A stretch of DNA of 64,000 nt from Streptomyces caatingaensis (GTDB taxonomy: Bacteria; Actinomycetota; Actinomycetes; Streptomycetales; Streptomycetaceae). A program made the position numbers and the translations under genes. Shown piece by piece: positions 1 to 64,000 of this stretch. Below the pieces are notes generated by a model that was not told the origin of the DNA, made no database searches, and was given only the letters and a program-made list of their open reading frames with translations. The DNA lies in assembly GCF_001187435.1 (NCBI RefSeq), contig NZ_LFXA01000018.1, forward strand, positions 248,001 through 312,000, written 5' to 3'. Within the stretch, counting starts at the first letter, position 1; the number at the start of each line of letters is the position of its first letter.

Positions 1-1
1 G

Positions 2-958
2 GGCCGGCAGGCCGTCGGCGGCGCGGTGACCGGTGGCGCCGTGGCCGGCAAGGTGGCCGTGATCTCGCCGCTCGTGCGGCGCATCGCCCGCGAGCGCGGG
101 GTCGACCTGACCCGGGTGCGCGGCAGCGGGCCCGAGGGGCTGATCCTGCGGGCGGACGTCGAACGGGCGGCGGCCGCGGCCGGGTTCGCCCCCGCGTCCG
201 CACCCGCCCCCGCATCACCCGCCCCCGCACCCGGCCCCGCATCACCCGTCCCCGCATCCGCCGCCGAGGGCGAGCGCATCCCCCTGCGCGGGCTGCGCGG
301 CGCCGTCGCCGAGAAGCTCGGCCGGAGCCGCCGCGAGATCCCCGACGCCAGCTGCTGGGTGGACGCGGACGCGACGGAGCTGCTGGCCGCCCGCCGGGCC
401 ATGAACGAGCTCCCCGGGGCGGCGAAGGTCTCGCTGCTCGCCCTCCTCGCCCGGATCTGCACCGCCGCCCTCGCCGAGTTCCCCGAGCTCAACTCCAGGG
501 TGGACACGGAGGCGCAGGAGATCGTGCTGCTGCCCGCCGTCCACCTCGGGTTCGCGGCGCAGACCCCGCGCGGGCTCGTCGTGCCGGTCGTCCGCGACGC
601 GCACACCATGGGCGCGGCCGGCCTCTCGGCGGAGATCGGGCGCCTGACCGAGGCCGCCCGCGAGGGCCGGATCACGCCGGCGGAGCTCACCGGCGGCACG
701 TTCACCCTCAACAACTACGGCGTGTTCGGTGTGGACGGCTCCACCCCGATCATCAACCACCCCGAGGCGGCCATGCTGGGCGTCGGCCGGATCGTCCCCA
801 AACCCTGGGTCCACCAGGGGGAGTTGGCCGTACGGCACGTGGTGCAGCTGTCGCTCGCGTTCGACCACCGGGTGTGCGACGGGGGAACGGCCGGCGGATT
901 CCTGCGGTACGTCGCCGACCGCGTCGAGCGGCCCGCCGTGCTGCTCCGGACGCTCTGA
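2..958 (+). CDS. 2-oxoacid dehydrogenase E2 (dihydrolipoamide acyltransferase), 5' partial
   Basis: Acyltransferase core of a 2-oxoacid dehydrogenase complex, moving an acyl group from lipoyl-lysine to CoA. The frame is open to the window edge, and the GTG at 26 is probably internal because a lipoyl domain should precede it. Seen: a peripheral-subunit-binding motif (SPLVRRIARERGVDL), an Ala-Pro linker, then the catalytic domain ending in the family signature FDHRVCDGG, which holds the catalytic His and Asp (usual form DHRxxDG). From memory this position in S. coelicolor is the last gene of one bkd operon; a second complete operon lies at 13.9-17.7 kb. Substrate class (branched-chain or pyruvate) is inferred from synteny only. 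Confidence 0.85.
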   Translation, partial: GRQAVGGAVTGGAVAGKVAVISPLVRRIARERGVDLTRVRGSGPEGLILRADVERAAAAAGFAPASAPAPASPAPAPGPASPVPASAAEGERIPLRGLRGAVAEKLGRSRREIPDASCWVDADATELLAARRAMNELPGAAKVSLLALLARICTAALAEFPELNSRVDTEAQEIVLLPAVHLGFAAQTPRGLVVPVVRDAHTMGAAGLSAEIGRLTEAAREGRITPAELTGGTFTLNNYGVFGVDGSTPIINHPEAAMLGVGRIVPKPWVHQGELAVRHVVQLSLAFDHRVCDGGTAGGFLRYVADRVERPAVLLRTL

Positions 959-973
959 ACCCATACTCGTCGG

Positions 974-1825
974 GTGACGGAAACGCAGTACGACGCGGTG
1001 GTCCTGGCCGGAGGAGCCGCCCGGCGGCTGGGCGGGGCGGACAAGCCCGGGGTGCGCATCGGCGGCCGCTCCCTGCTGGACAGGGTGCTCGGCGCGTGCG
1101 CCGGCGCGGCGACGACCGTGGTCGTCGGGCCGCGCCGGCCCACGGCGCGGCCCGTGGTCTGGGAGCGCGAACACCCGCCCGGCGGCGGCCCGCTGGCCGC
1201 ACTCCACGCGGGCCTGCGGCACGTCACGGCGGGGACGGTGCTCGTCCTCTCCGCCGACCTGCCGTTCCTCGGGGCGGACGCCGTGCGGGCGCTGGTCGCC
1301 GGGGCCGGTGCCGCCGAGGGAGCCCTGGCCACCGACGCGGACGGGCGCGACCAGCCGCTCCTCGCCGCCTACCGGACGGAGCCGCTCCGGCGCGAGATCG
1401 CCCTGCTCGCGACCGAACACGGCACGCTCAGCGGGCTTCCCGTGCGCCTCCTCACCACCGAACTGTCCCTCGCGCGCCTCCCGTACCACGAGGCGTCCTT
1501 CGACTGCGACACCTGGCAGGACATCGGCGCGGCCCGCGCGCGCATCAGGGACGATAGGACCGTGCTGGATGAATGGATCGCCGCGGTCAAGGCCGAACTC
1601 GGCATAGAACTCGACGTCGACAGGGCCGGACTCCTCGATCTCGCCCGCGACGCGGCGCACGGCGTGGCCCGCCCCGCCGCCCCCCTGACGACCTTCCTCG
1701 TCGGCTACGCGGCCGCACAGCGCGGCGGCGGCCCCGAGGAGGTGACCCGCGCCGCCCACCGGATCGCCGCCCTCGCCGCGCGCTGGGCGGAGGAGGACGG
1801 CGACGCCTCCGGGGCCCCCGCGTGA
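974..1825 (+). CDS. MobA-like nucleotidyltransferase with C-terminal DUF6457-like domain
   Basis: Likely molybdenum-cofactor guanylyltransferase or a related NTP transferase. The N-terminal 190 residues have the MobA fold: nucleotide-binding VVLAGGAARRLGGADKP at residues 8-24 and the metal-site motif LSADLPFL near residue 95. The last 90 residues (from about LDEWIAAVKAELGIEL) look like the small helical DUF6457 domain, which is found alone or fused in actinobacteria. Starts at GTG 15 nt after the E2 gene. Its stop overlaps the GTG of moeA by four bases, so translation is probably coupled; both products would act late in molybdopterin cofactor synthesis. Confidence 0.8.
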   Translation: MTETQYDAVVLAGGAARRLGGADKPGVRIGGRSLLDRVLGACAGAATTVVVGPRRPTARPVVWEREHPPGGGPLAALHAGLRHVTAGTVLVLSADLPFLGADAVRALVAGAGAAEGALATDADGRDQPLLAAYRTEPLRREIALLATEHGTLSGLPVRLLTTELSLARLPYHEASFDCDTWQDIGAARARIRDDRTVLDEWIAAVKAELGIELDVDRAGLLDLARDAAHGVARPAAPLTTFLVGYAAAQRGGGPEEVTRAAHRIAALAARWAEEDGDASGAPA

Positions 1826-3933
1826 GCGCCCGCGACGGCGACGCCGACGGCGCGGCCCTCGACCGGGCCACGGACGAGGCACTGGCCATCCTCGCGGGCG
1901 ACCGGGGGGCGCCGGGCCGCGCCGTGGGGCCGGTGGAGGGCGGGTACCTGCCGTTCGACGAGCTGTCCGGACCCTCCGCCGCCGACGGTCCGTCCACCAC
2001 CCGTCCGCGCGAAGTCCCGCCGCTGGACGTGCCGTTCGACGGCGTGCGCTACTACGACCACGCGGGGGCGGATCCGTACGGCCGGACGGGCGCGGGGCGC
2101 GCCGCGCCCGCCTCCGGCGGCTTCCCGGGGGTGCGGCGGGCCGCCGCCGACGACGGGGCGCTGACCGACGTCTGGCGGTCGGTCCGCGACGTCACCGGTG
2201 ACGGCGGCAGGAGCGGTGCGGCCCGGGGCTCCGTCCCGCGCGGGCGGCACGCCGCGCCGGCCGTCCCGGCGGCGGACGCCGCGACGGCCCGGACCCATGT
2301 CCGGAGCCCGCGCCGCCCGGTGGGGCTCGACGCGCCGGCTCTTGCGGACGAGCGCCCGGACCGTTCCGGCGGCACCCCCGCGGACGTGGCTGCGGACGCC
2401 GCCCCCGCGCGGGGTGAGGCGGCCGGTGACCTCCGCGCCGCCGCGTTCCCGTCCGAGGGCGCCGGGCGTGAGCGCCCCGGCGCCGACGGCGGCCCGGGCG
2501 CCCGGGCGCGCGGCGGGGTATCCGACGACGGGTGCACCGCCGCGTCCCCCGGCGCCCGGCGTGAGCGCCCCGCGCCCTCGGGCGCCCCGGAGCGCGGTGG
2601 GGCACCCGACGGCGGCCGTGCCGCCGCGTCCGGGGCCGCGGACGACGGGCGCGCCGACACCGCCGCGCACGGCGAGCGGGCCGACCACGCCGCCGCGCCC
2701 GGGCCGCCGACCCAGGAGCGTTCCCGCGCCGGAGGGCGCGGCGGCGGTCACCGCGCCCCCACGCCCTGGCCCACGGCGGGCCGTATCGCGGCCGGGGCGG
2801 CCGAGGCGCTGCCCGCCGAGGAGGTGCCGCTCGGGGAGGCGCTCGGGCGGACGCTCGCCGGCGGGCTGGACGCGCTGACGGACCTGCCGCCGTTCGACAC
2901 CGCCGCCATGGACGGCTGGGCCGTCGCCGGCCCCGGGCCCTGGCGCCTCCCGGGGGAGCCGGCGGACGAGGGGATCGTCGCGGGCCGGACGGGCGCCGAG
3001 CCGCTGCGCGACGGCTGCGCCGTGCCCATCGCCACCGGCGCCCGGGTGCCCCCCGGGGCGACGGCCGTGCTGCGCCGCGAGCACGGCCGGACGACCGCGC
3101 AGGGCGAGCTGTACGCCACCCGGCGGGCCGGGCAGGGCCAGGACATCCGGCCGCGCGCCCAGGAGTGCCGCGGCGGCGACGGACTGCTGCCCGCCGGCAG
3201 CCCGGTGACGCCCGCCGTGCTCGGCCTGGCCGCGGCCGCCGGCTACGACGTGCTGTCCGTGACCGCCCGTCCCCGCGTCGCGGTCCTCGTCCTGGGCGAC
3301 GAACTCGTCCACGAGGGCCTGCCGCACGACGGCCGGATCCGGGACGCGCTCGGCCCGATGCTCGGCCCGTGGCTGCGGGCGCTGGGCGCGGAGGTGACGG
3401 CGGAGCACCGGCTCGGCGACGACGCCGAGGCGCTGTACGAGGCGCTCGCCGGCGCGGACGCCGATCTGGTGATCACCACCGGCAGCACCGCCTCCGGCCC
3501 GCGTGACCACCTGCACCCCGCCCTGCGACGGCTCGGCGCCGAGCTGCTCGTGGACGGCGTCGCGGTCCGTCCCGGCCACCCCATGCTGCTCGCCCGCCTC
3601 GCGGAGGACCGGCACCTCGTGGGCCTCCCCGGCAACCCGCTGGCCGCCGTCGCCGGCCTGCTCACCCTCGCCGAGCCGCTGCTGCGCACGCTCTCCGGCC
3701 GCCCGGCGCCGTCGCTGCGCCGGGCCGTCCTCGGCGGCCCCGTGCCGAGCCACCCCTCGGACACCCGCCTGGTGCCCGTCGTGCTGCGCGGCGGCGACGG
3801 CGCCCGCCCGCTGCGCTTCCACGGCCCGGCGATGCTGCGCGGCCTGGCGGCGGCCGACGCGATGGCGGTGATCCCGCCCGGCGGCAGCACCTCGCGCGGC
3901 CGGGTCGCCCTGCTCGACCTGCCCTGGCAGTAG
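1822..3933 (+). CDS. moeA: molybdopterin molybdotransferase MoeA with long disordered N-terminus
   Basis: Inserts molybdate into adenylylated molybdopterin. I chose GTG 1822, which overlaps the previous stop (GTGA); the frame is open further upstream but that part is shadow. This gives 703 residues against about 400 for typical MoeA. Residues 1 to about 310 are Ala/Gly/Arg/Pro rich with no visible domain. The MoeA part follows: PPFDTAAMDGWAV, the nucleotide-binding region TTGSTASGPRDHL, RPGHPMLL and GLPGNPLAA, then the C-terminal domain IV. In the binding loop the usual TGG-S motif reads TGS-T. The gene is followed by a convergent channel gene. Confidence 0.85.
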   Translation: MSARDGDADGAALDRATDEALAILAGDRGAPGRAVGPVEGGYLPFDELSGPSAADGPSTTRPREVPPLDVPFDGVRYYDHAGADPYGRTGAGRAAPASGGFPGVRRAAADDGALTDVWRSVRDVTGDGGRSGAARGSVPRGRHAAPAVPAADAATARTHVRSPRRPVGLDAPALADERPDRSGGTPADVAADAAPARGEAAGDLRAAAFPSEGAGRERPGADGGPGARARGGVSDDGCTAASPGARRERPAPSGAPERGGAPDGGRAAASGAADDGRADTAAHGERADHAAAPGPPTQERSRAGGRGGGHRAPTPWPTAGRIAAGAAEALPAEEVPLGEALGRTLAGGLDALTDLPPFDTAAMDGWAVAGPGPWRLPGEPADEGIVAGRTGAEPLRDGCAVPIATGARVPPGATAVLRREHGRTTAQGELYATRRAGQGQDIRPRAQECRGGDGLLPAGSPVTPAVLGLAAAAGYDVLSVTARPRVAVLVLGDELVHEGLPHDGRIRDALGPMLGPWLRALGAEVTAEHRLGDDAEALYEALAGADADLVITTGSTASGPRDHLHPALRRLGAELLVDGVAVRPGHPMLLARLAEDRHLVGLPGNPLAAVAGLLTLAEPLLRTLSGRPAPSLRRAVLGGPVPSHPSDTRLVPVVLRGGDGARPLRFHGPAMLRGLAAADAMAVIPPGGSTSRGRVALLDLPWQ

Positions 3934-3945
3934 CGGCGCCCGCGC

Positions 3946-5103
3946 TCACTCCTCCGCCGTCGAGGCGGGGGCCTGCCGGATGGTGATCAGCCGGTCGGTG
4001 AGATGCACCGTCGCCGCCTCGGGGTCGGTGTAGTGGAGCAGGCGGTGGCCGCGGACGAGGGCGACGACGAGGTCGTCGCAGTCGCGGGGGGAGCGGCCCG
4101 CCTCCGCCTTCGTGGCGGGGCGTTCGACGACGTCGAGGCCGGTGCCGTAGGTGAGCAGGTCCTCCAGGACGTCCCCGACGTACGGGCTCATCATCGACAT
4201 GCCGAGCATCCGGCCGGCCGAACTGGAGCTGGTGACCACCGTGTCGGCGCCGCTCTGCCGCAGCAGCGGCACGTTCTCGTCCTCGCGCACCGCGACGACG
4301 ATCGTCGCGTGGCGGTTGAGCTGACGGGCCGTCAGGGTGACGAGGGCGGCGGTGTCGTCGCGCTCGGTGGTGATCACCACCTGTGCCGCGTTGGGGAGTT
4401 CGGCGCGCAGCAGCGTCGTCGAGCGCGTCCCGTCGCCGAGGACGGCGGCGATGCCGTCGCCGGCGGCGGAGTCGACCGCCTTCTTCTGCGGGTCCACGAC
4501 GACGATCTTCTCCTTCGGCAGCCCCTGGCCGACGAGCGTCTCGATCGTGTGCCGGCCCTTGGTGCCGTAGCCGATGACGACGGTGTGGTCCCGCATCCGC
4601 GATCTCCAACGATGAATGCGCACCTGCTGGCGCGTCCGTTCGGTCAGTACCTCCAGCGTGGTGCCGACCAGAATGATCAGGAACAGCACGCGCAGCGGTG
4701 TGACGACGAGGATGTTCGTCAGCCGGGCGCCCGCGCCCACCGGTGTGATGTCGCCGTAGCCGGTGGTGGAGAGGGTGACGGTCGCGTAGTACGCGGCGTC
4801 CAGGAAGCCCAGCGGGCCGCCCGCGTTGTCGTGGTAGCCGTCCCGGTCCAGGTAGACGACGAGCGTCGTGACGCCGAGGACGACCAGCGCCATCACCAGC
4901 CGGCGCAGCACCTGCCGCAGCGGCGCGGTGACGTGCTGGACCGGCAGTATCACCGAGCGCCCCGCCTCCGCGTCCTCCGCCTCGGCCCGGGTGCGGCGCC
5001 AGAGCGAACGCAGCAGCATCCGGCGGCTGTTCCTCAGACGGCTGCGGGCGCTCTCCGCGCGGCCCGGTCCGTGGGGCGGTCCGTGGGTCGGTGAGTTCGG
5101 CAC
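3946..5103 (-). CDS. two-TM potassium channel with TrkA-N (RCK) domain
   Basis: Predicted inner-membrane K+ channel of the MthK/Kch type. Seen: two hydrophobic segments (about residues 65-83 and 120-150) flanking a pore loop with the selectivity filter TTGYGD, then a cytoplasmic Rossmann domain beginning VVIGYGTKGRHTIE (GxGxxG-like nucleotide site) with an Asp at the end of the second strand (VVVDP), and a C-terminal regulatory half. Length of 385 residues is normal. It runs convergently to moeA with only 12 nt between stops, and is transcribed away from the quinone reductase. Ligand specificity cannot be read from the sequence. Confidence 0.85.
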   Translation of the reverse strand: MPNSPTHGPPHGPGRAESARSRLRNSRRMLLRSLWRRTRAEAEDAEAGRSVILPVQHVTAPLRQVLRRLVMALVVLGVTTLVVYLDRDGYHDNAGGPLGFLDAAYYATVTLSTTGYGDITPVGAGARLTNILVVTPLRVLFLIILVGTTLEVLTERTRQQVRIHRWRSRMRDHTVVIGYGTKGRHTIETLVGQGLPKEKIVVVDPQKKAVDSAAGDGIAAVLGDGTRSTTLLRAELPNAAQVVITTERDDTAALVTLTARQLNRHATIVVAVREDENVPLLRQSGADTVVTSSSSAGRMLGMSMMSPYVGDVLEDLLTYGTGLDVVERPATKAEAGRSPRDCDDLVVALVRGHRLLHYTDPEAATVHLTDRLITIRQAPASTAEE

Positions 5104-5195
5104 GCGTCCATGATCCCGTATACCGGCGCTTTGTCCGCCGACGTGCTCGTCGCGCTGCCCGCCGCGCTGTCCGACCCCGGGAGTAGCCTCGCGCC

Positions 5196-6176
5196 ATGCA
5201 TGCGATCACCATCCCCACACCCGGCGGACCCGACGCGCTCGTCTGGGCCGAGGTACCCGATCCCGTGCCCGGCGGAGGAGAGGTGCTGATCGAGGTCGCC
5301 GCGACCGCCGTCAACCGAGCGGACCTGATGCAGCGCCAGGGTCTCTACGACCCGCCGCCCGGCGCCTCCCCCCTGCCCGGCCTGGAGTGCTCCGGCCGGA
5401 TCGCCGCGCTCGGCCCGGGGGTCAGCGGCTGGGCGGTCGGCGACGAGGTGTGCGCCCTGCTGGCCGGCGGCGGGTACGCGGAGAAGGCCGTCGTCCCGGT
5501 CGGCCAGCTGCTGCCCGTCCCCGACGGGCTGGACGTGGTGACGGCCGCGGCCCTGCCGGAGGTCACCGCGACGGTCTGGTCGAACGTCTTCATGCTCGCC
5601 CATCTGCGCCCCGGCGAGACCCTGCTCGTGCACGGCGGCGGCAGCGGCATCGGCACGATGGCCGTCCAGCTCGCCAAGGCGGTCGGGGCGCGGGTCGCGG
5701 TCACCGCGGGCGGCGCGGAGAAGCTGGAGCGCTGCCGCGAGCTGGGCGCGGACATCCTGATCGACTACCGCGAGCAGGACTTCGTCGAGGAGCTGGCCAA
5801 GGTCACCGGCGGCGCGGGCGCGGACGTCATCCTCGACATCGTGGGCGCCAAGTACCTGGCGCGGAACGTGGACGCCCTCGCCGTCAACGGCCGGCTCGCC
5901 GTCATCGGCCTCCAGGGCGGCCGCAAGGCCGAACTCGACCTGGGCAAGCTGCTGTCCAAGCGCGCCGCGGTCATGGCGACCGCGCTGCGCTCGCGCCCCC
6001 TCGCGGAGAAGTCGGCGATCGTCGCGGCCGTGCGCGAGCACGTGTGGCCGCTGGTGTCGGGCGGCCGCGTGCGCCCGGTCGTGGACCGGGTCATGCCACT
6101 GCGGGACGCGGCGGAGGCGCACCGGGTCGTGGAGGCGAGCACGCACGTGGGCAAGGTGCTGCTGACGACCGGCTGA
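5196..6176 (+). CDS. NAD(P)H-quinone oxidoreductase (zinc-free MDR family)
   Basis: Cytosolic medium-chain reductase of the quinone oxidoreductase/PIG3 type, 326 residues. Seen: N-terminal GroES-like fold with AVNRADLMQRQGLYDPPPG, then the Rossmann nucleotide motif HGGGSGIGTMAVQLAK. Cys/His zinc ligands of alcohol dehydrogenases are absent, consistent with a zinc-free quinone reductase. ATG 5196 is supported by conserved length; the spacing from the divergent channel gene is 92 nt. True substrate is unknown; the family reduces quinones or enones with NADPH. Confidence 0.85.
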   Translation: MHAITIPTPGGPDALVWAEVPDPVPGGGEVLIEVAATAVNRADLMQRQGLYDPPPGASPLPGLECSGRIAALGPGVSGWAVGDEVCALLAGGGYAEKAVVPVGQLLPVPDGLDVVTAAALPEVTATVWSNVFMLAHLRPGETLLVHGGGSGIGTMAVQLAKAVGARVAVTAGGAEKLERCRELGADILIDYREQDFVEELAKVTGGAGADVILDIVGAKYLARNVDALAVNGRLAVIGLQGGRKAELDLGKLLSKRAAVMATALRSRPLAEKSAIVAAVREHVWPLVSGGRVRPVVDRVMPLRDAAEAHRVVEASTHVGKVLLTTG

Positions 6177-6237
6177 GCCCGTCACCCGGACGGCCGCCCG
6201 GCGTGCCCAAGGGCGCCCGCCGTGTGACGGTGGAGGG

Positions 6238-6750
6238 GTGATCGCCGGAACCCGCCCGGGCGTGCTCGTCGGGCTGACGACGGCGGCCGTGCTCGTCCTG
6301 GCGCCGGGAACGGCGCGGGCCGAGGACGGGCCGTCGCCGCGGCACGTGCCGCGCGGCCCGGTCCCGTCCGCCGCCGACCCCGGGCGGCTCGCCGGGACGG
6401 TCGCGGGCCAGGGGCGCGCGCACCCCGGACGCGCCCCTGAGCCCTCGCGGGCGCCCGCGGAGCGCCCGGACGAGGAGGCGCCCCCGGAGGAGCCCGGCGC
6501 CGCCCCCGAGGCGTCGGAGACCCCCGCCGGGGCGGCCGCCACGCCCGTGCCGGACCCGTCCCCCTCGCCCACGCCGTCCTCGCCCGCCCCGCCCCCCGGG
6601 CCCGTGCGGGCCGAGGGCCGGGCGGCGGCGCGGGGCGACGCCTCCGGCGCGCCCCCCGAGCACGTGATGCGCGTCCTCCCGCTCGGCACCGGACTGACCC
6701 TCACCGGCCTCGGCATCGGCTTCCTCGGCCTGCGGCTGCGGCGCCGCTGA
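6238..6750 (+). CDS. secreted Ala/Pro-rich protein with C-terminal membrane anchor
   Basis: No domain recognised. Residues 1-28 form a signal peptide ending near TARAED. Residues 30-135 are Pro/Ala/Glu rich and low complexity (for example PDPSPSPTPSSPAPPPG). Residues 145-165 form a hydrophobic segment followed by RLRRR, so the protein is probably tethered to the membrane with an extracytoplasmic disordered arm. No LPxTG motif is seen. GTG 6238 lies directly after a GGAGGG stretch, which is too close for an ordinary ribosome site, so the start could differ slightly or the message could be leaderless. Confidence 0.6.
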   Translation: MIAGTRPGVLVGLTTAAVLVLAPGTARAEDGPSPRHVPRGPVPSAADPGRLAGTVAGQGRAHPGRAPEPSRAPAERPDEEAPPEEPGAAPEASETPAGAAATPVPDPSPSPTPSSPAPPPGPVRAEGRAAARGDASGAPPEHVMRVLPLGTGLTLTGLGIGFLGLRLRRR

Positions 6751-6832
6751 AGCCGCCCGGCCCGACCCGGGTGGATCAGCCGCATACAGGGGCATCACCT
6801 GGGGGAAATCACCTGTGCGAGAGAATGGCGGC

Positions 6833-7393
6833 ATGGATATGCCGAGGAACGAACGGTCGCAGGAGAGCCCGCACGTCCTGGTCGTGGGACCGGACGGCAT
6901 GGCTCTCGGCAGCGCTGGCCCCGGCGGCGGGGCCGGTGACGACGAGTCGCGCGAGGTCCCCGTGACGGAGCAGGTCGAACAGCCCGCGAAGGTCATGCGC
7001 ATCGGCAGCATGATCAAGCAGCTGCTGGAGGAGGTAAGGGCGGCTCCTCTGGACGAGGCCAGCCGCGTCCGGCTCAAGGAGATCCACCACAGCTCCGTCA
7101 AGGAGCTGGAGGACGGGCTCGCCCCCGAGCTCGTCGAGGAACTGGAGCGCCTCTCGCTCCCGTTCACCGACGACACCGTCCCCACCGAGGCCGAACTGCG
7201 CATCGCGCAGGCCCAGTTGGTGGGCTGGCTGGAGGGCCTCTTCCACGGCATCCAGACGGCCCTCTTCGCCCAGCAGATGGCGGCCCGCGCCCAGCTCGAA
7301 CAGATGCGCCGCGCCCTCCCGGCGGGCATCGCCGAGGAGGACCACGAGGGCGGCCGCCCCCAGCAGGGAGCGCGCTCGGGGCCGTATCTGTGA
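6833..7393 (+). CDS. bpa: bacterial proteasome activator (Bpa/PafE family)
   Basis: ATP-independent ring activator of the actinobacterial 20S proteasome (DUF2587 family). Seen: an acidic flexible N-terminus, the helical core from about KVMRIGSMIKQLLEEVR to LFAQQMAARAQLEQMRR, and a C-terminal tail ending GPYL. The known docking motif is GQYL or HbYX-like, so the Tyr-Leu end is kept but Gln is replaced by Pro. ATG 6833 is preferred over GTG 6815 because homologues, as I remember them, start near MxMPRNER. A strong hairpin follows at 7456. Confidence 0.88.
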   Translation: MDMPRNERSQESPHVLVVGPDGMALGSAGPGGGAGDDESREVPVTEQVEQPAKVMRIGSMIKQLLEEVRAAPLDEASRVRLKEIHHSSVKELEDGLAPELVEELERLSLPFTDDTVPTEAELRIAQAQLVGWLEGLFHGIQTALFAQQMAARAQLEQMRRALPAGIAEEDHEGGRPQQGARSGPYL

Positions 7394-7455
7394 CGGGAGC
7401 GCCTCCGTGACGGGAGCGCATCTCTGACCAGCGCACCTCCGTGACAGGAACGCAC

Positions 7456-7491
7456 GACGGGCCGGAACCCCCCTCGGGATTCCGGCCCGTC
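7456..7491. terminator. bidirectional hairpin terminator
   Basis: A perfect 12-bp stem (GACGGGCCGGAA with its complement at 7480-7491) and a 12-nt loop. It sits between the convergent ends of bpa and the PASTA-like kinase gene, so it can serve both strands. Confidence 0.8.
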
Positions 7492-7504
7492 GGCGTGTCC
7501 GCCG

Positions 7505-9124
7505 TCAGGAGGAGGGGTCGCCCGTGGAGACGGTGATCACGATGGTGGTGTTCTTCGGGTCGAACGCGTCGCCGGGCTGCGGGCTCTGCTGCATCACCAT
7601 GCCCTTGCCCCAGGTGTTCTCGTCCTGCTTGTCCTCGCGGTACTTCCAACTCGCCGCCTGGAGGCAGGACTTCACCGAGTCGATGTGGACCCAGCGCAGG
7701 TCGGGCATGTTCTTCTTGGTCTTGTCGAGGAAGCTGTCGCGCGCGTTGGTGCAGCGCTCCTTCTCGACGACCCTGGCCCGGTCGCCCTCCTTGTGCTTGT
7801 TCTCGTTGGACGTGCCGCCGCCGCCCGTGCCGCCGGCCGGGGACGGCGAGGAGGTCCGGGAGGTGTTCTCGTTCGCCCGGGTGTCCGGACCGCCGTCGGA
7901 GGAGCCGTTCTTGACGAGGACGACGGCGATGACGGCGATGACGGCCAGGGTGGCGACGATCGCCGAGCCGATGATGACCGGCTTGTTGCCCTTGGACACC
8001 GGGGCGGCCGGGGCCGGGGCCGGGGGCGCCTGGTACGGGGGAGGCGTCGGGTACCCCGGTGCCGGGGTGGGCTGCTGGTAGCCGGGGGCGGCGTACGAGG
8101 ACGGCTGGTACGGGGTCTGGACGGACTGGATGCCCGGGCCCGGGACCGCCTGCCGGTCCACCGGCGGGAAGACCGCCGAGGAGACCCCCGCCCCGCTGCG
8201 CGGCGCCGGGGCGTCGCCGCTGATCACCGGCGAGGGCGAGCCGTGGACCGTCGAGGCCACCCGCGCGCACTCGTCGCGCATCGCGGCGGCGGACGGGAAG
8301 CGCTCGTTCGGGTTCTTCTTCAGCGCGCGGGCCACCAGCGCGTCCAGCGCCGGCGGGATCGAGCGGTTGATCGTGGAGGGCGCGACCGGCTCCTCCTGGA
8401 CGTGCGCGTACGCGATGGCCAGCGGCGAGTCCGCGTCGAAGGGCAGCCGCCCGGTCAGCAGCTCGAAGAGCATGATGCCGACCGAATACAGGTCGGACCG
8501 CGCGTCCACCCCGCGCCCCAGCGCCTGCTCCGGCGAGAGGTACTGCGGGGTGCCCACGACCATGCCGGTCTGGGTCATCGACGTGACCCCCGACTGCATG
8601 GCGCGCGCGATGCCGAAGTCCATGACCTTGACCACATCACGCTTGGTCATCATCACGTTGCCCGGCTTGATGTCCCGGTGGACCAGCCCCATCTCGTGGC
8701 TGACCTCGAGCGCCGCCAGCACGTCCGCCGTGATCCTCAGCGCCTTGGCGGCGGGCATCGCCCCGTACTGCTTCACGTCCGCGTCGAGCACCGACCGCAG
8801 CGGCTTGCCCTCGACGTACTCCATGACGATGTACGGCATCGTCGTGCCGTCCAGCGCGTCCTCGCCCGTGTCGAAGACCGAGACGATGTTGGTGTGCGTG
8901 AGCTTGGCCACGGCCTGGGCCTCGCGGCGGAAGCGCTCGCGGAAGGACGACTCGCGGCCCAGCTCCGTGTGCAGGGTCTTGATCGCCACCTGGCGGTCCA
9001 GCACCGAGTCGTAGGCGAGGTGCACCGAGGCCATGCCGCCCTCGCCGAGGAGGTCGCGCAGCTGGTAGCGGCCGCCGCCGACGGCCCGTCCCGCGTAGCG
9101 GCCCTGTGCGCCGTCCTGGCTCAT
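7505..9124 (-). CDS. membrane Ser/Thr protein kinase with PASTA-like extracellular domain
   Basis: PknB-type receptor kinase, 539 residues. Seen: glycine-rich loop GEGGMASV, VAIK lysine, catalytic HRDIKPGN, VMDFG and GTPQYLSPEQ. A Pro-rich juxtamembrane stretch (about 330-375) is followed by one membrane segment (about 380-402) and a Ser/Thr/Gly-rich linker. The final 90 residues end in a single PASTA-like unit (MVMQQSPQPGDAFDPKNTTI). ATG 9124 begins MSQDGAQG; longer frames upstream lack support. Divergent from the next kinase gene. PASTA units usually bind muropeptides, so a cell-wall sensing role is likely but inferred. Confidence 0.88.
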   Translation of the reverse strand: MSQDGAQGRYAGRAVGGGRYQLRDLLGEGGMASVHLAYDSVLDRQVAIKTLHTELGRESSFRERFRREAQAVAKLTHTNIVSVFDTGEDALDGTTMPYIVMEYVEGKPLRSVLDADVKQYGAMPAAKALRITADVLAALEVSHEMGLVHRDIKPGNVMMTKRDVVKVMDFGIARAMQSGVTSMTQTGMVVGTPQYLSPEQALGRGVDARSDLYSVGIMLFELLTGRLPFDADSPLAIAYAHVQEEPVAPSTINRSIPPALDALVARALKKNPNERFPSAAAMRDECARVASTVHGSPSPVISGDAPAPRSGAGVSSAVFPPVDRQAVPGPGIQSVQTPYQPSSYAAPGYQQPTPAPGYPTPPPYQAPPAPAPAAPVSKGNKPVIIGSAIVATLAVIAVIAVVLVKNGSSDGGPDTRANENTSRTSSPSPAGGTGGGGTSNENKHKEGDRARVVEKERCTNARDSFLDKTKKNMPDLRWVHIDSVKSCLQAASWKYREDKQDENTWGKGMVMQQSPQPGDAFDPKNTTIVITVSTGDPSS

Positions 9125-9487
9125 GCTCCTGTTTCCCCCATCGGCGAGCCGGTTCCGGGCCCGGTCGCAAAGGTCTGATCCGGCCAGATCCCTCCGGCCG
9201 GACAATATCCCGGCCAAGTGTGCCGCAGGCCGGGGGCACGTCAAGCCACGTGCCCGTTCCGTGACCGGATGCGCGACAAGCCGTCACGGAATTTGCCTTG
9301 CGCGGCCCGCTGCGGGTTTGATTGCCCGTCCATCCCCGACCGGTGCGCATCCCGGAACCTGTAGCGTGCCTAGCGGAAGAACTGCATTGCTTCGTATCGC
9401 CCCGAGGTACTGCCCCGGGGCGCTGCGTGAGCACTGCCCCAAGGTTCAGGCCCCCACGCGAGCGGCCAGACACGACGGCGAGGACTG
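9125..9487. promoter_or_regulatory. divergent promoter region between two kinase genes
   Basis: 363 nt with no convincing gene. It must contain both promoters. A small inverted repeat, CGCCCCG at 9398-9404 with CGGGGCG at 9416-9422, lies in the leader of the rightward kinase, and GAGGACTG just before 9488 is a good ribosome site. No clear -35/-10 pair was identified. Confidence 0.45.
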
Positions 9488-11224
<1,737 letters not shown>

Positions 11225-11241
11225 CCCCCGGGGGGCCGCCG

Positions 11242-12354
11242 CTAGTCGGTGAACGCGTCGTGCACGTCCTCGTACGCGCGCGTCCACCACACGGCCAGCG
11301 CCGCCGACGCCGGGAAACCGGGGTCGGCGCGGTGGTCGCCGAGCTGGTAGCGCCAGCGCAGCATCCAGAAGTCGTTGAGCCGCTCCCACCACACCCGGTG
11401 CACCGCCGCGGCGAGTTCGGCCGGGCCGGCGCCCGTGCTGCGCCGGTAGGCCCGCGCGTAGGGCCGTATCTTCGTGAAGTCGAGGGTGCCGTCGGGCCGC
11501 AGGAAGAAGATCACGGCCGCGCGGACGGCCTCCTCGGCGCGCGGGCGGACGGCCAGCCGGTCCCAGTCGACGATCGCGGCCGGTTCGGCGCCCCGGTAGA
11601 GCAGGTTGAGCGGGTGGAAGTCGCCGTGCACCCAGCCCCGGGCGGGGATGGCGGCGGCCGGCGGGCGGCGGTGGGCGTGCTGCTCCAGCAGGGCGCGGCG
11701 CTCGACGAGGCGGTGCTCGGCCAGCTCGTCGAAGGCGTCGCGGGGCCGGCGGCGCACCAGGACCAGGAGCTCCTCGATGAGCGCGTAGGTCTCCTCGGGG
11801 TCGGCCGCGGCGCCGGGGGCCGGGCAGCGGCCCGAGGGGGTCAGCGGGGGTCCTCCCGGCCCGTCCCCCGGCCCGTCCCCCGGCCCGTCCCCGGCGGACT
11901 CGCCCGCGACGCCCTCCATCACCGTCTCCAGGCTGACGTGCACCCGCCCCAGCAGCGCGCCCAGCCGCCGGGACTGGGCCTCGGTGAGCCCGCCGCCGTC
12001 GCGGTGGTGGCCCTCCACCCAGGGGTGGAGGGCGTAGCAGCGGCCGCCGAGGACGGCGACGGTGGAGCCCTCGTCGTCGGCGACCGGCGGGGCGACCGGC
12101 AGCCCCAGCGCGCCCAGCCGGAGCGTGGCGGCGTGCTGGCGGGCGATGGCGTCCGGGTCGCCGTCGAGGTGGTGCTTGAGGAAGAAGCGGCCGCGGCTGG
12201 TGGAGAGCCGGTAACCCCGGTTCAGCAGGCCCTCGGTGAGCGGTTCGCAGGAGACGGGCTCACCCGCCTGCCGGTAGCGGCGCAGCAGGGTGCGCAGGGT
12301 GCCGTCGGGGGGTGGGGCGTGGGGCGGTGCGTGGTGGACAAGTGAGCGCGGCAC
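11242..12354 (-). CDS. aminoglycoside phosphotransferase-family kinase
   Basis: APH/choline-kinase-fold small-molecule kinase, substrate unknown. Seen: an N-lobe with a FFLKHHLDGD lysine strand, Brenner motif WVHGDFHPLNLLYRG, and metal-binding IVDWDRLAVRP. The 370 residues are normal for the family. A small insert repeats GDGP three times around residues 155-170, from a GC-rich DNA repeat. The gene ends 17 nt from the kinase gene stop, tail to tail. Related proteins are often annotated as homoserine kinase type II or APH; resistance should not be assumed. Confidence 0.78.
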   Translation of the reverse strand: MPRSLVHHAPPHAPPPDGTLRTLLRRYRQAGEPVSCEPLTEGLLNRGYRLSTSRGRFFLKHHLDGDPDAIARQHAATLRLGALGLPVAPPVADDEGSTVAVLGGRCYALHPWVEGHHRDGGGLTEAQSRRLGALLGRVHVSLETVMEGVAGESAGDGPGDGPGDGPGGPPLTPSGRCPAPGAAADPEETYALIEELLVLVRRRPRDAFDELAEHRLVERRALLEQHAHRRPPAAAIPARGWVHGDFHPLNLLYRGAEPAAIVDWDRLAVRPRAEEAVRAAVIFFLRPDGTLDFTKIRPYARAYRRSTGAGPAELAAAVHRVWWERLNDFWMLRWRYQLGDHRADPGFPASAALAVWWTRAYEDVHDAFTD

Positions 12355-12369
12355 GCCCCAAATGTTAGT

Positions 12370-12795
12370 TCACGAAGCGTGCGCGGCGGTCCGCGCGGGT
12401 ACGCCTTCGAGGTGGTGCAGGGTGATGAACTGCGGTTCTATGCACAGGTATTCGGGGATGAAGGGGCTGTCGTCGGCGGTGCGGGGGGCCGGGCCGAAGC
12501 GCGGGAGCTCGGCCGGGCCGGGGGTGAACGTCCGTGCGGTGCCCATGAGTTGGATGTGCCAGACGTTCTCGTCGCCCTCCTCGCGGCCGCCGAAGTTGTC
12601 GGCGTTGTAGGCGACGACGGAGCCGTCGCAGGCGCGTCCGTAGCCGTAGCCGCCGTGCAGCCGGATGAGGATCTTGCCGTCGGAGACGATGTGCCGGGTG
12701 GTGATGACGAAGGGGAGCGCGCGCATGGTCACGGAGAGCCGTCCGTAGGGGGCGCTGTCGAGCAGTTCGAGCGCTCGGTACTCGTCTGAAGGCAT
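12370..12795 (-). CDS. pyridoxamine 5'-phosphate oxidase-fold protein
   Basis: Small flavin- or F420-binding split-barrel protein, 141 residues. Seen: the typical N-terminal pattern EYRALELLDSAPYGRLSV, then PFVITTRHIVSDGKILIRLHGG and a closing WHIQLMGTARTFTP strand, which match actinobacterial PNPOx-like proteins. ATG 12795 fits this alignment; an upstream in-frame start adds residues with no family match. It lies between the APH gene and the response regulator on the same strand, with 15 nt to the former, so it may be co-transcribed. Cofactor and substrate are unknown. Confidence 0.7.
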   Translation of the reverse strand: MPSDEYRALELLDSAPYGRLSVTMRALPFVITTRHIVSDGKILIRLHGGYGYGRACDGSVVAYNADNFGGREEGDENVWHIQLMGTARTFTPGPAELPRFGPAPRTADDSPFIPEYLCIEPQFITLHHLEGVPARTAAHAS

Positions 12796-12892
12796 GCGCT
12801 TACTCTGCACCGTCACCCAGGGTGTCCGTAGAGCCACCCGCCCTGTCGCGGGCGGGACGTTGGTCCCTAAACGGACGGCCCGGCCCGTCCCG

Positions 12893-13570
12893 TCAGCGCT
12901 TCTCGGCCTGGAGCCGGGCCACGTACGCGGCGGCCTGGGAGCGGCGCTCCATGCCGAGCTTGGACAGCAGGCTGGAGACGTAGTTCTTGATGGTCTTCTC
13001 GGCGAGGTGCAGCCGCTCGCCGATCACCCGGTTGGTCAGGCCCTCCCCGATCAGGTCGAGGATGCGGCGCTCCTGGTCGGTGAGGGAGGCGAGCCGGTCG
13101 TCCCCCTTGGGGTCCTTGCCGTCCCGCAGCCGCTCCAGCACCCGGGCCGTCGCGACCGGATCGAGCAGGGATTTCCCGGCGGCGACGTCGCGGACGGCGG
13201 AGAGCAGCTCATTGCCGCGAATCGCCTTCAGCACATATCCCGAGGCCCCGGCCATGATCGCGTCGAAAAGCGCCTCGTCGTCGGCGAACGAGGTGAGCAT
13301 CAGGCATTTGATGCCCTCGTCCTGGGCGCGGATCTCACGGCATACTTCGACTCCACTGCCATCCGGAAGGCGAACGTCCAGAACGGCGACGTCGGGCCGG
13401 GTGGCCGGAATGCGCACCAGTGCGTCGGCCGCGGTACCGGCCTCGCCGACCACCTCGATGTCCTCCTCCACGGAGAGCATCTCGTGGACGCCGCGCCGCA
13501 CCACCTCGTGGTCGTCAAGCAGAAATACCGTGATTTTTCCTTGTTCGCGCACAGTGTCAGTCTCACACAT
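12893..13570 (-). CDS. NarL/FixJ-type response regulator
   Basis: Two-component regulator of 225 residues. The receiver domain begins ITVFLLDDHEVVRRG with the acidic pair, the phosphoacceptor Asp is in VAVLDVRLPDGSG, and TSF and K (VLKAI) complete the site. The C-terminal LuxR helix-turn-helix begins LTDQERRILDLIGEGLTNR and ends TIKNYVSSLLSKLGMERR, close to DevR/DosR type. No histidine kinase is adjacent, so it is an orphan here. It faces away from the dehydrogenase operon, and the 352-nt gap could hold a target for it. Confidence 0.88.
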   Translation of the reverse strand: MCETDTVREQGKITVFLLDDHEVVRRGVHEMLSVEEDIEVVGEAGTAADALVRIPATRPDVAVLDVRLPDGSGVEVCREIRAQDEGIKCLMLTSFADDEALFDAIMAGASGYVLKAIRGNELLSAVRDVAAGKSLLDPVATARVLERLRDGKDPKGDDRLASLTDQERRILDLIGEGLTNRVIGERLHLAEKTIKNYVSSLLSKLGMERRSQAAAYVARLQAEKR

Positions 13571-13922
13571 CGAGTCTTCCCCTGCTCTTGTCCTCCGGGA
13601 TAACGTGCGGTCGTTCCGGCGGTAACTCCGCTCCGGCGGGGGAGGCTCGCAAGGCTCTGACCAGTACCGCTGCGGCCCTTTCTCGATTTACTTGGAAATC
13701 CAAGCAAAATCGCAGGTCAGAGAGGGTTTCGCAGGAATGCCGGGTACTGGGTAACGTGCCTGTTGCAGGCCATTCGCCGGGGCGCCTGTCGCGCCCGGTT
13801 CGGCCTCGGCACACCCACCCCGTGTGCCGTCGGGAAGCGGGCGAGCACCCCCCAGCCCCACGGCGGGGGGACCCCCAACGGCCACCGGCGACCCCGGGGG
13901 CCGGACAGACGGAGGAGCACAC
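13571..13922 (+). promoter_or_regulatory. upstream region of the dehydrogenase operon
   Basis: 352 nt without a gene. It holds the divergent promoters for the response regulator and the E1alpha gene. A short AT-rich patch with a dyad (CTTGGAAATCCAAG, 13691-13704) is a candidate operator. GGAGGAGC at 13911-13918 is a strong ribosome site for GTG 13923. Confidence 0.5.
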
Positions 13923-15074
13923 GTGACCGTGGACAGCACCGCCGCGCGCAAGCCGCGCAGCGGCAAACGCGCAGGCGCGAAGAAGCCGGCCGCCGGGCCG
14001 GACAAGCCGGAGCTCGTACAGCTGCTGACGCCCGAGGGCGAGCGGGTCGAGCACCCCGACTACGCCATCGACGTGACGCCCGAGGAACTGCGCGGCCTGT
14101 ACCGCGACATGGTGCTGACCCGCCGCTTCGACGGCGAGGCCACCACCCTCCAGCGCCAGGGCGAACTGGGCCTGTGGGCCTCCCTGCTGGGCCAGGAGGC
14201 CGCGCAGATCGGCTCCGGCCGCGCCACCCGCGACGACGACTACGTCTTCCCGACCTACCGCGAGCACGGCGTCGCCTGGTGCCGCGGGGTGGACCCGACC
14301 AACCTCCTCGGGATGTTCCGCGGCGTCAACCACGGCGGCTGGGACCCCAACGAGAACAACTTCCACCTCTACACGATCGTCATCGGCTCGCAGGCGCTGC
14401 ACGCCACCGGCTACGCCATGGGCGTCGCCAAGGACGGCGCCGACTCGGCCGTCATCGCCTACTTCGGCGACGGCGCCTCCAGCCAGGGCGACGTCGCGGA
14501 GGCGTTCACCTTCGCCGCGGTCTACAACGCCCCCGTCGTCTTCTTCTGCCAGAACAACCAGTGGGCCATCTCCGAGCCCACCGAGAAGCAGACCCGCGTC
14601 CCGCTCTACCGCCGCGCCGAGGGCTTCGGCTTCCCCGGCGTCCGCGTCGACGGCAACGACGTGCTGGCCTGCCTCGCGGTCACCAAGGCCGCCCTGGAGC
14701 GCGCCCGCACCGGCCAGGGCCCCATGCTCGTCGAGGCGTTCACCTACCGGATGGGCGCCCACACCACCTCCGACGACCCCACCCGCTACCGCCGCGACGA
14801 GGAGCGGGAGTTGTGGGAGGCCAAGGACCCGATCCTGCGCCTGCGCCGCCACCTGGAGCGCGAGGGCCACGCCGGCGAGGAGTTCTTCGCCGCCCTGGAG
14901 GCCGAGAGCGACGCCCTCGCCAAGCGCGTCCGCGACACCGTCCGCACCATGCCGGACCCCGCGGACACGGCGATCTTCGAGCACATCTACGCCGACGGCC
15001 ACGCGCTGGTCGACGAGGAACGCGCGCAATTCGTCGCCTACCAGGCGCAGTTCGCGGACGAGGAGAGCAACTGA
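13923..15074 (+). CDS. 2-oxoacid dehydrogenase E1 alpha subunit
   Basis: Thiamine-diphosphate decarboxylase alpha chain of a pyruvate or branched-chain 2-oxoacid dehydrogenase, 383 residues. Seen: TPP/Mg motif region YFGDGASSQGDVAEAFTFAA (GDG...N-type), QNNQWAISEP and the phosphorylation-loop equivalent RMGAHTTSDDPTRYR. GTG 13923 follows GGAGGAGC; the longer upstream frame lacks family similarity. The N-terminus has a Lys/Ala-rich leader. Its stop overlaps the ATG of the E1 beta gene (TGATG). From memory this is the bkdA2 position of S. coelicolor. Confidence 0.88.
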   Translation: MTVDSTAARKPRSGKRAGAKKPAAGPDKPELVQLLTPEGERVEHPDYAIDVTPEELRGLYRDMVLTRRFDGEATTLQRQGELGLWASLLGQEAAQIGSGRATRDDDYVFPTYREHGVAWCRGVDPTNLLGMFRGVNHGGWDPNENNFHLYTIVIGSQALHATGYAMGVAKDGADSAVIAYFGDGASSQGDVAEAFTFAAVYNAPVVFFCQNNQWAISEPTEKQTRVPLYRRAEGFGFPGVRVDGNDVLACLAVTKAALERARTGQGPMLVEAFTYRMGAHTTSDDPTRYRRDEERELWEAKDPILRLRRHLEREGHAGEEFFAALEAESDALAKRVRDTVRTMPDPADTAIFEHIYADGHALVDEERAQFVAYQAQFADEESN

Positions 15075-16054
15075 TGGCCACCGAGAAGCTCTCGATCGTC
15101 AAGGCGATCAACGCCTCGCTGCGCACGGCGCTGGAGTCCGACCCCAAGGTCCTGGTCATGGGCGAGGACGTCGGCAAGCTCGGCGGCGTCTTCCGCGTCA
15201 CCGACGGTCTGCAGAAGGACTTCGGCGAGGACCGCGTCATCGACACCCCGCTCGCCGAGTCCGGCATCGTCGGCACCGCGATCGGCCTGGCGCTGCGCGG
15301 CTACCGGCCCGTCGTGGAGATCCAGTTCGACGGGTTCGTCTTCCCCGCGTACGACCAGATCGTCACCCAGCTCGCCAAGATGCACGCCCGCGCGCTCGGC
15401 AAGATCAAGCTGCCGGTCGTCATCCGCATCCCGTACGGCGGGGCCATCGGCGCCGTCGAGCACCACAGCGAGTCCCCCGAGGCGCTGTTCGCCCATGTCG
15501 CGGGCCTGAAGATCGTCACGCCGTCGAACGCCTCCGACGCCTACTGGATGCTCCAGCAGGCCATCGAGTGCGACGACCCCGTCATCTTCTTCGAGCCCAA
15601 GCGGCGCTACCACGACCGCTCCGAGGTCGACCGCGAGGCCGTCCCCGGGCCGCTGCACGCCGCCCGCACGGTGCGCGCCGGCAAGGACCTGACGCTGGCC
15701 GCCTACGGGCCCATGGTCAAGACCTGTCTGGAGGCCGCCGCGGCGGCCGCCGAGGAGGGCAAGTCGCTGGAGGTCCTGGACCTCCGGTCCGTCTCGCCGG
15801 TCGACTTCGACGCGATCCAGGCGTCCGTCGAGCGCACCCGCCGGCTCGTCGTGGTCCACGAGGCCCCGGTCTTCTTCGGCTCCGGCGCCGAGATCGCGGC
15901 CCGGATCACCGAGCGCTGCTTCTACCACCTGGAGGCCCCCGTCCTGCGGGTCGGCGGCTACCACGCCCCCTATCCGCCGTCGCGGCTGGAGGACGAGTAC
16001 CTGCCGGGGCTGGACCGGGTACTCGACGCCGTAGACCGCGCGCTTGCGTACTGA
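15074..16054 (+). CDS. 2-oxoacid dehydrogenase E1 beta subunit
   Basis: Beta chain completing the alpha2-beta2 E1 enzyme, 326 residues. Seen: GEDVGKLGGVFRVTDGL, the TPP-contacting DTPLAESGIVGTAIG, EIQFDGFVFPAYDQI, and the C-terminal transketolase domain with VVVHEAPVFFGSGAEIAARI. ATG 15074 overlaps the E1alpha stop, so translation is coupled, fitting equal amounts of the two chains. The E2 gene starts 15 nt after its stop. Confidence 0.9.
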   Translation: MATEKLSIVKAINASLRTALESDPKVLVMGEDVGKLGGVFRVTDGLQKDFGEDRVIDTPLAESGIVGTAIGLALRGYRPVVEIQFDGFVFPAYDQIVTQLAKMHARALGKIKLPVVIRIPYGGAIGAVEHHSESPEALFAHVAGLKIVTPSNASDAYWMLQQAIECDDPVIFFEPKRRYHDRSEVDREAVPGPLHAARTVRAGKDLTLAAYGPMVKTCLEAAAAAAEEGKSLEVLDLRSVSPVDFDAIQASVERTRRLVVVHEAPVFFGSGAEIAARITERCFYHLEAPVLRVGGYHAPYPPSRLEDEYLPGLDRVLDAVDRALAY

Positions 16055-16069
16055 GGGCCGAGGAGAGTC

Positions 16070-17662
16070 GTGACGATGACTGCGAGCACAGCGAGCGACC
16101 AGCGCTTCCGCGAGTTCAAGATGCCCGACGTGGGCGAGGGCCTCACCGAGGCCGAGATCCTCAAGTGGTACGTGGCCGTCGGGGACACCGTCTCCGACGG
16201 GCAGGTGGTCTGCGAGGTCGAGACCGCCAAGGCGGCCGTCGAACTGCCCATTCCCTTCGACGGCGTGGTGCACGAGCTGCGCTTCGAGGAGGGCACGACG
16301 GTCGATGTCGGTACGCCGATCATCTCCGTCGACACGCAGCCCGGGGCGGGGCCGGCCGCGGCTCCCGCCGCCCCGGCTCCGGAGGCGGCTCCGGCCGCTG
16401 CCGAGGAGGAGCCGCAGGGCCGCCAGGCCGTCCTGGTCGGGTACGGCGCCGCGCCGTCCTCCACCAAGCGCCGCCCGCGCAAGACCCCGCCGGAGTCCGC
16501 CCCGAAGGCGGCGTACGCGGCGGCGGTCCAGGCGGAGCTGAACGGGCACGGGGGCGCGGCTCCTGCGGCGGGGGCTGCCGCCGCGGGTGCGGCTGCCCCG
16601 GGTGCGGCCCCTGCAACGGGTGCGGGCACCGTCCCGGGTGCGGGCGCCGCCCCCGGCGCGGGCCAGGCCGCGGCCGGTACCGCTGCCCCTGGGGTGACCC
16701 CTGCCCCAAGCGCCGGCACCACCCCCCGCCCCGACCGCCCCCTCGCCAAGCCCCCCGTGCGCAAGCTGGCCAAGGATCTCGGCGTTGATCTGGCGGGGGT
16801 GACGCCGAGCGGGGCCGGGGGGATCGTGACCCGGGAGGACGTGCACGCGGCCGCGCAGGCGGCGCTCGCCGGGGCGCAGGCCGGGGCGGCTGTCACGGCC
16901 GGGGCACCGGCGGCCGCCGCCGCGCCGGCCGGGGCCGGGGCCGTCGTGGGCGGGGCCCCCGCCCGGGAGACCCGCATCCCGGTCAAGGGCGTCCGCAAGG
17001 CCACCGCGCAGGCCATGGTGGCGAGCGCCTTCACCGCGCCGCACGTCACGGAGTTCATCACCGTCGACGTCACCCGCACGATGAAGCTCGTCCAGAAGCT
17101 GAAGGCCGACCCGGACATGGCCGGGCTGCGCGTCAACCCGCTGCTGATCGTGGCGAAGGCGCTGCTCGTCGCGATCCGGCGGAACCCGGACGTCAACGCG
17201 GCCTGGGACGAGGAGAACCAGGAGATCGTCCGCAAGGACTACGTCAACCTCGGCATCGCCGCCGCGACGCCGCGCGGCCTGATCGTCCCCAACATCAAGG
17301 ACGCCCAGGCGAAGACGCTCCCGGAGCTCTCCAAGGCGCTCTCCGAGCTGGTGAGCACGGCCCGCGAGGGCAGGACGAGCCCGGCGGACATGGCCGGTGG
17401 CACGGTGACGATCACCAACGTCGGCGTCTTCGGCGTGGACACGGGCACGCCCATCCTCAACCCGGGCGAGGCCGCCATCCTGGCCCTCGGCGCGATCAAG
17501 CTCCAGCCCTGGGTGCACAAGGGCGAGGTCAAGCCGCGGCACGTCACGACGCTGGCGCTGTCCTTCGACCACCGCCTGGTGGACGGCGAGCTGGGCTCGA
17601 AGGTGCTGGCCGACGTCGCCGCCGTGCTGGAGCACCCGAAGCGGCTGCTGACCTGGGGCTAG
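16070..17662 (+). CDS. 2-oxoacid dehydrogenase E2 (dihydrolipoamide acyltransferase)
   Basis: Core of the complex, 530 residues. Seen: one lipoyl domain (about 12-85) with the lipoylated Lys in EVETAKAAVELP, a long Ala/Pro/Gly linker, a peripheral-subunit-binding domain (KPPVRKLAKDLGVDL), a second Ala-rich linker, and the acyltransferase domain ending in LSFDHRLVDGELG with catalytic His and Asp. GTG 16070 or ATG 16076 are both possible. An E3 (lipoamide dehydrogenase) gene is not in the operon and must be supplied from elsewhere. Confidence 0.92.
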   Translation: MTMTASTASDQRFREFKMPDVGEGLTEAEILKWYVAVGDTVSDGQVVCEVETAKAAVELPIPFDGVVHELRFEEGTTVDVGTPIISVDTQPGAGPAAAPAAPAPEAAPAAAEEEPQGRQAVLVGYGAAPSSTKRRPRKTPPESAPKAAYAAAVQAELNGHGGAAPAAGAAAAGAAAPGAAPATGAGTVPGAGAAPGAGQAAAGTAAPGVTPAPSAGTTPRPDRPLAKPPVRKLAKDLGVDLAGVTPSGAGGIVTREDVHAAAQAALAGAQAGAAVTAGAPAAAAAPAGAGAVVGGAPARETRIPVKGVRKATAQAMVASAFTAPHVTEFITVDVTRTMKLVQKLKADPDMAGLRVNPLLIVAKALLVAIRRNPDVNAAWDEENQEIVRKDYVNLGIAAATPRGLIVPNIKDAQAKTLPELSKALSELVSTAREGRTSPADMAGGTVTITNVGVFGVDTGTPILNPGEAAILALGAIKLQPWVHKGEVKPRHVTTLALSFDHRLVDGELGSKVLADVAAVLEHPKRLLTWG

Positions 17663-17995
17663 GTCATTCCCGGCCCCGCTCCTTCTCCCCCGGTGGGGGG
17701 TGCCCGGCAGCGGTTCCGGGGCCCAGGGGGCGAAGCCCCCGGCCGCCCCGCGCGCGGCACCCGCGCCCGGGGCGGCACAGGGGCGAAGCCCTCCGGAAAC
17801 CGGGGGCACCCCCTCCGGGGAGAAAGGGCGGGGCGGGGGCACGAAAAGCGCGGAGGGCCCGGAGGGCGCCCGCTCCCCACCCCCCTCCGGTGCGGAGCCC
17901 GGCGCACCCGGGCCCTCCACAGGCGTGAGCGGCCTCGGAGCATCCCCGCCCCGAGGGGCGGAATGGCCCGTGTGGGGCAATTTACTTAGGATTGA
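17663..17995. other. GC-rich intergenic region with hairpin-forming repeats
   Basis: No gene supported. The stretch is built from short inverted motifs such as GGGGGCGAAGCCCCC and GGGGCGAAGCCC, the usual Streptomyces intergenic hairpin type. It separates the E2 gene from the MmyB-type regulator and may terminate the operon. Confidence 0.6.
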
Positions 17996-18014
17996 CCGAC
18001 ACTTGCAGTGTCGG
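17996..18014. promoter_or_regulatory. perfect 8-3-8 palindrome, probable operator
   Basis: CCGACACTTGCAGTGTCGG: two perfect 8-bp arms with a TGC spacer, ending 14 nt before the GTG of the MmyB-type regulator. Position and symmetry fit an autoregulatory site overlapping the promoter (TTGACC lies just upstream at 17993-17998). Confidence 0.7.
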
Positions 18015-18028
18015 AAATGTGAGGCCCC

Positions 18029-18844
18029 GTGGACCTGGACGACGTGCGCGACGGCGAGTCCATCAGCCGTCTGCTCCGGGCCTGGCGGGCCCGCGTCGAC
18101 GCGCGGACCGTCCCCGAACTGCGCTGGACCCAGCCCCGCCCCGGCCGCCGGCTGTCCCAGAAGCACGTCGCCCGGCTGACCGGCGTCAGCGAGGGCTGGT
18201 ACCGCGCGCTGGAGGCCGGCCGCCGGCGCGACTTCTCCGAGGGCTTCCTCCTGCGGGTCGCCGCCGCCCTGCGGCTGAGCGAGGCCGAGACGCTCACCCT
18301 CTTCCTCGCGGTCTGCGGGCGCCGCCCGCCCGAGCCGCGCGCCGCCGCCGGCGAACTCCCGCAGGGCGTAAGGGATCTGCTGGTCCAGCAGACGACGTAC
18401 CCGGCCTACCTCTCCGACATCGCCTGGAACGTCGTCGCCTCCAACCGCCTCATGGGCGAGTGGTTCCCGTGGGTGCTGCGCCCCGGGGCCAACCTCATGC
18501 GCTGGGCGCTGCTCCACCCCGAGGCCCGCGAGCAGATGCTCGACTGGGAGGACAGCTGCGCCCGGACGTACCTGGCGATGCTCCGCGTCGCGGCCAACAG
18601 CAACCCCGGCAACGCCGGACTGCGCGCCCTCGTCCGCGAGGTGCTCGACTCCGACGCCGCCTGCCGGCGCATCTGGGCCGAGGAGCACGACGTCGTCGAA
18701 CACCGCGACGGACACGTCTTCCGGCTGCGCCTGCCGTACCACGACCACGCCGAGATCCGGGTGACCAGCCACGTCCTGCTGCCGATACAACGCCAGGACC
18801 TGCGCTTCGTGTTCATCACCCCGCTGGACGACGAGCGTCCATAG
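18029..18844 (+). CDS. MmyB-like helix-turn-helix transcriptional regulator
   Basis: XRE-type DNA-binding domain (about 35-95, with SQKHVARLTGVSEGWYRALEAGRR) followed by the MmyB-like ligand-binding domain (about 105-265, with YLSDIAWNVVASNRLMGEWFP and the closing RVTSHVLLPIQRQDLRFVF). 271 residues is typical. GTG 18029 has GTGAGG just before it. Family members sense small lipophilic ligands, but none is known here. The perfect palindrome at 17996 suggests self-control. No obvious target gene is adjacent; the GntR-MFS pair lies 75 nt downstream. Confidence 0.8.
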   Translation: MDLDDVRDGESISRLLRAWRARVDARTVPELRWTQPRPGRRLSQKHVARLTGVSEGWYRALEAGRRRDFSEGFLLRVAAALRLSEAETLTLFLAVCGRRPPEPRAAAGELPQGVRDLLVQQTTYPAYLSDIAWNVVASNRLMGEWFPWVLRPGANLMRWALLHPEAREQMLDWEDSCARTYLAMLRVAANSNPGNAGLRALVREVLDSDAACRRIWAEEHDVVEHRDGHVFRLRLPYHDHAEIRVTSHVLLPIQRQDLRFVFITPLDDERP

Positions 18845-18919
18845 CCGGTCCGTACCACCGGCCGTCCGGATCGCGGACACGCCCTCATCAAGCATCTGTC
18901 TTGTATCTATGCTGTGCGC

Positions 18920-19585
18920 ATGCCTTCTTCCCCCGCTTCCGCACAGGTCAGACAGCCCCCCGCCGCCGAGCGCGTCTACGCGCACGTCAAGGACGGGGTC
19001 CTCCACCGGCGTTACGCCGGGGGGACGCTGCTCACCGAGGGCGGGCTGGCCGAGGCCGTCGGGGTGTCGCGCACCCCGGTGCGGGAGGCGCTGCTGCGGC
19101 TGGAGGGTGAGGGACTGCTCAAGCTCTACCCCAAGAAGGGGGCGCTCGTGCTGGCCGTGTCCGCCCAGGAGATCGCGGATGTGGTGGAGACCCGGCTGCT
19201 GGTGGAGAAGCACGCGGCGGCCAAGGCGGTGCCCGCCGCGCCCGCGCTGATCAGCAGGCTGGAGGAGCTCGTCGAGGCCATGCGGCGGCAGGCCGCCGAG
19301 GGCGACCTGGCCGCCGTCTCGGTGAGCGACCGCGCCTTCCACGCCGAGATCGTCCGCAGTGCCGGAAACCAGATCCTCTCCCGCCTCTACGACCAGCTCC
19401 GCGACCGCCAGCTGCGGATGGGGGTGGCGGCCATGCACGCCCACCCCGACCGGATCGCCAAGAACATCGCCGAGCACACCGAGATCCTCGACGCCCTGCG
19501 CTCCGGGGACGCGGCCGCGGCGGTCGCCGTCGTCGACCGCCATGTGAGCTGGGTGCGCGACCTCGCCCAGGGGGACGTCCGATGA
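18920..19585 (+). CDS. GntR-family (FCD) transcriptional regulator
   Basis: 221 residues. Winged helix at the N-terminus (ERVYAHVKDGVLHRRY, then LAEAVGVSRTPVREALLRLEGEG), followed by an all-helical FCD effector domain with metal-binding-type residues (SVSDRAFHAEIVRSAGN, IAEHTEIL). Start is ATG 18920; GTG 18914 is possible. TATGCT at 18908-18913 lies so close to the start that the message may be leaderless, and CTTGTAT nearby resembles a GntR half-site. The stop overlaps the ATG of the MFS gene (ATGA), so the regulator probably controls the transporter. Confidence 0.85.
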   Translation: MPSSPASAQVRQPPAAERVYAHVKDGVLHRRYAGGTLLTEGGLAEAVGVSRTPVREALLRLEGEGLLKLYPKKGALVLAVSAQEIADVVETRLLVEKHAAAKAVPAAPALISRLEELVEAMRRQAAEGDLAAVSVSDRAFHAEIVRSAGNQILSRLYDQLRDRQLRMGVAAMHAHPDRIAKNIAEHTEILDALRSGDAAAAVAVVDRHVSWVRDLAQGDVR

Positions 19586-20889
19586 GCCCCTCGGCCACGG
19601 CCCTGCCGGGGGACCCGCCCGGCGGCCGCCGCGCGGTGGCCGTCTGGGGCATAGGCGTCGCCGTCTACTTCGTCGCCATCGTCTTCCGCACCAGCCTCGG
19701 CGTCGCCGGCATCGACGCGGCCGAGCGCTTCCACATCAACGCCTCGGCGCTGTCCACCTTCTCCATACTCCAACTGCTGGTCTACGCCGGGATGCAGATA
19801 CCCGTCGGCCTGATGGTCGACCGCCTCGGCACCAAGAAGGTGCTCGCCCTCGGCGTCCTGCTGTTCACCGCCGGACAGCTCGGCTTCGCCCTCTCCCACT
19901 CCTACGCCGGCGCGCTGGCCGCCCGCGCCCTGCTCGGCTGCGGCGACGCCATGACGTTCATCAGCGTCCTGCGGCTGGGCGCCCGCTGGTTCCCCGCCCG
20001 GCACGGCCCGATGATCGCCCAGGTGGCGGCGCTGTTCGGGATGGCCGGCAACCTGGTCTCCACCCTCGTCCTCGCCCAGCTGCTGCACACCCACGGGTGG
20101 ACCGCCACCTTCGCCGGCAGCGCCGCGGCCGGCGCCGTCGTCCTCGTCCTGCTCGCCGCCTTCCTCCAGGACCACCCGCGGGGGTACGAACCGGCGCCCG
20201 CCCCGCACCCCGGCGCCGGGTACGTCCGCCGGCAGATCGCCCTCGCCTGGCGCGAGCCCGGCACCCGGCTCGGCCTGTGGGTGCACTTCACCACCCAGTT
20301 CCCGGCCATGGTCTTCCTGCTGCTGTGGGGCATGCCGTTCCTCGTCGAGGCGGAGGGCCTCGACCGGGGCACCGCCGGTGAACTCCTCACCCTCGTCGTC
20401 CTGGTGAACATGGCCGTCGGCCTCGTCTACGGCCAGATCATCGGCCGCCACCACGCCGCGCGGCTGCCGCTCGCCCTCGGCACGATCGGCGCCACCGCCC
20501 TGCTGTGGGGCGCGGCCCTCGCCTGGCCCGGGCCGCACGCCCCCATGTGGCTGCTGATCACGCTCTGTTCGGTGCTCGGCGCCTGCGGACCCGCCTCGAT
20601 GATCGGCTTCGACTTCGCCCGCCCCGCCAACCCGCCGGAGCGGCAGGGCACGGCGTCCGGCATCGTCAACATGGGCGGATTCACCGCCTCCATCACGACC
20701 CTGCTGGCCATCGGCCTGATCCTCGACTCCACCGGCGGGGACTACCGGGCCGCCCTCACCTCCGTCTTCGCCCTCCAGGCCGTGGGCCTCGTCCAGATCC
20801 TCCGCCTGAGCGGCCGCGCCCAGCGCCGCGAGCGCGAACGGGTCGTGGCGTCGCGGGTGGAGACGGTGCACGTGCCGGTGTCGCCGTGA
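19582..20889 (+). CDS. MFS transporter
   Basis: Twelve-helix major facilitator of 435 residues. The loop 2-3 signature is GLMVDRLGTKKVLALG. The first helix begins VWGIGVAVYFVAIVFRTSLG, and TM11 carries GTASGIVNMGGF. The N-terminus resembles nitrate/sugar-phosphate-type MFS proteins, but the substrate cannot be read. Translation is coupled to the GntR gene through ATGA. A strong bidirectional terminator follows at 20927. Confidence 0.85.
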   Translation: MSPSATALPGDPPGGRRAVAVWGIGVAVYFVAIVFRTSLGVAGIDAAERFHINASALSTFSILQLLVYAGMQIPVGLMVDRLGTKKVLALGVLLFTAGQLGFALSHSYAGALAARALLGCGDAMTFISVLRLGARWFPARHGPMIAQVAALFGMAGNLVSTLVLAQLLHTHGWTATFAGSAAAGAVVLVLLAAFLQDHPRGYEPAPAPHPGAGYVRRQIALAWREPGTRLGLWVHFTTQFPAMVFLLLWGMPFLVEAEGLDRGTAGELLTLVVLVNMAVGLVYGQIIGRHHAARLPLALGTIGATALLWGAALAWPGPHAPMWLLITLCSVLGACGPASMIGFDFARPANPPERQGTASGIVNMGGFTASITTLLAIGLILDSTGGDYRAALTSVFALQAVGLVQILRLSGRAQRRERERVVASRVETVHVPVSP

Positions 20890-20926
20890 GGGGCCGGCGG
20901 ACCGGTGCCGCCGCGAGGGCGTGACG

Positions 20927-20956
20927 AGGGCGCGGGGCGGCGGCGCCCCGCGCCCT
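20927..20956. terminator. bidirectional hairpin terminator
   Basis: Perfect 12-bp arms, AGGGCGCGGGGC at 20927-20938 and its complement at 20945-20956. The right arm runs into the stop codon of the convergent mycothiol-type gene. Confidence 0.8.
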
Positions 20957-21785
20957 ACGGCGTGACCGCGAACTCCCGCAGGATCGCCGCCGCCAGCTCC
21001 GGGTCGCCCTCCACCGAGAGCCGGCCGTCCACCGCCTCCGGCCGCACCCGCCCGCAGGCCAGCAGGGTGTACGTCTCCCAGTCCGTCGTCAGCGTCACCG
21101 CCGGGCCGAGCGAGACGCTGGAGTCCACCGAGCCCCGGCCCGCCGCGTCCACCCGTACGGTCCGCAGGAACTCCACCGGCCCGTGCACGTCCACGACCAC
21201 CGCCGAACCGGCCGGCGCGCCCGCCCGCCCGGCCACCACCCGGGGCAGCGCCGCGACCAGGACGTCCCGCGCGATCAGCGCCCCGGGCGAGTCCAGGTTG
21301 CCGGGCACGCCCAGCGCCCGGCGCAGATCCTGCTCGTGCACCCACACGTCGAAGGCCCTTGTGGTCAACGCCTGTTCGAGCGTCTGCTCCGGGCCACTCC
21401 CGAGCGGCCAGCGCACCGGAGCGCGCGGCGAGCGGGTCTCGCCGCGCAGCTGCCGCGACCGGCGGATGACGGTGAGCTCCAGCTCGGAGGTCATCTCCAG
21501 CGCCGTGTGGCAGCGCCGCACGTCCACCTGCACCTCGATGTACCGCGAGAACTCGTCGGTGACGTGGTAGAGATCGCGCGGCAGCGTGTGGATCGGGCGC
21601 GGTTCGCCCAGCATCTCGCTCTCCACCCCGATGATGTGGGAGACCACGTCGCGCACGGACCAGCCCGGGCAGTCCGTCGGCCGGTTCCAGTCGCGCTCGG
21701 CGAGCGGCTTCACCAACTCGGCGACCGCTTCGATGGAATGGGTCCAGGCGTCGATCGCCGGCTGAAGGCTGGGGTGGACGGTCAC
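20955..21785 (-). CDS. maleylpyruvate isomerase-family, mycothiol-dependent-type protein
   Basis: DinB-like four-helix metal-binding domain of the mycothiol-dependent maleylpyruvate isomerase family, 276 residues. Seen: a first helix with WTHSIEAVAELVKPL, PTDCPGWSVRDVVSHIIGVE with a metal-type His, a second His in VWVHEQDLRRAL, and a C-terminal SCP2-like domain (about 185-276) ending in EFAVTP. The members act on mycothiol conjugates or are of unknown function. Convergent to the MFS gene. Confidence 0.8.
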   Translation of the reverse strand: MTVHPSLQPAIDAWTHSIEAVAELVKPLAERDWNRPTDCPGWSVRDVVSHIIGVESEMLGEPRPIHTLPRDLYHVTDEFSRYIEVQVDVRRCHTALEMTSELELTVIRRSRQLRGETRSPRAPVRWPLGSGPEQTLEQALTTRAFDVWVHEQDLRRALGVPGNLDSPGALIARDVLVAALPRVVAGRAGAPAGSAVVVDVHGPVEFLRTVRVDAAGRGSVDSSVSLGPAVTLTTDWETYTLLACGRVRPEAVDGRLSVEGDPELAAAILREFAVTP

Positions 21786-21898
21786 GGGATCCCTCGTCGT
21801 GCGGTGTGTGCTGCGGTGCGGGGCAAGTGCTGTCTGGGTCTCTTAAGTTACGCTGCGCACGGGTGACCCGGCAGAGGTTTCGTGGGCGGAAAGTGGTG

Positions 21899-22690
21899 GT
21901 GACTGTGCGCGTCTCCCTGATCCAGCTCGCCGTCGACGCGGCGGAGTCCCCGGACGCACGGCGCGAGCGCGCGGCCGGTCTCGTCCGCGCGGAGAGCGGC
22001 AGCGACCTCGTCGTCCTCCCCGAGATGTGGACCACGGGCGCCTTCGCGTGCGCCGGCCACCTCCCCGACGAGGCCGAGTCGCCGGCCGACGGCCCCACGG
22101 CCCGGCTGATGTCGGCCGCCGCGCGCGAGGCGGGCGTGTGGCTGCACGCCGGCTCGATCATCGAACAGGCCGGTGCGGACGGCCTGTTCAACACCTCACT
22201 GGTGTTCGATCCGTCGGGACGGCTCGTCCGCACCTACCGCAAGATCCACCTCTTCGGCTTCGACGAGGGCGAGGCCGTCCTGATGAGCGCCGGCCGGGAC
22301 GTCGTCACGGCACAGCTCCCGGAGACCGTGATCGGCCTGGCGACCTGCTACGACCTGCGCTTCCCGGAACTCTTCCGGGCCCTGGTGGACGCCGGCGCCG
22401 AAACCCTCGTCATCCCCGCCGGCTGGCCCGCCGCCCGCCGCGCCCACTGGACCCTCCTGGCCCGGGCCAGGGCCGTCGAGGACCAGGCGTACGTCCTGGC
22501 CGTCGGCACGGCCGGCACCAACGGCGGCGTCGAGCAGGCCGGGCACAGCATCGTCGTGGACCCCTGGGGCGAGGTCCTCGCCGAGGCGGGCCCCGGCGAG
22601 GAGATCCTCCGGGCGGACCTGGACATGGCACGGGTGTCCCGCACCCGCGAGGAGTTCCCCGCCCTGCGCAACCGGGTGCTGGGCCGCTAG
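21899..22690 (+). CDS. carbon-nitrogen hydrolase (nitrilase superfamily)
   Basis: Amidase of about 263 residues, omega-amidase-like. The catalytic triad is visible: Glu in VLPEMW, Lys in YRKIHLFGFDEGE, Cys in ATCYDLRFPE. GTG 21899 is preferred among three neighbouring GTG codons because GGGCGGAAAG lies at the right distance; upstream codons have no family similarity. It diverges from the mycothiol-type gene. Its last four bases overlap the stop of the convergent hydrolase gene. Substrate unknown; related enzymes hydrolyse 2-oxoglutaramate or deaminated glutathione. Confidence 0.85.
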   Translation: MTVRVSLIQLAVDAAESPDARRERAAGLVRAESGSDLVVLPEMWTTGAFACAGHLPDEAESPADGPTARLMSAAAREAGVWLHAGSIIEQAGADGLFNTSLVFDPSGRLVRTYRKIHLFGFDEGEAVLMSAGRDVVTAQLPETVIGLATCYDLRFPELFRALVDAGAETLVIPAGWPAARRAHWTLLARARAVEDQAYVLAVGTAGTNGGVEQAGHSIVVDPWGEVLAEAGPGEEILRADLDMARVSRTREEFPALRNRVLGR

Positions 22691-23919
22691 ATCCCGTCGT
22701 CCGGCACCTTGTCGACCTTGAGCCCCTTCGGTACCGCCGGCAGCAGCCGTTCCTTCGACGACGTCTCCCGGATCCGGTGCGGATCGGTGTACGTCTCCTG
22801 CCGCGCCGCACGGAACGTGACGGCCGGACCGCCCTTGCGGAGGTTTCCGCCCTTGGGCGCGAGGCCCTTGACGGCGGGGAGCCGGTAGGAGCCCGCCCTG
22901 TGCAGGGCCTGGTCCAGGAAGGCGGCGGTCAGCTGCGCGACCTGGGCGCGGGCGGCGGCCGGGTTCACCACCTTCGTCGGCTTGCAGCCGCCGTTGCCGC
23001 CGCCCTTGTCGGTGGGCGCCAGGTTGGTGTTGAGCATGCGGTGCCCGGTACCGGCGAGCAGCACGTCGGCCGCGACCTCGGTCCGGCCGGACTCGGCCAG
23101 CCCCTTCATCGTCGCCAGCCCGGCCTCGGGGCCGGTGTCCTCGTCGCACGCGCCGCGGACGTTGAGCACGGGCACCTTGTGGGTGGCCTTCTCGGCGTTC
23201 TCCGCCGGCTCGACGGCCACGACGCCGAACAGCCCCTTCCGCTGGGCGGCTTTCTGCGACAGGACGTACCCGCCGCCACGGCTGTGCCCGACGAGCCCGA
23301 CACGCGAGGTGTCGATCCGCCCCTTGGCATCGGGGACCTTCAGCCCGTGGCTGACGCCCTTGTCGAGGTCGGAGAGCAGCCTGAGATGTGCGTCGACGAG
23401 ATCCGTGTACCCCTTCACCGGATCGGTCTCGCCGCCCCACCAGATCTCGGGCGATACGACGTCGATCGACACGGCGACGAAGCCCTTCCGCGTCAGCGCC
23501 TCCACGAGGTGCGAGAGCCCGGCGTCCTGCCGCAGGTAGTCGGGCCCGACCCCCTTCTCCTTCTTCCCCGGCTTGGCACACACCAGCGGCCATGTGGTCT
23601 TCACCGGGTTCTGCGTGACGCCGTCCCCCTTCCTGGCCGTCACACAGTTGTGATGCGCCCCGTGCATCACCACGACCACCGGATGCGGTCCCTTCCCCTC
23701 GGGCATCCCCAACACCCCGTGCACCTGCGACGGGTTGCCGGGCGTCCGGCCACCGGTGATCTTCAACAGCCCCGGCGCGAGCGCGTATTGGGTGAGGCTC
23801 GCCCTGGTCCCGGGCTCCCGGGCCGCCGCCTCGGCGGTCCCGGCGGAAGCGAGGGCGAGCCCGAGGGCGGCGGAGGCGGCCACGAGGGCGCGCGGGGATC
23901 GAATATGTGGTCTCTTCAC
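22687..23919 (-). CDS. secreted alpha/beta hydrolase
   Basis: Exported hydrolase of 410 residues. Signal peptide at residues 1-32 (KRPHIRSPRALVAASAALGL, cleavage near AEAAA). The hydrolase core starts VVVVMHGAHHNC (oxyanion region), the nucleophile elbow is GLVGHSRGGGY, and an acid and His appear in RGACDEDTG and AGTGHRML. Two Cys pairs suggest disulphides. The family includes esterases and dienelactone-hydrolase-like enzymes; substrate unknown. Divergent from the small genes at 24.1 kb, with an integrase relic in the gap. Confidence 0.75.
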   Translation of the reverse strand: MKRPHIRSPRALVAASAALGLALASAGTAEAAAREPGTRASLTQYALAPGLLKITGGRTPGNPSQVHGVLGMPEGKGPHPVVVVMHGAHHNCVTARKGDGVTQNPVKTTWPLVCAKPGKKEKGVGPDYLRQDAGLSHLVEALTRKGFVAVSIDVVSPEIWWGGETDPVKGYTDLVDAHLRLLSDLDKGVSHGLKVPDAKGRIDTSRVGLVGHSRGGGYVLSQKAAQRKGLFGVVAVEPAENAEKATHKVPVLNVRGACDEDTGPEAGLATMKGLAESGRTEVAADVLLAGTGHRMLNTNLAPTDKGGGNGGCKPTKVVNPAAARAQVAQLTAAFLDQALHRAGSYRLPAVKGLAPKGGNLRKGGPAVTFRAARQETYTDPHRIRETSSKERLLPAVPKGLKVDKVPDDGI

Positions 23920-23969
23920 GGTTAAAGGGACGGTAAAGGAGCCGCTCGGCGTTCCCGCCCCGGACGGTC

Positions 23970-24007
23970 ACTGTTGAGCGCAGGGGGTTCGACGCCGCAC
24001 TTGCGGC
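23970..24007 (+). pseudogene. 38-nt relic of a serine-integrase gene
   Basis: 34 of 38 bases match 24880-24917 inside the intact integrase gene, including 20 identical bases at the 3' side. Read in the integrase frame it gives TVERRGFDAALAA against TVERKGFDAALAA, and all but one difference is synonymous. Flanks do not match. It is best explained as a remnant of an earlier, related element. Confidence 0.5.
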
Positions 24008-24103
24008 CGGTCCTGTACGCGTCTGGGAGTCGGCACCTACCGGCCCGGAGCGGGCGACGCAGCTCCCTGTCGGCACAGCCTTGATCCGGAAGGAGCGTGC
24101 GGG

Positions 24104-24235
24104 ATGGGCGAGAAGGACGACGACTGGGGCCCGAACGAGAACCGGGACCAGGCGACCGACCCCGGTACGCAGGTTTCGCAGAACGGTAGCGTCTACAGCA
24201 GCAGGGCCGACGATGAGGAGCGCGAAGGGAAGTAG
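24104..24235 (+). CDS. small acidic hydrophilic protein, unknown
   Basis: 43 residues (MGEKDDDWGPNENRDQ to EEREGK), highly charged, no hydrophobic core, probably disordered. Support: an excellent ribosome site (GGAAGGAGC at 24089-24097) before ATG 24104, and a stop four bases before the next ATG, suggesting a two-gene operon. No family recognised. It lies between an integrase relic and the thioredoxin gene promoter, so it is probably element-derived cargo. Confidence 0.5.
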   Translation: MGEKDDDWGPNENRDQATDPGTQVSQNGSVYSSRADDEEREGK

Positions 24236-24238
24236 CGC

Positions 24239-24427
24239 ATGATCCACGGCGAGCACCTGGCGAAGGACCTACGGCGCGACCACGGGTTCACCCACATCGG
24301 GCGCACCAAGGACGGCAACGCCGTGATCATGCGCAAGGGCGACCGGTGGACCGTCGTGCCTCTGCGCTGGCTCAGCAGTGACGCCGTGGACACGATCAAG
24401 GCGCAGGCCGGGATCGGCCTCGTCTGA
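24239..24427 (+). CDS. small conserved-looking protein, unknown
   Basis: 62 residues, basic and compact: LAKDLRRDHGFTHIGRTKDG then WTVVPLRWLSSDAVDTIKAQ. The pattern suggests a small alpha/beta fold, but no family is recognised. It follows the 43-residue gene after three bases and is followed by a strong terminator, so the two form a closed transcription unit. Base use is less GC-biased than neighbouring core genes, fitting mobile origin. Confidence 0.55.
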   Translation: MIHGEHLAKDLRRDHGFTHIGRTKDGNAVIMRKGDRWTVVPLRWLSSDAVDTIKAQAGIGLV

Positions 24428-24434
24428 CCCCGTA

Positions 24435-24476
24435 GCCCCGCCCGCGCGTCCCTGTTGCGAGACGTGTGGGCGGGGC
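24435..24476. terminator. hairpin terminator
   Basis: 16-bp stem with two G-T pairs: GCCCCGCCCGCGCGTC at 24435-24450 pairs with GACGTGTGGGCGGGGC at 24461-24476. It ends the two-gene unit just upstream of the stranded thioredoxin-gene promoter. A weaker counterpart lies at the same relative place before the right-hand copy (about 30779-30803). Confidence 0.75.
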
Positions 24477-24539
24477 CGTCCGCCGATCCTGTCGGACGCC
24501 TGTGATCGTGCGTTCATGCGCGGATGGCACCCTTGTGTC

Positions 24540-24740
24540 ATGAGTGCTCCCACGCCCCGTCGCCCCCGCGTCCGTGCCCCCGAGCTGATCGGCAAGGGGG
24601 GCTGGCTCAATACGGGCGGGAAGGAGCTCGGGCTCGCGGAGCTGCGCGGGCGGATCGTCATCCTCGACTTCTGGAAGTTCACAACGAACCACGGAACTTC
24701 CAGGAGACACTTACGTGGTGCACCAAGACTCGATCTGTGA
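24540..24740 (+). pseudogene. stranded 5' end of the NHL-repeat thioredoxin gene
   Basis: Starts MSAPTPRRPRVRAPELIGKG and runs to VILDFW, closely matching residues 4-50 of the intact gene at 30864 (PELIGKGGW, NTGGK, DLRG, VDFW). After the TTCTGGA core at 24669 it continues in foreign sequence (KFTTNHG...) and stops at 24738, inside the integrase gene. The redox motif CCVNC is missing, so the product cannot be active. Its promoter region (from about 24480) is intact and now points into the integrase gene, whose GTG lies within its last 26 nt. Confidence 0.85.
24669..24675. other. left attachment core (attL)
   Basis: TTCTGGA, the longest exact match between the two junctions of the element. 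To its left is host thioredoxin coding sequence, to its right the integrase leader. Serine integrases cross over at a two-base core inside such a segment; which two bases cannot be decided here. Confidence 0.65.
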
Positions 24741-26265
24741 CCTGTACCTGCGTCTGTCGCTGGACAGGGACGGCAAGACGGCAATTGAGAGGCAGGAAGC
24801 GGACTGCCGTGCGTGGGCTGAGCGCAACGGTCTGACGGTCCGCAAGGTTCACATCGACAGAGGTCGCTCCGGCTACAAGACCGTGGAGCGCAAGGGATTC
24901 GACGCCGCACTTGCGGCTGTCACCGCCGGAGTGGTCGGCACCCTGATCGTCTGGAAGCTCGACCGGCTGTCGCGCCGGGGCATCGGACAGGTCGGCAAGG
25001 TCCTTGACGACATCGAGAAGGCGAGCGGCCGGCTGGTCTCCGTCATGGACGGGTTGGACACGTCGAACGACTCGGCCCGGATGATCGTCGCCATGCTCGC
25101 CGAACTGGCGCGCACGGAGTCCAAGAACCTGGGCACCCGTGTCGGGCACGCGAAGCGCTACCTCCGTAGCAAGGGCCAGTGGATCGGCGGACAGCCGCCT
25201 TACGGGCTGCGGGTGGACCCCGAGACCAAGAAGCTCGTCCATGATGCTGAGGACGCCGTCTACGCCCGTCTGATAGCGGATGAGGCGCTGGCCGGTAAGT
25301 CCCTGGTGAAGATCGCCCGGCTGCTCAACGAGTACGAGATTCTGTCTCCTCGTGGTGGGCAGTGGAACGCGGCGAGCATCATGCAGCTTCTGCGGTCGCC
25401 AGCGTTCGCGGGGCTCATGCCCGAGACCGAGAGCGTGGAGACGGACGATGGGGAGCGCAAGTACACGGGGCGCGTCTTCCCGTACCGGGATCCGGAGACG
25501 TTGGACACGGTGGAGATCGGGGAGGGGATCGTCACCGTGGGCGAGCGAGACAAGATCCTCCGGCAGCTTGAGGAGCGGACGTTCGTACACGCGGGCAAGC
25601 GCCGTCCGAAGGCCGAAGGGACAGCGCTGCTCACGGGGTTGATCTTCTGTGGGGTGCCGGGCTGTGGGCGGCGGATGCACCGTGTGGGCAACAGCTACCA
25701 ATGCATGGCGCGCCGCGCGGGGAACCAGTGTCCCGGAGCCAACGCGATGGCCGACCGCGTAGACGAATACGTCGCCGAGAGCTTCCTGTCCAAGCTTCCC
25801 GCTCTTGAGCCGACTGACCCTCTGGTGGTCGCGATGGCTGACCGCTGGGTTCACCGGTCTGATCCGGAGACGTTCGCCAAGCGGGACGCCATCAAGGCGG
25901 AGATCGAGGATGAGGAAGCGAGGTTGGCCGACCTTGAAGATGCTCGCTACGTGCGCGGCGAGTTCAAGGGGGCTGCGGCGGTGGAGCGGTATAACCGGCT
26001 GACGGGGCGGCTCAGGGAACGCATAGACGGACTGCGCGCCGACTTGGCGACGCTGCCGATGCCATCGGTGGACGTGACTCCGATGCTGGACAGCGAGATC
26101 CTGCGCGAAGCGTGGGGTGACTCCACGAATGTAGAGCGCCGGGAACGGTTGTCGCTTGCGATCGAGCGCGTTGAGGTCAGCAAGGGACAGCGCGGACGAC
26201 GATTCGTGCCTGAGCAGCGAGTCCGGATTGAGTGGGCGACGGTCAGGGAAGTTATGCCTCTGTAA
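24715..26265 (+). CDS. int: large serine recombinase (integrase)
   Basis: Site-specific integrase of 516 residues. Resolvase domain at the N-terminus: catalytic Ser in YLRLSLDRDG, then VWKLDRLSRRG and the RxxR region of the E helix. A recombinase domain follows (RSKGQWIGGQPPYGLRVDP, RLLNEYEILSPRGGQWN), then a zinc ribbon with paired Cys (FCGVPGCGRRMHR... YQCMARRAGNQCPG) and a coiled-coil motif of charged heptads (IKAEIEDEEARLADLEDA). GTG 24715 has AGGAG at 24701-24705. It lies 40 nt from attL, the usual place for such genes. No directionality factor is recognised. Confidence 0.92.
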   Translation: MVHQDSICDLYLRLSLDRDGKTAIERQEADCRAWAERNGLTVRKVHIDRGRSGYKTVERKGFDAALAAVTAGVVGTLIVWKLDRLSRRGIGQVGKVLDDIEKASGRLVSVMDGLDTSNDSARMIVAMLAELARTESKNLGTRVGHAKRYLRSKGQWIGGQPPYGLRVDPETKKLVHDAEDAVYARLIADEALAGKSLVKIARLLNEYEILSPRGGQWNAASIMQLLRSPAFAGLMPETESVETDDGERKYTGRVFPYRDPETLDTVEIGEGIVTVGERDKILRQLEERTFVHAGKRRPKAEGTALLTGLIFCGVPGCGRRMHRVGNSYQCMARRAGNQCPGANAMADRVDEYVAESFLSKLPALEPTDPLVVAMADRWVHRSDPETFAKRDAIKAEIEDEEARLADLEDARYVRGEFKGAAAVERYNRLTGRLRERIDGLRADLATLPMPSVDVTPMLDSEILREAWGDSTNVERRERLSLAIERVEVSKGQRGRRFVPEQRVRIEWATVREVMPL

Positions 26266-26602
26266 GCCTGCCTGAGTGCCTGTCACGGCCCGATGCCGGG
26301 ATTCCCCGGTGCCGGGCCGTTCGGCATTCCTGGGGGCGCACATGGACTCCGAGGGGCGTTGTCGGCTGGTGCGCCTAGGGTTTGCCGTGTTCGGCGAGGT
26401 GGGGTGGATGGCGAAACGGACCCCGTTTCCCGTTTGCCCTATAGCTTGTTTTGTGTTTTTGTTGCTCTCTTTTCACCTAAATGGCGGGTGACCTGGGACT
26501 TTGCACGACTACAGAGTCACTTGATGGGTGGTTCTTGGGTCACCTTGGGTCACTTACTGGGGTCCTCGATCGCTTCGCGATCTGCGGACAGCGGGGAGAA
26601 AA
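26266..26602 (+). promoter_or_regulatory. AT-rich region with GTGAC repeats upstream of the primase-like ORF
   Basis: 337 nt. An imperfect GC hairpin after the integrase stop (about 26288-26327) may be its terminator. From 26425 the sequence is unusually AT-rich (CTATAGCTTG, runs of T), followed by GGGTGACC, GAGTCAC and two direct TTGGGTCAC repeats (26535, 26545) with a 10-bp period. A short GATCGC-TTC-GCGATC hairpin (26568-26582) precedes a GGGGAG ribosome site for GTG 26603. This may be a promoter with operators or part of an origin. Confidence 0.5.
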
Positions 26603-27364
26603 GTGATTGAACATATTTCTTATGGGGGTTTGGGTAAGTTGGGGAAGTACATAGACGACGCGGTCGCTCGCAGCGCGCTGGAGACGGCGGCGCAGCACGC
26701 CGACAAGGCGGGGCGCCCGACGCCGTTCGTGTGGACGGGGGCGGACTGGACGACGCCGGGCGGGGAACGCCGTGATCTGCCGCTGATCCGGCGTGGCATG
26801 GGTGAGTGGTTGCGCGACCTTGGGGCTGGGCTGCACGCTGCTCACGCTGAGGCGGTGGACGCGCGGGCGCGCTGGAAGTACCTGATGGATCAGATGCGCG
26901 AGCTGCGAATCCAGGCAAACGCAGCCACCGACCCGGGCGCGAAAGAGTACCTGAATGAGGCTGCGGACGAGTTGGCACGGGATGCGTCGTACATCCATAT
27001 TCCCGCTGCGCCCATCGATCCGGACGTAGTTCCGGTGATTGGCTCCGTAGCTTCGGAGATCCTGTCGGCCCCCAACAGCCGGGCGACTCAACTCCTTTCG
27101 CTGGCTTCGCAGTTCGAGAGCTTCCGCGCTCCGATGCGTGATCCTGGCGAGTGGGTCAAGCGTCTCGCCGCTGCGCCCCGGAGCGTCCATGTACGCACGA
27201 CGGCCGTGTGGGATGCGTTCTGCGTCGCTGAACCCGTGTTGGCTCGTTCGCTGGGCGCGACGGCAGGTAAACGCGCGCTATTCGCTGCGATGGACCGGCG
27301 GTTTGGTGCGCGCCGGAAGCTTGCGGGTTATGAGGGTTGGCGGGGCGTGGCGCTGGGCGAATGA
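26603..27364 (+). CDS. putative replication-associated protein (primase C-terminus-like), unknown
   Basis: 253 residues from GTG 26603 (GGGGAG five bases upstream). No confident family. The last 50 residues, with VWDAFCVAEPVLARSLGA, FAAMDRRFGARRK and GYEGWRGVAL, resemble the C-terminal domain that follows P4-type plasmid/phage primase-helicases. Walker motifs are not present, so it would be a detached or degenerated piece. The middle part is helical and charged. Base use is less GC-rich than the core genes. A 93-bp concentric palindrome lies just downstream, so a replication role is reasonable but unproven. Confidence 0.5.
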   Translation: MIEHISYGGLGKLGKYIDDAVARSALETAAQHADKAGRPTPFVWTGADWTTPGGERRDLPLIRRGMGEWLRDLGAGLHAAHAEAVDARARWKYLMDQMRELRIQANAATDPGAKEYLNEAADELARDASYIHIPAAPIDPDVVPVIGSVASEILSAPNSRATQLLSLASQFESFRAPMRDPGEWVKRLAAAPRSVHVRTTAVWDAFCVAEPVLARSLGATAGKRALFAAMDRRFGARRKLAGYEGWRGVALGE

Positions 27365-27469
27365 CGCCAAGGGGTGGGGGATGACCCGCTGAGCCTGCCG
27401 CCGGAGACCGGAACCGTATAGCACTTCGCCGGGTGTACGGGTTTTCCAGTCGCCCGGTCGGCGGCGCGG

Positions 27470-27562
27470 GTGACGAAGTGACGAAGTGAGGGTAGGTCTC
27501 TGTATCCCTATAGAGAACTCTTAGGGAATACAGAATCATGCCTCAGTTCGTCACATCGTCAC
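27470..27562. repeat. 93-bp concentric palindrome, candidate origin or recombination site
   Basis: Outer arms 27470-27490 and 27542-27562 match at 19 of 21 bases and contain GTGACGAAGTGACGAA, itself a tandem repeat. Inner arms 27500-27510 (CTGTATCCCTA) and 27522-27533 (TAGGGAATACAG) match except one inserted base. Both pairs share the centre near 27516, and the interior is AT-rich (TATAGAGAACTCT). No gene lies across it. Order of this design suits a replication origin, transfer site or large operator. Confidence 0.75.
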
Positions 27563-27811
27563 CACTCCCAGGCGGGTGCCCCCTCTCCCTCGCTGCACTG
27601 ATCGGCAGGGAGACTTTTTCCTCGCATGGCCAATTCGGGCATTTCGGTGGGTCGTTGCCGTGAGTGACTGTCGGCAGGGCGTCCATCAAACGATGGTTTG
27701 TGAGACACCCTCGCCGACGCGCCGGACGGGCCGGGATCGTGACTCAAAACCCGTCTCACAACCTCTCCGAAACCCTTGATGTTCTGAGACGGGTTGTGAG
27801 ACAGTCGGGGC
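27563..27811 (+). promoter_or_regulatory. resolvase upstream region with three TTGTGAGAC repeats
   Basis: Holds GTTTGTGAGAC (27696-27706), the reverse complement GTCTCACAACC (27753-27763) and GGTTGTGAGAC (27792-27802). The last two belong to a larger inverted repeat (CCCGTCTC and GAGACGGG). Three subsites before a resolvase gene are what a res site looks like, and the third overlaps the region where the promoter and ribosome site of the gene at 27812 must be. Confidence 0.65.
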
Positions 27812-28390
27812 ATGACGACGAACACCGGACACCTCATCGGTTACGCCCGAGTCTCCACGGACGACCAGGAAGCGCAGTTGCAGCTTGACGCCTTGTCGGA
27901 TGCTGGCTGCGCCCGGATCTTCACGGACAAGGCGAGCGGGAAGAACACGGATCGCTCGGAGCTTGCTGCCGCGCTGGACTACCTGCGCCCCGGGGACACG
28001 CTGTGCGTGTGGAAGCTGGACCGGTTCGCCCGGTCGCTGATTGACCTTGTGACGATGGTGGACGCTCTTGCCGAACGGGGGGTGGGGTTCAAGGTCCTGA
28101 CGGGTGCGCTGGCGAGCATCGACCCCGGTACGGCGGACGGCCGGCTGATGCTTCAGGTGGTGGGCGCGATGGCGGAGTTCGAGCGGGCCCTGATCAAGGA
28201 CCGGACCCGGGCGGGGCTGGACGCTGCCAGGGCGCAGGGGCGTACCGGGGGGCGTCCGGCCGTGATGGACGCTGACAAGCTTGCCGCTGCGAAGGCGCGC
28301 CGTGCGAAGGGCGAGAGCGTGACGGCGATAGCGAAGGCGCTTGGTGTGTCCCGGGCGACGCTGTACCGGGCGTTGGGCGACGCGTCGTAG
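27812..28390 (+). CDS. small serine recombinase (resolvase/invertase)
   Basis: Hin/Tn3-type recombinase of 192 residues. Seen: GYARVSTDDQEAQLQLDAL with the catalytic Ser, KNTDRSELAAALDYLRPGD, VWKLDRFARS, the long E helix (MAEFERALIKDRTRAGL) and a C-terminal helix-turn-helix (SVTAIAKALGVSRATLYRAL). It belongs to a different subfamily from the element's integrase. Three repeats directly upstream are probable binding sites, so likely work is dimer resolution or inversion, with self-repression. A hairpin terminator follows. Confidence 0.9.
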   Translation: MTTNTGHLIGYARVSTDDQEAQLQLDALSDAGCARIFTDKASGKNTDRSELAAALDYLRPGDTLCVWKLDRFARSLIDLVTMVDALAERGVGFKVLTGALASIDPGTADGRLMLQVVGAMAEFERALIKDRTRAGLDAARAQGRTGGRPAVMDADKLAAAKARRAKGESVTAIAKALGVSRATLYRALGDAS

Positions 28391-28416
28391 TCCGCTGCGC
28401 CCCGAGGCTTGAGAGG

Positions 28417-28439
28417 CCGTCTGTCTTCACGACAGGCGG
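28417..28439 (+). terminator. hairpin terminator after the resolvase gene
   Basis: CCGTCTGTC (28417-28425), loop TTCAC, GACAGGCGG (28431-28439); nine pairs with one G-T, followed by TCTTTC. Confidence 0.7.
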
Positions 28440-28803
28440 TCTTTCGCTGTGTCGGCGCAGCGAGGGGGCAGGGCGCTGCGGAAGTTCGCTCGTTCGTACG
28501 TCTGGCGATCCCGGTCCAAGCTCCGCGTTCGCGTGCTGAGTGTGACACCGTTTTTCGACCCGAAACATTGGCTTTGACCTGCTGCAACGTGTCTCACTGC
28601 GCCTGAGATATGCCCTGTGAACGCCTTGGTAGCGGGTCGGAACGGCGTGTCAAGGGGTGGGTAGTGGCCCCTAAGCGCCTTCTCCCGTGCCGGGGGCCGA
28701 TAGCAGCGCCGTCCGCGTACGCGTCTGGGGGTTTCGTCCGAGTGCCTGAGCACCTGTGGCTGACCCTTCGCTGGGCTGGCTAGGGGACCGGTTCCACAGG
28801 CTC
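28440..28803. other. intergenic region inside the element
   Basis: 364 nt between the resolvase terminator and the stop of the TPR regulator. No gene supported. A single GTCTCAC (28591-28597) resembles half of the resolvase repeats. A loose CCGGTTCC/CACAGG inverted stretch near the end may terminate the regulator message. Confidence 0.4.
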
Positions 28804-29919
28804 TCAGGCCCTGATCTCGTCCATGAGCATCCGCAGCGTGAGGCTGTGCTTCTCGGGCGGCAGCGCGTCCATAGCGGCTTGGGCATAGGCGGCCCCTCCT
28901 GCGCTGTCCCCGGACCGGGCAAGCATTAGGCCCCGGTGCAGTTCTAGGTGGGTAGCGAACCGGGGCAACTCTGCGGGTAGCTCTCGTGCCGCCTGTTCCT
29001 GCGCTTCAAGGGCCCCTTTCTCATCTCCGAGGCGGGCCAGTAGCAGGGACCGGAATACGTTGAGTCGCCACCACGGAACGGCATAGTCGCTGGTTTGCTC
29101 GTACGACCCTGCCCGGTCGAAGATCCGGCGGCCATGGGTGTCCAGGTTGCGGGCCGCCTCACTGTCGCCCCGGAGTGCTGCGGCGTGGGCCTTGCCGTAG
29201 ACGGCGTTCAGGAGCCCCAGAGAGGGCCTGTCAGCACCGACAGCTAGGGCTTGATCGGCAAGGACGTCTGCGACCCCCAGAGAGGCGCCCTCGTACCCCA
29301 GGGCGATAGCGGCCCGCCCCCGGACCCAGACGCGCGCCTCGTCGTCTCCAGAGTGGTCCGCTGCGCGCGCTGCTAGGCGATACCAGTGCACTGCCTTGGC
29401 GCCGTCCGAACCGGGGAAAGTCTTGGCGTACAACGTCATGAGCCGTGCGGCGACGGACCAGAGGTGCGGGTCCTCCAACTGCTGTTGAACCACGACGAGT
29501 TCGCCGCTCACGCGCCGCTGAATATCAGCAGCGCCAAGGCTCATGTACTCGGTACCGTACGTGGCCAACTTGGCTTCCCACCTGTCTACGGATGGGCCGC
29601 CTTGAAGCCGTGCGGCGAACCCCATGCTGAGCAGGTCGGAGGCGACCACCGGGGCTATCGCGGTGGCAGCGACATCGGAGAGGAACGTCCGTCGGTTCAC
29701 TTCATCCTCAAGGACAGCCAGGGGGACATCTAGGACTGCGGACAAGCACCGGAGGTAGAACGGTCCCGGTGTCACTGCGGAACGCTCCCAACGGCCGATG
29801 TACTCCCGAGTCAGCGTGGTACCGAATGCCTTGTTGATCTCTGAAGCTAACCGGCCCTGGCTCCAGCCGCGAGCCTTGCGGAGGTCCTTGATTAGTTCCC
29901 CGATGGTCATGAAGCCCAT
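28804..29919 (-). CDS. XRE-family regulator with TPR-like C-terminal domain
   Basis: 371 residues. The N-terminal helix-turn-helix (TIGELIKDLRKARGWSQGRL, then TREYIGRWERSAVTP) is followed by a short NRRTFL motif typical of Streptomyces XRE-TPR proteins and about 280 residues of TPR-like helices. ATG 29919 has GGTAGGGG upstream on its strand; ATG 29910 is also possible. It is divergent from the three-gene operon at 30052, with 132 nt between. Likely the element's main repressor or regulator; ligand unknown. A distant relative is cut off at the right window edge. Confidence 0.82.
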   Translation of the reverse strand: MGFMTIGELIKDLRKARGWSQGRLASEINKAFGTTLTREYIGRWERSAVTPGPFYLRCLSAVLDVPLAVLEDEVNRRTFLSDVAATAIAPVVASDLLSMGFAARLQGGPSVDRWEAKLATYGTEYMSLGAADIQRRVSGELVVVQQQLEDPHLWSVAARLMTLYAKTFPGSDGAKAVHWYRLAARAADHSGDDEARVWVRGRAAIALGYEGASLGVADVLADQALAVGADRPSLGLLNAVYGKAHAAALRGDSEAARNLDTHGRRIFDRAGSYEQTSDYAVPWWRLNVFRSLLLARLGDEKGALEAQEQAARELPAELPRFATHLELHRGLMLARSGDSAGGAAYAQAAMDALPPEKHSLTLRMLMDEIRA

Positions 29920-30051
29920 CTTGCCCCTACCGCTGGTCCTTGACGGCATAAGAACGGCTGATCGAACAACACTTGCCCCCAGCGATGCCCCTATCCGGGC
30001 CCCATATCCGCCGGGACGATCGGCACACCTGGACGCGAGGGGACAGCGACG

Positions 30052-30249
30052 ATGGCGAGAACGCGCGAGACCGGGCACCCGTACGAGTACGTGACCTACC
30101 CCCCGAAGGGGCAGACGTGCGGGATGTGCCGGAAACCCATCCGCACTGACAAGATCTGCCGACGCGGGGACATCGAACGAGCCTCCGGCTCCCCGGTCGT
30201 CGTGTACTGGCACACGGACTGCGTTGCGCGGGCGGGGGGCGCCAAGTGA
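30052..30249 (+). CDS. small Cys/His protein, probable zinc-binding
   Basis: 65 residues. Cysteine/histidine pattern CGMCRKPIRTDKIC, then YWHTDCVA, gives CxxC...C...HxxC, enough for one or two zinc sites in the manner of small treble-clef proteins. First gene of a three-gene unit in which each stop overlaps the next GTG. Start ATG 30052 with GGGGACAG upstream. Function unknown; such proteins are frequent cargo on Streptomyces elements. Confidence 0.7.
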   Translation: MARTRETGHPYEYVTYPPKGQTCGMCRKPIRTDKICRRGDIERASGSPVVVYWHTDCVARAGGAK

Positions 30250-30524
30250 GCCGTAGTCGCCACTGGTACGCGGACTGGACGACGCTCCAGGACCCGGCCA
30301 CGGCCGCAGAGTTCGCCGTCTTTTGCGCTGAAGAGGGCTGCGGCGAACGCTTCATCATCAAGGACGGCCAGGCGGAAGCCGAGGCATGGACCTTCAACCA
30401 CACCCGTGACACCGGACACCGCCACTTCTGGCAGACGTTCGGGTACGCGATCGTCGTGGGCACGCCCCCGGGGGCCGTCTTGGCGGGCCGTCTCGCCCGG
30501 CAAGAACGGGCGGCGCAGCGGTGA
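30246..30524 (+). CDS. DUF7848-like small protein
   Basis: 92 residues from GTG 30246, overlapping the previous stop (GTGA). Seen: FAVFCAEEGCGERF, then AEAWTFNHTRDTGHRHFWQTF. The C-x-C/W/H...TGH layout resembles the chromosomal protein at 46534 (QCVVCGAASEP then QHWTFRHAGRNPSHHTY), which I take to be the same family. Second gene of the three-gene unit. Function unknown; a nucleic-acid or ligand-binding treble-clef role is only a guess. Confidence 0.65.
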   Translation: MSRSRHWYADWTTLQDPATAAEFAVFCAEEGCGERFIIKDGQAEAEAWTFNHTRDTGHRHFWQTFGYAIVVGTPPGAVLAGRLARQERAAQR

Positions 30525-30751
30525 CCCCCGCGAGACTCCAGAGGTGTCCGGCAGTCCCGTTACAGGCCCCGGAGCCGGTGAGCCTTGTGGACGACCTTGA
30601 CGGCCCGTACGCGGACTCTCCCGAGGGGTGGTGGACCGAGTACGGCGGGGCGCTGAACGTTCGCTCTGGTGTCGTCTACATACCTCGGGTCAACGAGCAT
30701 CCGCCGTGCCCGTTCCCGTGCAGGTTTTGCGCGGATCAGCGGGAGCGGTGA
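30521..30751 (+). CDS. small protein with C-terminal Cys pair, unknown
   Basis: 76 residues from GTG 30521, overlapping the previous stop. N-terminal half is Pro/Leu rich and may be disordered; the C-terminus has PPCPFPCRFCADQRER, a possible half zinc site. Last gene of the translationally coupled trio. No family recognised. Confidence 0.6.
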   Translation: MTPARLQRCPAVPLQAPEPVSLVDDLDGPYADSPEGWWTEYGGALNVRSGVVYIPRVNEHPPCPFPCRFCADQRER

Positions 30752-30784
30752 GGGAGAAGGGCCCTGCTCGTGCGCTGCCCCCGT

Positions 30785-30998
30785 GGCGTGCGGGTGGGGC
30801 TTTCGATTGGCCCGGTCGGGCGCCTGTGATCCTCCGTTCATACACGGATGGCACCCTGGGTGCATGAACGCTGCTTCCCCCGCTCCGCGCCGTCCCCGTG
30901 TCCGTGCTCCCGAGCTGATAGGCAAGGGCGGGTGGATCAACACGGGTGGCAAAAATCTGTCCCTCGCGGACCTGCGAGGTAAGTGCGTTGTTGTAGAT
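30785..30998 (+). promoter_or_regulatory. element-borne replacement promoter and 5' end of the target gene
   Basis: Mirrors 24455-24668. Before the start codon, GTCGG-CGCCTGTGATC, CGTTCAT and CGGATGGCACCC are shared with the stranded copy almost base for base; then the first 45 codons encode the same residues with many synonymous changes. After integration this segment drives and encodes the start of the NHL thioredoxin gene. In the circular form it would sit directly upstream of attP and the integrase gene. Confidence 0.75.
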
Positions 30999-32693
30999 TT
31001 CTGGACGTTCTGCTGTGTGAACTGCCTGCACGTGCTCGACGAGCTGCGGGAGCTGGAGGAGAAGCACCGGGACACCACGGTGGTCGTCGGCGTGCACTCG
31101 CCGAAGTTCGTGCACGAGGCCGAGCACCGGGCGGTCGTGGACGCCGTGGAGCGCTACGGGGTCCACCACCCCGTCCTGGACGACCCCGAGCTCGCGACGT
31201 GGAAGCAGTACGCGGTGCGGGCGTGGCCGACGCTCGTCGTGATCGATCCGGAGGGGTACGTCGTCGCCCAGCACGCCGGCGAGGGGCACGCGCACGCGCT
31301 GGAGGCGCTGGTCACCGAGCTGGAGGCCGAGCACGCGGCCAAGGGGACGCTGCGGCGCGGGGACGGGCCGTACGTGGCGCCCGAGCCGGTCGCGACCGAT
31401 CTGCGCTTCCCGGGCAAGGTGCTGGCCCTGCCGGGCGGCGGGTTCCTGGTGTCGGACACCACCAGGCACCAGCTCGTGGAGCTGGCCGGGGACGGCGAGA
31501 CCGTCGTCCGGCGGATCGGCACCGGGGAGCGCGGGCTGAGCGACGAGCCCGTGCGGTTCAGCGAGCCCCAGGGGCTCGCGCTCCTGCCCGACGGGCGGGT
31601 GGTCGTCGCCGACACCGTCAACCACGCGCTGCGCGCCTTCGACCCCGCGACCGGGCGGGTCACCACCGTCGCCGGCACCGGCCGCCAGTGGTGGCAGGGG
31701 GCGGCGACGTCCGGCCCGGCCCGCGAGGTGGCGCTCTCGTCCCCCTGGGACCTGGCCTGGTACGCGGACCGGCTCTGGATCGCCATGGCCGGCGTCCACC
31801 AGCTCTGGACGTACGACCCGGCGACGGACGCCGTCGAGGCCGTCGCGGGCACGACGAACGAGGGGCTCGTGGACGGCCCCGCCGCCGACGCGTGGTTCGC
31901 GCAGCCCTCCGGGCTGGCGGCGGACGGCGACCGGCTGTGGGTCGCCGACTCCGAGACCTCCGCGCTGCGGTACGTGGAGCGGGACGGGGACGGGTTCGCC
32001 GTGCGGACCGCCGTCGGGGCCGGGCTCTTCGACTTCGGGCACCGGGACGGGGACGCGCGGCAGGCGCTGTTCCAGCACCCGTTGGGCGTCACCGTCCTCC
32101 CGGACGGCTCCGTCGCCGTCTCCGACACCTACAACCACGCGCTGCGCCGCTACGACCCCGCGACGGGCCAGGTCAGCACGGTGGCGACGGATCTGCGCGA
32201 GCCCTCCGGCGCCGTGCTCGTGCCCGGCTCGGACGACATCCTCGTCGTCGAGTCGGCACGGCACCGGCTGACGCGGCTGCGGCTGCCGGAGGAGGCGGTG
32301 CGCGTGGAGTCCGTGGCGCACCGCACGCGGCGGGAGGCGACCGAGGTCGCCCCCGGGGAGCTGCTGCTGGACGTCGTCTTCCAGGCGCCGGCCGGGCAGA
32401 AGCTGGACACCCGGTACGGGCCGTCCACGCGGCTGCTGGTGAGCGCCACGCCGCCGGAGCTGCTGGCGGAGGGCGCGGGCAAGGGCACGGACCTCGGCCG
32501 CCGGCTGGTGCTGTCCCCGGACGTCGCGGAGGGGGTGCTGCACGTGTCCGCGATGGCGGCGTCGTGCGACGACGACCCGGAGAACGAGTACCCGGCGTGC
32601 CATGTGCACCAGCAGGACTGGGGAGTTCCGGTGCGCGTGGTCGCCGGGGGCGCGGAGCGGCTGCCGCTGGTGCTGGCCGGTCTGGACGGGTGA
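30864..32693 (+). CDS. thioredoxin-fold NHL-repeat protein (NHLRC2-like), chimeric 5' end
   Basis: 609 residues. N-terminal TlpA/thioredoxin-like domain with FWTFCCVNCLHVLDEL (CxxC redox pair in CCVNC), then a six-bladed NHL propeller of repeating GxVVVADTxNHALR motifs (about 200-510) and a C-terminal beta domain. No signal peptide, so cytosolic as in human NHLRC2. The first 45 codons and promoter come from the inserted element; the rest is host sequence, seen in the abrupt rise in GC after 31005. Reading frame is intact, so function is probably kept. Redox target unknown. Confidence 0.88.
   Translation: MNAASPAPRRPRVRAPELIGKGGWINTGGKNLSLADLRGKCVVVDFWTFCCVNCLHVLDELRELEEKHRDTTVVVGVHSPKFVHEAEHRAVVDAVERYGVHHPVLDDPELATWKQYAVRAWPTLVVIDPEGYVVAQHAGEGHAHALEALVTELEAEHAAKGTLRRGDGPYVAPEPVATDLRFPGKVLALPGGGFLVSDTTRHQLVELAGDGETVVRRIGTGERGLSDEPVRFSEPQGLALLPDGRVVVADTVNHALRAFDPATGRVTTVAGTGRQWWQGAATSGPAREVALSSPWDLAWYADRLWIAMAGVHQLWTYDPATDAVEAVAGTTNEGLVDGPAADAWFAQPSGLAADGDRLWVADSETSALRYVERDGDGFAVRTAVGAGLFDFGHRDGDARQALFQHPLGVTVLPDGSVAVSDTYNHALRRYDPATGQVSTVATDLREPSGAVLVPGSDDILVVESARHRLTRLRLPEEAVRVESVAHRTRREATEVAPGELLLDVVFQAPAGQKLDTRYGPSTRLLVSATPPELLAEGAGKGTDLGRRLVLSPDVAEGVLHVSAMAASCDDDPENEYPACHVHQQDWGVPVRVVAGGAERLPLVLAGLDG
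30999..31005. other. right attachment core (attR)
   Basis: TTCTGGA at the boundary between element-borne 5' sequence and host sequence. The codons just before it (GTT GTT GTA GAT) are AT-rich and atypical, as if held by the needs of attP. Reconstructed attP has loosely symmetrical arms (GTTGTTGTAGAT on one side, complement of GTTCACAACGAAC on the other). Confidence 0.65.
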
Positions 32694-32778
32694 GTCCGTC
32701 CCGGCCCGTCCTCTCGCCGTGTCCCGGGGGCCGCCCCCTCCGGCGGGGGAGAGGGCGGGCCGGAGGGAGCGGGCGGCG

Positions 32779-33384
32779 TCAGCCCTTGAGCGCCGACGCC
32801 TCGTCCGCCACCCAGTACGTCGTCCGCACCCCGTCGTCGATCTTCAGCTTCCCGCCGGGGAGCGCGGCCCTGGTCTCGCCGCCCTCGACCGGGTCGCCGT
32901 TCTTCGCCTGGAAGGAGACGGACAGCTCCGTGGCCTCCCGCGGCGTGCCGCCGTCCTTCGACGTCGGGACGACCCCCGCGTAAGCGGACTTGCCGGGGGC
33001 CAGCCGCACCGGCGACGCCGGCTTCGAGGCGGCGACCATGTCGGCCGTCGCCTGGTCCTTGTCGAAGCGGAGGAACGGGAAGCCGTACGCCGTGCACGCC
33101 TTGGACGCCGTCGCGACCAGCAGGACGCGCCCCGAAGGAGCGGGCCGCGCCTGGAGCCTGACGTCGGACGGCGCGCACGCGTCCCCCTTCGCCGCGCCCG
33201 AGGCCGCGCTGTCCTCGCCCTCCGCGCCGATGTCGGGGGCCTCCGAGGAGGAGGAAGCGGAGGAAGCGGAGGACTTCGCGTCGGAGGAGTCCGAACTCCC
33301 GCCCCCGCCGCACCCCGTGAGGGACAGCGCGGCGACGGCCGTCAACACGGCGAGGGCGGCGGGAAGATGAGGACGGGCGGTCAT
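32779..33384 (-). CDS. DUF4232 lipoprotein
   Basis: 201 residues with a lipoprotein signal (lipobox LTGC, Cys at residue 24), a Ser/Ala-rich linker to about 65, then a DUF4232-type beta domain (CAPSDVRLQARPAPSGRVLL, SKACTAYGFPFLRF, closing strand TTYWVAD). Anchored outside the membrane; function of the family is unknown. Same strand as the aminopeptidase gene upstream of it, 33 nt away. Confidence 0.8.
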   Translation of the reverse strand: MTARPHLPAALAVLTAVAALSLTGCGGGGSSDSSDAKSSASSASSSSEAPDIGAEGEDSAASGAAKGDACAPSDVRLQARPAPSGRVLLVATASKACTAYGFPFLRFDKDQATADMVAASKPASPVRLAPGKSAYAGVVPTSKDGGTPREATELSVSFQAKNGDPVEGGETRAALPGGKLKIDDGVRTTYWVADEASALKG

Positions 33385-33417
33385 GGTGGTTCCCCCGGGG
33401 ACGGTACGGCGGACGGC

Positions 33418-34707
33418 TCAGCCTTCGAGGAAGGCGGTCAGCGCCGAGGCGAGCAGATGCGGGTCGTCCGCGCCGCACAGTTCGCGCGCGGAGTGCATGG
33501 AGAGGATAGCGACGCCGATGTCGACCGTGGTGATGCCGTGCCGCGCCGCCGTGATCGGCCCGATCGTCGTGCCGCAGGGAACGGAGTTGTTCGAGACGAA
33601 GTGCTGGTACGGCACGCCCGCCCGCTCGCACGCGGCGGTGAACAGCGCCCGCCCGCCGCCGTCCGTCGCGTACCGCTGGTTGACGTTGGTCTTGAGCAAC
33701 GGGCCGCCGTTGGCCACCGGGTGGTGGCCCGGCTCGTGCCGCTCCGCGTAGTTGGGGTGGACGGCGTGCCCGGTGTCGGAGGAGAAGCAGACCGTGCCGG
33801 CCAGGGCCCGCGCCCGGTCCTCGTAGGTGCCGCCGCGCGCGAATACCGAGCGCTCCAGGACGTTGCCGAGCAGCGGCCCCTCCGCACCCGTGTCGGACTG
33901 GCTGCCGTTCTCCTCGTGGTCGAAGGCGGCCAGGACGGGGATGTACGACAGCGCGCCGGACGCCGACGCGGCGGCCAGCGCGGCCGTACCGGCGTGCACG
34001 GAGAGGAGGTTGTCCATCCGCGGCCCGGCGACGAGCTCGCGGTCGCGGCCGAGGTAGGCGGGCGGCTCGACGCTGTGCGTCATCAGGTCCCAGCCGGTGA
34101 TCTCCCGCGCCTCGACGCCCGCTTCCCGGGCGACGAAGCGGATGAGGTCGCCCTCCTCGGCCTTGCCCAGGCCCCACAGCGGCGTCATGTGGCGCTGCCG
34201 GTCCAGCGTCAGGCCGTCGTTGACGCCCCGGTCGAGGTGGATGGCGAGCTGCGGGACGCGCAGCAGCGGGCGGTCGACGTTGACCAGGCGGTGCTCGCCG
34301 CCGCGCAGGGTGATCCGGCCGGAGAGGCCGAGGTCGCGGTCGAGCCAGGTGTTGAGCAGCGTGCCGCCGTAGATCTCCACGGCGATCTGGCGCCAGCCGT
34401 GCGCCCCGGTGTCGGGCAGCGGCTTGACGCGCAGGTTGGGCGAGTCGGTGTGCGCACCGACGATGCGGAACGGGGTGGCGGGCGCCGCGCCCTCGGGCAC
34501 GTACCAGGCGATGATCGCGCCGCCCCGCAGCACGAACCTGCCGCCCGCGGAGGCGTCCCACGCCTCGGTCTCCGCGAGCTGCCGGAAGCCCGCCTTCTCC
34601 AGCCGGGCGGCCGTGTTGGCCACCGCGTGGTAGGGCGAGGGGCTGGCGGCGAGGAAGGAGATGAGGTCGTCGGTGTGGCCGCGGTCGAAGCGGTGCGCAG
34701 TGCTCAT
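33418..34707 (-). CDS. M18-family aminopeptidase
   Basis: Cytosolic metallo-aminopeptidase (aspartyl aminopeptidase type), 429 residues. Zinc ligands are recognisable: His in GAHTDSPNL, Asp/Glu in AFDHEENGSQS, Asp in SSDTGHAVHPNY, and His in ILSMHSARELCG. Function: removes N-terminal acidic residues from peptides in related enzymes. It lies downstream of the acyl-CoA dehydrogenase gene on the same strand but separated by a strong terminator. Confidence 0.88.
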   Translation of the reverse strand: MSTAHRFDRGHTDDLISFLAASPSPYHAVANTAARLEKAGFRQLAETEAWDASAGGRFVLRGGAIIAWYVPEGAAPATPFRIVGAHTDSPNLRVKPLPDTGAHGWRQIAVEIYGGTLLNTWLDRDLGLSGRITLRGGEHRLVNVDRPLLRVPQLAIHLDRGVNDGLTLDRQRHMTPLWGLGKAEEGDLIRFVAREAGVEAREITGWDLMTHSVEPPAYLGRDRELVAGPRMDNLLSVHAGTAALAAASASGALSYIPVLAAFDHEENGSQSDTGAEGPLLGNVLERSVFARGGTYEDRARALAGTVCFSSDTGHAVHPNYAERHEPGHHPVANGGPLLKTNVNQRYATDGGGRALFTAACERAGVPYQHFVSNNSVPCGTTIGPITAARHGITTVDIGVAILSMHSARELCGADDPHLLASALTAFLEG

Positions 34708-34731
34708 GGGGCCAGGATAGGGAGCACGCGG

Positions 34732-34762
34732 GAGGGCCCGCTCCCCCTGGGAGCGGGCCCTC
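34732..34762. terminator. hairpin terminator
   Basis: Perfect 14-bp stem, GAGGGCCCGCTCCC (34732-34745) with complement at 34749-34762 and a three-base loop. It follows the acyl-CoA dehydrogenase gene. Confidence 0.85.
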
Positions 34763-34781
34763 GTACGGGCGTCGGGCGGGC

Positions 34782-36608
34782 TCAGAACGCGGCCTCGTCC
34801 AGCTCCATGAGCGACTGGTCCACGCCCTCGGCGAGCGTGCGCTCGACCGAGACGCCGGGCAGGACGTTCGCGGCGAAGAACTTCGCGGCCGCGATCTTGC
34901 CGGCGTAGAAGGACTTGTCCTTCGCGGAGGCGTCCGCGATCTTCCCGGCGGCCACGGCCGCGCCGCGCAGCAGCAGGTAGCCGACGACGACGTCGCCGGA
35001 GGCCATCAGCAGGCGGGTGGTGTTGAGGCCGACCTTGTAGATGGACTTGACGTCCTTCTCGGTGGCGGCGAGGTCGGTCAGCATGGTGCCGACGATCGCC
35101 TCCAGGTCGGTGGCGGCCTTGGCGAGCCGGTCGCGGGCCGCGGCCAGGTCCTCGCCGCCGGGCGCCTCGGCGAGGAACTTCTTGATCTCCTCGGAGAGCG
35201 CGGTGAGCGCCTGGCCCTGGTCGCGGACGATCTTCCGGAAGAAGAAGTCCTGGCCCTGGATGGCGGTGGTGCCCTCGTAGAGGGTGTCGATCTTGGCGTC
35301 GCGGATGTACTGCTCGACCGGGTACTCCTGGAGGTACCCGGAGCCGCCGAACGTCTGGAGGGACTGGGCGAGTTGCTCGTACGACTTCTCCGAGCCGTAG
35401 CCCTTGACGATCGGCAGGAGCAGGTCGTTGATGCCGTGCAGCGCCTTGGCGTCCTCGCCCGCGGCCTCCTTGACGATGATCTCGTCCTGGACGGCGGCCG
35501 TGTAGAGGACGAGGGCGCGCATGCCCTCCGCGTACGCCTTCTGCGTCATCAGCGAGCGGCGGACGTCGGGGTGGTGGGTGATGGTGACCTTGGGTGCGGT
35601 CTTGTCCATGAAGTTCGCCAGGTCCGGGCCCTGCACGCGCTCCTTGGCGTACTCCAGCGCGTTGAGGTAGCCGGTGGAGAGGGTGGCGATGGCCTTGGTG
35701 CCGACCATCATCCGCGCGAACTCGATGATCATGAACATCTGGCGGATGCCGTCGTGCTTCTCGCCGATGAGCCAGCCCTTGGCGGGGTGCTTGTCGCCGA
35801 AGGTCATCTCGCAGGTGTTGGACGCCTTGAGGCCCATCTTGTGCTCGACGTTGGTGGCGTAGACGCCGTTGCGGGCGCCGAGTTCACCGGTCTCGAAGTC
35901 GAACTCGTACTTCGGGACGAGGAAGAGGGAGAGGCCCTTCGTGCCGGGGCCGTGGCCCTCGGGACGGGCGAGGACGTAGTGGAGGATGTTGTCCGCCATG
36001 TCGTGCTCGCCCGAGGTGATGAAGCGCTTCACGCCCTCGATGTGCCAGGAGCCGTCCTCCTGCTTGATCGCCTTGGTGCGGCCGGCGCCCACGTCCGAGC
36101 CGGCGTCCGGCTCGGTCAGCACCATGGTCGAGCCCCACTGCTTCTCGACCGCGATCTTCGCGATGTGCTTCTGCTGCTCGGTGCCCTCCGCGAACAGCAC
36201 ACCGGCGAAGGCCGGGCCGGACGAGTACATCCAGACCGCCGGGTTGGCGCCGAGGATCGTCTCCGCGAAGCCCCAGAGCAGGCTGCGCGGGGCGACGGTG
36301 CCGCCGATCTCCTCAGGGATGCCCAGGCGCCACCACTCGGCGTCCATGTAGGCCCGGTAGCTCTTCTTGAACGTGTCCGGGATGGGGGCGGTGTTGGTCT
36401 CGGGGTCGAAGACGGGCGGGTTGCGGTCGGCGTCGGCGTAGGAGTCGGCCAGCTCGTTCTCCGAGAGGCGCGCGATCTCCGAGAGGATGTCCTTGGCGGT
36501 GTCGACGTCCATGTCCGCGAACGGGCCGGTGCCGTACAGCTTGTCGCGGCCGAGGACCTCGAAGAGGTTGAACTCGATGTCGCGGAGGTTCGACTTGTAG
36601 TGGCCCAT
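34782..36608 (-). CDS. acyl-CoA dehydrogenase (long form)
   Basis: FAD-dependent dehydrogenase of 608 residues, longer than the 380-residue classical type because of a C-terminal helical extension (about 470-608). Seen: [13 protein letters not shown] (FAD/substrate motif), RFITSGEHD, the second signature [21 protein letters not shown] and the base-region [12 protein letters not shown]. Expected to oxidise fatty acyl-CoA at the start of beta-oxidation. Upstream is a divergent SseB-like gene. Confidence 0.9.
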
Positions 36609-36739
36609 ACAACGGCTCCGTAAGGGGTGACGGGAGGGGCGGTCCTCGTGCGTACCGGTCGGTAATGTGCATGATGCTACCCACCGGTAATAAGAAGCAA
36701 CCCCTGTTCGGCCAACTGTGACTCGTTACGCTTCTGCCC

Positions 36740-37192
36740 ATGTACGGCTACGACACGAACGTGGGACAACAGGGCTACGCCCCGCCGCAGCAGCCCGGCG
36801 GCTACGGCGAGCAGCCGCTCTACCCCGAGCCGTCGCCGCCGTCGCTCGCGGACGCGGTGCGGGCGTTCACCACCGGGTCGATGTCCGCCGAGGACTTCCA
36901 GGTGATCTTCTCCAACTCGAAGGTCTACTGCCCGCGCGGTGACAACCCCGGCTTCCTCGCCCTGCACAACACGCAGCACCCGGTGATCCCGATGTTCACC
37001 TCCCTGAAGGAGCTGCGCCGTTACGCCGGCAAGGAGTCCAAGTACTTCGTCATCACCGGCGCCGAAGTGATCGACCTCCTGCCGACCGGCTACGGCTTCG
37101 TCCTCGACATGGAGGGCGACCACCGGATGGTCTTCGACGCCAAGGCGGTCGAGCAGATGGTGGACTTCGCGATGCGGCGCATGTACGGCTGA
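36740..37192 (+). CDS. SseB-like protein
   Basis: 150 residues. A Tyr/Gly/Gln/Pro-rich first 30 residues (MYGYDTNVGQQGYAPPQQPG) precede a compact SseB-type domain with VYCPRGDNPGFLALHNTQHP, VIPMFTSLKELRRYAGKES and GYGFVLDMEGDHRM. The domain is common in actinobacteria, function unclear. Followed by a long repeat-rich gap. Confidence 0.8.
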   Translation: MYGYDTNVGQQGYAPPQQPGGYGEQPLYPEPSPPSLADAVRAFTTGSMSAEDFQVIFSNSKVYCPRGDNPGFLALHNTQHPVIPMFTSLKELRRYAGKESKYFVITGAEVIDLLPTGYGFVLDMEGDHRMVFDAKAVEQMVDFAMRRMYG

Positions 37193-37943
37193 TCCGCCCC
37201 CGCCGATCCTCGCCCCCGCCCCGCCCTTTCCCCGTTTCCCCCGGGGCTGCGCCCCTGTGCGACCCCGCGTCCCGCGGGGGGTGGGGTGTTGGGGCTGCGC
37301 CCCTGCACCCCGGCGGGGCTGCGCCCCTGCACCCCGGCGGGGCTCCGCCCTTGCACCCCGGCGGGGCTCCGCCCTTGCACCCCGGCGGGGCTTCGCCCTT
37401 GCACCCCGGCGGGGCTTCGCCCTTGCACCCCACCGGGGGCTGCGCCCCCTGGGCCCCTTCCGGGAGCTGCGCCCCGGCCCGGACCGCGCTCCGCGCGGGG
37501 GCGAGGCCGCCTGCCGCCGCGCGGGCAGGGAGGGGCGCTCCGCGTGGGCGGGGCGGGGCGCTCCGCGCAGGTGGGGCGGGACCGCGCGCTCCGCGCAGGT
37601 GGCGCGGGGCTTCGCCCCTTGCCCCCACCGGGTGGCTGCGCTCCCTGGACCCTTGCGAGGCCGTGCCCCTGCCCCCGTTTCGGGGCTCCGCCCCGGACCC
37701 CGCAACCGCGCGGAGCCACGATCAGGGGGGTGCAGGGGGCGGAGCCCCCGCCCCCGCGCAGGGGCGCAGCCCCGGGGTGGCGCTGGGCCCGCGGGGTGGC
37801 GCCGGGCCCCCGCGCGCCCCCGCGCCCCCGCGCGCCGCCGCGCCCCCGCCCGGCGCCGGGCCGAGGGGCGGAGCCCCGGGAGAAACGGTGAAAGGGCGGG
37901 GCGGGGCGAGGCATCCGGGGGGCGAGCCCCCGCGCGGCCGGGG
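37193..37943. other. 751-nt gene-free GC-rich region with repeats
   Basis: No gene supported: the long frames on both strands arise from repeats and are low complexity. It contains a six-copy 24-bp tandem array (37291-37434) followed by many scattered motifs of the type GGGGCTNCGCCCC in both orientations up to about 37900. Each motif can form a short hairpin. Confidence 0.75.
37291..37434. repeat. six tandem 24-bp hairpin-forming repeats
   Basis: Units start at 37291, 37315, 37339, 37363, 37387 and 37411. Consensus GGGGCTNCGCCCYTGCACCC plus CGGC. The variable base in the loop runs G,G,C,C,T,T through the six copies, so the units are paired. Each contains a hairpin of the type GGGC-TNC-GCCC. 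A seventh, diverged unit follows. Confidence 0.85.
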
Positions 37944-38912
37944 CTAGTTCGCCGCGCGGTGGTACAAGTCGCGTACCGCGTCGCCGAAATACGAGCTGTA
38001 CGACGTCTCGTCGTCGCCGCCCTCGTCCTTGCCGCCCAGGACGCCGACGATCGTCCCCAGCCCCGTCACCGGATCCACATCCGTCAGCAGCGGGCTGCCG
38101 CTCGTACCGCCGGGCATTCCCCGGCAGTCGAAGCGGAGTTGGGTGGCGCCCTCGGCGCGGACGGTGTTCTGGCAGGCGAGGGGACGCTCCGCGTCGCCGG
38201 GGTAGCCGAGGACGCGCGCGGGCCGCCCGGCGGCCGGGTGGAAGGCGATCCGCTCGGCCCCCGTCACGCGCTCGACGGCCGCGTCCGAGCCGACCTGGCG
38301 CACGCGCAGGAAGGCGACGTCGTGGTCCTCGTCGCGGTCGGCCATCCACTCGGGGTCCACGTCGATGGAGGTGGGCACCCAGACGCCGTACGGCGCGACG
38401 CCGTCCCGGTAGCCGGGGGCGAAGGCGATGTCCGTGTGGAAGCCCCCGGTGTAGACGCAGTGGGCGGCGGTGACCAGCAGATCGCCGCGCTCGCTGTGGA
38501 CGACGCTCGCGGTGCAGCCGTGCCCCGGTTCGTCCTGGTCGGTGTAGAAGAGCGGGCCGACCGCCGGCGAGGGGTTCCCCGGCGCCGCCTCCAGCGGCTC
38601 GGAGCGGGGCAGCGGGTCGGTGCGCCGGGCGCCGTGGTCCGCGGCCGCCGAGTCCACCGCGGGCCGGGGCACGCCCGGCTCGGTGCGCACCGCGGAGGCC
38701 ATCGCGTCGGCGGTGCGGTCCCCGTTCGCCTCCGGTTCCGTCCAGTGGCCGGAGGACTCGCCCCGGGCGAGGGACCCGTCCGAGGCCGAGCCCTGGCCCG
38801 CGACCAGCAGACCGACGGCGGCCAGCGCCAGGACGGCGGCGACGAGGGCCGCGTAACCGGCGGGGCCGGGGGTGCGGGGGGAGCCGGCCGGCCCGGAGGA
38901 TCTGGCGCGCAT
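37944..38912 (-). CDS. trypsin-like serine peptidase, exported
   Basis: 322 residues. N-terminal basic residues and a hydrophobic segment (about 20-42) act as signal or anchor. Catalytic triad: His in LLVTAAHCVY, Asp in DEDHDVAFLRV, Ser in GMPGGTSGSPLL; Cys pairs C-TASV/AAHC and C-QNT/FDC probably form disulphides. Family: glutamyl endopeptidase/V8-like extracellular proteases. It is convergent to SseB across the repeat region and divergent from pirin. Confidence 0.85.
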   Translation of the reverse strand: MRARSSGPAGSPRTPGPAGYAALVAAVLALAAVGLLVAGQGSASDGSLARGESSGHWTEPEANGDRTADAMASAVRTEPGVPRPAVDSAAADHGARRTDPLPRSEPLEAAPGNPSPAVGPLFYTDQDEPGHGCTASVVHSERGDLLVTAAHCVYTGGFHTDIAFAPGYRDGVAPYGVWVPTSIDVDPEWMADRDEDHDVAFLRVRQVGSDAAVERVTGAERIAFHPAAGRPARVLGYPGDAERPLACQNTVRAEGATQLRFDCRGMPGGTSGSPLLTDVDPVTGLGTIVGVLGGKDEGGDDETSYSSYFGDAVRDLYHRAAN

Positions 38913-39018
38913 TGATCAAGTGTCCACCACCGGAGGGGCCCGGGCGCGGGAATGGGTGACGCTTGCTGGTTGTTCAGCCTTCAACTAAATTGGGGGCGAA
39001 CCGTCCGAGGAGGCCGAC

Positions 39019-39984
39019 ATGCCCGCCGTAACCGTAGAGAACCCGCTGTCCCTGCCCCGCGTCTCCGCACCCGCGGACGCCCGGCAGCGCCCGGTGCTGC
39101 ACGTCGCCACCGCTCCGCAGGGCCTGGAGGGCGAGGGCTTCCCCGTCCGCCGGGCCTTCGCGGGGATCGACTACCGGTACCTGGACCCGTTCATCATGAT
39201 GGACCAGATGGGCGAGGTGGAGTACGCGCCGGGAGAGCCCAAGGGCACCCCGTGGCACCCCCACCGCGGCTTCGAGACCGTCACCTACATGATCGACGGG
39301 GTCATCGACCACCGGGACTCGCACGGGGGCGGCGGCACCATCACCGACGGCGACACCCAGTGGATGACCGCCGGCTCCGGCCTGCTGCACATCGAGGCGC
39401 CGCCGGAGGCGCTGGTGGTCAGCGGCGGGCTCTTCCACGGCCTCCAGCTGTGGGTGAACCTGCCCGCCAAGGACAAGATGATGGCCCCCCGCTACCAGGA
39501 CATCGCCGGCGGCAGGGTCAAGCTGCTCAGCTCCGCCGACGGCGGCGCGCTGCTGCGGCTCATCGCCGGGGACCTCCAGGGGGAGACGGGCGTGCACCGG
39601 GGGCCCGGGGTCACCCACACGCCCATCACGATGCTGCACGTGTCCCTCAACCCGGGGGCGCAGCTCACCCTTCCGTGGCCTCCCGGCTTCAACGGCCTCG
39701 CCTACGCCCTCTCCGGGCGCGGCACCGCGGGCGCCGAGGGGCGGCCGTTCCGCTCGGGCCAGGCGGTGGTCTTCGGCGACGGCGACGCGATCACCCTCGG
39801 CGCCGGCACGGCGCAGGAGTCGCGCAGCCCCGGCTTCGAGGTCGTGCTGCTGGGCGGGCGGCCGATCCGGGAGCCGATGGCGCACTACGGACCGTTCGTC
39901 ATGAACAGCCACGCCGAACTCGCCCAGGCCTTCGACGACTTCCGCGCCGGACGGCTGGGCACGGTCCCGGCGGACGGGGCCTGA
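39019..39984 (+). CDS. pirin-family protein
   Basis: Bicupin of 321 residues. Metal ligands in the first cupin: WHPHRGFETVTYMIDG (two His), later ITDGDTQWMTAGSGLLHIE. The second cupin (about 190-290) closes with FRSGQAVVFGDGD. Some pirins have quercetinase activity or interact with regulators; in Streptomyces a role in redox and fatty-acid control has been proposed. This gene carries the phiC31 integration site and here is uninterrupted. GGAGGCCGAC precedes ATG 39019. Confidence 0.9.
   Translation: MPAVTVENPLSLPRVSAPADARQRPVLHVATAPQGLEGEGFPVRRAFAGIDYRYLDPFIMMDQMGEVEYAPGEPKGTPWHPHRGFETVTYMIDGVIDHRDSHGGGGTITDGDTQWMTAGSGLLHIEAPPEALVVSGGLFHGLQLWVNLPAKDKMMAPRYQDIAGGRVKLLSSADGGALLRLIAGDLQGETGVHRGPGVTHTPITMLHVSLNPGAQLTLPWPPGFNGLAYALSGRGTAGAEGRPFRSGQAVVFGDGDAITLGAGTAQESRSPGFEVVLLGGRPIREPMAHYGPFVMNSHAELAQAFDDFRAGRLGTVPADGA
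39211..39261 (-). other. phiC31-type attB, unoccupied
   Basis: The segment matches the phiC31 attB of S. coelicolor as I remember it, in reverse orientation: GAGGTGGAGTACGCGCC, then GAGCCCAAGGGCAC with the central AA/TT at 39241-39242, then TGGCACCC. I count about four differences (near 39231, 39234, 39249, 39252). Uninterrupted, so no phiC31-like prophage is present here. Confidence 0.75.
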
Positions 39985-40009
39985 CGGCGGCGCGAGGGGG
40001 CGGGCGGGG

Positions 40010-42166
40010 CTACGTGACGGCCTCCAGGCCGGCCGGCGCCGCGGCGGAGGTCCCCGGCGCCTCCGCCCCCTCGTAGAGCTCGAACCAGATGTTCTTGCCC
40101 TCGCCCCGGGGCTCCACGCCCCACGCCCCGGCGAGCAGTTCCATCAGCACCAGGCCGCGCCCGGAGGAGGCCATCTCCCCCGGGTGCCGGCGGTGCGGCA
40201 GCTCGTCGCTGGAGTCGGCGACGTCCACCCGCAGCCGCCGCCGGCCGGGGCCGCCGGATATGGCGGCCCGCAGCAGCGCGTCCCCGTCCGTGTGGACCAG
40301 GACGTTGGTGACCATCTCGGAGACCATGAGGACCGCGGAGTCCTTCTGGTCCTCGTCCGGCCAGTCGTGCATCAGGTCGCGCACCTGCTGCCGCGCCTCG
40401 GCGATGCGCTCCGGCTCCGCCTGCGCGATGGCGAGGACCGTGCGCCGGGTGGGCACCGGGGCGGCGCCGGCCGGCACCGCGAGCGGCTCGCGGCGCAGCA
40501 GGAGCAGCGCGATGTCGTCCTCGCGCCGGTCCACCAGCGGGCCGGTCGTGTAGTGCGACGAGGGGCCGTGCACGGCCCGGACGAGGCCGTCGGCGAGCTC
40601 CTCCAGGAAGGCCGAGCCGTCCGCCGCGTCCCCGGTGGGCTGGGCCTCGACGACCTCGCGCAGCCGCTGCCAGCCGGTCTCCAGGTCGTGTCCGCCGGTC
40701 TCGATGAGCCCGTCGGTGCAGACCAGCATCGTCTCGCCGGGTTCGAGGACGAGCCGGGTGGTCGGGTAGTCGCTGTCCGGGTCGATGCCCAGCGGCAGCC
40801 CCCCGGCCGTGGAGCGCACCAGCAGGGTGCCGTCGTCCATGCGGATCGCCGGGTCGGGGTGGCCGGCGCGGGCGATGACCAGCAGGCCGGTCGCGGGGTC
40901 CACCTCGATGTAGAGGCAGGTGGCGAAGCGCGGGTCCACCTCCTCGGGGATCCCCGGCCGGCTGCCGTTGATGCCCGCCAGGAAGCGGGAGGCGCGTGAG
41001 AGCACGGCGTCCGGGTGGTGGCCCTCGGAGGCGTACGCGCGGAGGGCGATCCGCAGCTGGCCCATCAGCCCGGCGGCGCGCACGTCGTGGCCCTGGACGT
41101 CGCCGATGACCAGGGCGAGCCTGCCGTCGGGCAGCGAGATCATGTCGTACCAGTCGCCGCCGACCTGGAGCCCGCCGCCGGTGGGCACGTAGCGGGCGGC
41201 CACCGACATCCCGGGGATGTCCGGCTGGAGGGTCGGCATCATCGAGCGCTGGAGGCCGACGGAGAGCTCCTTCTCGGACTCGTGGACGCTGGCCCGGCCC
41301 AGCGCCTGGGCGAGCATCCGGGCCACCGTGGTGAGCACCGAGCGCTCGTCGGGGGTGAAGGAGACCGGGACGCTGAAGCCCGCCATCCAGGCGCCGATCG
41401 TCTGCCCCGCGTTGATCAGCGGCAGGAAGGCCCAGGCCCGTCGGCCGAACCGTTTCACCAGGGGCCAGATGCGGGGGAAGCGGCGCGCGTAGTCGTCCGG
41501 CGAGGGGATGTAGATGGCCCGGCCGGTGCGGATGACCTCGGCGGCGGGGTGGCTGCTGTCCAGCGGCATGTCGAGGAGCGCCTCGACATCCTCGGTGCCG
41601 TAGCCGTGGTGGCCGATCATCGTCACCCGGCTGCCGTCGGTGCCGAAGACCGCCAGGGCGGACGGCTCGAAGCCGGGCATCGACAGGCCCGCGGCCACCC
41701 GCAGCACCTCGGCCGTCGAGCGCGCCTCGGCCAGCGCCCGCCCGGCGTCCAGCAGGAACGCCTCGCGGTGCCGCCGCCAGTCCCCGGTGACGGCCCCGCG
41801 CCGGGGCGAGGTGCCGGGGTGCGGCTCGGGGACCTCGGCGACCGTGCCGACGAGGGCGGGCGTGCCGCCGTCCACGGACCGGGCGCGGGCGCGCAGCGTC
41901 CGCAGCACCTTGCCCGCCTCGTCCACCACCCGGATCCGGGCCTCGGCCAGTGTGTGCTCCGCCACGGCCAGGCTGATCACGCCCTGGAGCTCGACCCAGT
42001 CCACCGCGTGGAAGCGCGCCCGGGTGCCGGACTCGGTCAGCTCGGTCCGCGCCGCGGGCAGGCCCAGCAGCCGGGCGGCCTCGGCGTCGAAGGTGACGAT
42101 GCCCGTGACCCGGTCCCAGTGCCAGAGGCCGGTCGCGACGGCGGCCAGGACGTCCTCGGTGCGCAT
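40010..42166 (-). CDS. PAS-GAF-SpoIIE phosphatase with C-terminal kinase-like ATPase domain
   Basis: 718-residue signalling protein. A PAS-like sensor (about 1-110) is followed by a GAF domain (about 130-290), a SpoIIE/PP2C phosphatase (about 310-560, with GGDWYDMISLPDGRLALVIG and a closing VCTDGLIE), and an HATPase/anti-sigma domain (about 585-710, VSEMVTNVLVHTDG and GRGLVLMELL). Combines a Ser/Thr phosphatase and an RsbW-like switch kinase, so it should act on an anti-anti-sigma factor. No partner is adjacent. Divergent from aspS with 151 nt between. Confidence 0.88.
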   Translation of the reverse strand: MRTEDVLAAVATGLWHWDRVTGIVTFDAEAARLLGLPAARTELTESGTRARFHAVDWVELQGVISLAVAEHTLAEARIRVVDEAGKVLRTLRARARSVDGGTPALVGTVAEVPEPHPGTSPRRGAVTGDWRRHREAFLLDAGRALAEARSTAEVLRVAAGLSMPGFEPSALAVFGTDGSRVTMIGHHGYGTEDVEALLDMPLDSSHPAAEVIRTGRAIYIPSPDDYARRFPRIWPLVKRFGRRAWAFLPLINAGQTIGAWMAGFSVPVSFTPDERSVLTTVARMLAQALGRASVHESEKELSVGLQRSMMPTLQPDIPGMSVAARYVPTGGGLQVGGDWYDMISLPDGRLALVIGDVQGHDVRAAGLMGQLRIALRAYASEGHHPDAVLSRASRFLAGINGSRPGIPEEVDPRFATCLYIEVDPATGLLVIARAGHPDPAIRMDDGTLLVRSTAGGLPLGIDPDSDYPTTRLVLEPGETMLVCTDGLIETGGHDLETGWQRLREVVEAQPTGDAADGSAFLEELADGLVRAVHGPSSHYTTGPLVDRREDDIALLLLRREPLAVPAGAAPVPTRRTVLAIAQAEPERIAEARQQVRDLMHDWPDEDQKDSAVLMVSEMVTNVLVHTDGDALLRAAISGGPGRRRLRVDVADSSDELPHRRHPGEMASSGRGLVLMELLAGAWGVEPRGEGKNIWFELYEGAEAPGTSAAAPAGLEAVT

Positions 42167-42317
42167 TGCCCCACTTTATGTGGGTTCGACGGAGGCAGAC
42201 CACCGAAGGCGGGTGGGGCAGTACCCTTGCTCAGTGCTGTATGCACGCTAACCCAGTGCGGCGGGCCAGTGCAGCGCGCCCCTCGAACCACGCCTTCGAC
42301 CACGACTTGGATGAACG

Positions 42318-44105
42318 ATGCATCGTTACCGGTCCCACACCTGCGGCGAGCTCCGTGCGGCGGACGTCGACACCGACGTGCGCCTGAGCGGCTGGCTGCA
42401 CAATCGGCGCGACCTCGGCGGCATCCTCTTCATCGATCTCCGCGACCACCACGGCATCACCCAGCTGGTGGCCCGCCCGGGCACCCCGGCCAACGAGGCG
42501 CTGAGCCACCTCACCAAGGAGACCGTCGTCCGCGTGGACGGCAAGGTCGCGAGCCGCGGCGCGGACAACGTCAACCCCGACCTGCCCACCGGTGAGGTCG
42601 AGGTCGAGGTCACCGAGGTGGAGGTGCTCGGCGCCGCCGAGCAGATCCCCTTCACCATCAACGCCGAGGACGGCGTCAACGAGGAGCGCCGCCTGGAGTA
42701 CCGCTTCCTCGACCTGCGCCGCGAGCGCATGCACCGCAACATCATGCTGCGCTCGGCCGTCATCGCCTCGCTCCGGCAGAAGATGACCGCCCTCGGCTTC
42801 AACGAGATGGCCACCCCGATCCTGTCCGCCACCTCCCCCGAGGGCGCGCGCGACTTCCTGGTGCCCTCGCGTCTGCACGCCGGCAAGTTCTACGCGCTGC
42901 CGCAGGCCCCGCAGCAGTTCAAGCAGCTGCTGATGATCGCCGGCTTCGACCGCTACTTCCAGATCGCGCCCTGCTTCCGCGACGAGGACGCCCGCGCCGA
43001 CCGCTCGCCGGGCGAGTTCTACCAGCTCGACGTGGAGATGTCCTTCGTCGAGCAGGAGGACGTCTTCCAGGTCATCGAGAAGGTCATGACCGACCTCTTC
43101 GAGGAGTTCGGCAACGGCCGCCACGTCACCTCGCCGTTCCCGCGCATCCCCTTCCGCGAGGCGATGCTCAAGTACGGCTCGGACAAGCCGGACCTGCGCG
43201 CCAAGCTGGAACTGGTCGACGTCACCGACGTCTTCGCGGGCTCCGAGTTCAAGGCCTTCGCCGGCAAGCACGTCCGGGCGCTGGCCGTGCCGGCCGTCCA
43301 GGACCAGCCGCGCAAGTTCTTCGACGGGCTGGGCGAGTTCGCCGTCGAGCAGGGCGCCAAGGGCCTGGCCTGGGTCCGCGTCGGTGAGCAGAACGCGCTG
43401 ACCGGGCCGATCGCCAAGTTCCTCACCGAGGAGAACGTCGCGGCGCTGAGCGAGCGCCTGGGCCTCGAGCCCGGCCACGCCGTCTTCTTCGGCGCCGGCG
43501 AGTTCGACGAGGTCTCCAAGATCATGGGCGCCGTCCGCGTCGAGGCCGCCAAGCGCGCCGGCCAGTTCGAGGAGAACGTCTTCCGCTTCTGCTGGATCGT
43601 CGACTTCCCCATGTTCGAGAAGAACGAGGACACCGGCCAGGTCGAGTTCTCCCACAACCCCTTCTCCATGCCGCAGGGCGGCCTGGAGGCGCTGGAGACC
43701 AAGGACCCGCTGGACATCCTGGCCTGGCAGTACGACATCGTCTGCAACGGCACCGAGCTGTCCTCCGGCGCCATCCGGAACCACGAGCCCGAGGTCATGT
43801 ACAAGGCGTTCGAGATCGCCGGGTACTCCAAGGAGGACGTCGAGCGCGAATTCGGCGGCATGCTGCGGGCCTTCAAGTTCGGCGCCCCGCCGCACGGCGG
43901 CATCGCCCCGGGCGTCGACCGCATCGTCATGCTGCTGGCCGACGAGCCCAACATCCGCGAGACGATCGCCTTCCCGCTCAACGGCAACGCCCAGGACCTG
44001 CTGATGGGCGCCCCGAGCGAGGTCGACGAGGCCCGGCTGAAGGAGCTCCACCTGAGCATCCGCACCGGCCCGGCGAAGGCCACGCCGTACAAGCCGACCA
44101 AGTAG
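42318..44105 (+). CDS. aspS: aspartyl-tRNA synthetase
   Basis: Class II synthetase of 595 residues, bacterial type with a GAD insertion. OB-fold anticodon domain at the start ([20 protein letters not shown]), motif 2 [25 protein letters not shown], motif 3 [21 protein letters not shown]. Charges tRNA-Asp; whether it also serves tRNA-Asn depends on the rest of the genome. ATG 42318 fits the family start. A terminator follows at 44138. Confidence 0.95.
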
Positions 44106-44137
44106 GCGGCCCGTCGGCGGGGTGATCCCGTCGTACG

Positions 44138-44171
44138 GAGGGGTCCGGCACCGATGTGCCGGGCCCCTCCG
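44138..44171. terminator. bidirectional hairpin terminator
   Basis: 15-bp stem with one G-T pair, GGAGGGGTCCGGCAC (44138-44152) and 44157-44171, loop CGAT. It ends aspS and abuts the stop of the convergent small gene at 44172. Confidence 0.85.
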
Positions 44172-44579
44172 TCATATCAGCGCCCGCAGCTTGGGCAGCG
44201 GCTCCGGCGGGCAGCAGCCCGCCGCCGCGTGCACGGCGCGCGCGAGCCGCCGGGGGGTGAGGCGGTGCCCCCAGAGCACGGACCGCACGCCGTACTCCGT
44301 CACGGCCATCAGCTCCGTCTCGCCCAGCTCGTCGGCCACCACCACCAGCGGGGCCCACGACTCCCGCGTCCTGCGCCGCAGTTGCTCCGGGGCGTCCTCG
44401 TCGTGGCGCCCCAGCAGCAGGATCTCCACCGCCGCCGCGTCCCTCACCACCCGCACTTCGGGCAGCGTCCGCAGCTGACGGACGATCCTGGCGCGCCCCA
44501 ACTCGTCGGTGGCGTGCACCTTCACGGTGATGCGATGGTCATCCAACACTGGTCCGGCACTTCCTTCGTCTTCCCCCAT
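44172..44579 (-). CDS. receiver-like small protein, unknown
   Basis: 135 residues with the alternating pattern of a response-regulator receiver (ITVKVHATDELGRARIVRQL, VEILLLGRHDED, APLVVVADELGETELMAVTEYG, VRSVLWGHRLTPRRLARAVH), but without the usual acidic pocket and phosphoacceptor Asp, and without an output domain. It may be a pseudo-receiver, or a homologue of LuxR-type regulators that has lost its helix-turn-helix. Convergent with aspS. Start GTG/ATG 44579 is plausible. Confidence 0.55.
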   Translation of the reverse strand: MGEDEGSAGPVLDDHRITVKVHATDELGRARIVRQLRTLPEVRVVRDAAAVEILLLGRHDEDAPEQLRRRTRESWAPLVVVADELGETELMAVTEYGVRSVLWGHRLTPRRLARAVHAAAGCCPPEPLPKLRALI

Positions 44580-44648
44580 GGCTCAACACGCCACAGCCTG
44601 GCGCGCTGCGCTCAACGAACGATTGCCGAACGATCAACGGGCACGGCA

Positions 44649-44679
44649 AAGGGCCCGGAACGATGCGTTCCGGGCCCTT
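44649..44679. terminator. hairpin terminator after metG
   Basis: Perfect 14-bp stem, AAGGGCCCGGAACG (44649-44662) with complement at 44666-44679 and a three-base loop, 14 nt past the metG stop. Confidence 0.9.
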
Positions 44680-44692
44680 GCGGTCCGTCGGC

Positions 44693-46408
44693 TCAGGCCT
44701 CCTCGGCCCCGCCGAAGCGCTCCTTGTACGACGCCAGGTCCTCGTCGGAGATCTTGGCGAAGAGCACCGGCGGGACGGTGAACGGCGTCCCGGCCGGGAC
44801 CAGCGACAGCGAGCGGGCCTCGTCCTGGGTGATCCACGTCCGCTCGTCGGCGGGCAGCGCGAACGCCGAGCGCATCGCGGCCGCGGACGCCGGGACGAAC
44901 GGCTCGGAGACCACCGCGTACAGGTGGATCAGGTTCATCGCCGTGCGCAGCGTCAGCGCGGCGGCGTCCGGGTCGGACTTGATCTCCAGCCAGGGGGCCT
45001 TGGTCTCCAGGTAGGAGTTGCCCGCGCTCCACAGGGCGCGCAGCGCCTGCGCCGCCTTGCGGAACTGGAGGCACTCCATGTGCTCCTCGTACTCCGCGAG
45101 CAGACGGGCGACCTCCTGGCCCAGCGCCGCCTCGGCCGCGCCCGCCTCGTTGCCGGCCGGGACCGCGTCGCCGAACCGCTTGCGGGAGAAGGACAGCACG
45201 CGGTTGACGAAGTTGCCCAGGACGTCGGCCAGGTCCTTGTTGACCGTGGAGGCGAACAGCTCCCAGGTGAAGGAGGTGTCGTCCGACTCCGGGGCGTTGG
45301 CCATCAGGAAGTAGCGCCAGTAGTCGGCGGGCAGCAGCTCCAGGGCGGCGTCGGTGAAGACGCCGCGCTTCTGCGAGGTGGAGAACTTCCCGCCGTAGTA
45401 CGTCAGCCAGTTGAAGGCCTTGACGTAGTCGACCTTCTTCCAGGGCTCGCGGGTGCCGAGCTCGGTGGCCGGGAACATCACCGTGTGGAACGGGACGTTG
45501 TCCTTCGCCATGAACTCGGTGTAGCGGACGTCGGTGGCGTCGTACCACCAGGACTTCCAGTCGCGGTTCTCCGGGTCCTGGTCGGCCCACTCCTTCGTCG
45601 CGCCGATGTACTCGACGGGCGCGTCGAACCAGACGTAGAAGACCTTGCCCTCGGCGGCCAGCTCCGGCCAGGTGTCGGCCGGGACGGGCACGCCCCAGTC
45701 CAGATCACGGGTGATCGCACGGTCGTTGAGGCCCTCGGTCAGCCACTTGCGGGCGATGGAGGAGGCGAGCACCGGCCAGTCCTTGCCGTGCTCGTCGATC
45801 CACGCCTCCACCTCGCCCTGGAGCTTGGACTGCAGCAGGAACAGGTGCTTGGTCTCGCGCACCTCCAGGTCGCTGCTGCCGCTGATCGCCGAGCGGGCGT
45901 CGATCAGGTCGGTCGGGTCGAGGACGCGGGTGCAGTTCTCGCACTGGTCGCCGCGGGCCTTGTCGTAGCCGCAGTGCGGGCAGGTGCCGACGATGTAGCG
46001 GTCGGGCAGGAAGCGGCCGTCCGCGAGCGAGTACACCTGGCGGATCGACCGCTCCTCGATGAAGCCGTTCTTCTGGAGCTGCCGCGCGAAGTGCTGGGTG
46101 ATCTCCCGGTTCTCCGGGGAGGAGCTGCGGCCGAAGTAGTCGAAGTTCAGGCCGAAGCCGTCGTACACGGCCTTCTGGAGGTCGTGCTGCTGGGCGCAGA
46201 ACTCGGCGACCGGGAGGCCGGCCTCCTTGGCGGCCAGCTCGGCCGGGGTGCCGTGCTCGTCGGTGGCGCAGATGTAGAGCGTCTCGCGGCCGGTCTGGCG
46301 CAGGAAGCGTGCGTAGACGTCCGCCGGGAGCATGGACCCCACCATGTTGCCCAGGTGCTTGATCCCGTTGATGTACGGAAGGGCGCTGGTGATGAGGTGT
46401 CGAGCCAT
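44693..46408 (-). CDS. metG: methionyl-tRNA synthetase
   Basis: Class I synthetase of 571 residues. The HIGH-equivalent is HLGNMVG within [16 protein letters not shown]; the KMSKS-equivalent is [11 protein letters not shown] zinc knuckle [17 protein letters not shown] is present. The C-terminal dimerisation (EMAP-like) domain of some MetG proteins is lacking, normal for the actinobacterial form. It charges initiator and elongator tRNA-Met. Confidence 0.95.
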
Positions 46409-46533
46409 TGCCGGCTGCTCCCTGGTCGGTGCTCGGGGTGACGGAGCCTGTGTTCACAGGCACCTTTAGCGTATCCGAGTACCAGGGGGCAGCCGCGCGG
46501 CGTTTTCCGCTCCGCAGGTCGTGGGCCCCGTGG

Positions 46534-46782
46534 TCAGACTCCCTGTGGCCGGTCCATCCAGGCCCGCCAGGGGCGCCTGATCAGCTCGCGGTAGGTGTGG
46601 TGCGACGGGTTGCGGCCCGCGTGCCGGAAGGTCCAGTGCTGGGCGTCGAGGAAGTCCTCGGCCGGCTCCGAGGCCGCGCCGCACACCACGCACTGCATCG
46701 CGTACGTCACCGGCTCGGCGTCGGGCTCGTGGTCGGGCTCCAGCGTCCAGGTGCCGAACAGGAAGACGCTGCGGGCGCTCAC
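46534..46782 (-). CDS. DUF7848-like small protein (chromosomal)
   Basis: 82 residues from GTG 46782, overlapping the stop of the preceding small gene (GTGA). Seen: FLFGTWTLEPDHEPD, MQCVVCGAASEP, QHWTFRHAGRNPSHHTYREL, ending RPWRAW. The CxxC and W...H..G..P.H spacing resembles the element-borne protein at 30246. Function unknown. It forms a coupled pair with the 67-residue gene at 46779. Confidence 0.65.
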   Translation of the reverse strand: MSARSVFLFGTWTLEPDHEPDAEPVTYAMQCVVCGAASEPAEDFLDAQHWTFRHAGRNPSHHTYRELIRRPWRAWMDRPQGV

Positions 46783-46982
46783 CGGCCGCACCCGGCCTCT
46801 CCCGCCCCCGCCGCGATCTCCTCCTCGGAGGGGAACCGGACGGCCGCCGGCGGACAGGACCACTCGATCCCGCCCCGCGGTGGTCGTAGCTGAACGTAAC
46901 CGGCGTGGGTGTCCATGATCTGCCCGAGCCGGCCGGTGCGGGTGTCGATGACGTAGCTGCCGAGGGGGAATTCATCGTTCAC
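46779..46982 (-). CDS. small conserved protein, unknown
   Basis: 67 residues from GTG 46982: VNDEFPLGSYVIDTRTGRLG then MDTHAGYVQLRPPRGGIEW and an acidic tail. The pattern suggests a small SH3-like beta barrel of a type often found next to DUF7848 proteins in Streptomyces. The ribosome site is weak. Coupled to the next gene by a four-base overlap. Function unknown. Confidence 0.6.
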   Translation of the reverse strand: MNDEFPLGSYVIDTRTGRLGQIMDTHAGYVQLRPPRGGIEWSCPPAAVRFPSEEEIAAGAGEAGCGR

Positions 46983-47150
46983 ACGGTAACGATGCCCACT
47001 TCGCGCCCTCCTGACCGGTGACGGAGGGTGATGTCGGAGGGCGTCGGGCTTACGCGGAGAGGTCGGCGGAACGGTCACTCTCCGTGTGGGCGCGCGGGGC
47101 GCGGGGACGGCCGGGGCCGCCCCCGCCGCAGGGGGGCCGGACGAGCCGGT

Positions 47151-48185
47151 TCAGCGGACGGTGCCCGCGGCGCGGGCCCGGTCGAGCCAGGCCGCGAAGC
47201 CCTCCGTCAGGCCGCGGTAGAGCTCCTCGTCCCGCAGGGCGCGCGGGTCGCGGCCGGCCGGGAAGAAGCCGGTGTTGTCCACGGCCGGCCAGTCCTCCAG
47301 TCCGCGCAGGAACTCGAAGCCCCGGCCCGCCGGTTCGCCGAACCCGACGAACTGCCAGAAGACCGGCAGCCCGGCGCTCTCGCGCAGCGCCTTCTCCGCC
47401 TCCGCCCGGCTGGAGGGCCCGCCGTCGGTCTGGAAGACGACGAGCGCGGGGACGTCGGCCCCGGAGGCGCGGTGCTGGTCGAGGACGGCGCGCATGGCCA
47501 GGTGGTAGTTGGTGCGGCCCATGTGCCCGTAGGAACCGTGCAGTTCCTGGACGCGCCCGCGGTAGCGGTCGAGGCCGAGCTCGCAGACGCCGTCCACCTC
47601 GGTGGAGAAGAAGACGACGGGGACGGTGCCGTCGTCGTCGAGGTGGGCGGAGAGCGCGAGCACCCGCTCGGCGAGGTGCTGGACGCTGCCGTCGCGGTAG
47701 TGGCCGCGCATCGAGCCGGAGCGGTCGAGCACCAGGTGGACCGCGGCCCGCCGGCCGGCCAGGCCCTGCGCGCGCAGCGCGTCACCGGCCTTGCGGTAGA
47801 GGCCGGCCAGGCCGGGGGCCGTGCGGAGGACCGTGTCCAGGCCCGTGGTGGCCGGTGCGGCCGCGGGGCCGGACGACCGGCGGTCCGGGGCGGGCTCGGG
47901 CTCGGGGCGCGGCGCGGGCTCCGGTCCGGGGACGGGGTGCGGGCCGGGCATCGGCGGTACGGGCTCGGGCTCGGGGACCGGCTCGGGGCCGGGCACCGGT
48001 CCGGGGACGGGACCGGGCGGGACGGGGGAGAGCGGGCCGGGGTCGGGGATGCGGTCGCCGGTGGGCTGGGCGGGGACGGAGGGGGCGGCGGGGACGGGGG
48101 TGCCCTGCTGGGGGAGGGCGGGTGTCCCGCTCCCCGGCTCCTTGGGGCGGCCGAACGCGTTCCGCAGCAGGCTGCGAAGTCCCAT
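47151..48185 (-). CDS. von Willebrand factor A-domain protein (TerF/TerY-like)
   Basis: 344 residues. Residues 1-130 are Pro/Gly/Glu rich with near repeats of PxPGPEPVPEPEP. The VWA domain (about 145-335) has the metal site DRSGSM, a Thr in MGRTNYHLAM and an Asp in VFQTDGG. Similar to VWA proteins of tellurium-resistance-like operons in Streptomyces, though no ter genes lie nearby. Probably a cytosolic protein-interaction module; partner unknown. Confidence 0.8.
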   Translation of the reverse strand: MGLRSLLRNAFGRPKEPGSGTPALPQQGTPVPAAPSVPAQPTGDRIPDPGPLSPVPPGPVPGPVPGPEPVPEPEPVPPMPGPHPVPGPEPAPRPEPEPAPDRRSSGPAAAPATTGLDTVLRTAPGLAGLYRKAGDALRAQGLAGRRAAVHLVLDRSGSMRGHYRDGSVQHLAERVLALSAHLDDDGTVPVVFFSTEVDGVCELGLDRYRGRVQELHGSYGHMGRTNYHLAMRAVLDQHRASGADVPALVVFQTDGGPSSRAEAEKALRESAGLPVFWQFVGFGEPAGRGFEFLRGLEDWPAVDNTGFFPAGRDPRALRDEELYRGLTEGFAAWLDRARAAGTVR

Positions 48186-48305
48186 GAGGAGAAATCCTTA
48201 CCTTTGTCCGGAATGTACCGACTGGGGGTGACGGTAAGGCTAGCCCCAACGCCCCGTCAGGCCCCCGGGAACGTCCCGTATACCCGGCGCCGTCCCACGG
48301 ATCCC

Positions 48306-49703
48306 CTACACCCCGGCCCCGTACAAGGGATCGGGGATCCAGTTGCCGTGCGCCCCCACGGGCACCCGCACCGGCAGGTGCACCCGGGCGACCGGCCCGG
48401 CCGCGAAGTCGCCGGCCGCGATCACCAGCAGGTCGCTGGCCGCCCGCCCGGCGTCGTACGCGAACGCCAGCACCCAGCCGTCGTCCTCGGCCGCCCCCGG
48501 CGCGGCGGGCACGAAGACGCCCTCGCCGACGTCCCCGCCGGGCGGGACCGGGTGCTCCTCGCAGGTGCCGCGCGCCAGGTCGTACTTGAGCAGCCCGCGG
48601 CCGAACCCGGCCCGGCCGGGGTCCGTCCGCTCGTGCACCGCGTACGCGTAGCGGTGGTCGGCGGTCAGCCGCCGGGGATCGACGCGCGGCAGCTCCACCG
48701 GCCGGTCGTCCAGCCGCTCGCGGCGCACCGTCCCTGCGGCCGGGTCCACCGTCCACCGCTCCAGGTGGGCCGGGCGGGCGCCGCCGGGCCCCGCGGCGAA
48801 ACGCCCCTCGGAGAAGCGCTCGTCGGCGAAGCGGTCGTGGCGGACGAGGTGGACGGTGATCACCCCGTCCCGCTCGTGGGCGTTCGCCGTGTGGAAGACG
48901 AAGCAGGGGTCGGTCTCCAGCCAGCGCACCTCCTCCGGACCGCCCTCGCGCGGCAGCACCCCGAGCCGGGCCGGGCGCCCGGGGTCCCAGCCGAAGCCGT
49001 GGCCCCCGGACCCGTCGGAGAAGGCGACCGGAAGGTCGTAGAGCAGCACGTGGCGGGCGGTGAGCGAGAAGTCGTGCATCATCGGCCGCCCCTCGACGGG
49101 CACGTCGACGTGGTGCCGCACCCGGCCGTCCACCCCGGCGACCAGGTACTGCGCGGACGGCCGCGCCGGACAGTACGCCACGGCGTGCAGCTCGCCGCTC
49201 GCCGGGTCGACCACGGTGTGCGCGGCGAACCCGCCGGGCAGCGTCCCGTGGAAGTCGAACGGCCCGACGGTGTCGAGCTCCGAGTCCAGCTCGTAGGGCA
49301 GGGCGCCGCCCTCGACCAGGGCCAGCAGGTGCCCGGCGAACCGCTGGACGTGGGTGTTGGGCGCGAAGTCCACCAGGTGCCGCGGCCCGTGCAGCACCTT
49401 CTCGCCCAGGTGCCGGGCGACGGCGTCGGAGCGGACCCAGCGGTTGCGGTACCAGGCGGCGCGGCCGTCGCGCAGCCGCACCCCGTGCACCATGCCCTCG
49501 CCGGCGAACCAGGGCCGCCCGGCGGCGTCCCCGGCGCACAGCGGATTGGGCCCGTTGCGCAGGTAGCGGCCGCGCAGGGCGTCCGGGATCCGGCCGGTCA
49601 CCGGGAGGTCGAACGCGGTGACCTCCTCGTGGACCGGGGCGAAGAGGCCACCGGTGAGGGGATGCGCGCCCTTCGTCCCCGTCGTCACGCCCTGGTCCGC
49701 CAT
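48306..49703 (-). CDS. carotenoid oxygenase family protein
   Basis: Nonheme-iron dioxygenase of 465 residues (apocarotenoid/lignostilbene cleavage family). Candidate iron-ligand His are found in FAPNTHVQ or DFHGTLPGG, PMMHDFSLT, FVFHTANAHE and the C-terminal VGAHGNWIPDP. N-terminal signature GRYLRNGPNP is clear. ATG 49703 is preferred over longer frames. No carotenoid-synthesis genes are in the window; the substrate could be a stilbene or retinoid-like molecule. Divergent from the esterase at 49962. Confidence 0.87.
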   Translation of the reverse strand: MADQGVTTGTKGAHPLTGGLFAPVHEEVTAFDLPVTGRIPDALRGRYLRNGPNPLCAGDAAGRPWFAGEGMVHGVRLRDGRAAWYRNRWVRSDAVARHLGEKVLHGPRHLVDFAPNTHVQRFAGHLLALVEGGALPYELDSELDTVGPFDFHGTLPGGFAAHTVVDPASGELHAVAYCPARPSAQYLVAGVDGRVRHHVDVPVEGRPMMHDFSLTARHVLLYDLPVAFSDGSGGHGFGWDPGRPARLGVLPREGGPEEVRWLETDPCFVFHTANAHERDGVITVHLVRHDRFADERFSEGRFAAGPGGARPAHLERWTVDPAAGTVRRERLDDRPVELPRVDPRRLTADHRYAYAVHERTDPGRAGFGRGLLKYDLARGTCEEHPVPPGGDVGEGVFVPAAPGAAEDDGWVLAFAYDAGRAASDLLVIAAGDFAAGPVARVHLPVRVPVGAHGNWIPDPLYGAGV

Positions 49704-49961
49704 GTCGCCCACCCCCGCCGGTGTCCCGGTCCGTCCCCTCGGAGCCTTCCCTCCACCATCGGGCGGAAGGCCCGGTTCGGCCACCCCGCGGCGGGGGTGT
49801 CCGGGGCGGGAACGGCGGGGGAAGCGGGGGCGGCGCGCCGGACAAGCGGCGGGGAAGAAATGCGGACAGGGCAACCCCTGCGGCCGTTTCCGGCCTCTTA
49901 TCCGTCGAGCATCGCCGATACGGACACGAGTACGCACGTCCGGGCAGGGAGTGAGAACCGC

Positions 49962-51158
49962 ATGGGCCTGACCAGCAGGTCGCTGTTGTACACGGTGGCC
50001 TTCGCCGCCGTGTTGTGCGTGGCGCTCATGGTGTGGGTCTGGCCGCGGCTCTCCGGGAAGGGGCCGCTGCCCGTCCTCGGCCGGCTGGGCTCGATCCTCC
50101 TCACCCAGCTGTCGATCATGGCGGTGGTGCTGCTCGCGGTCAACGCCAACGTCGGCTTCTTCGGCACCTGGAACCAGCTCCTCGGCAGGGTCGACAAGGC
50201 GCCGGTCAACGTCGTCGAGATGAACACGGGCGGGCCCCGCGCCACGGTCGACGAGTCGCGGAACGGCCTGATCCAGCCCACCGACGGCGAGAACGTGGAA
50301 TCCTTCCCCGGCTACCCCAAGGGCCCCGAGGACAAGGTCGGTGCCATCCGCTCCGTGCGCGTCATCGGCAAGCGTTCGCAGGCGGTCAACCCGGCCTACG
50401 TCTACCTGCCCCCGCAGTACTTCCAGAAGCAGTACCAGCGCACCCGCTTCCCCGTCATGGTCGCCGTCAGCGGCTACCCGGGCGGCCGCGCCAGCGTCGC
50501 CCGCAACCTCCGGGTGCCGCTCAACGCGGCCCGCCTGCTGGAGGAGAAGAAGATGAGCCCCACGGTGATCGTGATGCTCGCCCCCACGATCGCCTCGCCG
50601 CGCGACACCGAGTGCGTGGACGTCCCCGACGGCCCGCAGGCCGAGACCTTCTTCACCAAGGACCTGCCCGAGGCGCTGCGCAGCGCCTACCGGGTCGGCG
50701 ACCACGCCACCTCCTGGGGCGTCCTCGGCTACTCCTCCGGCGGCACCTGCGCCCTCCAGCTCGCCCTGCGCGCCCCGGAGGTCTACCCGGTCGCGGCCTC
50801 CCTCTCCGGCGACTTCCGCATCAAGAACGACATCGCCACCGGCAACCTCTTCGGCTCGGGCGACAAGGCCGAGGAGCGCAAGCGCGAGCACGACCTGATG
50901 TGGCGCCTGGAGAACAAGCCGGTGCCGCCGGTCTCGCTGCTCGTGGCCACCAGCCGCAAGGGCGAGAAGAACTACGAGGCGACCGAGCAGTTCGTCCGCG
51001 CCGCCCAGGGCAAGGGGATGGACGTGGCCCAGATCGTGCTCCCCGAGGGCAGCCACGGGTTCAAGACCTGGCAGCAGGAGATCGGCGAGACGATGAGGTG
51101 GATGAGCCGGAAGCTCACCTTCCCGCAGGACGTCCAGGACCGCCCGAAGAAGCACTGA
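49962..51158 (+). CDS. membrane-anchored esterase (esterase D/antigen 85-like fold)
   Basis: 398 residues. Two N-terminal hydrophobic segments (about 7-26 and 46-65) anchor an external alpha/beta hydrolase. Nucleophile elbow WGVLGYSSGGTCA, with the His likely in LPEGSHGFKTWQQ. ATG 49962 follows GGGAGTGAG; the long frame upstream is shadow. The antigen-85-like layout suggests acyl transfer or ester hydrolysis at the cell surface. Its 3' end overlaps the convergent paralogue by 44 nt. Confidence 0.8.
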   Translation: MGLTSRSLLYTVAFAAVLCVALMVWVWPRLSGKGPLPVLGRLGSILLTQLSIMAVVLLAVNANVGFFGTWNQLLGRVDKAPVNVVEMNTGGPRATVDESRNGLIQPTDGENVESFPGYPKGPEDKVGAIRSVRVIGKRSQAVNPAYVYLPPQYFQKQYQRTRFPVMVAVSGYPGGRASVARNLRVPLNAARLLEEKKMSPTVIVMLAPTIASPRDTECVDVPDGPQAETFFTKDLPEALRSAYRVGDHATSWGVLGYSSGGTCALQLALRAPEVYPVAASLSGDFRIKNDIATGNLFGSGDKAEERKREHDLMWRLENKPVPPVSLLVATSRKGEKNYEATEQFVRAAQGKGMDVAQIVLPEGSHGFKTWQQEIGETMRWMSRKLTFPQDVQDRPKKH

Positions 51159-52227
51159 ACGGCCCCGGCCCGCCCGGCAGTTGGGCGGCGAGCCAGGCGA
51201 ACGCCTCCGGGTACAGCGTGGACCACGTCCGGTAGTTGTGCCCGCCCTTGTCGAGGAGCATGGTCTTCAGCCGCACCCGGCTCCCGGACGCGGCCCGCTG
51301 GAACTCCTCCAGATAGGACGGCGGGCTGTCGCGGTCCTGGCGCGAGGTGGCCAGGAACAGCGCGGCCTCCGCCCGGGAGTGGGCGACCAGCCAGGTGGGG
51401 CTGTTGCGTTCGCGCAGGACGGGGTCGGTGAGGGCGCCGCCGTCGCCGTTGAGCGGATCGGGGTCGAGGGCCGCGCCCGCGGCGAAGACCCGCGGGAACT
51501 GCAACGGCAGCTTGGCCGCGCAGAACCCGCCGGTGGAAATCCCCAGCAGCCCCCACGACTTGGGCTGCGGCGCGGCGCGGAAGTGCCGCCGGACGAGATC
51601 CGGCACGTCCTGCGAGAGCCAGGTCGCCACGTTGCGCCCGCCCGCGTCCGAGCAGTCGGTGTCCCGCCCGCCCGGGTTGATCACGGGGACGGCGAGGATG
51701 AACGGACGGGTGGTGCCCTCCGCGAGGAGCTTCCGGTACGCCCTCGGCATCCGGCCCTGCTCCGTCCACGACTGCGGCGACCCGGGCACCCCGTGCAGGA
51801 GCATGACCACCGGGAAGGCCGTCCGGCGGTAGCGCGGCTCGTCGTACTGCGGCGGCGTCCAGATCATCACCTGGCCCGACAGGGCGGAGCGGGTGCCGCG
51901 GAAGTACGTCTCCCGCATGCCGTTGTCGTCCTTGGTGAAGGTGGCGTGCTCGGCCGGCGGGCCCTGCATCGCCACCGGCCCGGCGCCGTCGGTGCGGCCC
52001 AGCAGGTCGTCCCAGGAGGCGTAGAGGCCGTAACTGGTGTTGATCCAGGCGGCCACCACGCAGATCGCGGTGGCCTGGCAGAGGAGGATCAGGGCCAGGC
52101 GTGCCCCCCAGCGCACCGGGGCCGGGCCCGGGATCCGCGTCCACAGCAGCAGGACGGCCAGCACGGCCAGGACCGCCGCCGACACCAGCAGGGCGAGGAA
52201 GGCGTTTCCGGTGAGGCTGAGAGTCAT
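51115..52227 (-). CDS. membrane-anchored esterase, paralogue of the preceding gene
   Basis: 370 residues. Same plan as the product of 49962: two N-terminal membrane segments (about 6-27 and 38-58) and an NTSYGLYASWDDLLGR stretch matching NVGFFGTWNQLLGR. Nucleophile elbow WGLLGISTGGFCA and a His in LDKGGHNYRTW. ATG 52227 precedes MTLSLTGN. The C-terminal 14 residues are encoded opposite the end of the neighbour. Probably an old inverted duplication; each may act on a different surface ester. Confidence 0.8.
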   Translation of the reverse strand: MTLSLTGNAFLALLVSAAVLAVLAVLLLWTRIPGPAPVRWGARLALILLCQATAICVVAAWINTSYGLYASWDDLLGRTDGAGPVAMQGPPAEHATFTKDDNGMRETYFRGTRSALSGQVMIWTPPQYDEPRYRRTAFPVVMLLHGVPGSPQSWTEQGRMPRAYRKLLAEGTTRPFILAVPVINPGGRDTDCSDAGGRNVATWLSQDVPDLVRRHFRAAPQPKSWGLLGISTGGFCAAKLPLQFPRVFAAGAALDPDPLNGDGGALTDPVLRERNSPTWLVAHSRAEAALFLATSRQDRDSPPSYLEEFQRAASGSRVRLKTMLLDKGGHNYRTWSTLYPEAFAWLAAQLPGGPGPFSASSGGPGRPAGR

Positions 52228-52493
52228 CCGTCGCGATCTCCCTCGAAGCGGTCGCCGGCGAAGGACGGCAGGGCCGACCATAACGACGAAGCGTGCGGGA
52301 ATCGGCCGTAACGGAGGACGAGAACCCGGATGGGTCCGGGAAGCGGAGGGAAGTGAAGGGAAGCGGAGGAAAGCGGAGGAGCAATCCTCAAGTCCTGCTC
52401 AGACTTTCGATCGTTCCGTGGTGTGACCGTCTGAACACGAGTAGTTTCCCCGGCAGGGCGGTCCGAGCCGTCGGACGCCGTCTGGGAGGCGTG

Positions 52494-52592
52494 ATGGCAT
52501 CCATGACGCACAAGGAACGAAAGACCGTTGTCGTACTGGCCCTCATCGTGATCGCGATTGTCTGCTACATGATCGGCAACATTCAGCCCTGA
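52494..52592 (+). CDS. 32-residue single-pass membrane protein
   Basis: MASMTHKERKT followed by a clean hydrophobic helix (about 12-27, VVVLALIVIAIVCYMI) and a short tail. Strong ribosome site GGGAGG (52484-52489) before ATG 52494; ATG 52503 is the alternative. Too short to be recognised by family. The orientation suggests a charged cytosolic N-terminus. Stand-alone between the esterase and TetR genes. Confidence 0.6.
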   Translation: MASMTHKERKTVVVLALIVIAIVCYMIGNIQP

Positions 52593-52951
52593 TCGCACGA
52601 CCCCCGCGCGCACGGCCCGGGACGGAGACATACCGTCCGGTCCACCGTGCCCGCCGGCCCCCGGCCCGCCCACGGGTGGCTTTCGGCCGGGCGGAGGGCC
52701 GCCTTCCCCGGCCGGCGGCCCCTCCGCCCGTCGCCCGCGCCCCGTCCGCACGGCACCGCACGGCACCGGCGGGGGCGCTCACCGGCCCCGTGGACATGGC
52801 CGGTTCGCCGTCCTCCGCTGACGAGGTCCGGCTGCGTAGGCTCGTCGGGCGGGCCCGGCGCCCGCGGCGACGGGGATGCGGACGCGTCGGTTTGATTCCG
52901 GTGGAGGTGCCGGCGCACCACGGGGGCGGACCAGCGATTCGGAGGCGGACC
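52593..52951 (+). promoter_or_regulatory. gene-free region upstream of a butyrolactone-receptor-like gene
   Basis: 359 nt, no gene supported. ACATACCGTCCGGT at 52628-52641 resembles half of an autoregulatory element bound by ArpA-type receptors, with an inner ACCG-TC-CGGT dyad, but it lies 311 nt from the receptor start. GGAGGCGGACC precedes GTG 52952. Confidence 0.35.
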
Positions 52952-53644
52952 GTGGCGAAGCAGGACCGGGCGATCAGGACCCGCCGGACCATCCTGGAGG
53001 CTGCGGCGGCGGTCTTCGACGAACGGGGCTACGAGGCCGCCACGATCACCGAGATCCTCTCCCGCGCCGAGGTGACCAAGGGCGCGCTCTACTTCCACTT
53101 CGCCTCCAAGGAGGACCTCGCCCACGCCGTCATCGACGCCCAGCTCCTCGACGCCCCCCGGCTGCCCGAGCCCCCGCCGGCCTCCCGCATGCAGCGACTC
53201 GTCGACCTCGGCCTGGTGTTCGCGCACCGCATGAGGGACGACCCGCTGCTGCGCGGCAGCGTCCGGCTGACCCTCGACCAGGGCCCCTCCGGCATCGACC
53301 GCGGCGGCCCCTTCCGGGGCTGGACGCGGCTGCACGCCCGGGTCCTGGCCGAGGGCAAGGAGCGCGGCGAGGTGCTCCCGCACGTGGTGCCGGCCGACAC
53401 CGCCGAGCTGATCGTCGGCGCCTACGCCGGGATCAACACCATGTCCCAGGCCGTCAGCGGCCGCGCCGACCTGGAACGCCGGGCCATCAGCCTCTACGAG
53501 CACATCATGCCGAGCATCGCCGTCCCCTCCGTCCTGGCCCGCCTCGACCTGGCGCCCGGCCGCGGCGCCCGCGCGCTCGCCGAGGCCGAACGGCTGCGCG
53601 CCGCCGGGCCGCCGCCGGCCTCCGCCCCCGTCGCCGTGGGCTGA
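52952..53644 (+). CDS. TetR-family regulator, gamma-butyrolactone receptor-like
   Basis: 230 residues. N-terminal helix-turn-helix: TRRTILEAAAAVFDERGYEA, TITEILSRAEVTKGALYFHF. The ligand domain has the ArpA/ScbR-type pattern with GVLRGSVRLTLDQ-like LLRGSVRLTLDQG and a Trp in PFRGWTRLHAR, where the receptor family keeps a conserved Trp. GTG 52952 has a strong ribosome site. No butyrolactone synthase (AfsA-type) gene is in the window, so it may be a pseudo-receptor or respond to a signal made elsewhere. Confidence 0.82.
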   Translation: MAKQDRAIRTRRTILEAAAAVFDERGYEAATITEILSRAEVTKGALYFHFASKEDLAHAVIDAQLLDAPRLPEPPPASRMQRLVDLGLVFAHRMRDDPLLRGSVRLTLDQGPSGIDRGGPFRGWTRLHARVLAEGKERGEVLPHVVPADTAELIVGAYAGINTMSQAVSGRADLERRAISLYEHIMPSIAVPSVLARLDLAPGRGARALAEAERLRAAGPPPASAPVAVG

Positions 53645-53648
53645 CCGC

Positions 53649-54221
53649 TCACCCGGCGGCGGCCGTCTCCAGCACCTCCAGGGCCACGGCCAGCGTGGCG
53701 AGACGCTTCTCCTCCGGGTCACCCGCCACGTCGTCCAGCGCCAGCGCCCCGAAGTGCACCGTGAACAGGGCGCTCGCCAGCCGGACTTGGGCGTCCAGGC
53801 CGTCCTCGCCCGCCCGCATCAGCCGCGACAGCCGCGTCACCCGCTCCCGCAGCCGCCCTCCGATGCCGAGGGCCCGCAGGGACGCCTGGTTCTCCTGGAG
53901 GATGCGGAACACGGGGGCCGCCCCGCGCAGCTTCTCGCTGTAACGGCACAGCAGTTCGCGCTTGGCCCCGGGCGTCGGCGGCTGTGCCTCGCCCCACGCG
54001 ATCAGCTCGTCCACGGGCCCGCCGACCTGGTCGGAGATGGCCGCGAGGATGTCCTCCTTCGTCTTGAAGTGGTAGTAGAGCGCCGCCTTGGTGACCCCGA
54101 GCCGCTCGGCGATCTCCCGCAGGGAGGTCTTCTCGTAGCCGCGGCTGACGAAGAGGTCCAGCGCGGTGCGCTGGATGCGTTCCCGGGTGTCGCTCCTGCG
54201 CGTGTGGGGGGTGCTGCCCAT
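53649..54221 (-). CDS. TetR-family regulator
   Basis: 190 residues. Helix-turn-helix: [41 protein letters not shown]-terminal helical ligand domain not assignable. ATG 54221 has AGGAGAGCAGGG upstream on its strand. Convergent to the butyrolactone-receptor-like gene with four nt between stops. A target may lie in the divergent direction, where an orphan AccE-like gene is found 437 nt away. Confidence 0.82.
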
Positions 54222-54658
54222 TGGTCCCTGCTCTCCTTCGGTCCGCCGTGCCCGTGTTCTCGTACCGCCGTGCCCTCGCCGTCGTCGGGCGCGCCCCTCT
54301 CTTCGGGTTCCCCCGGCCATACATCCTCGGGAGGACGGTCACAACTTCCCTGCGCCGCACGCCCCGTGGACGTCACGGCCCCCAACGCGCCTGCCGGCAG
54401 GCCGCGCTGGCGCCCCGTGCCGCACCGCACCGCCGTGAGGTCCAAGTCGCCCCTTTTGAGCGGGAGATGAGCGGCGCCGGCGCCGCCTGCCGCGCCGCGG
54501 CCGCGGTCCCCGCCCCCGGCGGCCGCGCGGGGCGGTTCATCCGGACGCGCGATCCGGGCTGCGACAGGCCCGTCACCCGTTCGGACGTACCGAGGTTCCT
54601 CCGCTGCCGCCACCGGGAGACGGTGGAAGGGAGGCACCGGCAGGAAGCGTGGAACGCC
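54222..54658. other. 437-nt gene-free region between a TetR gene and an AccE-like gene
   Basis: No coding potential I would accept. It should carry the divergent promoters. No clear palindrome of TetR type found by eye. Confidence 0.4.
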
Positions 54659-54868
54659 ATGGACGACCCGCTCGTACGCGTCGAGAAGGGGGCCGCCGGC
54701 CGCGAGGAGCTGGCCGCCGTGACCGCGGTGCTCCTCGCCTGCGCCGCCGCGGGCACCGGCCTCCCGCTGTCCGGGGACTTCTCCGCGTACGGACTGCTGC
54801 GCACCCCCGCCCACTGGCACCCCTCGGGTTTCGCCTCCCCGATCAGCTGGCGGCACCGGACCGGCTGA
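54659..54868 (+). CDS. acyl-CoA carboxylase epsilon subunit-like protein
   Basis: 69 residues: DPLVRVEKGAAGREELAAVT, then AVLLACAA and a closing ISWRHRTG. The pattern V-R-x-x-x-G-x-A...EELAA(V/L)TAVLLA and a terminal W-R matches the epsilon subunit that stabilises actinobacterial acyl-CoA carboxylases. Here it is alone, without accA or beta-subunit genes alongside. ATG 54659 is weakly supported (GGAAGCG upstream). Might pair with a carboxylase encoded elsewhere, or be a relic. Confidence 0.65.
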   Translation: MDDPLVRVEKGAAGREELAAVTAVLLACAAAGTGLPLSGDFSAYGLLRTPAHWHPSGFASPISWRHRTG

Positions 54869-54999
54869 GCCGACGGCCTTTTCACCCGCAATTCCGATTG
54901 CCGTACCGCGGCGTCCGCGAAATGCGCGCGGACCAGCCGCTTTTCGTACGGACGGCATTCCGTGGAATTGCCCGGCGGGGCGGCCCGGCACACTGGCTC

Positions 55000-55011
55000 G
55001 AATGAGTGAAA
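55000..55011 (+). promoter_or_regulatory. conserved motif upstream of the first rodlin
   Basis: GAATGAGTGAAA, 93 nt before the rodlin start. The second rodlin has GAATGAATGAAA (55606-55617) 84 nt before its start. The shared sequence in otherwise unlike leaders suggests a common promoter or leader element. Confidence 0.5.
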
Positions 55012-55092
55012 GCCCGGAACCTCTCTTCCGGGGCGGGAGTTGTTCAGTTCGCTTTCTCAGTGGGGGCGCTACACGATCGAAAGGCTAATCAC

Positions 55093-55485
55093 GTGCTCAA
55101 GAAGGTACTCGCCACGACCGCCATGACGGTCTCCACGGTCGGCGCCGTCAGCGCCCCGGCGATGGCCCTCAGTAACGACCAGGACGTGGCCAACGCCAAC
55201 GGCGCGAAGACCGGCTACGGCAACACCAAGACAGGGGGCAAGGAAAGCCCGCAGATGAGCCTGATCCAGGGCACGCTCAACAAGCCCTGCATCGCCATCG
55301 GCAAGCTGGGTCTCCAGTCGGTGCTGGCGCTCATCAACGTCGGCGTCCAGGACGTGCCGATCCTCACGTCGCAGCAGCAGCAGCAGTGCACCGACAACTC
55401 GACGATCAACGACGGGGACGACCAGCTGTCGCACCTCATCGACGACATCCCGATCATCTCGGGCAACGGTTCGGCCAACGGCTGA
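55093..55485 (+). CDS. rodlin protein
   Basis: 130 residues: signal peptide (about 1-28, ending APAMA), then the rodlin body with ESPQMSLIQGTLNKPCIAIG, VGVQDVPILTSQQQQQC, DNSTINDGDDQLSHLIDDIP and a SGNG tail; two Cys. Rodlins assemble with chaplins into the rodlet layer of aerial hyphae and spores. GTG 55093 starts VLKKVLATTA. It is followed by a similar gene in the same direction; in S. coelicolor, from memory, the two rodlin genes are divergent and beside chaplin genes. Confidence 0.9.
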   Translation: MLKKVLATTAMTVSTVGAVSAPAMALSNDQDVANANGAKTGYGNTKTGGKESPQMSLIQGTLNKPCIAIGKLGLQSVLALINVGVQDVPILTSQQQQQCTDNSTINDGDDQLSHLIDDIPIISGNGSANG

Positions 55486-55507
55486 TCCCGGAAGCGAGCA
55501 CGGGATT

Positions 55508-55544
55508 CCCCCTGCGGCGGGTGTGCGGGACCTGCGGCAGGGGG
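55508..55544 (+). terminator. hairpin between the rodlin genes
   Basis: CCCCCTGC (55508-55515) pairs with GCAGGGGG (55537-55544), followed by TTTCCG. Suggests the two rodlins are separate transcripts. Confidence 0.6.
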
Positions 55545-55605
55545 TTTCCGTTTGTTTCTCCCGGTTGTTTCTCCCGGGACTCCCCGGCCGAACCCTCTCT
55601 GGGCC

Positions 55606-55617
55606 GAATGAATGAAA
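55606..55617 (+). promoter_or_regulatory. conserved motif upstream of the second rodlin
   Basis: GAATGAATGAAA, 84 nt before the start and differing by one base from the motif at 55000. Confidence 0.5.
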
Positions 55618-55689
55618 ACCGATGACTTTCCCCGGGCGCGCGGGTTGGGCAAGTAGCGCTCGTAAACCGACCAGAGCGAAGGAACCATC

Positions 55690-56085
55690 GTGATCAAGAA
55701 GGTAGTGGCCACGGCCGCACTGACGGCGTCCGCAGTCGGCGGGTCCGCCATCCCCGCGCTGGCAGCCGGCCCCGGCGGCGACGACGTCGCCAATGCGAAC
55801 CAAGCCGTCCAGATGTACGGCAACACCTACACCGGCGGTTACATGAGCCCGCAGATGGGCCTGATCAACGGCTCGTTCAACAAGCCGTGCATCGCCATCG
55901 GCAAGCTGGGCGCCCAGTCGCTCATCGGCCTGTTGAACGTCGGACTGCAGGACGTGCCGATCCTCTCCTCGCAGCAGCAGCAGATGTGCACCGAGAACTC
56001 GACGATCAACGACGGGGACGACCCGCTGTCGCACATCCTGGACAACATCCCGATCATCTCGGGCAACGGTTCCAAGAACGACTGA
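55690..56085 (+). CDS. rodlin protein
   Basis: 131 residues, same plan as the first rodlin: signal peptide to about residue 26 (IPALA), YMSPQMGLINGSFNKPCIAI, VGLQDVPILSSQQQQMC, ENSTINDGDDPLSHILDNIP, and a SGNG tail. The two proteins share most of their mature sequence, so they arose by tandem duplication. GTG 55690, with GAAGGAACC upstream. A strong terminator follows at 56102. Confidence 0.9.
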   Translation: MIKKVVATAALTASAVGGSAIPALAAGPGGDDVANANQAVQMYGNTYTGGYMSPQMGLINGSFNKPCIAIGKLGAQSLIGLLNVGLQDVPILSSQQQQMCTENSTINDGDDPLSHILDNIPIISGNGSKND

Positions 56086-56101
56086 CGCCCGGCGCCGCAC
56101 C

Positions 56102-56130
56102 GGCCGCCCCCGGGATCCCCGGGGGCGGCC
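56102..56130. terminator. hairpin terminator
   Basis: Perfect 13-bp stem, GGCCGCCCCCGGG (56102-56114) with complement at 56118-56130, loop ATC. Confidence 0.85.
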
Positions 56131-56211
56131 TCGGCGTGCGCCGCGGGCCCCGGCGGCCGTACCGGAGAACGCGGCCTTACCGAGAATGCGGCGGTACCGG
56201 AGAATGAGGGC

Positions 56212-56946
56212 ATGCCCCCCGCCACCGGCACGCCGGACCCCGCGGCCGGCTCCCCGGAGCCGCCCTCGACGCACCTGCGGCTGATCGCCGACGCGCTCTC
56301 CGTCGGCTCGCCGTACTCCCTCGTCCTCGCCGGCGGCTACGCGGTGCGGGCGCACGGGCTGACGAACCGGGCGAGCGCCGGCGTGGCCCTCGCCACCGAG
56401 TCGCAGGCCGCGATGGCGGACATCGCCGCCGGCGTCCGCGCCGGGCTGCGCGAGCGCGGCTGGCGGGTGCGCGACGTCGAGGCCGGGCCGCTCTCGGCGC
56501 GGCTGGCCGTCACCGACCCCGACGCCGGCGAGGAGTGCCCGCTCGACCTCCTCAAGGAGACGATGTGGCGCCCGCCCGTCCCCACCCCGCTCGGCCCCGC
56601 CCTCGCGGCGGAGGACGCCGTGGGCACCAAGGTGCGCGCCCTCGCCGAACGGGGCCTGCCCGGTGACCTCGTCGACGTCCACGGCGCGGCCGCCCGCTGG
56701 CCGGCCGCCGAGCTGGAGGAGTTCGGCCGCCGGCACGCGCGCGGCCCCGGGGACTTCGACCTCGCCGACCTGCGGGCCCGGCTGGAGGGGGCCGAGTGGA
56801 TGGACGACCGGGCCTTCGCCGCCCACGGCCTGGACGCGCGGGCCGTCGACGGGCTGCGCCGCTGGGCGCAGCAGTGGGCCGACGACCTCGGCGAACGGCT
56901 CGTCGAGGAGGCGCCGTACGAGGACGACGGGATCGGGGACGCCTGA
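56212..56946 (+). CDS. AbiEii/AbiGii-like nucleotidyltransferase
   Basis: 244 residues. The signature LVLAGGYAVRAHGLTNRAS matches the (G)G-x-A-x-x-x-H motif of AbiEii-type nucleotidyltransferases, and acidic residues follow in VALATES and a later ECPLDLLK (LDLL). AbiEii toxins modify tRNA and normally stand next to an AbiEi antitoxin; no antitoxin-like gene is adjacent, only an XRE-type membrane protein on the other strand. It may instead be a housekeeping nucleotidyltransferase common in Streptomyces. Confidence 0.7.
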   Translation: MPPATGTPDPAAGSPEPPSTHLRLIADALSVGSPYSLVLAGGYAVRAHGLTNRASAGVALATESQAAMADIAAGVRAGLRERGWRVRDVEAGPLSARLAVTDPDAGEECPLDLLKETMWRPPVPTPLGPALAAEDAVGTKVRALAERGLPGDLVDVHGAAARWPAAELEEFGRRHARGPGDFDLADLRARLEGAEWMDDRAFAAHGLDARAVDGLRRWAQQWADDLGERLVEEAPYEDDGIGDA

Positions 56947-56959
56947 GCGCCCCGCGCGT

Positions 56960-58429
56960 TCACCGGCGGGCGTAGTCCGGGAGCTGCTCCCACGTCCTCG
57001 TGTCGAACCGGTAGGCGTACTGCGGCCGTTGCCTCACCGCGCTGGTGCGGAACGGCCGCCCGTGGTCGTCGATGCGCAGCGTGCCGCGCCGGTCGCCGCT
57101 GCTCCAGTCCAGCTCCAGGTACCAGCTGACGTCGTGGGCGTCGGTGTGCGCCAGTACCTTCAGCACTTCCGGGTCGGTCGAGGACGCCTTGTAGGGGAAG
57201 TCCCTGGCCGGGATCACGATGTCGCCCTGCCGCCCGCTCACGGGGCGCGCGGCGGGGCGGTCGCGGTCGAGGTCCACGTCGAAGTGCTCGGGGGTGACGC
57301 CGCCCCCGCAGCCGTCGCCCATCGCGTACGCGGACCAGTCCAGCGGCGGCCGGCGCCCGCCCACCGTCCGGACGCGCAGCGCGTGCAGGACCACGGCCTT
57401 CCGCTCCTTGCCCTGGACGGTCACCTCGATCCGCATCCTGCCGCCGGGCACGGCGCTCATCGCGGCCCGCCAGCCGCCGGCGTCCGCGTCGCCGGCCGGG
57501 GGCGCGGCGACCGCGCCGGGCTGCCGGCCCGACACGTACAGGGTGTCGCACCGCTCGTCCCCCAGGTCGTCCATGCGGACGGTGGCGGTCAGGGGGACGT
57601 CGGGGCGGGGGGAGGGGCGGGTGGGGGAGTCGGGGGTGCGCCCCGGGTTCCGGGAGCCGGGCGGGCTGTCGGGCGGGTTGCCGGGAACGTCCGGTTCCGC
57701 GCCGGGGGACGGGGGGTGCGGGGTGGTGGACGGCGGGAACAGGCCGTCGTGCAGCGGGAATTCACCGGGCGGCGTGGCCGGGGAGGGAGTGGCGGAGGGC
57801 ACGTCGGCCGTCCCGGACGGTCCGCCGGGGCGCGGTGTCCGCCACGCGCCGTCCGCCTGCGGCCGTGCGCTGCCGCCCCGGGCCCGGTCGCCGTGCGACC
57901 TCTCCAGCGAACAGCCGGCCAGGACGGCGCCGGGCACGACGACGGCGGCGACCCCGGCCACGAGGAGGGCGCGCCGGAGGCGGGGGGTGTTCTGTGGGGG
58001 GAGTTCGGTGGTCGTGGTGGTGGCCGGGGCGGCCTTCGCGTCGGCTGTGGCGGTCGTGGCGGCCGTTGTGCCGGTCCCGGCTGTCCCGTCAGGCGTGGCG
58101 GCGGTCGTGTCGGTCGCGGCCGTCGTCGGGGCCGCGGCGCCGCCGGCAGCGGGGAGTGCTTTCCGTCGGCGGGCGTCGTCGGCGACGATCCACCGGCGGT
58201 GCAGTGCGACGAGCTCCTCGCGGTCGGCGCCGCAGAGGCGGGCGAAGCGCTCCACAGGGGCGAACTCCGTCGGCACGGCCGCGCCGCTGCAGTAGCGGTG
58301 GACGGTCGACGTGCTCATGTGCAGCCGCTTGGCCAGGGTTCCGTAGCTGTGCCCGGAACGTTCCTTCAGCTCGCGGAGCCGTTCCGCGAACGCCGCTATG
58401 CCCTCGGTTCCCTCGGTCCCCTCGGCCAT
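56960..58429 (-). CDS. XRE-family DNA-binding membrane protein
   Basis: 489 residues. N-terminal helix-turn-helix (FAERLRELKERSGHSYGTLA, RLHMSTSTVHRYCSG), an Ala/Thr low-complexity stretch (about 95-140), one membrane segment (about 150-170, LLVAGVAAVVVPGAVLAGC), then an external Pro-rich linker and an unassigned domain (about 280-489). This plan, cytosolic DNA-binding and external domain, is seen in many Streptomyces proteins of unknown role. Possibly a one-component sensor or a division/wall factor. Confidence 0.75.
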   Translation of the reverse strand: MAEGTEGTEGIAAFAERLRELKERSGHSYGTLAKRLHMSTSTVHRYCSGAAVPTEFAPVERFARLCGADREELVALHRRWIVADDARRRKALPAAGGAAAPTTAATDTTAATPDGTAGTGTTAATTATADAKAAPATTTTTELPPQNTPRLRRALLVAGVAAVVVPGAVLAGCSLERSHGDRARGGSARPQADGAWRTPRPGGPSGTADVPSATPSPATPPGEFPLHDGLFPPSTTPHPPSPGAEPDVPGNPPDSPPGSRNPGRTPDSPTRPSPRPDVPLTATVRMDDLGDERCDTLYVSGRQPGAVAAPPAGDADAGGWRAAMSAVPGGRMRIEVTVQGKERKAVVLHALRVRTVGGRRPPLDWSAYAMGDGCGGGVTPEHFDVDLDRDRPAARPVSGRQGDIVIPARDFPYKASSTDPEVLKVLAHTDAHDVSWYLELDWSSGDRRGTLRIDDHGRPFRTSAVRQRPQYAYRFDTRTWEQLPDYARR

Positions 58430-58568
58430 TCCCGTGCTGTCTCCCCGTCCCCGGACCGCGTTGCAGGGCGCGGCATTTCCCCTGGTCCGGACTATATGCG
58501 GCCGTTCCGCCTCCTTCCGGGGAGCGCCGCGCCGTGCCGCGGGATCGCGCCACGGCGCGGCACCGGGG

Positions 58569-59483
58569 TCAGTGCCCGAGGGTGCGCAACACCGCGTCGG
58601 CCATGGCGCGCTCGCCGGTGGCGTCGGGGTGGAGCGGCAGGGTGGGCGACGCCGGGAGGAGGCCCGCGACCCAGGGGTCGGCGGAACAGGCGTCGTGGCC
58701 CTCCGTGGGGCCGAGGGTGTCGACGTAGGCGGCGCCGCCGGCCGTGGCGGCGCGGGAGACCATGGAGTTGAGCTTGTCGAGGACGGACCGCAGGTAGGCG
58801 GTGTCGCCGGTGGTGGTCGGCAGCTTGCCGGCGCACCGCTTCGTGTCGGTGGGGATCACCGACGGGTAGCCGACGACCAGGACCCGGGCCCGCGGCGCCC
58901 GGTCGTGGATCGTCCGCAGCGCCTGTGTGAGCCGGGGCGCGGCCGCGTCGAGGCGCTGGGCGAGGGTGTCCTTGTAGTAGTCGCGGCAGGGCGCGCCGAA
59001 GGGGTTCGTGGGGGCGAGGGCGGTGCAGACGGCGACGGCGTCCACGAAGCCGAGGTCCGAGGTGCCGAGGTTGTTGCCGCCGACGGTGACGGTGACGAGG
59101 CGGGTTTCACGTGAAACGGCGTTCAGCTGGGGGCCGTTGACGGGTATCCCGGCGTCGGTCTGGGTCTCGGTCAGCGCGTTCACCTTGGCCGCGGCGCAGG
59201 TCACGTCCTGGTACGCGGACGAGCGGAGGCTCGCGGCCACCAGGTGGCCGTAGTTGTGGTCGGAGCGCAGGCACAGACCGCCGGAGGCGGCGGGTATCCC
59301 GGCGCCGGCGGCGTACGAGTCGCCGAGCGCGACGTACGCCCCGGCGCCGGACCCCTCGGCGGCCCGGGCCGGGACGGCCCACGGCGCGAGGGCGGCGGCG
59401 AGGAGGGCGCCGCCGGTGAGGGCGGAGCGCCAACGGTGCGTCCCGGCACGGTGGTTGGTGCGCTTCGTTGCGGCTCTGGGCAC
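58569..59483 (-). CDS. secreted SGNH/GDSL hydrolase
   Basis: 304 residues. Signal peptide about 1-42 (ALTGGALLAAALAPWAVPA). GDSL block YVALGDSYAAGAGI with catalytic Ser, GGNN block VTVGGNNLGTSDL, and the catalytic Asp/His in LPLHPDATGE. Cys residues suit disulphides as in Streptomyces SCO-type lipases/esterases. GTG 59483 has TGGAGGAACC upstream; longer frames are shadow. The coding sequence contains a perfect parS palindrome at 59104. Confidence 0.88.
   Translation of the reverse strand: MPRAATKRTNHRAGTHRWRSALTGGALLAAALAPWAVPARAAEGSGAGAYVALGDSYAAGAGIPAASGGLCLRSDHNYGHLVAASLRSSAYQDVTCAAAKVNALTETQTDAGIPVNGPQLNAVSRETRLVTVTVGGNNLGTSDLGFVDAVAVCTALAPTNPFGAPCRDYYKDTLAQRLDAAAPRLTQALRTIHDRAPRARVLVVGYPSVIPTDTKRCAGKLPTTTGDTAYLRSVLDKLNSMVSRAATAGGAAYVDTLGPTEGHDACSADPWVAGLLPASPTLPLHPDATGERAMADAVLRTLGH
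59104..59117. other. parS centromere site
   Basis: GTTTCACGTGAAAC, a perfect 14-bp palindrome identical to the Streptomyces ParB-binding consensus. In the SGNH gene it encodes part of VSRETR. Streptomyces chromosomes carry some twenty such sites clustered around oriC, often inside genes, and the gene order here suggests a position near oriC. Confidence 0.85.
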
Positions 59484-59660
59484 GGTTCCTCCAGAGGAGG
59501 GAGGGGGAACGGTGGGACGAAACCGGCCGGTAACGTTGCCGGTATCGTCGCGGCGCCCCGCCTCGTGAACCATGTGCGGGACCACAGGAATCGCGGCCGT
59601 CCCTTTGTCCCCGCGCACAACAACACCCATGACGCGGTGGGGCTTTGTAACCTGCCGGTC

Positions 59661-60854
59661 ATGAGCAGCGCACCCGAACCGCCGCCCGAGGTCGCCCCCG
59701 CCGCGGCCGCGCTGCTGGCCCGCGCGCCGGCCCTCGCCGAGGGCATGGCCCGCCGCATACGGGCCCAAGTGACGTACTACGGAAGCGCGGAGCGCGTCCC
59801 GTCCGCCGAACTCCTCGCCTCCTGCCGGCGCAACGCCGAACTGGTTCTGGGGCAGTTGGCCCACGGCCGCGGCGCCGGCATGGAGTCGGCCCGGCGGACG
59901 GGCCGGGAGGGCGCCCGGCGGGGCGTCCCGCTGGCCGAGCTGCTGCACGCCTACCGGGTCGGTTCCGAGTACCTCTGGTCCGCCCTGGCGGCCGAGGTCT
60001 GCGGTGCCGACGGCGTCACCGTGGAGAGCGTCACCGCGCTGGCCGCCTGGTGGGTGCGGGAGGGGCTCGCGGCGGCGTCCGGCGACGCGTACCGCGAAGC
60101 CGCCACGGAGATGGCGCTCCAGCGCGAACGGGAACGGTCCGCCCTGGCCGAGGCCCTGTTCACCGGGATGCTCACCGACCGCACCACGCTCTGGGAGGCG
60201 GCCCACGCGCTCGGCCTGCCCACGGAGGGGCCGTACGTCGTCGTGGCCGCCGAGGTGCCCGCCCCCGGCCGCGAGGCCCTGCCCGGCGTCGAACCCCGCC
60301 TCCGGGCCGAGGACGCCCGCTCGGCCTGGCGCCTGCTGCCCGGCCTCCAGGTCGGCGTCGTCGCCCTGCCCGGCCCCGACGCCGAGGAGGCGGTGCTGGG
60401 CGTCCTCGGCCGGAGCGCCGCCTCACGCGTCGGCGTCAGCCCGCCCTACCGGCCGCTCCGCGAGACGCCCCGGGCGCTGCGCCTGGCCCGCCTGGCCCTG
60501 GCCGGGGCGGCGGGGGCGGCGCCGGGTGTGGCCCGGTTCGCGGAGAGTCCCGTCTCCCTGCTGGTCGCGGCGGCCCCGGAGGAGGCGGCCCGCGCCGCCG
60601 ACACCGTCCTCGCCCGCGTCCGCGCCCTCCCTCCCGCCGAGCGCGACCGGCTGCTGGACACGCTGGAGCGCTGGTTCGCCGGCGGGGGCTCGGCCGCCGC
60701 GGCCGCCCGCCTCCTGTACTGCCACCCCAACACCGTCCGCTACCGTCTGCGCCGGCTCGAGGACCTCACCGGACGCTCCCTCTCCGACCCCCGCTCGGTG
60801 GCGGACCTGGCCGTGGCCCTGTGCGCCCTCCGCCTCCTCCCGGCCGACGACTGA
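59661..60854 (+). CDS. PucR/CdaR-family transcriptional regulator
   Basis: 397 residues. An N-terminal RsbR/PucR-like sensor part (about 1-170), a GGDEF-like middle domain (about 185-290), and a C-terminal PucR helix-turn-helix with RLLYCHPNTVRYRLRRLEDLTGRS. ATG 59661; TTTGTAAC at about 59644 is close enough to the start to raise the possibility of a short or absent leader. Target genes not evident; neighbour on the left is the divergent SGNH hydrolase. Confidence 0.85.
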   Translation: MSSAPEPPPEVAPAAAALLARAPALAEGMARRIRAQVTYYGSAERVPSAELLASCRRNAELVLGQLAHGRGAGMESARRTGREGARRGVPLAELLHAYRVGSEYLWSALAAEVCGADGVTVESVTALAAWWVREGLAAASGDAYREAATEMALQRERERSALAEALFTGMLTDRTTLWEAAHALGLPTEGPYVVVAAEVPAPGREALPGVEPRLRAEDARSAWRLLPGLQVGVVALPGPDAEEAVLGVLGRSAASRVGVSPPYRPLRETPRALRLARLALAGAAGAAPGVARFAESPVSLLVAAAPEEAARAADTVLARVRALPPAERDRLLDTLERWFAGGGSAAAAARLLYCHPNTVRYRLRRLEDLTGRSLSDPRSVADLAVALCALRLLPADD

Positions 60855-60872
60855 CCTGCCGCGCGGCGCCGT

Positions 60873-61454
60873 TCAGACCTCGCGGCCCAGCCAGGCCGCC
60901 AGCCGCCCGTACACGTCCGCGCCCTCCGGGGCGGGCCGCACCGGGCCGAACGGCACCCCCTCGCCGCGCCGTTCGGCCGGCATGATCCGCTGCGCCCACT
61001 CCAGCGCACACGCACCGAGCTCCTCGTCGAGCGGGAACGGGTCGCCGAGGGCCCGGGACAGGTCCCACGCGTGGGCGGCCATCTCCATCACGCACCCCGA
61101 GAAGAGGTAGTCCCGCCCCGACAGCGCGCCCCACGGCACGGTGACCGGCATGTCGAGCCTGGCGTCGTCCGCCCAGGCCGCCGCCAACCGGGCGCGGGCC
61201 GCGTCGAAGGCCGCGGCCCAGCCGTCGTCCGGCACGCCCTCGGGCGGCGTGATCCGGCCCGCCACCCGGCCGGTCTCGCCGATCGCCGCGAACGCGTGCG
61301 CCCCGCCGGTCAGGTGCCCCACCAGGGCACGCACGTCGAAGTCCTCGCACGGGGTGGGGTCGTCGTACCGCCCCGCGGGGACGGCCGCGATCAGACGCGC
61401 CAACTGCTGCGCGGCGCGGGCGAGAAGGGGGCGCGGGTCGGTCGTGGTGTCCAT
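60873..61454 (-). CDS. TIGR03086-family metal-binding (mycothiol-type) protein
   Basis: 193 residues of the DinB-like/maleylpyruvate-isomerase N-terminal fold. Seen: PTPCEDFDVRALVGHLTGGA with the first metal-type His, MEMAAHAWDLSRALG with the second His, and a C-terminal helix. TIGR03086 proteins are of unknown function. ATG 61454. Convergent with the PucR-type gene (18 nt) and divergent from the WYL regulator. Confidence 0.82.
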   Translation of the reverse strand: MDTTTDPRPLLARAAQQLARLIAAVPAGRYDDPTPCEDFDVRALVGHLTGGAHAFAAIGETGRVAGRITPPEGVPDDGWAAAFDAARARLAAAWADDARLDMPVTVPWGALSGRDYLFSGCVMEMAAHAWDLSRALGDPFPLDEELGACALEWAQRIMPAERRGEGVPFGPVRPAPEGADVYGRLAAWLGREV

Positions 61455-61589
61455 CGGCGGTGTCCTCCGTCAGTGATCTCCGTGAGCGGTCGAGGGGAGT
61501 CTGCGCACATAAGCTGACACCTGCCGTCAACTTTTCCGACGGCTCACGACAAGGTCCACGGCAGAGCGCACCACCAGAGGAGAAACCAG

Positions 61590-62561
61590 GTGAAATCCGA
61601 CCGGCTGCTGTCGGTCCTGCTGCTCCTGCAGACCCGCGGCCGGGTGACCGCCGCCGAGCTGGCCCGGCGCCTGGAGGTGTCCGTCCGCACGGTCTACCGC
61701 GACGTCGAGGCCCTCTCCGCCGCCGGCGTCCCCGTCTACGCCGAGCGCGGCCGGCACGGCGGCATCGCCCTGCTCCCCGGCTACCGCACCGACGTCACCG
61801 GCCTCACCGCCGACGAGGCCCGCGCCCTCTTCGTCCTCGCCGCGCAGGGCGGCGCCCACGCGGCCCTCGGCCTGGACGGGGCGCTCGGCTCCGCCCTGCG
61901 CAAGGTGATGGCCGCCCTGCCCGCCCCGCACCGCCCGGCCGCCGAGGCGACCAGCCGCCGCATCCTCGTCGACCCGGTGCGCTGGATGCCCGGCCCGGCC
62001 CCCGACGCCGGCCCCGGCGAGCTCCCCGACGCCGTCTTCGCCGACCGGCGCCTGCGGCTGCGCTACCGCCACGGCGGCACCACACGGCCACGCACCTACA
62101 CCGTCGACCCCTACGGCCTCGTCGCCAAGGCGGGCGTCTGGTACCTGGTCGCCGACCACCGCGGCCGGCCCCGCCTCTTCCGCGCGGACCGCGTCGTCGC
62201 CGTCACCGTCACCGCGGACGCCGTGCGCCGCCGCCCCGGCGCCGAGCTGGCCGACGTCTGGGAGACGCTGCGCCGCCAGGTCGAACAGCGCCCCACCGAC
62301 ATCCTCGTCACCGCCCGCGTCCGCCGCTCCCGCCTCGACATGCTGCTGCGCCTGCGCGGCCACCAGCTGACCGGCCCCCCGACCGAGGGCGATCCCGCGA
62401 CCGTCGAGTTCGCCTTCCCCGCCCCCGACGCGGCCCTGACGCTCCTCGCCTTCGGCCGCGACGTGGAAGTGCTCTCCCCGCCCGAGGTCCGCGACTCCCT
62501 GGCCCGCACGGCGGCGGAGGCGGCCACCCTCTACGGCCCGCCCAACGCCCGCACCCCATGA
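61590..62561 (+). CDS. WYL-domain transcriptional regulator (YafY-like)
   Basis: 323 residues. N-terminal helix-turn-helix DRLLSVLLLLQTRGRVTAAE, ELARRLEVSVRTVYRDVEAL; WYL domain (about 140-210) with YGLVAKAGVWYLVADHRG and RADRVV; C-terminal WCX extension. GTG 61590 has GAGGAG upstream. WYL proteins sense nucleic acids or small molecules and are often divergent from enzymes they control; the neighbour at 60873 is a candidate. A terminator follows. Confidence 0.88.
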   Translation: MKSDRLLSVLLLLQTRGRVTAAELARRLEVSVRTVYRDVEALSAAGVPVYAERGRHGGIALLPGYRTDVTGLTADEARALFVLAAQGGAHAALGLDGALGSALRKVMAALPAPHRPAAEATSRRILVDPVRWMPGPAPDAGPGELPDAVFADRRLRLRYRHGGTTRPRTYTVDPYGLVAKAGVWYLVADHRGRPRLFRADRVVAVTVTADAVRRRPGAELADVWETLRRQVEQRPTDILVTARVRRSRLDMLLRLRGHQLTGPPTEGDPATVEFAFPAPDAALTLLAFGRDVEVLSPPEVRDSLARTAAEAATLYGPPNARTP

Positions 62562-62594
62562 GCCCGTTGGCCCCGACGGAGCCGGACAACGCAC

Positions 62595-62621
62595 AAGGCC
62601 CAGGTCGATGACCTGGGCCTT
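62595..62621. terminator. bidirectional hairpin terminator
   Basis: Perfect 12-bp stem, AAGGCCCAGGTC (62595-62606) with complement at 62610-62621, loop GAT. It serves the WYL gene and the (now displaced) tRNA gene on the other strand. Confidence 0.85.
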
Positions 62622-62630
62622 GCCGAGAAG

Positions 62631-62671
62631 AGCGGGCGACGAGAATCGAACTCGCGCTCTGAGCTTGGGAA
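62631..62671 (-). pseudogene. displaced 3' part of tRNA-Gly (CCC), attachment site
   Basis: On the minus strand this reads from the anticodon loop TTCCCAA, GCTCAGAG, T-arm GCGAGTTCGATTCTCG to the acceptor strand TCGCCCGC with its discriminator. The 5' half of the tRNA is missing: the sequence before the loop (CACGGG... side) does not pair with GCTCA. A 3' tRNA end without its 5' half is the usual mark of a tyrosine-integrase insertion; the repaired full tRNA should lie beyond the right edge. Confidence 0.82.
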
Positions 62672-62780
62672 TCACGGGTCCAAACGGGCTGATTGACGCC
62701 GTGACCTGGAAAAATGAAGCTTTTGAGGCTCTAGTCCAGGGGCTGCGCCTCACCGCTGTTGACCGTGGTTTACCGCGCCT

Positions 62781-62800
62781 TCTGGTGCGCATCTGGTGCG
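62781..62800. repeat. paired 9-bp direct repeats, candidate integrase arm sites
   Basis: TCTGGTGCG at 62781-62789 and 62792-62800, 11-bp period, 110 nt inside the element end. Tyrosine integrases bind such arm repeats near att cores. Confidence 0.45.
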
Positions 62801-62839
62801 GCCTTGGTGAGCCCTCCGGCAGGAACCACAGCGGTCCTT

Positions 62840-62990
62840 GCTCCCATCCCGTCTGCCTTCGACCCACACGTATGTGGAGCGGGCGTGGTCCATGGCGTCC
62901 AGGTGGAGCGCGCCACTGTACGAACGACCTGGACGCCATGGGCCGCGTCTGCTCGGCTTGTCCTGGGTCGAAGGCAGACGGGATGGGAGC
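62840..62990. repeat. 151-bp concentric palindrome
   Basis: Outer arms 62840-62866 and 62964-62990 are a perfect 27-bp inverted repeat (GCTCCCATCCCGTCTGCCTT to CGACCCA). Inner arms 62887-62904 and 62927-62944 match at 17 of 18 bases. Both share the centre near 62915; the stretches between the arms do not match. It could be a MITE-like insertion or a large hairpin site. Confidence 0.85.
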
Positions 62991-63328
62991 CTCCCTACGC
63001 ACGCCACGATGCGCCGGCACCCGCAAGCGGCGCCCCCTCCCATCCCGGAGTTGGAGCGCCCCCGCCGGAGGCATCGTTCTGACCTTCACCTTTTCCGGTC
63101 CGCCGTACCAGTGGCGCGGGGCCGCCGCCGGGCTGCCCGGCGCCGTAGGCAGGCCGGGCGAGCCCGAGCGAGCGGCCCCGCGCGCCGCGCCGTGCGCGGC
63201 GGGCCTTGATGAGGTAGAGAAACCTGTAACAGCCTATGCCGGGTCTACGGGGAGAGACCCTGCTCCAGGATGTACGGGGCGGCGTCGAGTGCCATGTTAT
63301 TGATCTCCACGGGGCGCCCCAAGCCGTA

Positions 63329-64000
63329 TCAACCGAGGGAGTCAGTCCGCTCTGCAAGGGCCCGTAGTTCGTCCGATGCCGCTCGCCCGGCGACGAGCAT
63401 CAGTTCCCGAACAACTTCCCGCGCCGCAATGTGCGTATGGATCATCTCCGGGGCCAACTCCTCAGCTGCGAGTAGAGAGCTCAGGGCATCGCCGAAGTGC
63501 CGCCGCTGCGTGTGGGCTCGTCCCAAGTCCATGAGCAGACGTGCTTGCCGCTCGATAGACAAGCTGCTGGCGTCGAGACCTTCCCCGATGTCCAGAGCCT
63601 CGCCCGCGTCCCCTAGATCTACGGCTGTCGATACCGCCTGGATCTCGACATTGGTCGGTCCGAACTCCAGGTTGAAGTCATTGCGATCTTCGCCGAGCTG
63701 CTGAGCGACTTTCCGCGCATTCTCGATCTGTTTGCGGGCGGCCGACCGCTCGCCGGCTCGCGCATGCACGAGAGCAAGCATGAGATGCAACGAACCCAGT
63801 ACAGACAGATGCTGTGGCGTGGACTCGTGATCCTTGACGTAGCTCTGCAAGGCGTTCACAGCAGTGACCGTGGCATGTTCGGCCTGGTCAAGATGCTTGA
63901 GCCGTACGAACGCATGGGCAAGCCGGTAGATGCCTGCGAAAACGCCCAACGGCTCGCCGGACAGCTCGGCTTCGCGGATTGCGCGGTCTGCTGCGACCCA
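63329..64000 (-). CDS. XRE/TPR-type regulator, C-terminal part (cut by window edge)
   Basis: The frame is open to position 64000, giving about 224 residues of the C-terminal part: WVAADRAIREAELSGEPLG, IYRLAHAFVRLKHLDQAEHA, LLMDLGRAHTQRRHFGDAL and a stop at 63329. These are TPR-like helical repeats of the type that follow a helix-turn-helix in Streptomyces XRE regulators, as in the gene at 28804. The DNA-binding end lies outside the window. Base use and the adjacent tRNA scar indicate element cargo. Confidence 0.7.
   Translation of the reverse strand, partial: WVAADRAIREAELSGEPLGVFAGIYRLAHAFVRLKHLDQAEHATVTAVNALQSYVKDHESTPQHLSVLGSLHLMLALVHARAGERSAARKQIENARKVAQQLGEDRNDFNLEFGPTNVEIQAVSTAVDLGDAGEALDIGEGLDASSLSIERQARLLMDLGRAHTQRRHFGDALSSLLAAEELAPEMIHTHIAAREVVRELMLVAGRAASDELRALAERTDSLG

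Follow-up and report, generated by a model that had tools for sequence, protein, structure and literature searches.

SXT, which integrates in prfC, and the dusA-type elements can be regarded as precedents for the rebuilding of a gene through a 5' end that the incoming element supplies, and both use a tyrosine recombinase. ICEclc has a recombinase of a class other than that of the serine-integrase element described here, and its promoter Pcirc acts across the closed circle.

In the parts of the literature cited here, the dusA element IMEVchUSA3 brings a new promoter and a new N-terminus, which is 61% identical to the native one over 35 residues, and expression was demonstrated by a lacZ fusion (PMC8409611). 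For ICEclc, Pcirc is given at position 102,729 for the intB13 transcript (PMC2892462). Serine recombinases are used by 19 of 144 AICEs, some of them integrated in protein-encoding genes (PMC3218068), and for IMEs with site-specific serine recombinases, integration is described as disrupting dispensable genes (PMC5704250). For the SCO2603-type site, a distance of 74 bp to the end of an ORF is given (PMC5311408). In the open-licence PMC literature we found no paper on a Streptomyces serine integrase with attB in an NHL-repeat/thioredoxin gene, and none on a serine recombinase that brings a new promoter together with a new N-terminus.

Anatomy of the element and its junctions

We analyzed a stretch of 64,000 nucleotides of Streptomyces caatingaensis DNA (the window), in which one NHL-thioredoxin gene (SOQ1/NHLRC2-like) has two 5' ends, with a 6,330-bp element between them. 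The two copies start at ATG 24540 and ATG 30864 and, aligned in the same register with a spacing of 6330, are 73% identical across 132 nt. An earlier sequence-only reading had described one stranded and one intact copy here, and both are at the positions that it gave. Its statement that the residues are nearly identical up to the core goes too far, since the coding parts share 92 of 126 nt and 33 of 42 amino acids. As it had noticed, only the right copy runs on 3' of TTCTGGA into CCVNC and the NHL repeats, and the promoter layout that it proposed, with the integrase start close to attL, also holds: the GTG at 24715 is 42 nt 3' of the putative crossover TG (24672–24673).

On the left side, the host upstream block (24488–24539, + strand) is probably a promoter and is now directed at the integrase; its flank aligns with the empty site of a relative, G051, and its part 24488–24533 matches 30812–30857 of the element in 40 of 46 nt (87%). 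Next come the 45 codons of the gene's 5' end that belong to the host and were left stranded (24540–24674, + strand); their last 30 nt equal the G051 gene at 27 of 30 positions, against 18 of 30 for the element copy. The attL site (24651–24700, with putative outer limits) would consist of a host B half-site (about 24651–24671) and an element P' half-site (about 24674–24700). The gene behind it (24715–26265, + strand) encodes a protein of 516 aa that belongs to the large serine integrases by domain content, with PF00239, PF07508 and PF13408 (Resolvase, Recombinase and Zn_ribbon_recom in Pfam) all above the curated cut-off in this one protein; it also matches PHROG 95 (integrase), and its best solved match is the PhiC31 integrase.

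The cargo begins with an ORF from the ORF list (26528–27364, + strand) without Pfam or PHROG match when tested from 26630. A repeat search found an inverted repeat with 26-nt arms (27740–27803) 5' of the gene for a small serine resolvase/invertase (27812–28390, + strand; Pfam Resolvase and HTH_7), and further on lie an HTH_3/HTH_31 regulator (28804–29949, − strand; Pfam) and three small ORFs on the + strand: 30052–30249 (a 54% identical stretch in locus L003, no Pfam match), 30246–30524 (DUF7848 in Pfam) and 30521–30751 (a 63% identical stretch in locus L203, no Pfam match). Among the window ORFs tested against Pfam and PHROG, none matched a RepSA/RepAM/Prim-Pol-type Rep, an FtsK-type Tra or a phage structural gene. 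On this basis the window element is not classed as an AICE, and by the same result together with the distance of the phage integrases it is not classed as a prophage either. Searched against 50,697 phage records and 72,556 plasmid records, the integrase gave only matches below 60% identity, and a scan of viral contigs confirmed no integrase relative, on which grounds a phage or plasmid origin was rejected.

On the right side, the element upstream block (30812–30863, + strand), similar to the host block, is the probable promoter of the rebuilt gene, into which it is now directed. The replacement 5' end of 47 codons (30864–31004, + strand) is assigned to the element because element-side arms follow the integrase and not the gene body (see below). 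The attP dyad and the arm pattern place an A-type P half-site, apparently overprinted on the codons RGKCVVVDFW, at 30975–31004 (+ strand), and the dyad and the alignment of the copies place the putative attR crossover TG at 31002–31003. The host body of the gene follows at 31005–32693 (+ strand; Pfam NHL and Thioredoxin_8; SOQ1 5.7e-87, NHLRC2 1.4e-63). By these junctions, the element supplies 5' coding sequence that is joined in frame at attR.

We consider it very probable that this is a serine-integrase integrative element that has attP within the target 5' end which it carries, and that it rebuilds the NHL gene upon insertion. In this mechanism, attP would sit in the element's copy of the target upstream region and first 47 codons, and recombination at TG, presumably performed by the integrase itself, would join the element 5' end to the host body as a working gene (attR) and at the same time leave the host 5' end facing the integrase (attL). 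Both upstream blocks would be promoters. Such an integrase family would spare the gene that it enters by having one att half-site within the stretch borrowed from that gene.

Recurrence at one gene and the attachment sites

The relative G051 carries the NHL gene uninterrupted, and the joined window flanks gave a single hit of 2,291 nt with 84.8% identity at this empty site. Among the matches listed of a search of 392 genomes of the genus, integrase matches of at least 50% identity come, apart from the window's own genome, from 24 genomes, every one of which has its match at this locus, with the NHL body absent in one (G104) and reduced to 75 residues in another (G159). In further genomes fetched from a family sample, the NHL body is downstream of the integrase in 23 of 24, and the remaining one (G520) reaches a contig end. 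Altogether, of the 48 further genomes, 45 have the integrase directly 5' of this NHL gene, the exceptions being two with the body lost or nearly so and one at a contig end. Two family-sample genomes (G064 and G663) with integrase matches of 38–40% identity stand outside these counts, and G057 has a partial 45% match away from its NHL gene. The donor elements range from integrase-only insertions up to a 17.1-kb AICE. The most complete relative is an AICE, and the relative in G438 has the AICE gene set, with RepSA (507 bits) and FtsK_SpoIIIE (33 bits).

A second 5' copy was present in 6 of 110 NHL loci (29 of which had a flank of about 1.5 kb only), five with an integrase and one, L006, with element remnants. 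Two integrase-less genomes, G379 and weakly G218, also have a second copy, both with an element-type arm. The sequence-only reading had named tandem 5' ends in element-free relatives as evidence against itself; such relatives were not clearly found, as L006, G379 and G218 are integrase-less with a second copy and all have element features. Its expectation of an uninterrupted gene in a relative lacking the element was confirmed in G051, and the chimeric rebuilding that it proposed gains support from this empty site, from the recurrence of the locus and from the element arm, which follows the integrase. Taken as a whole, its interpretation is partly supported.

We compared the arms in the 42 loci that have, besides an NHL body, an integrase hit of more than 320 residues. 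In the element arm, the final 10 codons follow the integrase given the body (partial Mantel 0.70, p 0.0002), versus 0.07 (p 0.05) with the body given the integrase (n = 42 for both). For the stranded copies (n = 25) the values are 0.40 with the body given the integrase and 0.26 with the integrase given the body. The first 28 codons follow the one as well as the other, with partial values of 0.30 for the integrase and 0.22 for the body. The distances of integrase and body themselves correlate (r 0.42), and therefore vertical inheritance accounts for some of the pattern.

The symmetry of the reconstructed attP was scored in 26 loci with an attR and an attL core fitting the search expression; the arm-tracking, attP and integrity counts exclude L006, which has no integrase, and L005 and L046, which duplicate L211 and L190. 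Symmetry was best at TG in 25 of the 26, the window included, with a mean of 0.55 versus 0.20–0.35 at 24 other shifts, and L207 was the exception, with its best symmetry off TG. The peak for attB is weak (0.35). Five distant loci (L159, L160, L162, L209 and L210) do not show the TTYTG core 5' of the integrase. The symmetry points to imperfectly dyad-symmetric att sites with a 2-bp crossover in their middle, and with TG at the centre of the attP dyad, one integrase half-site would lie inside coding sequence. Codon constraint in the A-type arm is seen at −10 to −8 only and not at −7 to −2, so that a uniform constraint across the P arm was rejected. A general translational coupling of the stranded ORF with the integrase was likewise rejected, because the window frame passes the GTG (stop at 24740) whereas in most other inspected loci the frame ends only a few codons from the core.

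Arms without an integrase and alternative readings

An element-type arm (A or B) occurs in 58 of the 392 genus genomes, 40 of them without an integrase match of at least 50% among the matches listed, weaker fragments being uncounted. The A-type arm is found in 21 genomes (8 with an integrase among the matches listed) and the B-type arm in 38 (10 with one), while reversed control arm patterns were found in 0 of 392. Together with the single joined-flank hit in G051, the A-type counts exceed what chance would explain. Because these 40 arm-bearing genomes have no integrase among the matches listed, the borrowed 5' end seems to outlast the element in many relatives; this suggests that the swap persists after element loss, and the arms would be footprints of lost elements. 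Serial insertions occur at the NHL gene. Read from the genomes, the junctions, the empty site in a relative, the co-inheritance of arm and integrase, the attP dyad, the recurrence at one gene, the donors from AICE to integrase-only and the element-type arms without a listed integrase match stand as demonstrated at sequence level.

Integrases are not intact in 18 of 53 loci, and an intact host 5' copy is missing in 12 of the 35 loci with an intact integrase. Among the loci with an intact integrase, the stranded 5' ORF is uninterrupted between ATG and core in 18 of the 22 that bear cargo and in 3 of the 10 that are near-cargo-less; where the integrase is not intact, this holds for 2 of 18. About 20 nt of the B half-site are kept in 8 of the 11 scored loci without a readable 5' copy; these 11, out of 24 loci with no 5' copy, were located in four cases through the core expression, a route biased towards a kept half-site, and in seven through the P' arm, and the random-window null covers the −20 to −1 stretch only. 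For 10 near-cargo-less loci, dN/dS against the nearest relatives is 0.06–0.12.

In the rebuilding mechanism, the host copy would decay because selection on it is relaxed in the presence of the element copy, and excision would then break the gene and make the swap permanent. We tentatively extend this, with considerable doubt, to an addiction without a toxin: the element copy would let the host 5' copy decay with the B half-site of about 20 nt kept, excision stays possible and would destroy the gene, and the element would therefore be locked in. The integrase would run on borrowed copies of the target-gene promoter, active in the circle and at first also after integration, and switched off when the host copy has gone, and repeated rounds would have overwritten the gene start across the genus.

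The sequence-only reading had proposed a promoter switch, in which the integration state sets which promoter drives the integrase. The integrase start is about 35–42 nt from the core where both could be read, so that its own promoter would hardly fit in between, and the upstream block stands on both window copies; however, these blocks are near copies, 12 of the 35 loci with an intact integrase are without an intact host 5' copy, and a promoter may lie inside the P' arm, so that we regard the switch as an unlikely main function. It is rather improbable that the direction was the reverse, the integrase-less element-type arms being native variants from whose hosts the elements took theirs. The element 5' end must once have come from a host gene, and the 40 arm-bearing genomes without a listed integrase match would fit this, but the arm is one half of the dyad of the integrase, G379 and L006 retain a second 5' copy and more foreign sequence, and several integrases at the NHL locus are visibly decaying. 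Low dN/dS and the kept half-sites could also mean that the host retains small integrase-only loci as a device on the NHL gene, rather than as worn-out elements; we hold this to be very unlikely, since pairwise dN/dS also reflects the time spent mobile, the 11 scored half-site loci are a biased subset, and integrases are often not intact while arms persist without them. A tandem duplication, in which the host doubled the gene 5' end and the integrase gene came separately between the copies, would give two homologous 5' ends in the same orientation but is extremely improbable in view of the integrase recurring 5' of the same gene, the joined flanks fitting the uninterrupted G051 gene, a right arm that follows the integrase, and the dyad symmetry of the reconstructed attP at the junction.

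If the swap in the rebuilding mechanism does outlive the element, one conserved gene would be a readable record of past insertions, and turnover, lock-in and the effects of N-terminal swaps would become testable in non-pathogenic bacteria. New integrase/att pairs of this kind could insert DNA with the target gene left whole.

Comparison with known systems

Elements of the phiJoe/SCO2603 type are likewise small and variable, with a serine integrase and a conserved, often occupied chromosomal site, but unlike at our locus, replacement of gene sequence is not described in the part of the source cited here (PMC5311408). The serine-recombinase IMEs disrupt dispensable genes in the account cited (PMC5704250), whereas the window family appears to rebuild its target gene. 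With the serine-recombinase AICEs the family shares the AICE genes RepSA and FtsK in G438. In comparison with Pcirc of ICEclc, the putative promoter region in the window is a copy of that of the target gene.

SXT in prfC differs from the window element in recombinase class, as the latter has a large serine integrase; the window family differs from it also in the TG-centred dyad, one half of which would lie inside coding sequence, and in donors down to integrase-only. With a serine and not a tyrosine recombinase, the window element is outside the SXT/dusA family, although it shares with these elements the supply of a 5' coding end joined in frame. The dusA elements differ in recombinase class and host, and expression was tested there. 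Compared with the dusA precedent, a further point is that the swap apparently persists when the element is lost.

The NHL-thioredoxin gene and its empty site

The window contains an intact NHL-repeat/thioredoxin gene (ATG 30864, stop 32693), a homologue of plant SOQ1 (5.7e-87) and human NHLRC2 (1.4e-63), and 79 of the 80 named loci found by similarity search with its protein are labelled Streptomyces. Its first 45 codons occur again 6,330 bp upstream (24540-24674), in a copy that ends in TTCTGGA; the two copies agree at 92 of 126 coding and 40 of 46 upstream nucleotides. The stretch between them encodes a large serine integrase of 516 aa, whose gene starts 42 nt past the inferred crossover TG, together with a small resolvase, an HTH regulator, three small ORFs and a cargo ORF that has no family match. 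No replication or transfer genes were found among the tested ORFs of this element.

The sequence-only reading held that insertion rebuilds the gene as a chimera, and it proposed comparison with element-free relatives. The gene is indeed uninterrupted in relative G051, and when the window flanks are joined at the core they form a single 2,291-nt match to it (84.8%). This match takes in two small ORFs that precede the stranded copy, the host 5' end left at attL. Of the 30 nt directly before the core, G051 shares 27 with the stranded copy and 18 with the element copy; over a longer stretch of 132 nt it shares 102 and 93. The main groups of element-supplied gene starts (arms), A-type and B-type, are told apart by their last codons before the core. 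Among loci without nearby integrase, picked by similarity to the window protein and including some duplicates, those without an A-type arm were closer to the stranded copy in 78 of 82 cases (element copy 3, tied 1), and those with one were closer to the window's element copy in 13 of 13.

The two small ORFs (24104-24427) are kept in G051, at 83% and 94%, and neither matches a Pfam family. To their left, a 38-nt segment (23970-24007) is 89% identical to positions 24880-24917 of the integrase gene and, over 35 nt, 97% identical to the one in locus L143, with no good match in the G051 stretch examined; it looks like the scar of an earlier integrase.

Among the matches listed in 392 genus genomes, integrases of at least 50% identity occur in 24 genomes besides the window's, at the NHL locus in all 24 and with the NHL body downstream in 22; the body is absent in G104 (L143) and reduced to its last 75 residues in G159 (L146). 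In the family sample (394 genomes), matches at E 1e-80 were obtained in 31, spread over 5 of 17 genera: six already in the genus sample (the window's own and G064, at 38%, among them), one further genome, G663, at 40%, and 24 new ones at 60% or more. The body lies downstream in 23 of these 24, G438 included, and G520 runs off the contig.

Attachment site and inheritance of the arm

When attP is reconstructed from the left side of attR and the right side of attL, 25 of the 26 loci scored (all but L207) show an imperfect dyad with TG at its centre; the mean symmetry match is 0.55 at TG versus 0.20-0.35 at the 24 other shifts. The attB symmetry peaks more weakly (0.35) at the same position. A TTYTG core before the integrase was not found in five distant loci (L159, L160, L162, L209, L210). 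Since the dyad is centred on TG, one P half-site in the main groups is coding sequence, reading RGKCVVVDFW in A-type and RGRTLILDFW in B-type arms, with variants. A-type codons -10 to -8 seldom differ between genomes (0.16, 0.08 and 0.00, compared with 0.62, 0.56 and 0.40 in native genes), but codons -7 to -2 vary just as much as they do in native genes; B-type arms are almost fixed at codons -10 to -5 (0.00-0.12).

In Mantel tests of 42 loci, which leave some shared ancestry (integrase-body correlation 0.42), the final 10 codons before the core on the right-hand side gave a partial r of 0.70 with integrase distance (p 0.0002) and 0.07 with body distance (p 0.05); stranded copies (n=25) gave 0.40 with the body and 0.26 with the integrase. 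By these sequence comparisons, the right-hand arm belongs to the integrase, and the stranded copy follows the body more than the integrase.

Arms without integrase, decay and the upstream block

A-type arms are present in 21 of the 392 genus genomes (8 with integrase among the matches listed) and B-type arms in 38 (10 with integrase, likewise), with both in G379; 40 of these 58 genomes have no integrase among the matches listed. Reversed control patterns of both arms hit 0 of 392. Twenty of the 21 A-type arms are joined to the NHL body, that of G379 being a stranded copy, and so are B-type arms in all 30 loci examined of 38. In G230 (L272), a nitrilase gene ends about 260 nt ahead of the B-type arm, near the 178-227 nt between nitrilase end and core in element-free loci (L002, L008, L009, L014, L074), so no element sequence remains there. 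Precise excision would have given back the native 5' end at such loci. That these arms are native variants which elements captured, rather than starts left by elements, seems to us unlikely, though it may hold at single loci.

Replacement of the gene start has been repeated: B-type elements lie inside a gene with an A-type stranded arm in L066 and L205, G379 has the same order without integrase, and L198 keeps a decayed third 5' copy, which together show successive insertions. In S. palmae, an element remnant without integrase (L006, 6153-10141) has a P' arm near-identical to the window's; judged by eye, some 35 bp spanning the start codon are missing from its stranded copy, and its right-hand 5' end closely resembles the stranded one, as if by gene conversion.

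Among 35 loci whose integrase is intact, 23 have a stranded 5' ORF that stays open between ATG and core: 18 of 22 with at least 2 kb of cargo, 3 of 10 near-cargo-less ones (integrase end to core 229 to 1,010 nt) and 2 of 3 whose integrase-core distance was not measured. Where the integrase is not intact, the same holds for 2 of 18 loci. Twenty-four loci have no readable 5' copy and 11 of them could be scored for the half-site, in a test devised after looking, with few cases, four located via the core itself; in 8 of these, the native profile still fits the 20 nt to the left of the crossover (0.55-0.76; random windows' 95th percentile 0.37-0.41). The preceding 20 nt drop to 0.24-0.39 in seven of the eight (0.55 in the other, L206), and one of the eight, L151, is a point-decayed copy. 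The remaining three are L145 and L147, which by eye seem displaced by one base close to the core, and L202, which has no half-site. Such retention fits selection for a working attL.

The block upstream of the ATG, common to both window copies, is probably the NHL gene promoter. A search expression written for this block matched 28 of the 58 native-type loci and 28 of the 50 copies on the element side, and the upstream sequence differs in other clades. If it is a promoter, the host block would read into the integrase in the integrated state and the element block in the circular state. The earlier proposal of promoter exchange is borne out as far as the block stands before both copies, but because the blocks are so alike and loss of the host block is common, we read it as a borrowed promoter and not a two-way switch. 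Loss of the host block may silence the integrase.

Element types and known systems

Compared with their nearest relatives, the integrases of the ten near-cargo-less loci have dN/dS of 0.06-0.12. The form in G438, from another genus of the family, spans 17.1 kb and encodes RepSA, an FtsK-type protein and a DUF2637 protein, by content an AICE gene set. Among the element loci examined for cargo (L142, L192, L201 and others), several have small resolvases; a PCMT-like methyltransferase, a D5-type primase, a DUF5753 regulator and a DUF6879 protein were found in one tested locus each.

Serine recombinases are reported in 19 of 144 AICEs in a passage of PMC3218068, and one of PMC9513070 describes how AICEs decay and accrete at sites they share. 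For IMEs with site-specific serine recombinases, part of PMC5704250 describes integration that disrupts dispensable genes. Our search of open-licence papers gave no account of a serine integrase rebuilding an NHL/thioredoxin gene start, and as far as the searches reach, this recombinase class, a half-site in coding sequence, this target and an apparently lasting swap have not been described jointly. The gene-rebuilding principle itself is already known: in passages of PMC8409611, dusA elements rebuild their target gene, with reduced expression in a lacZ fusion test, and SXT rebuilds prfC upon insertion. Both share the working principle of the window element and differ from it in recombinase class.
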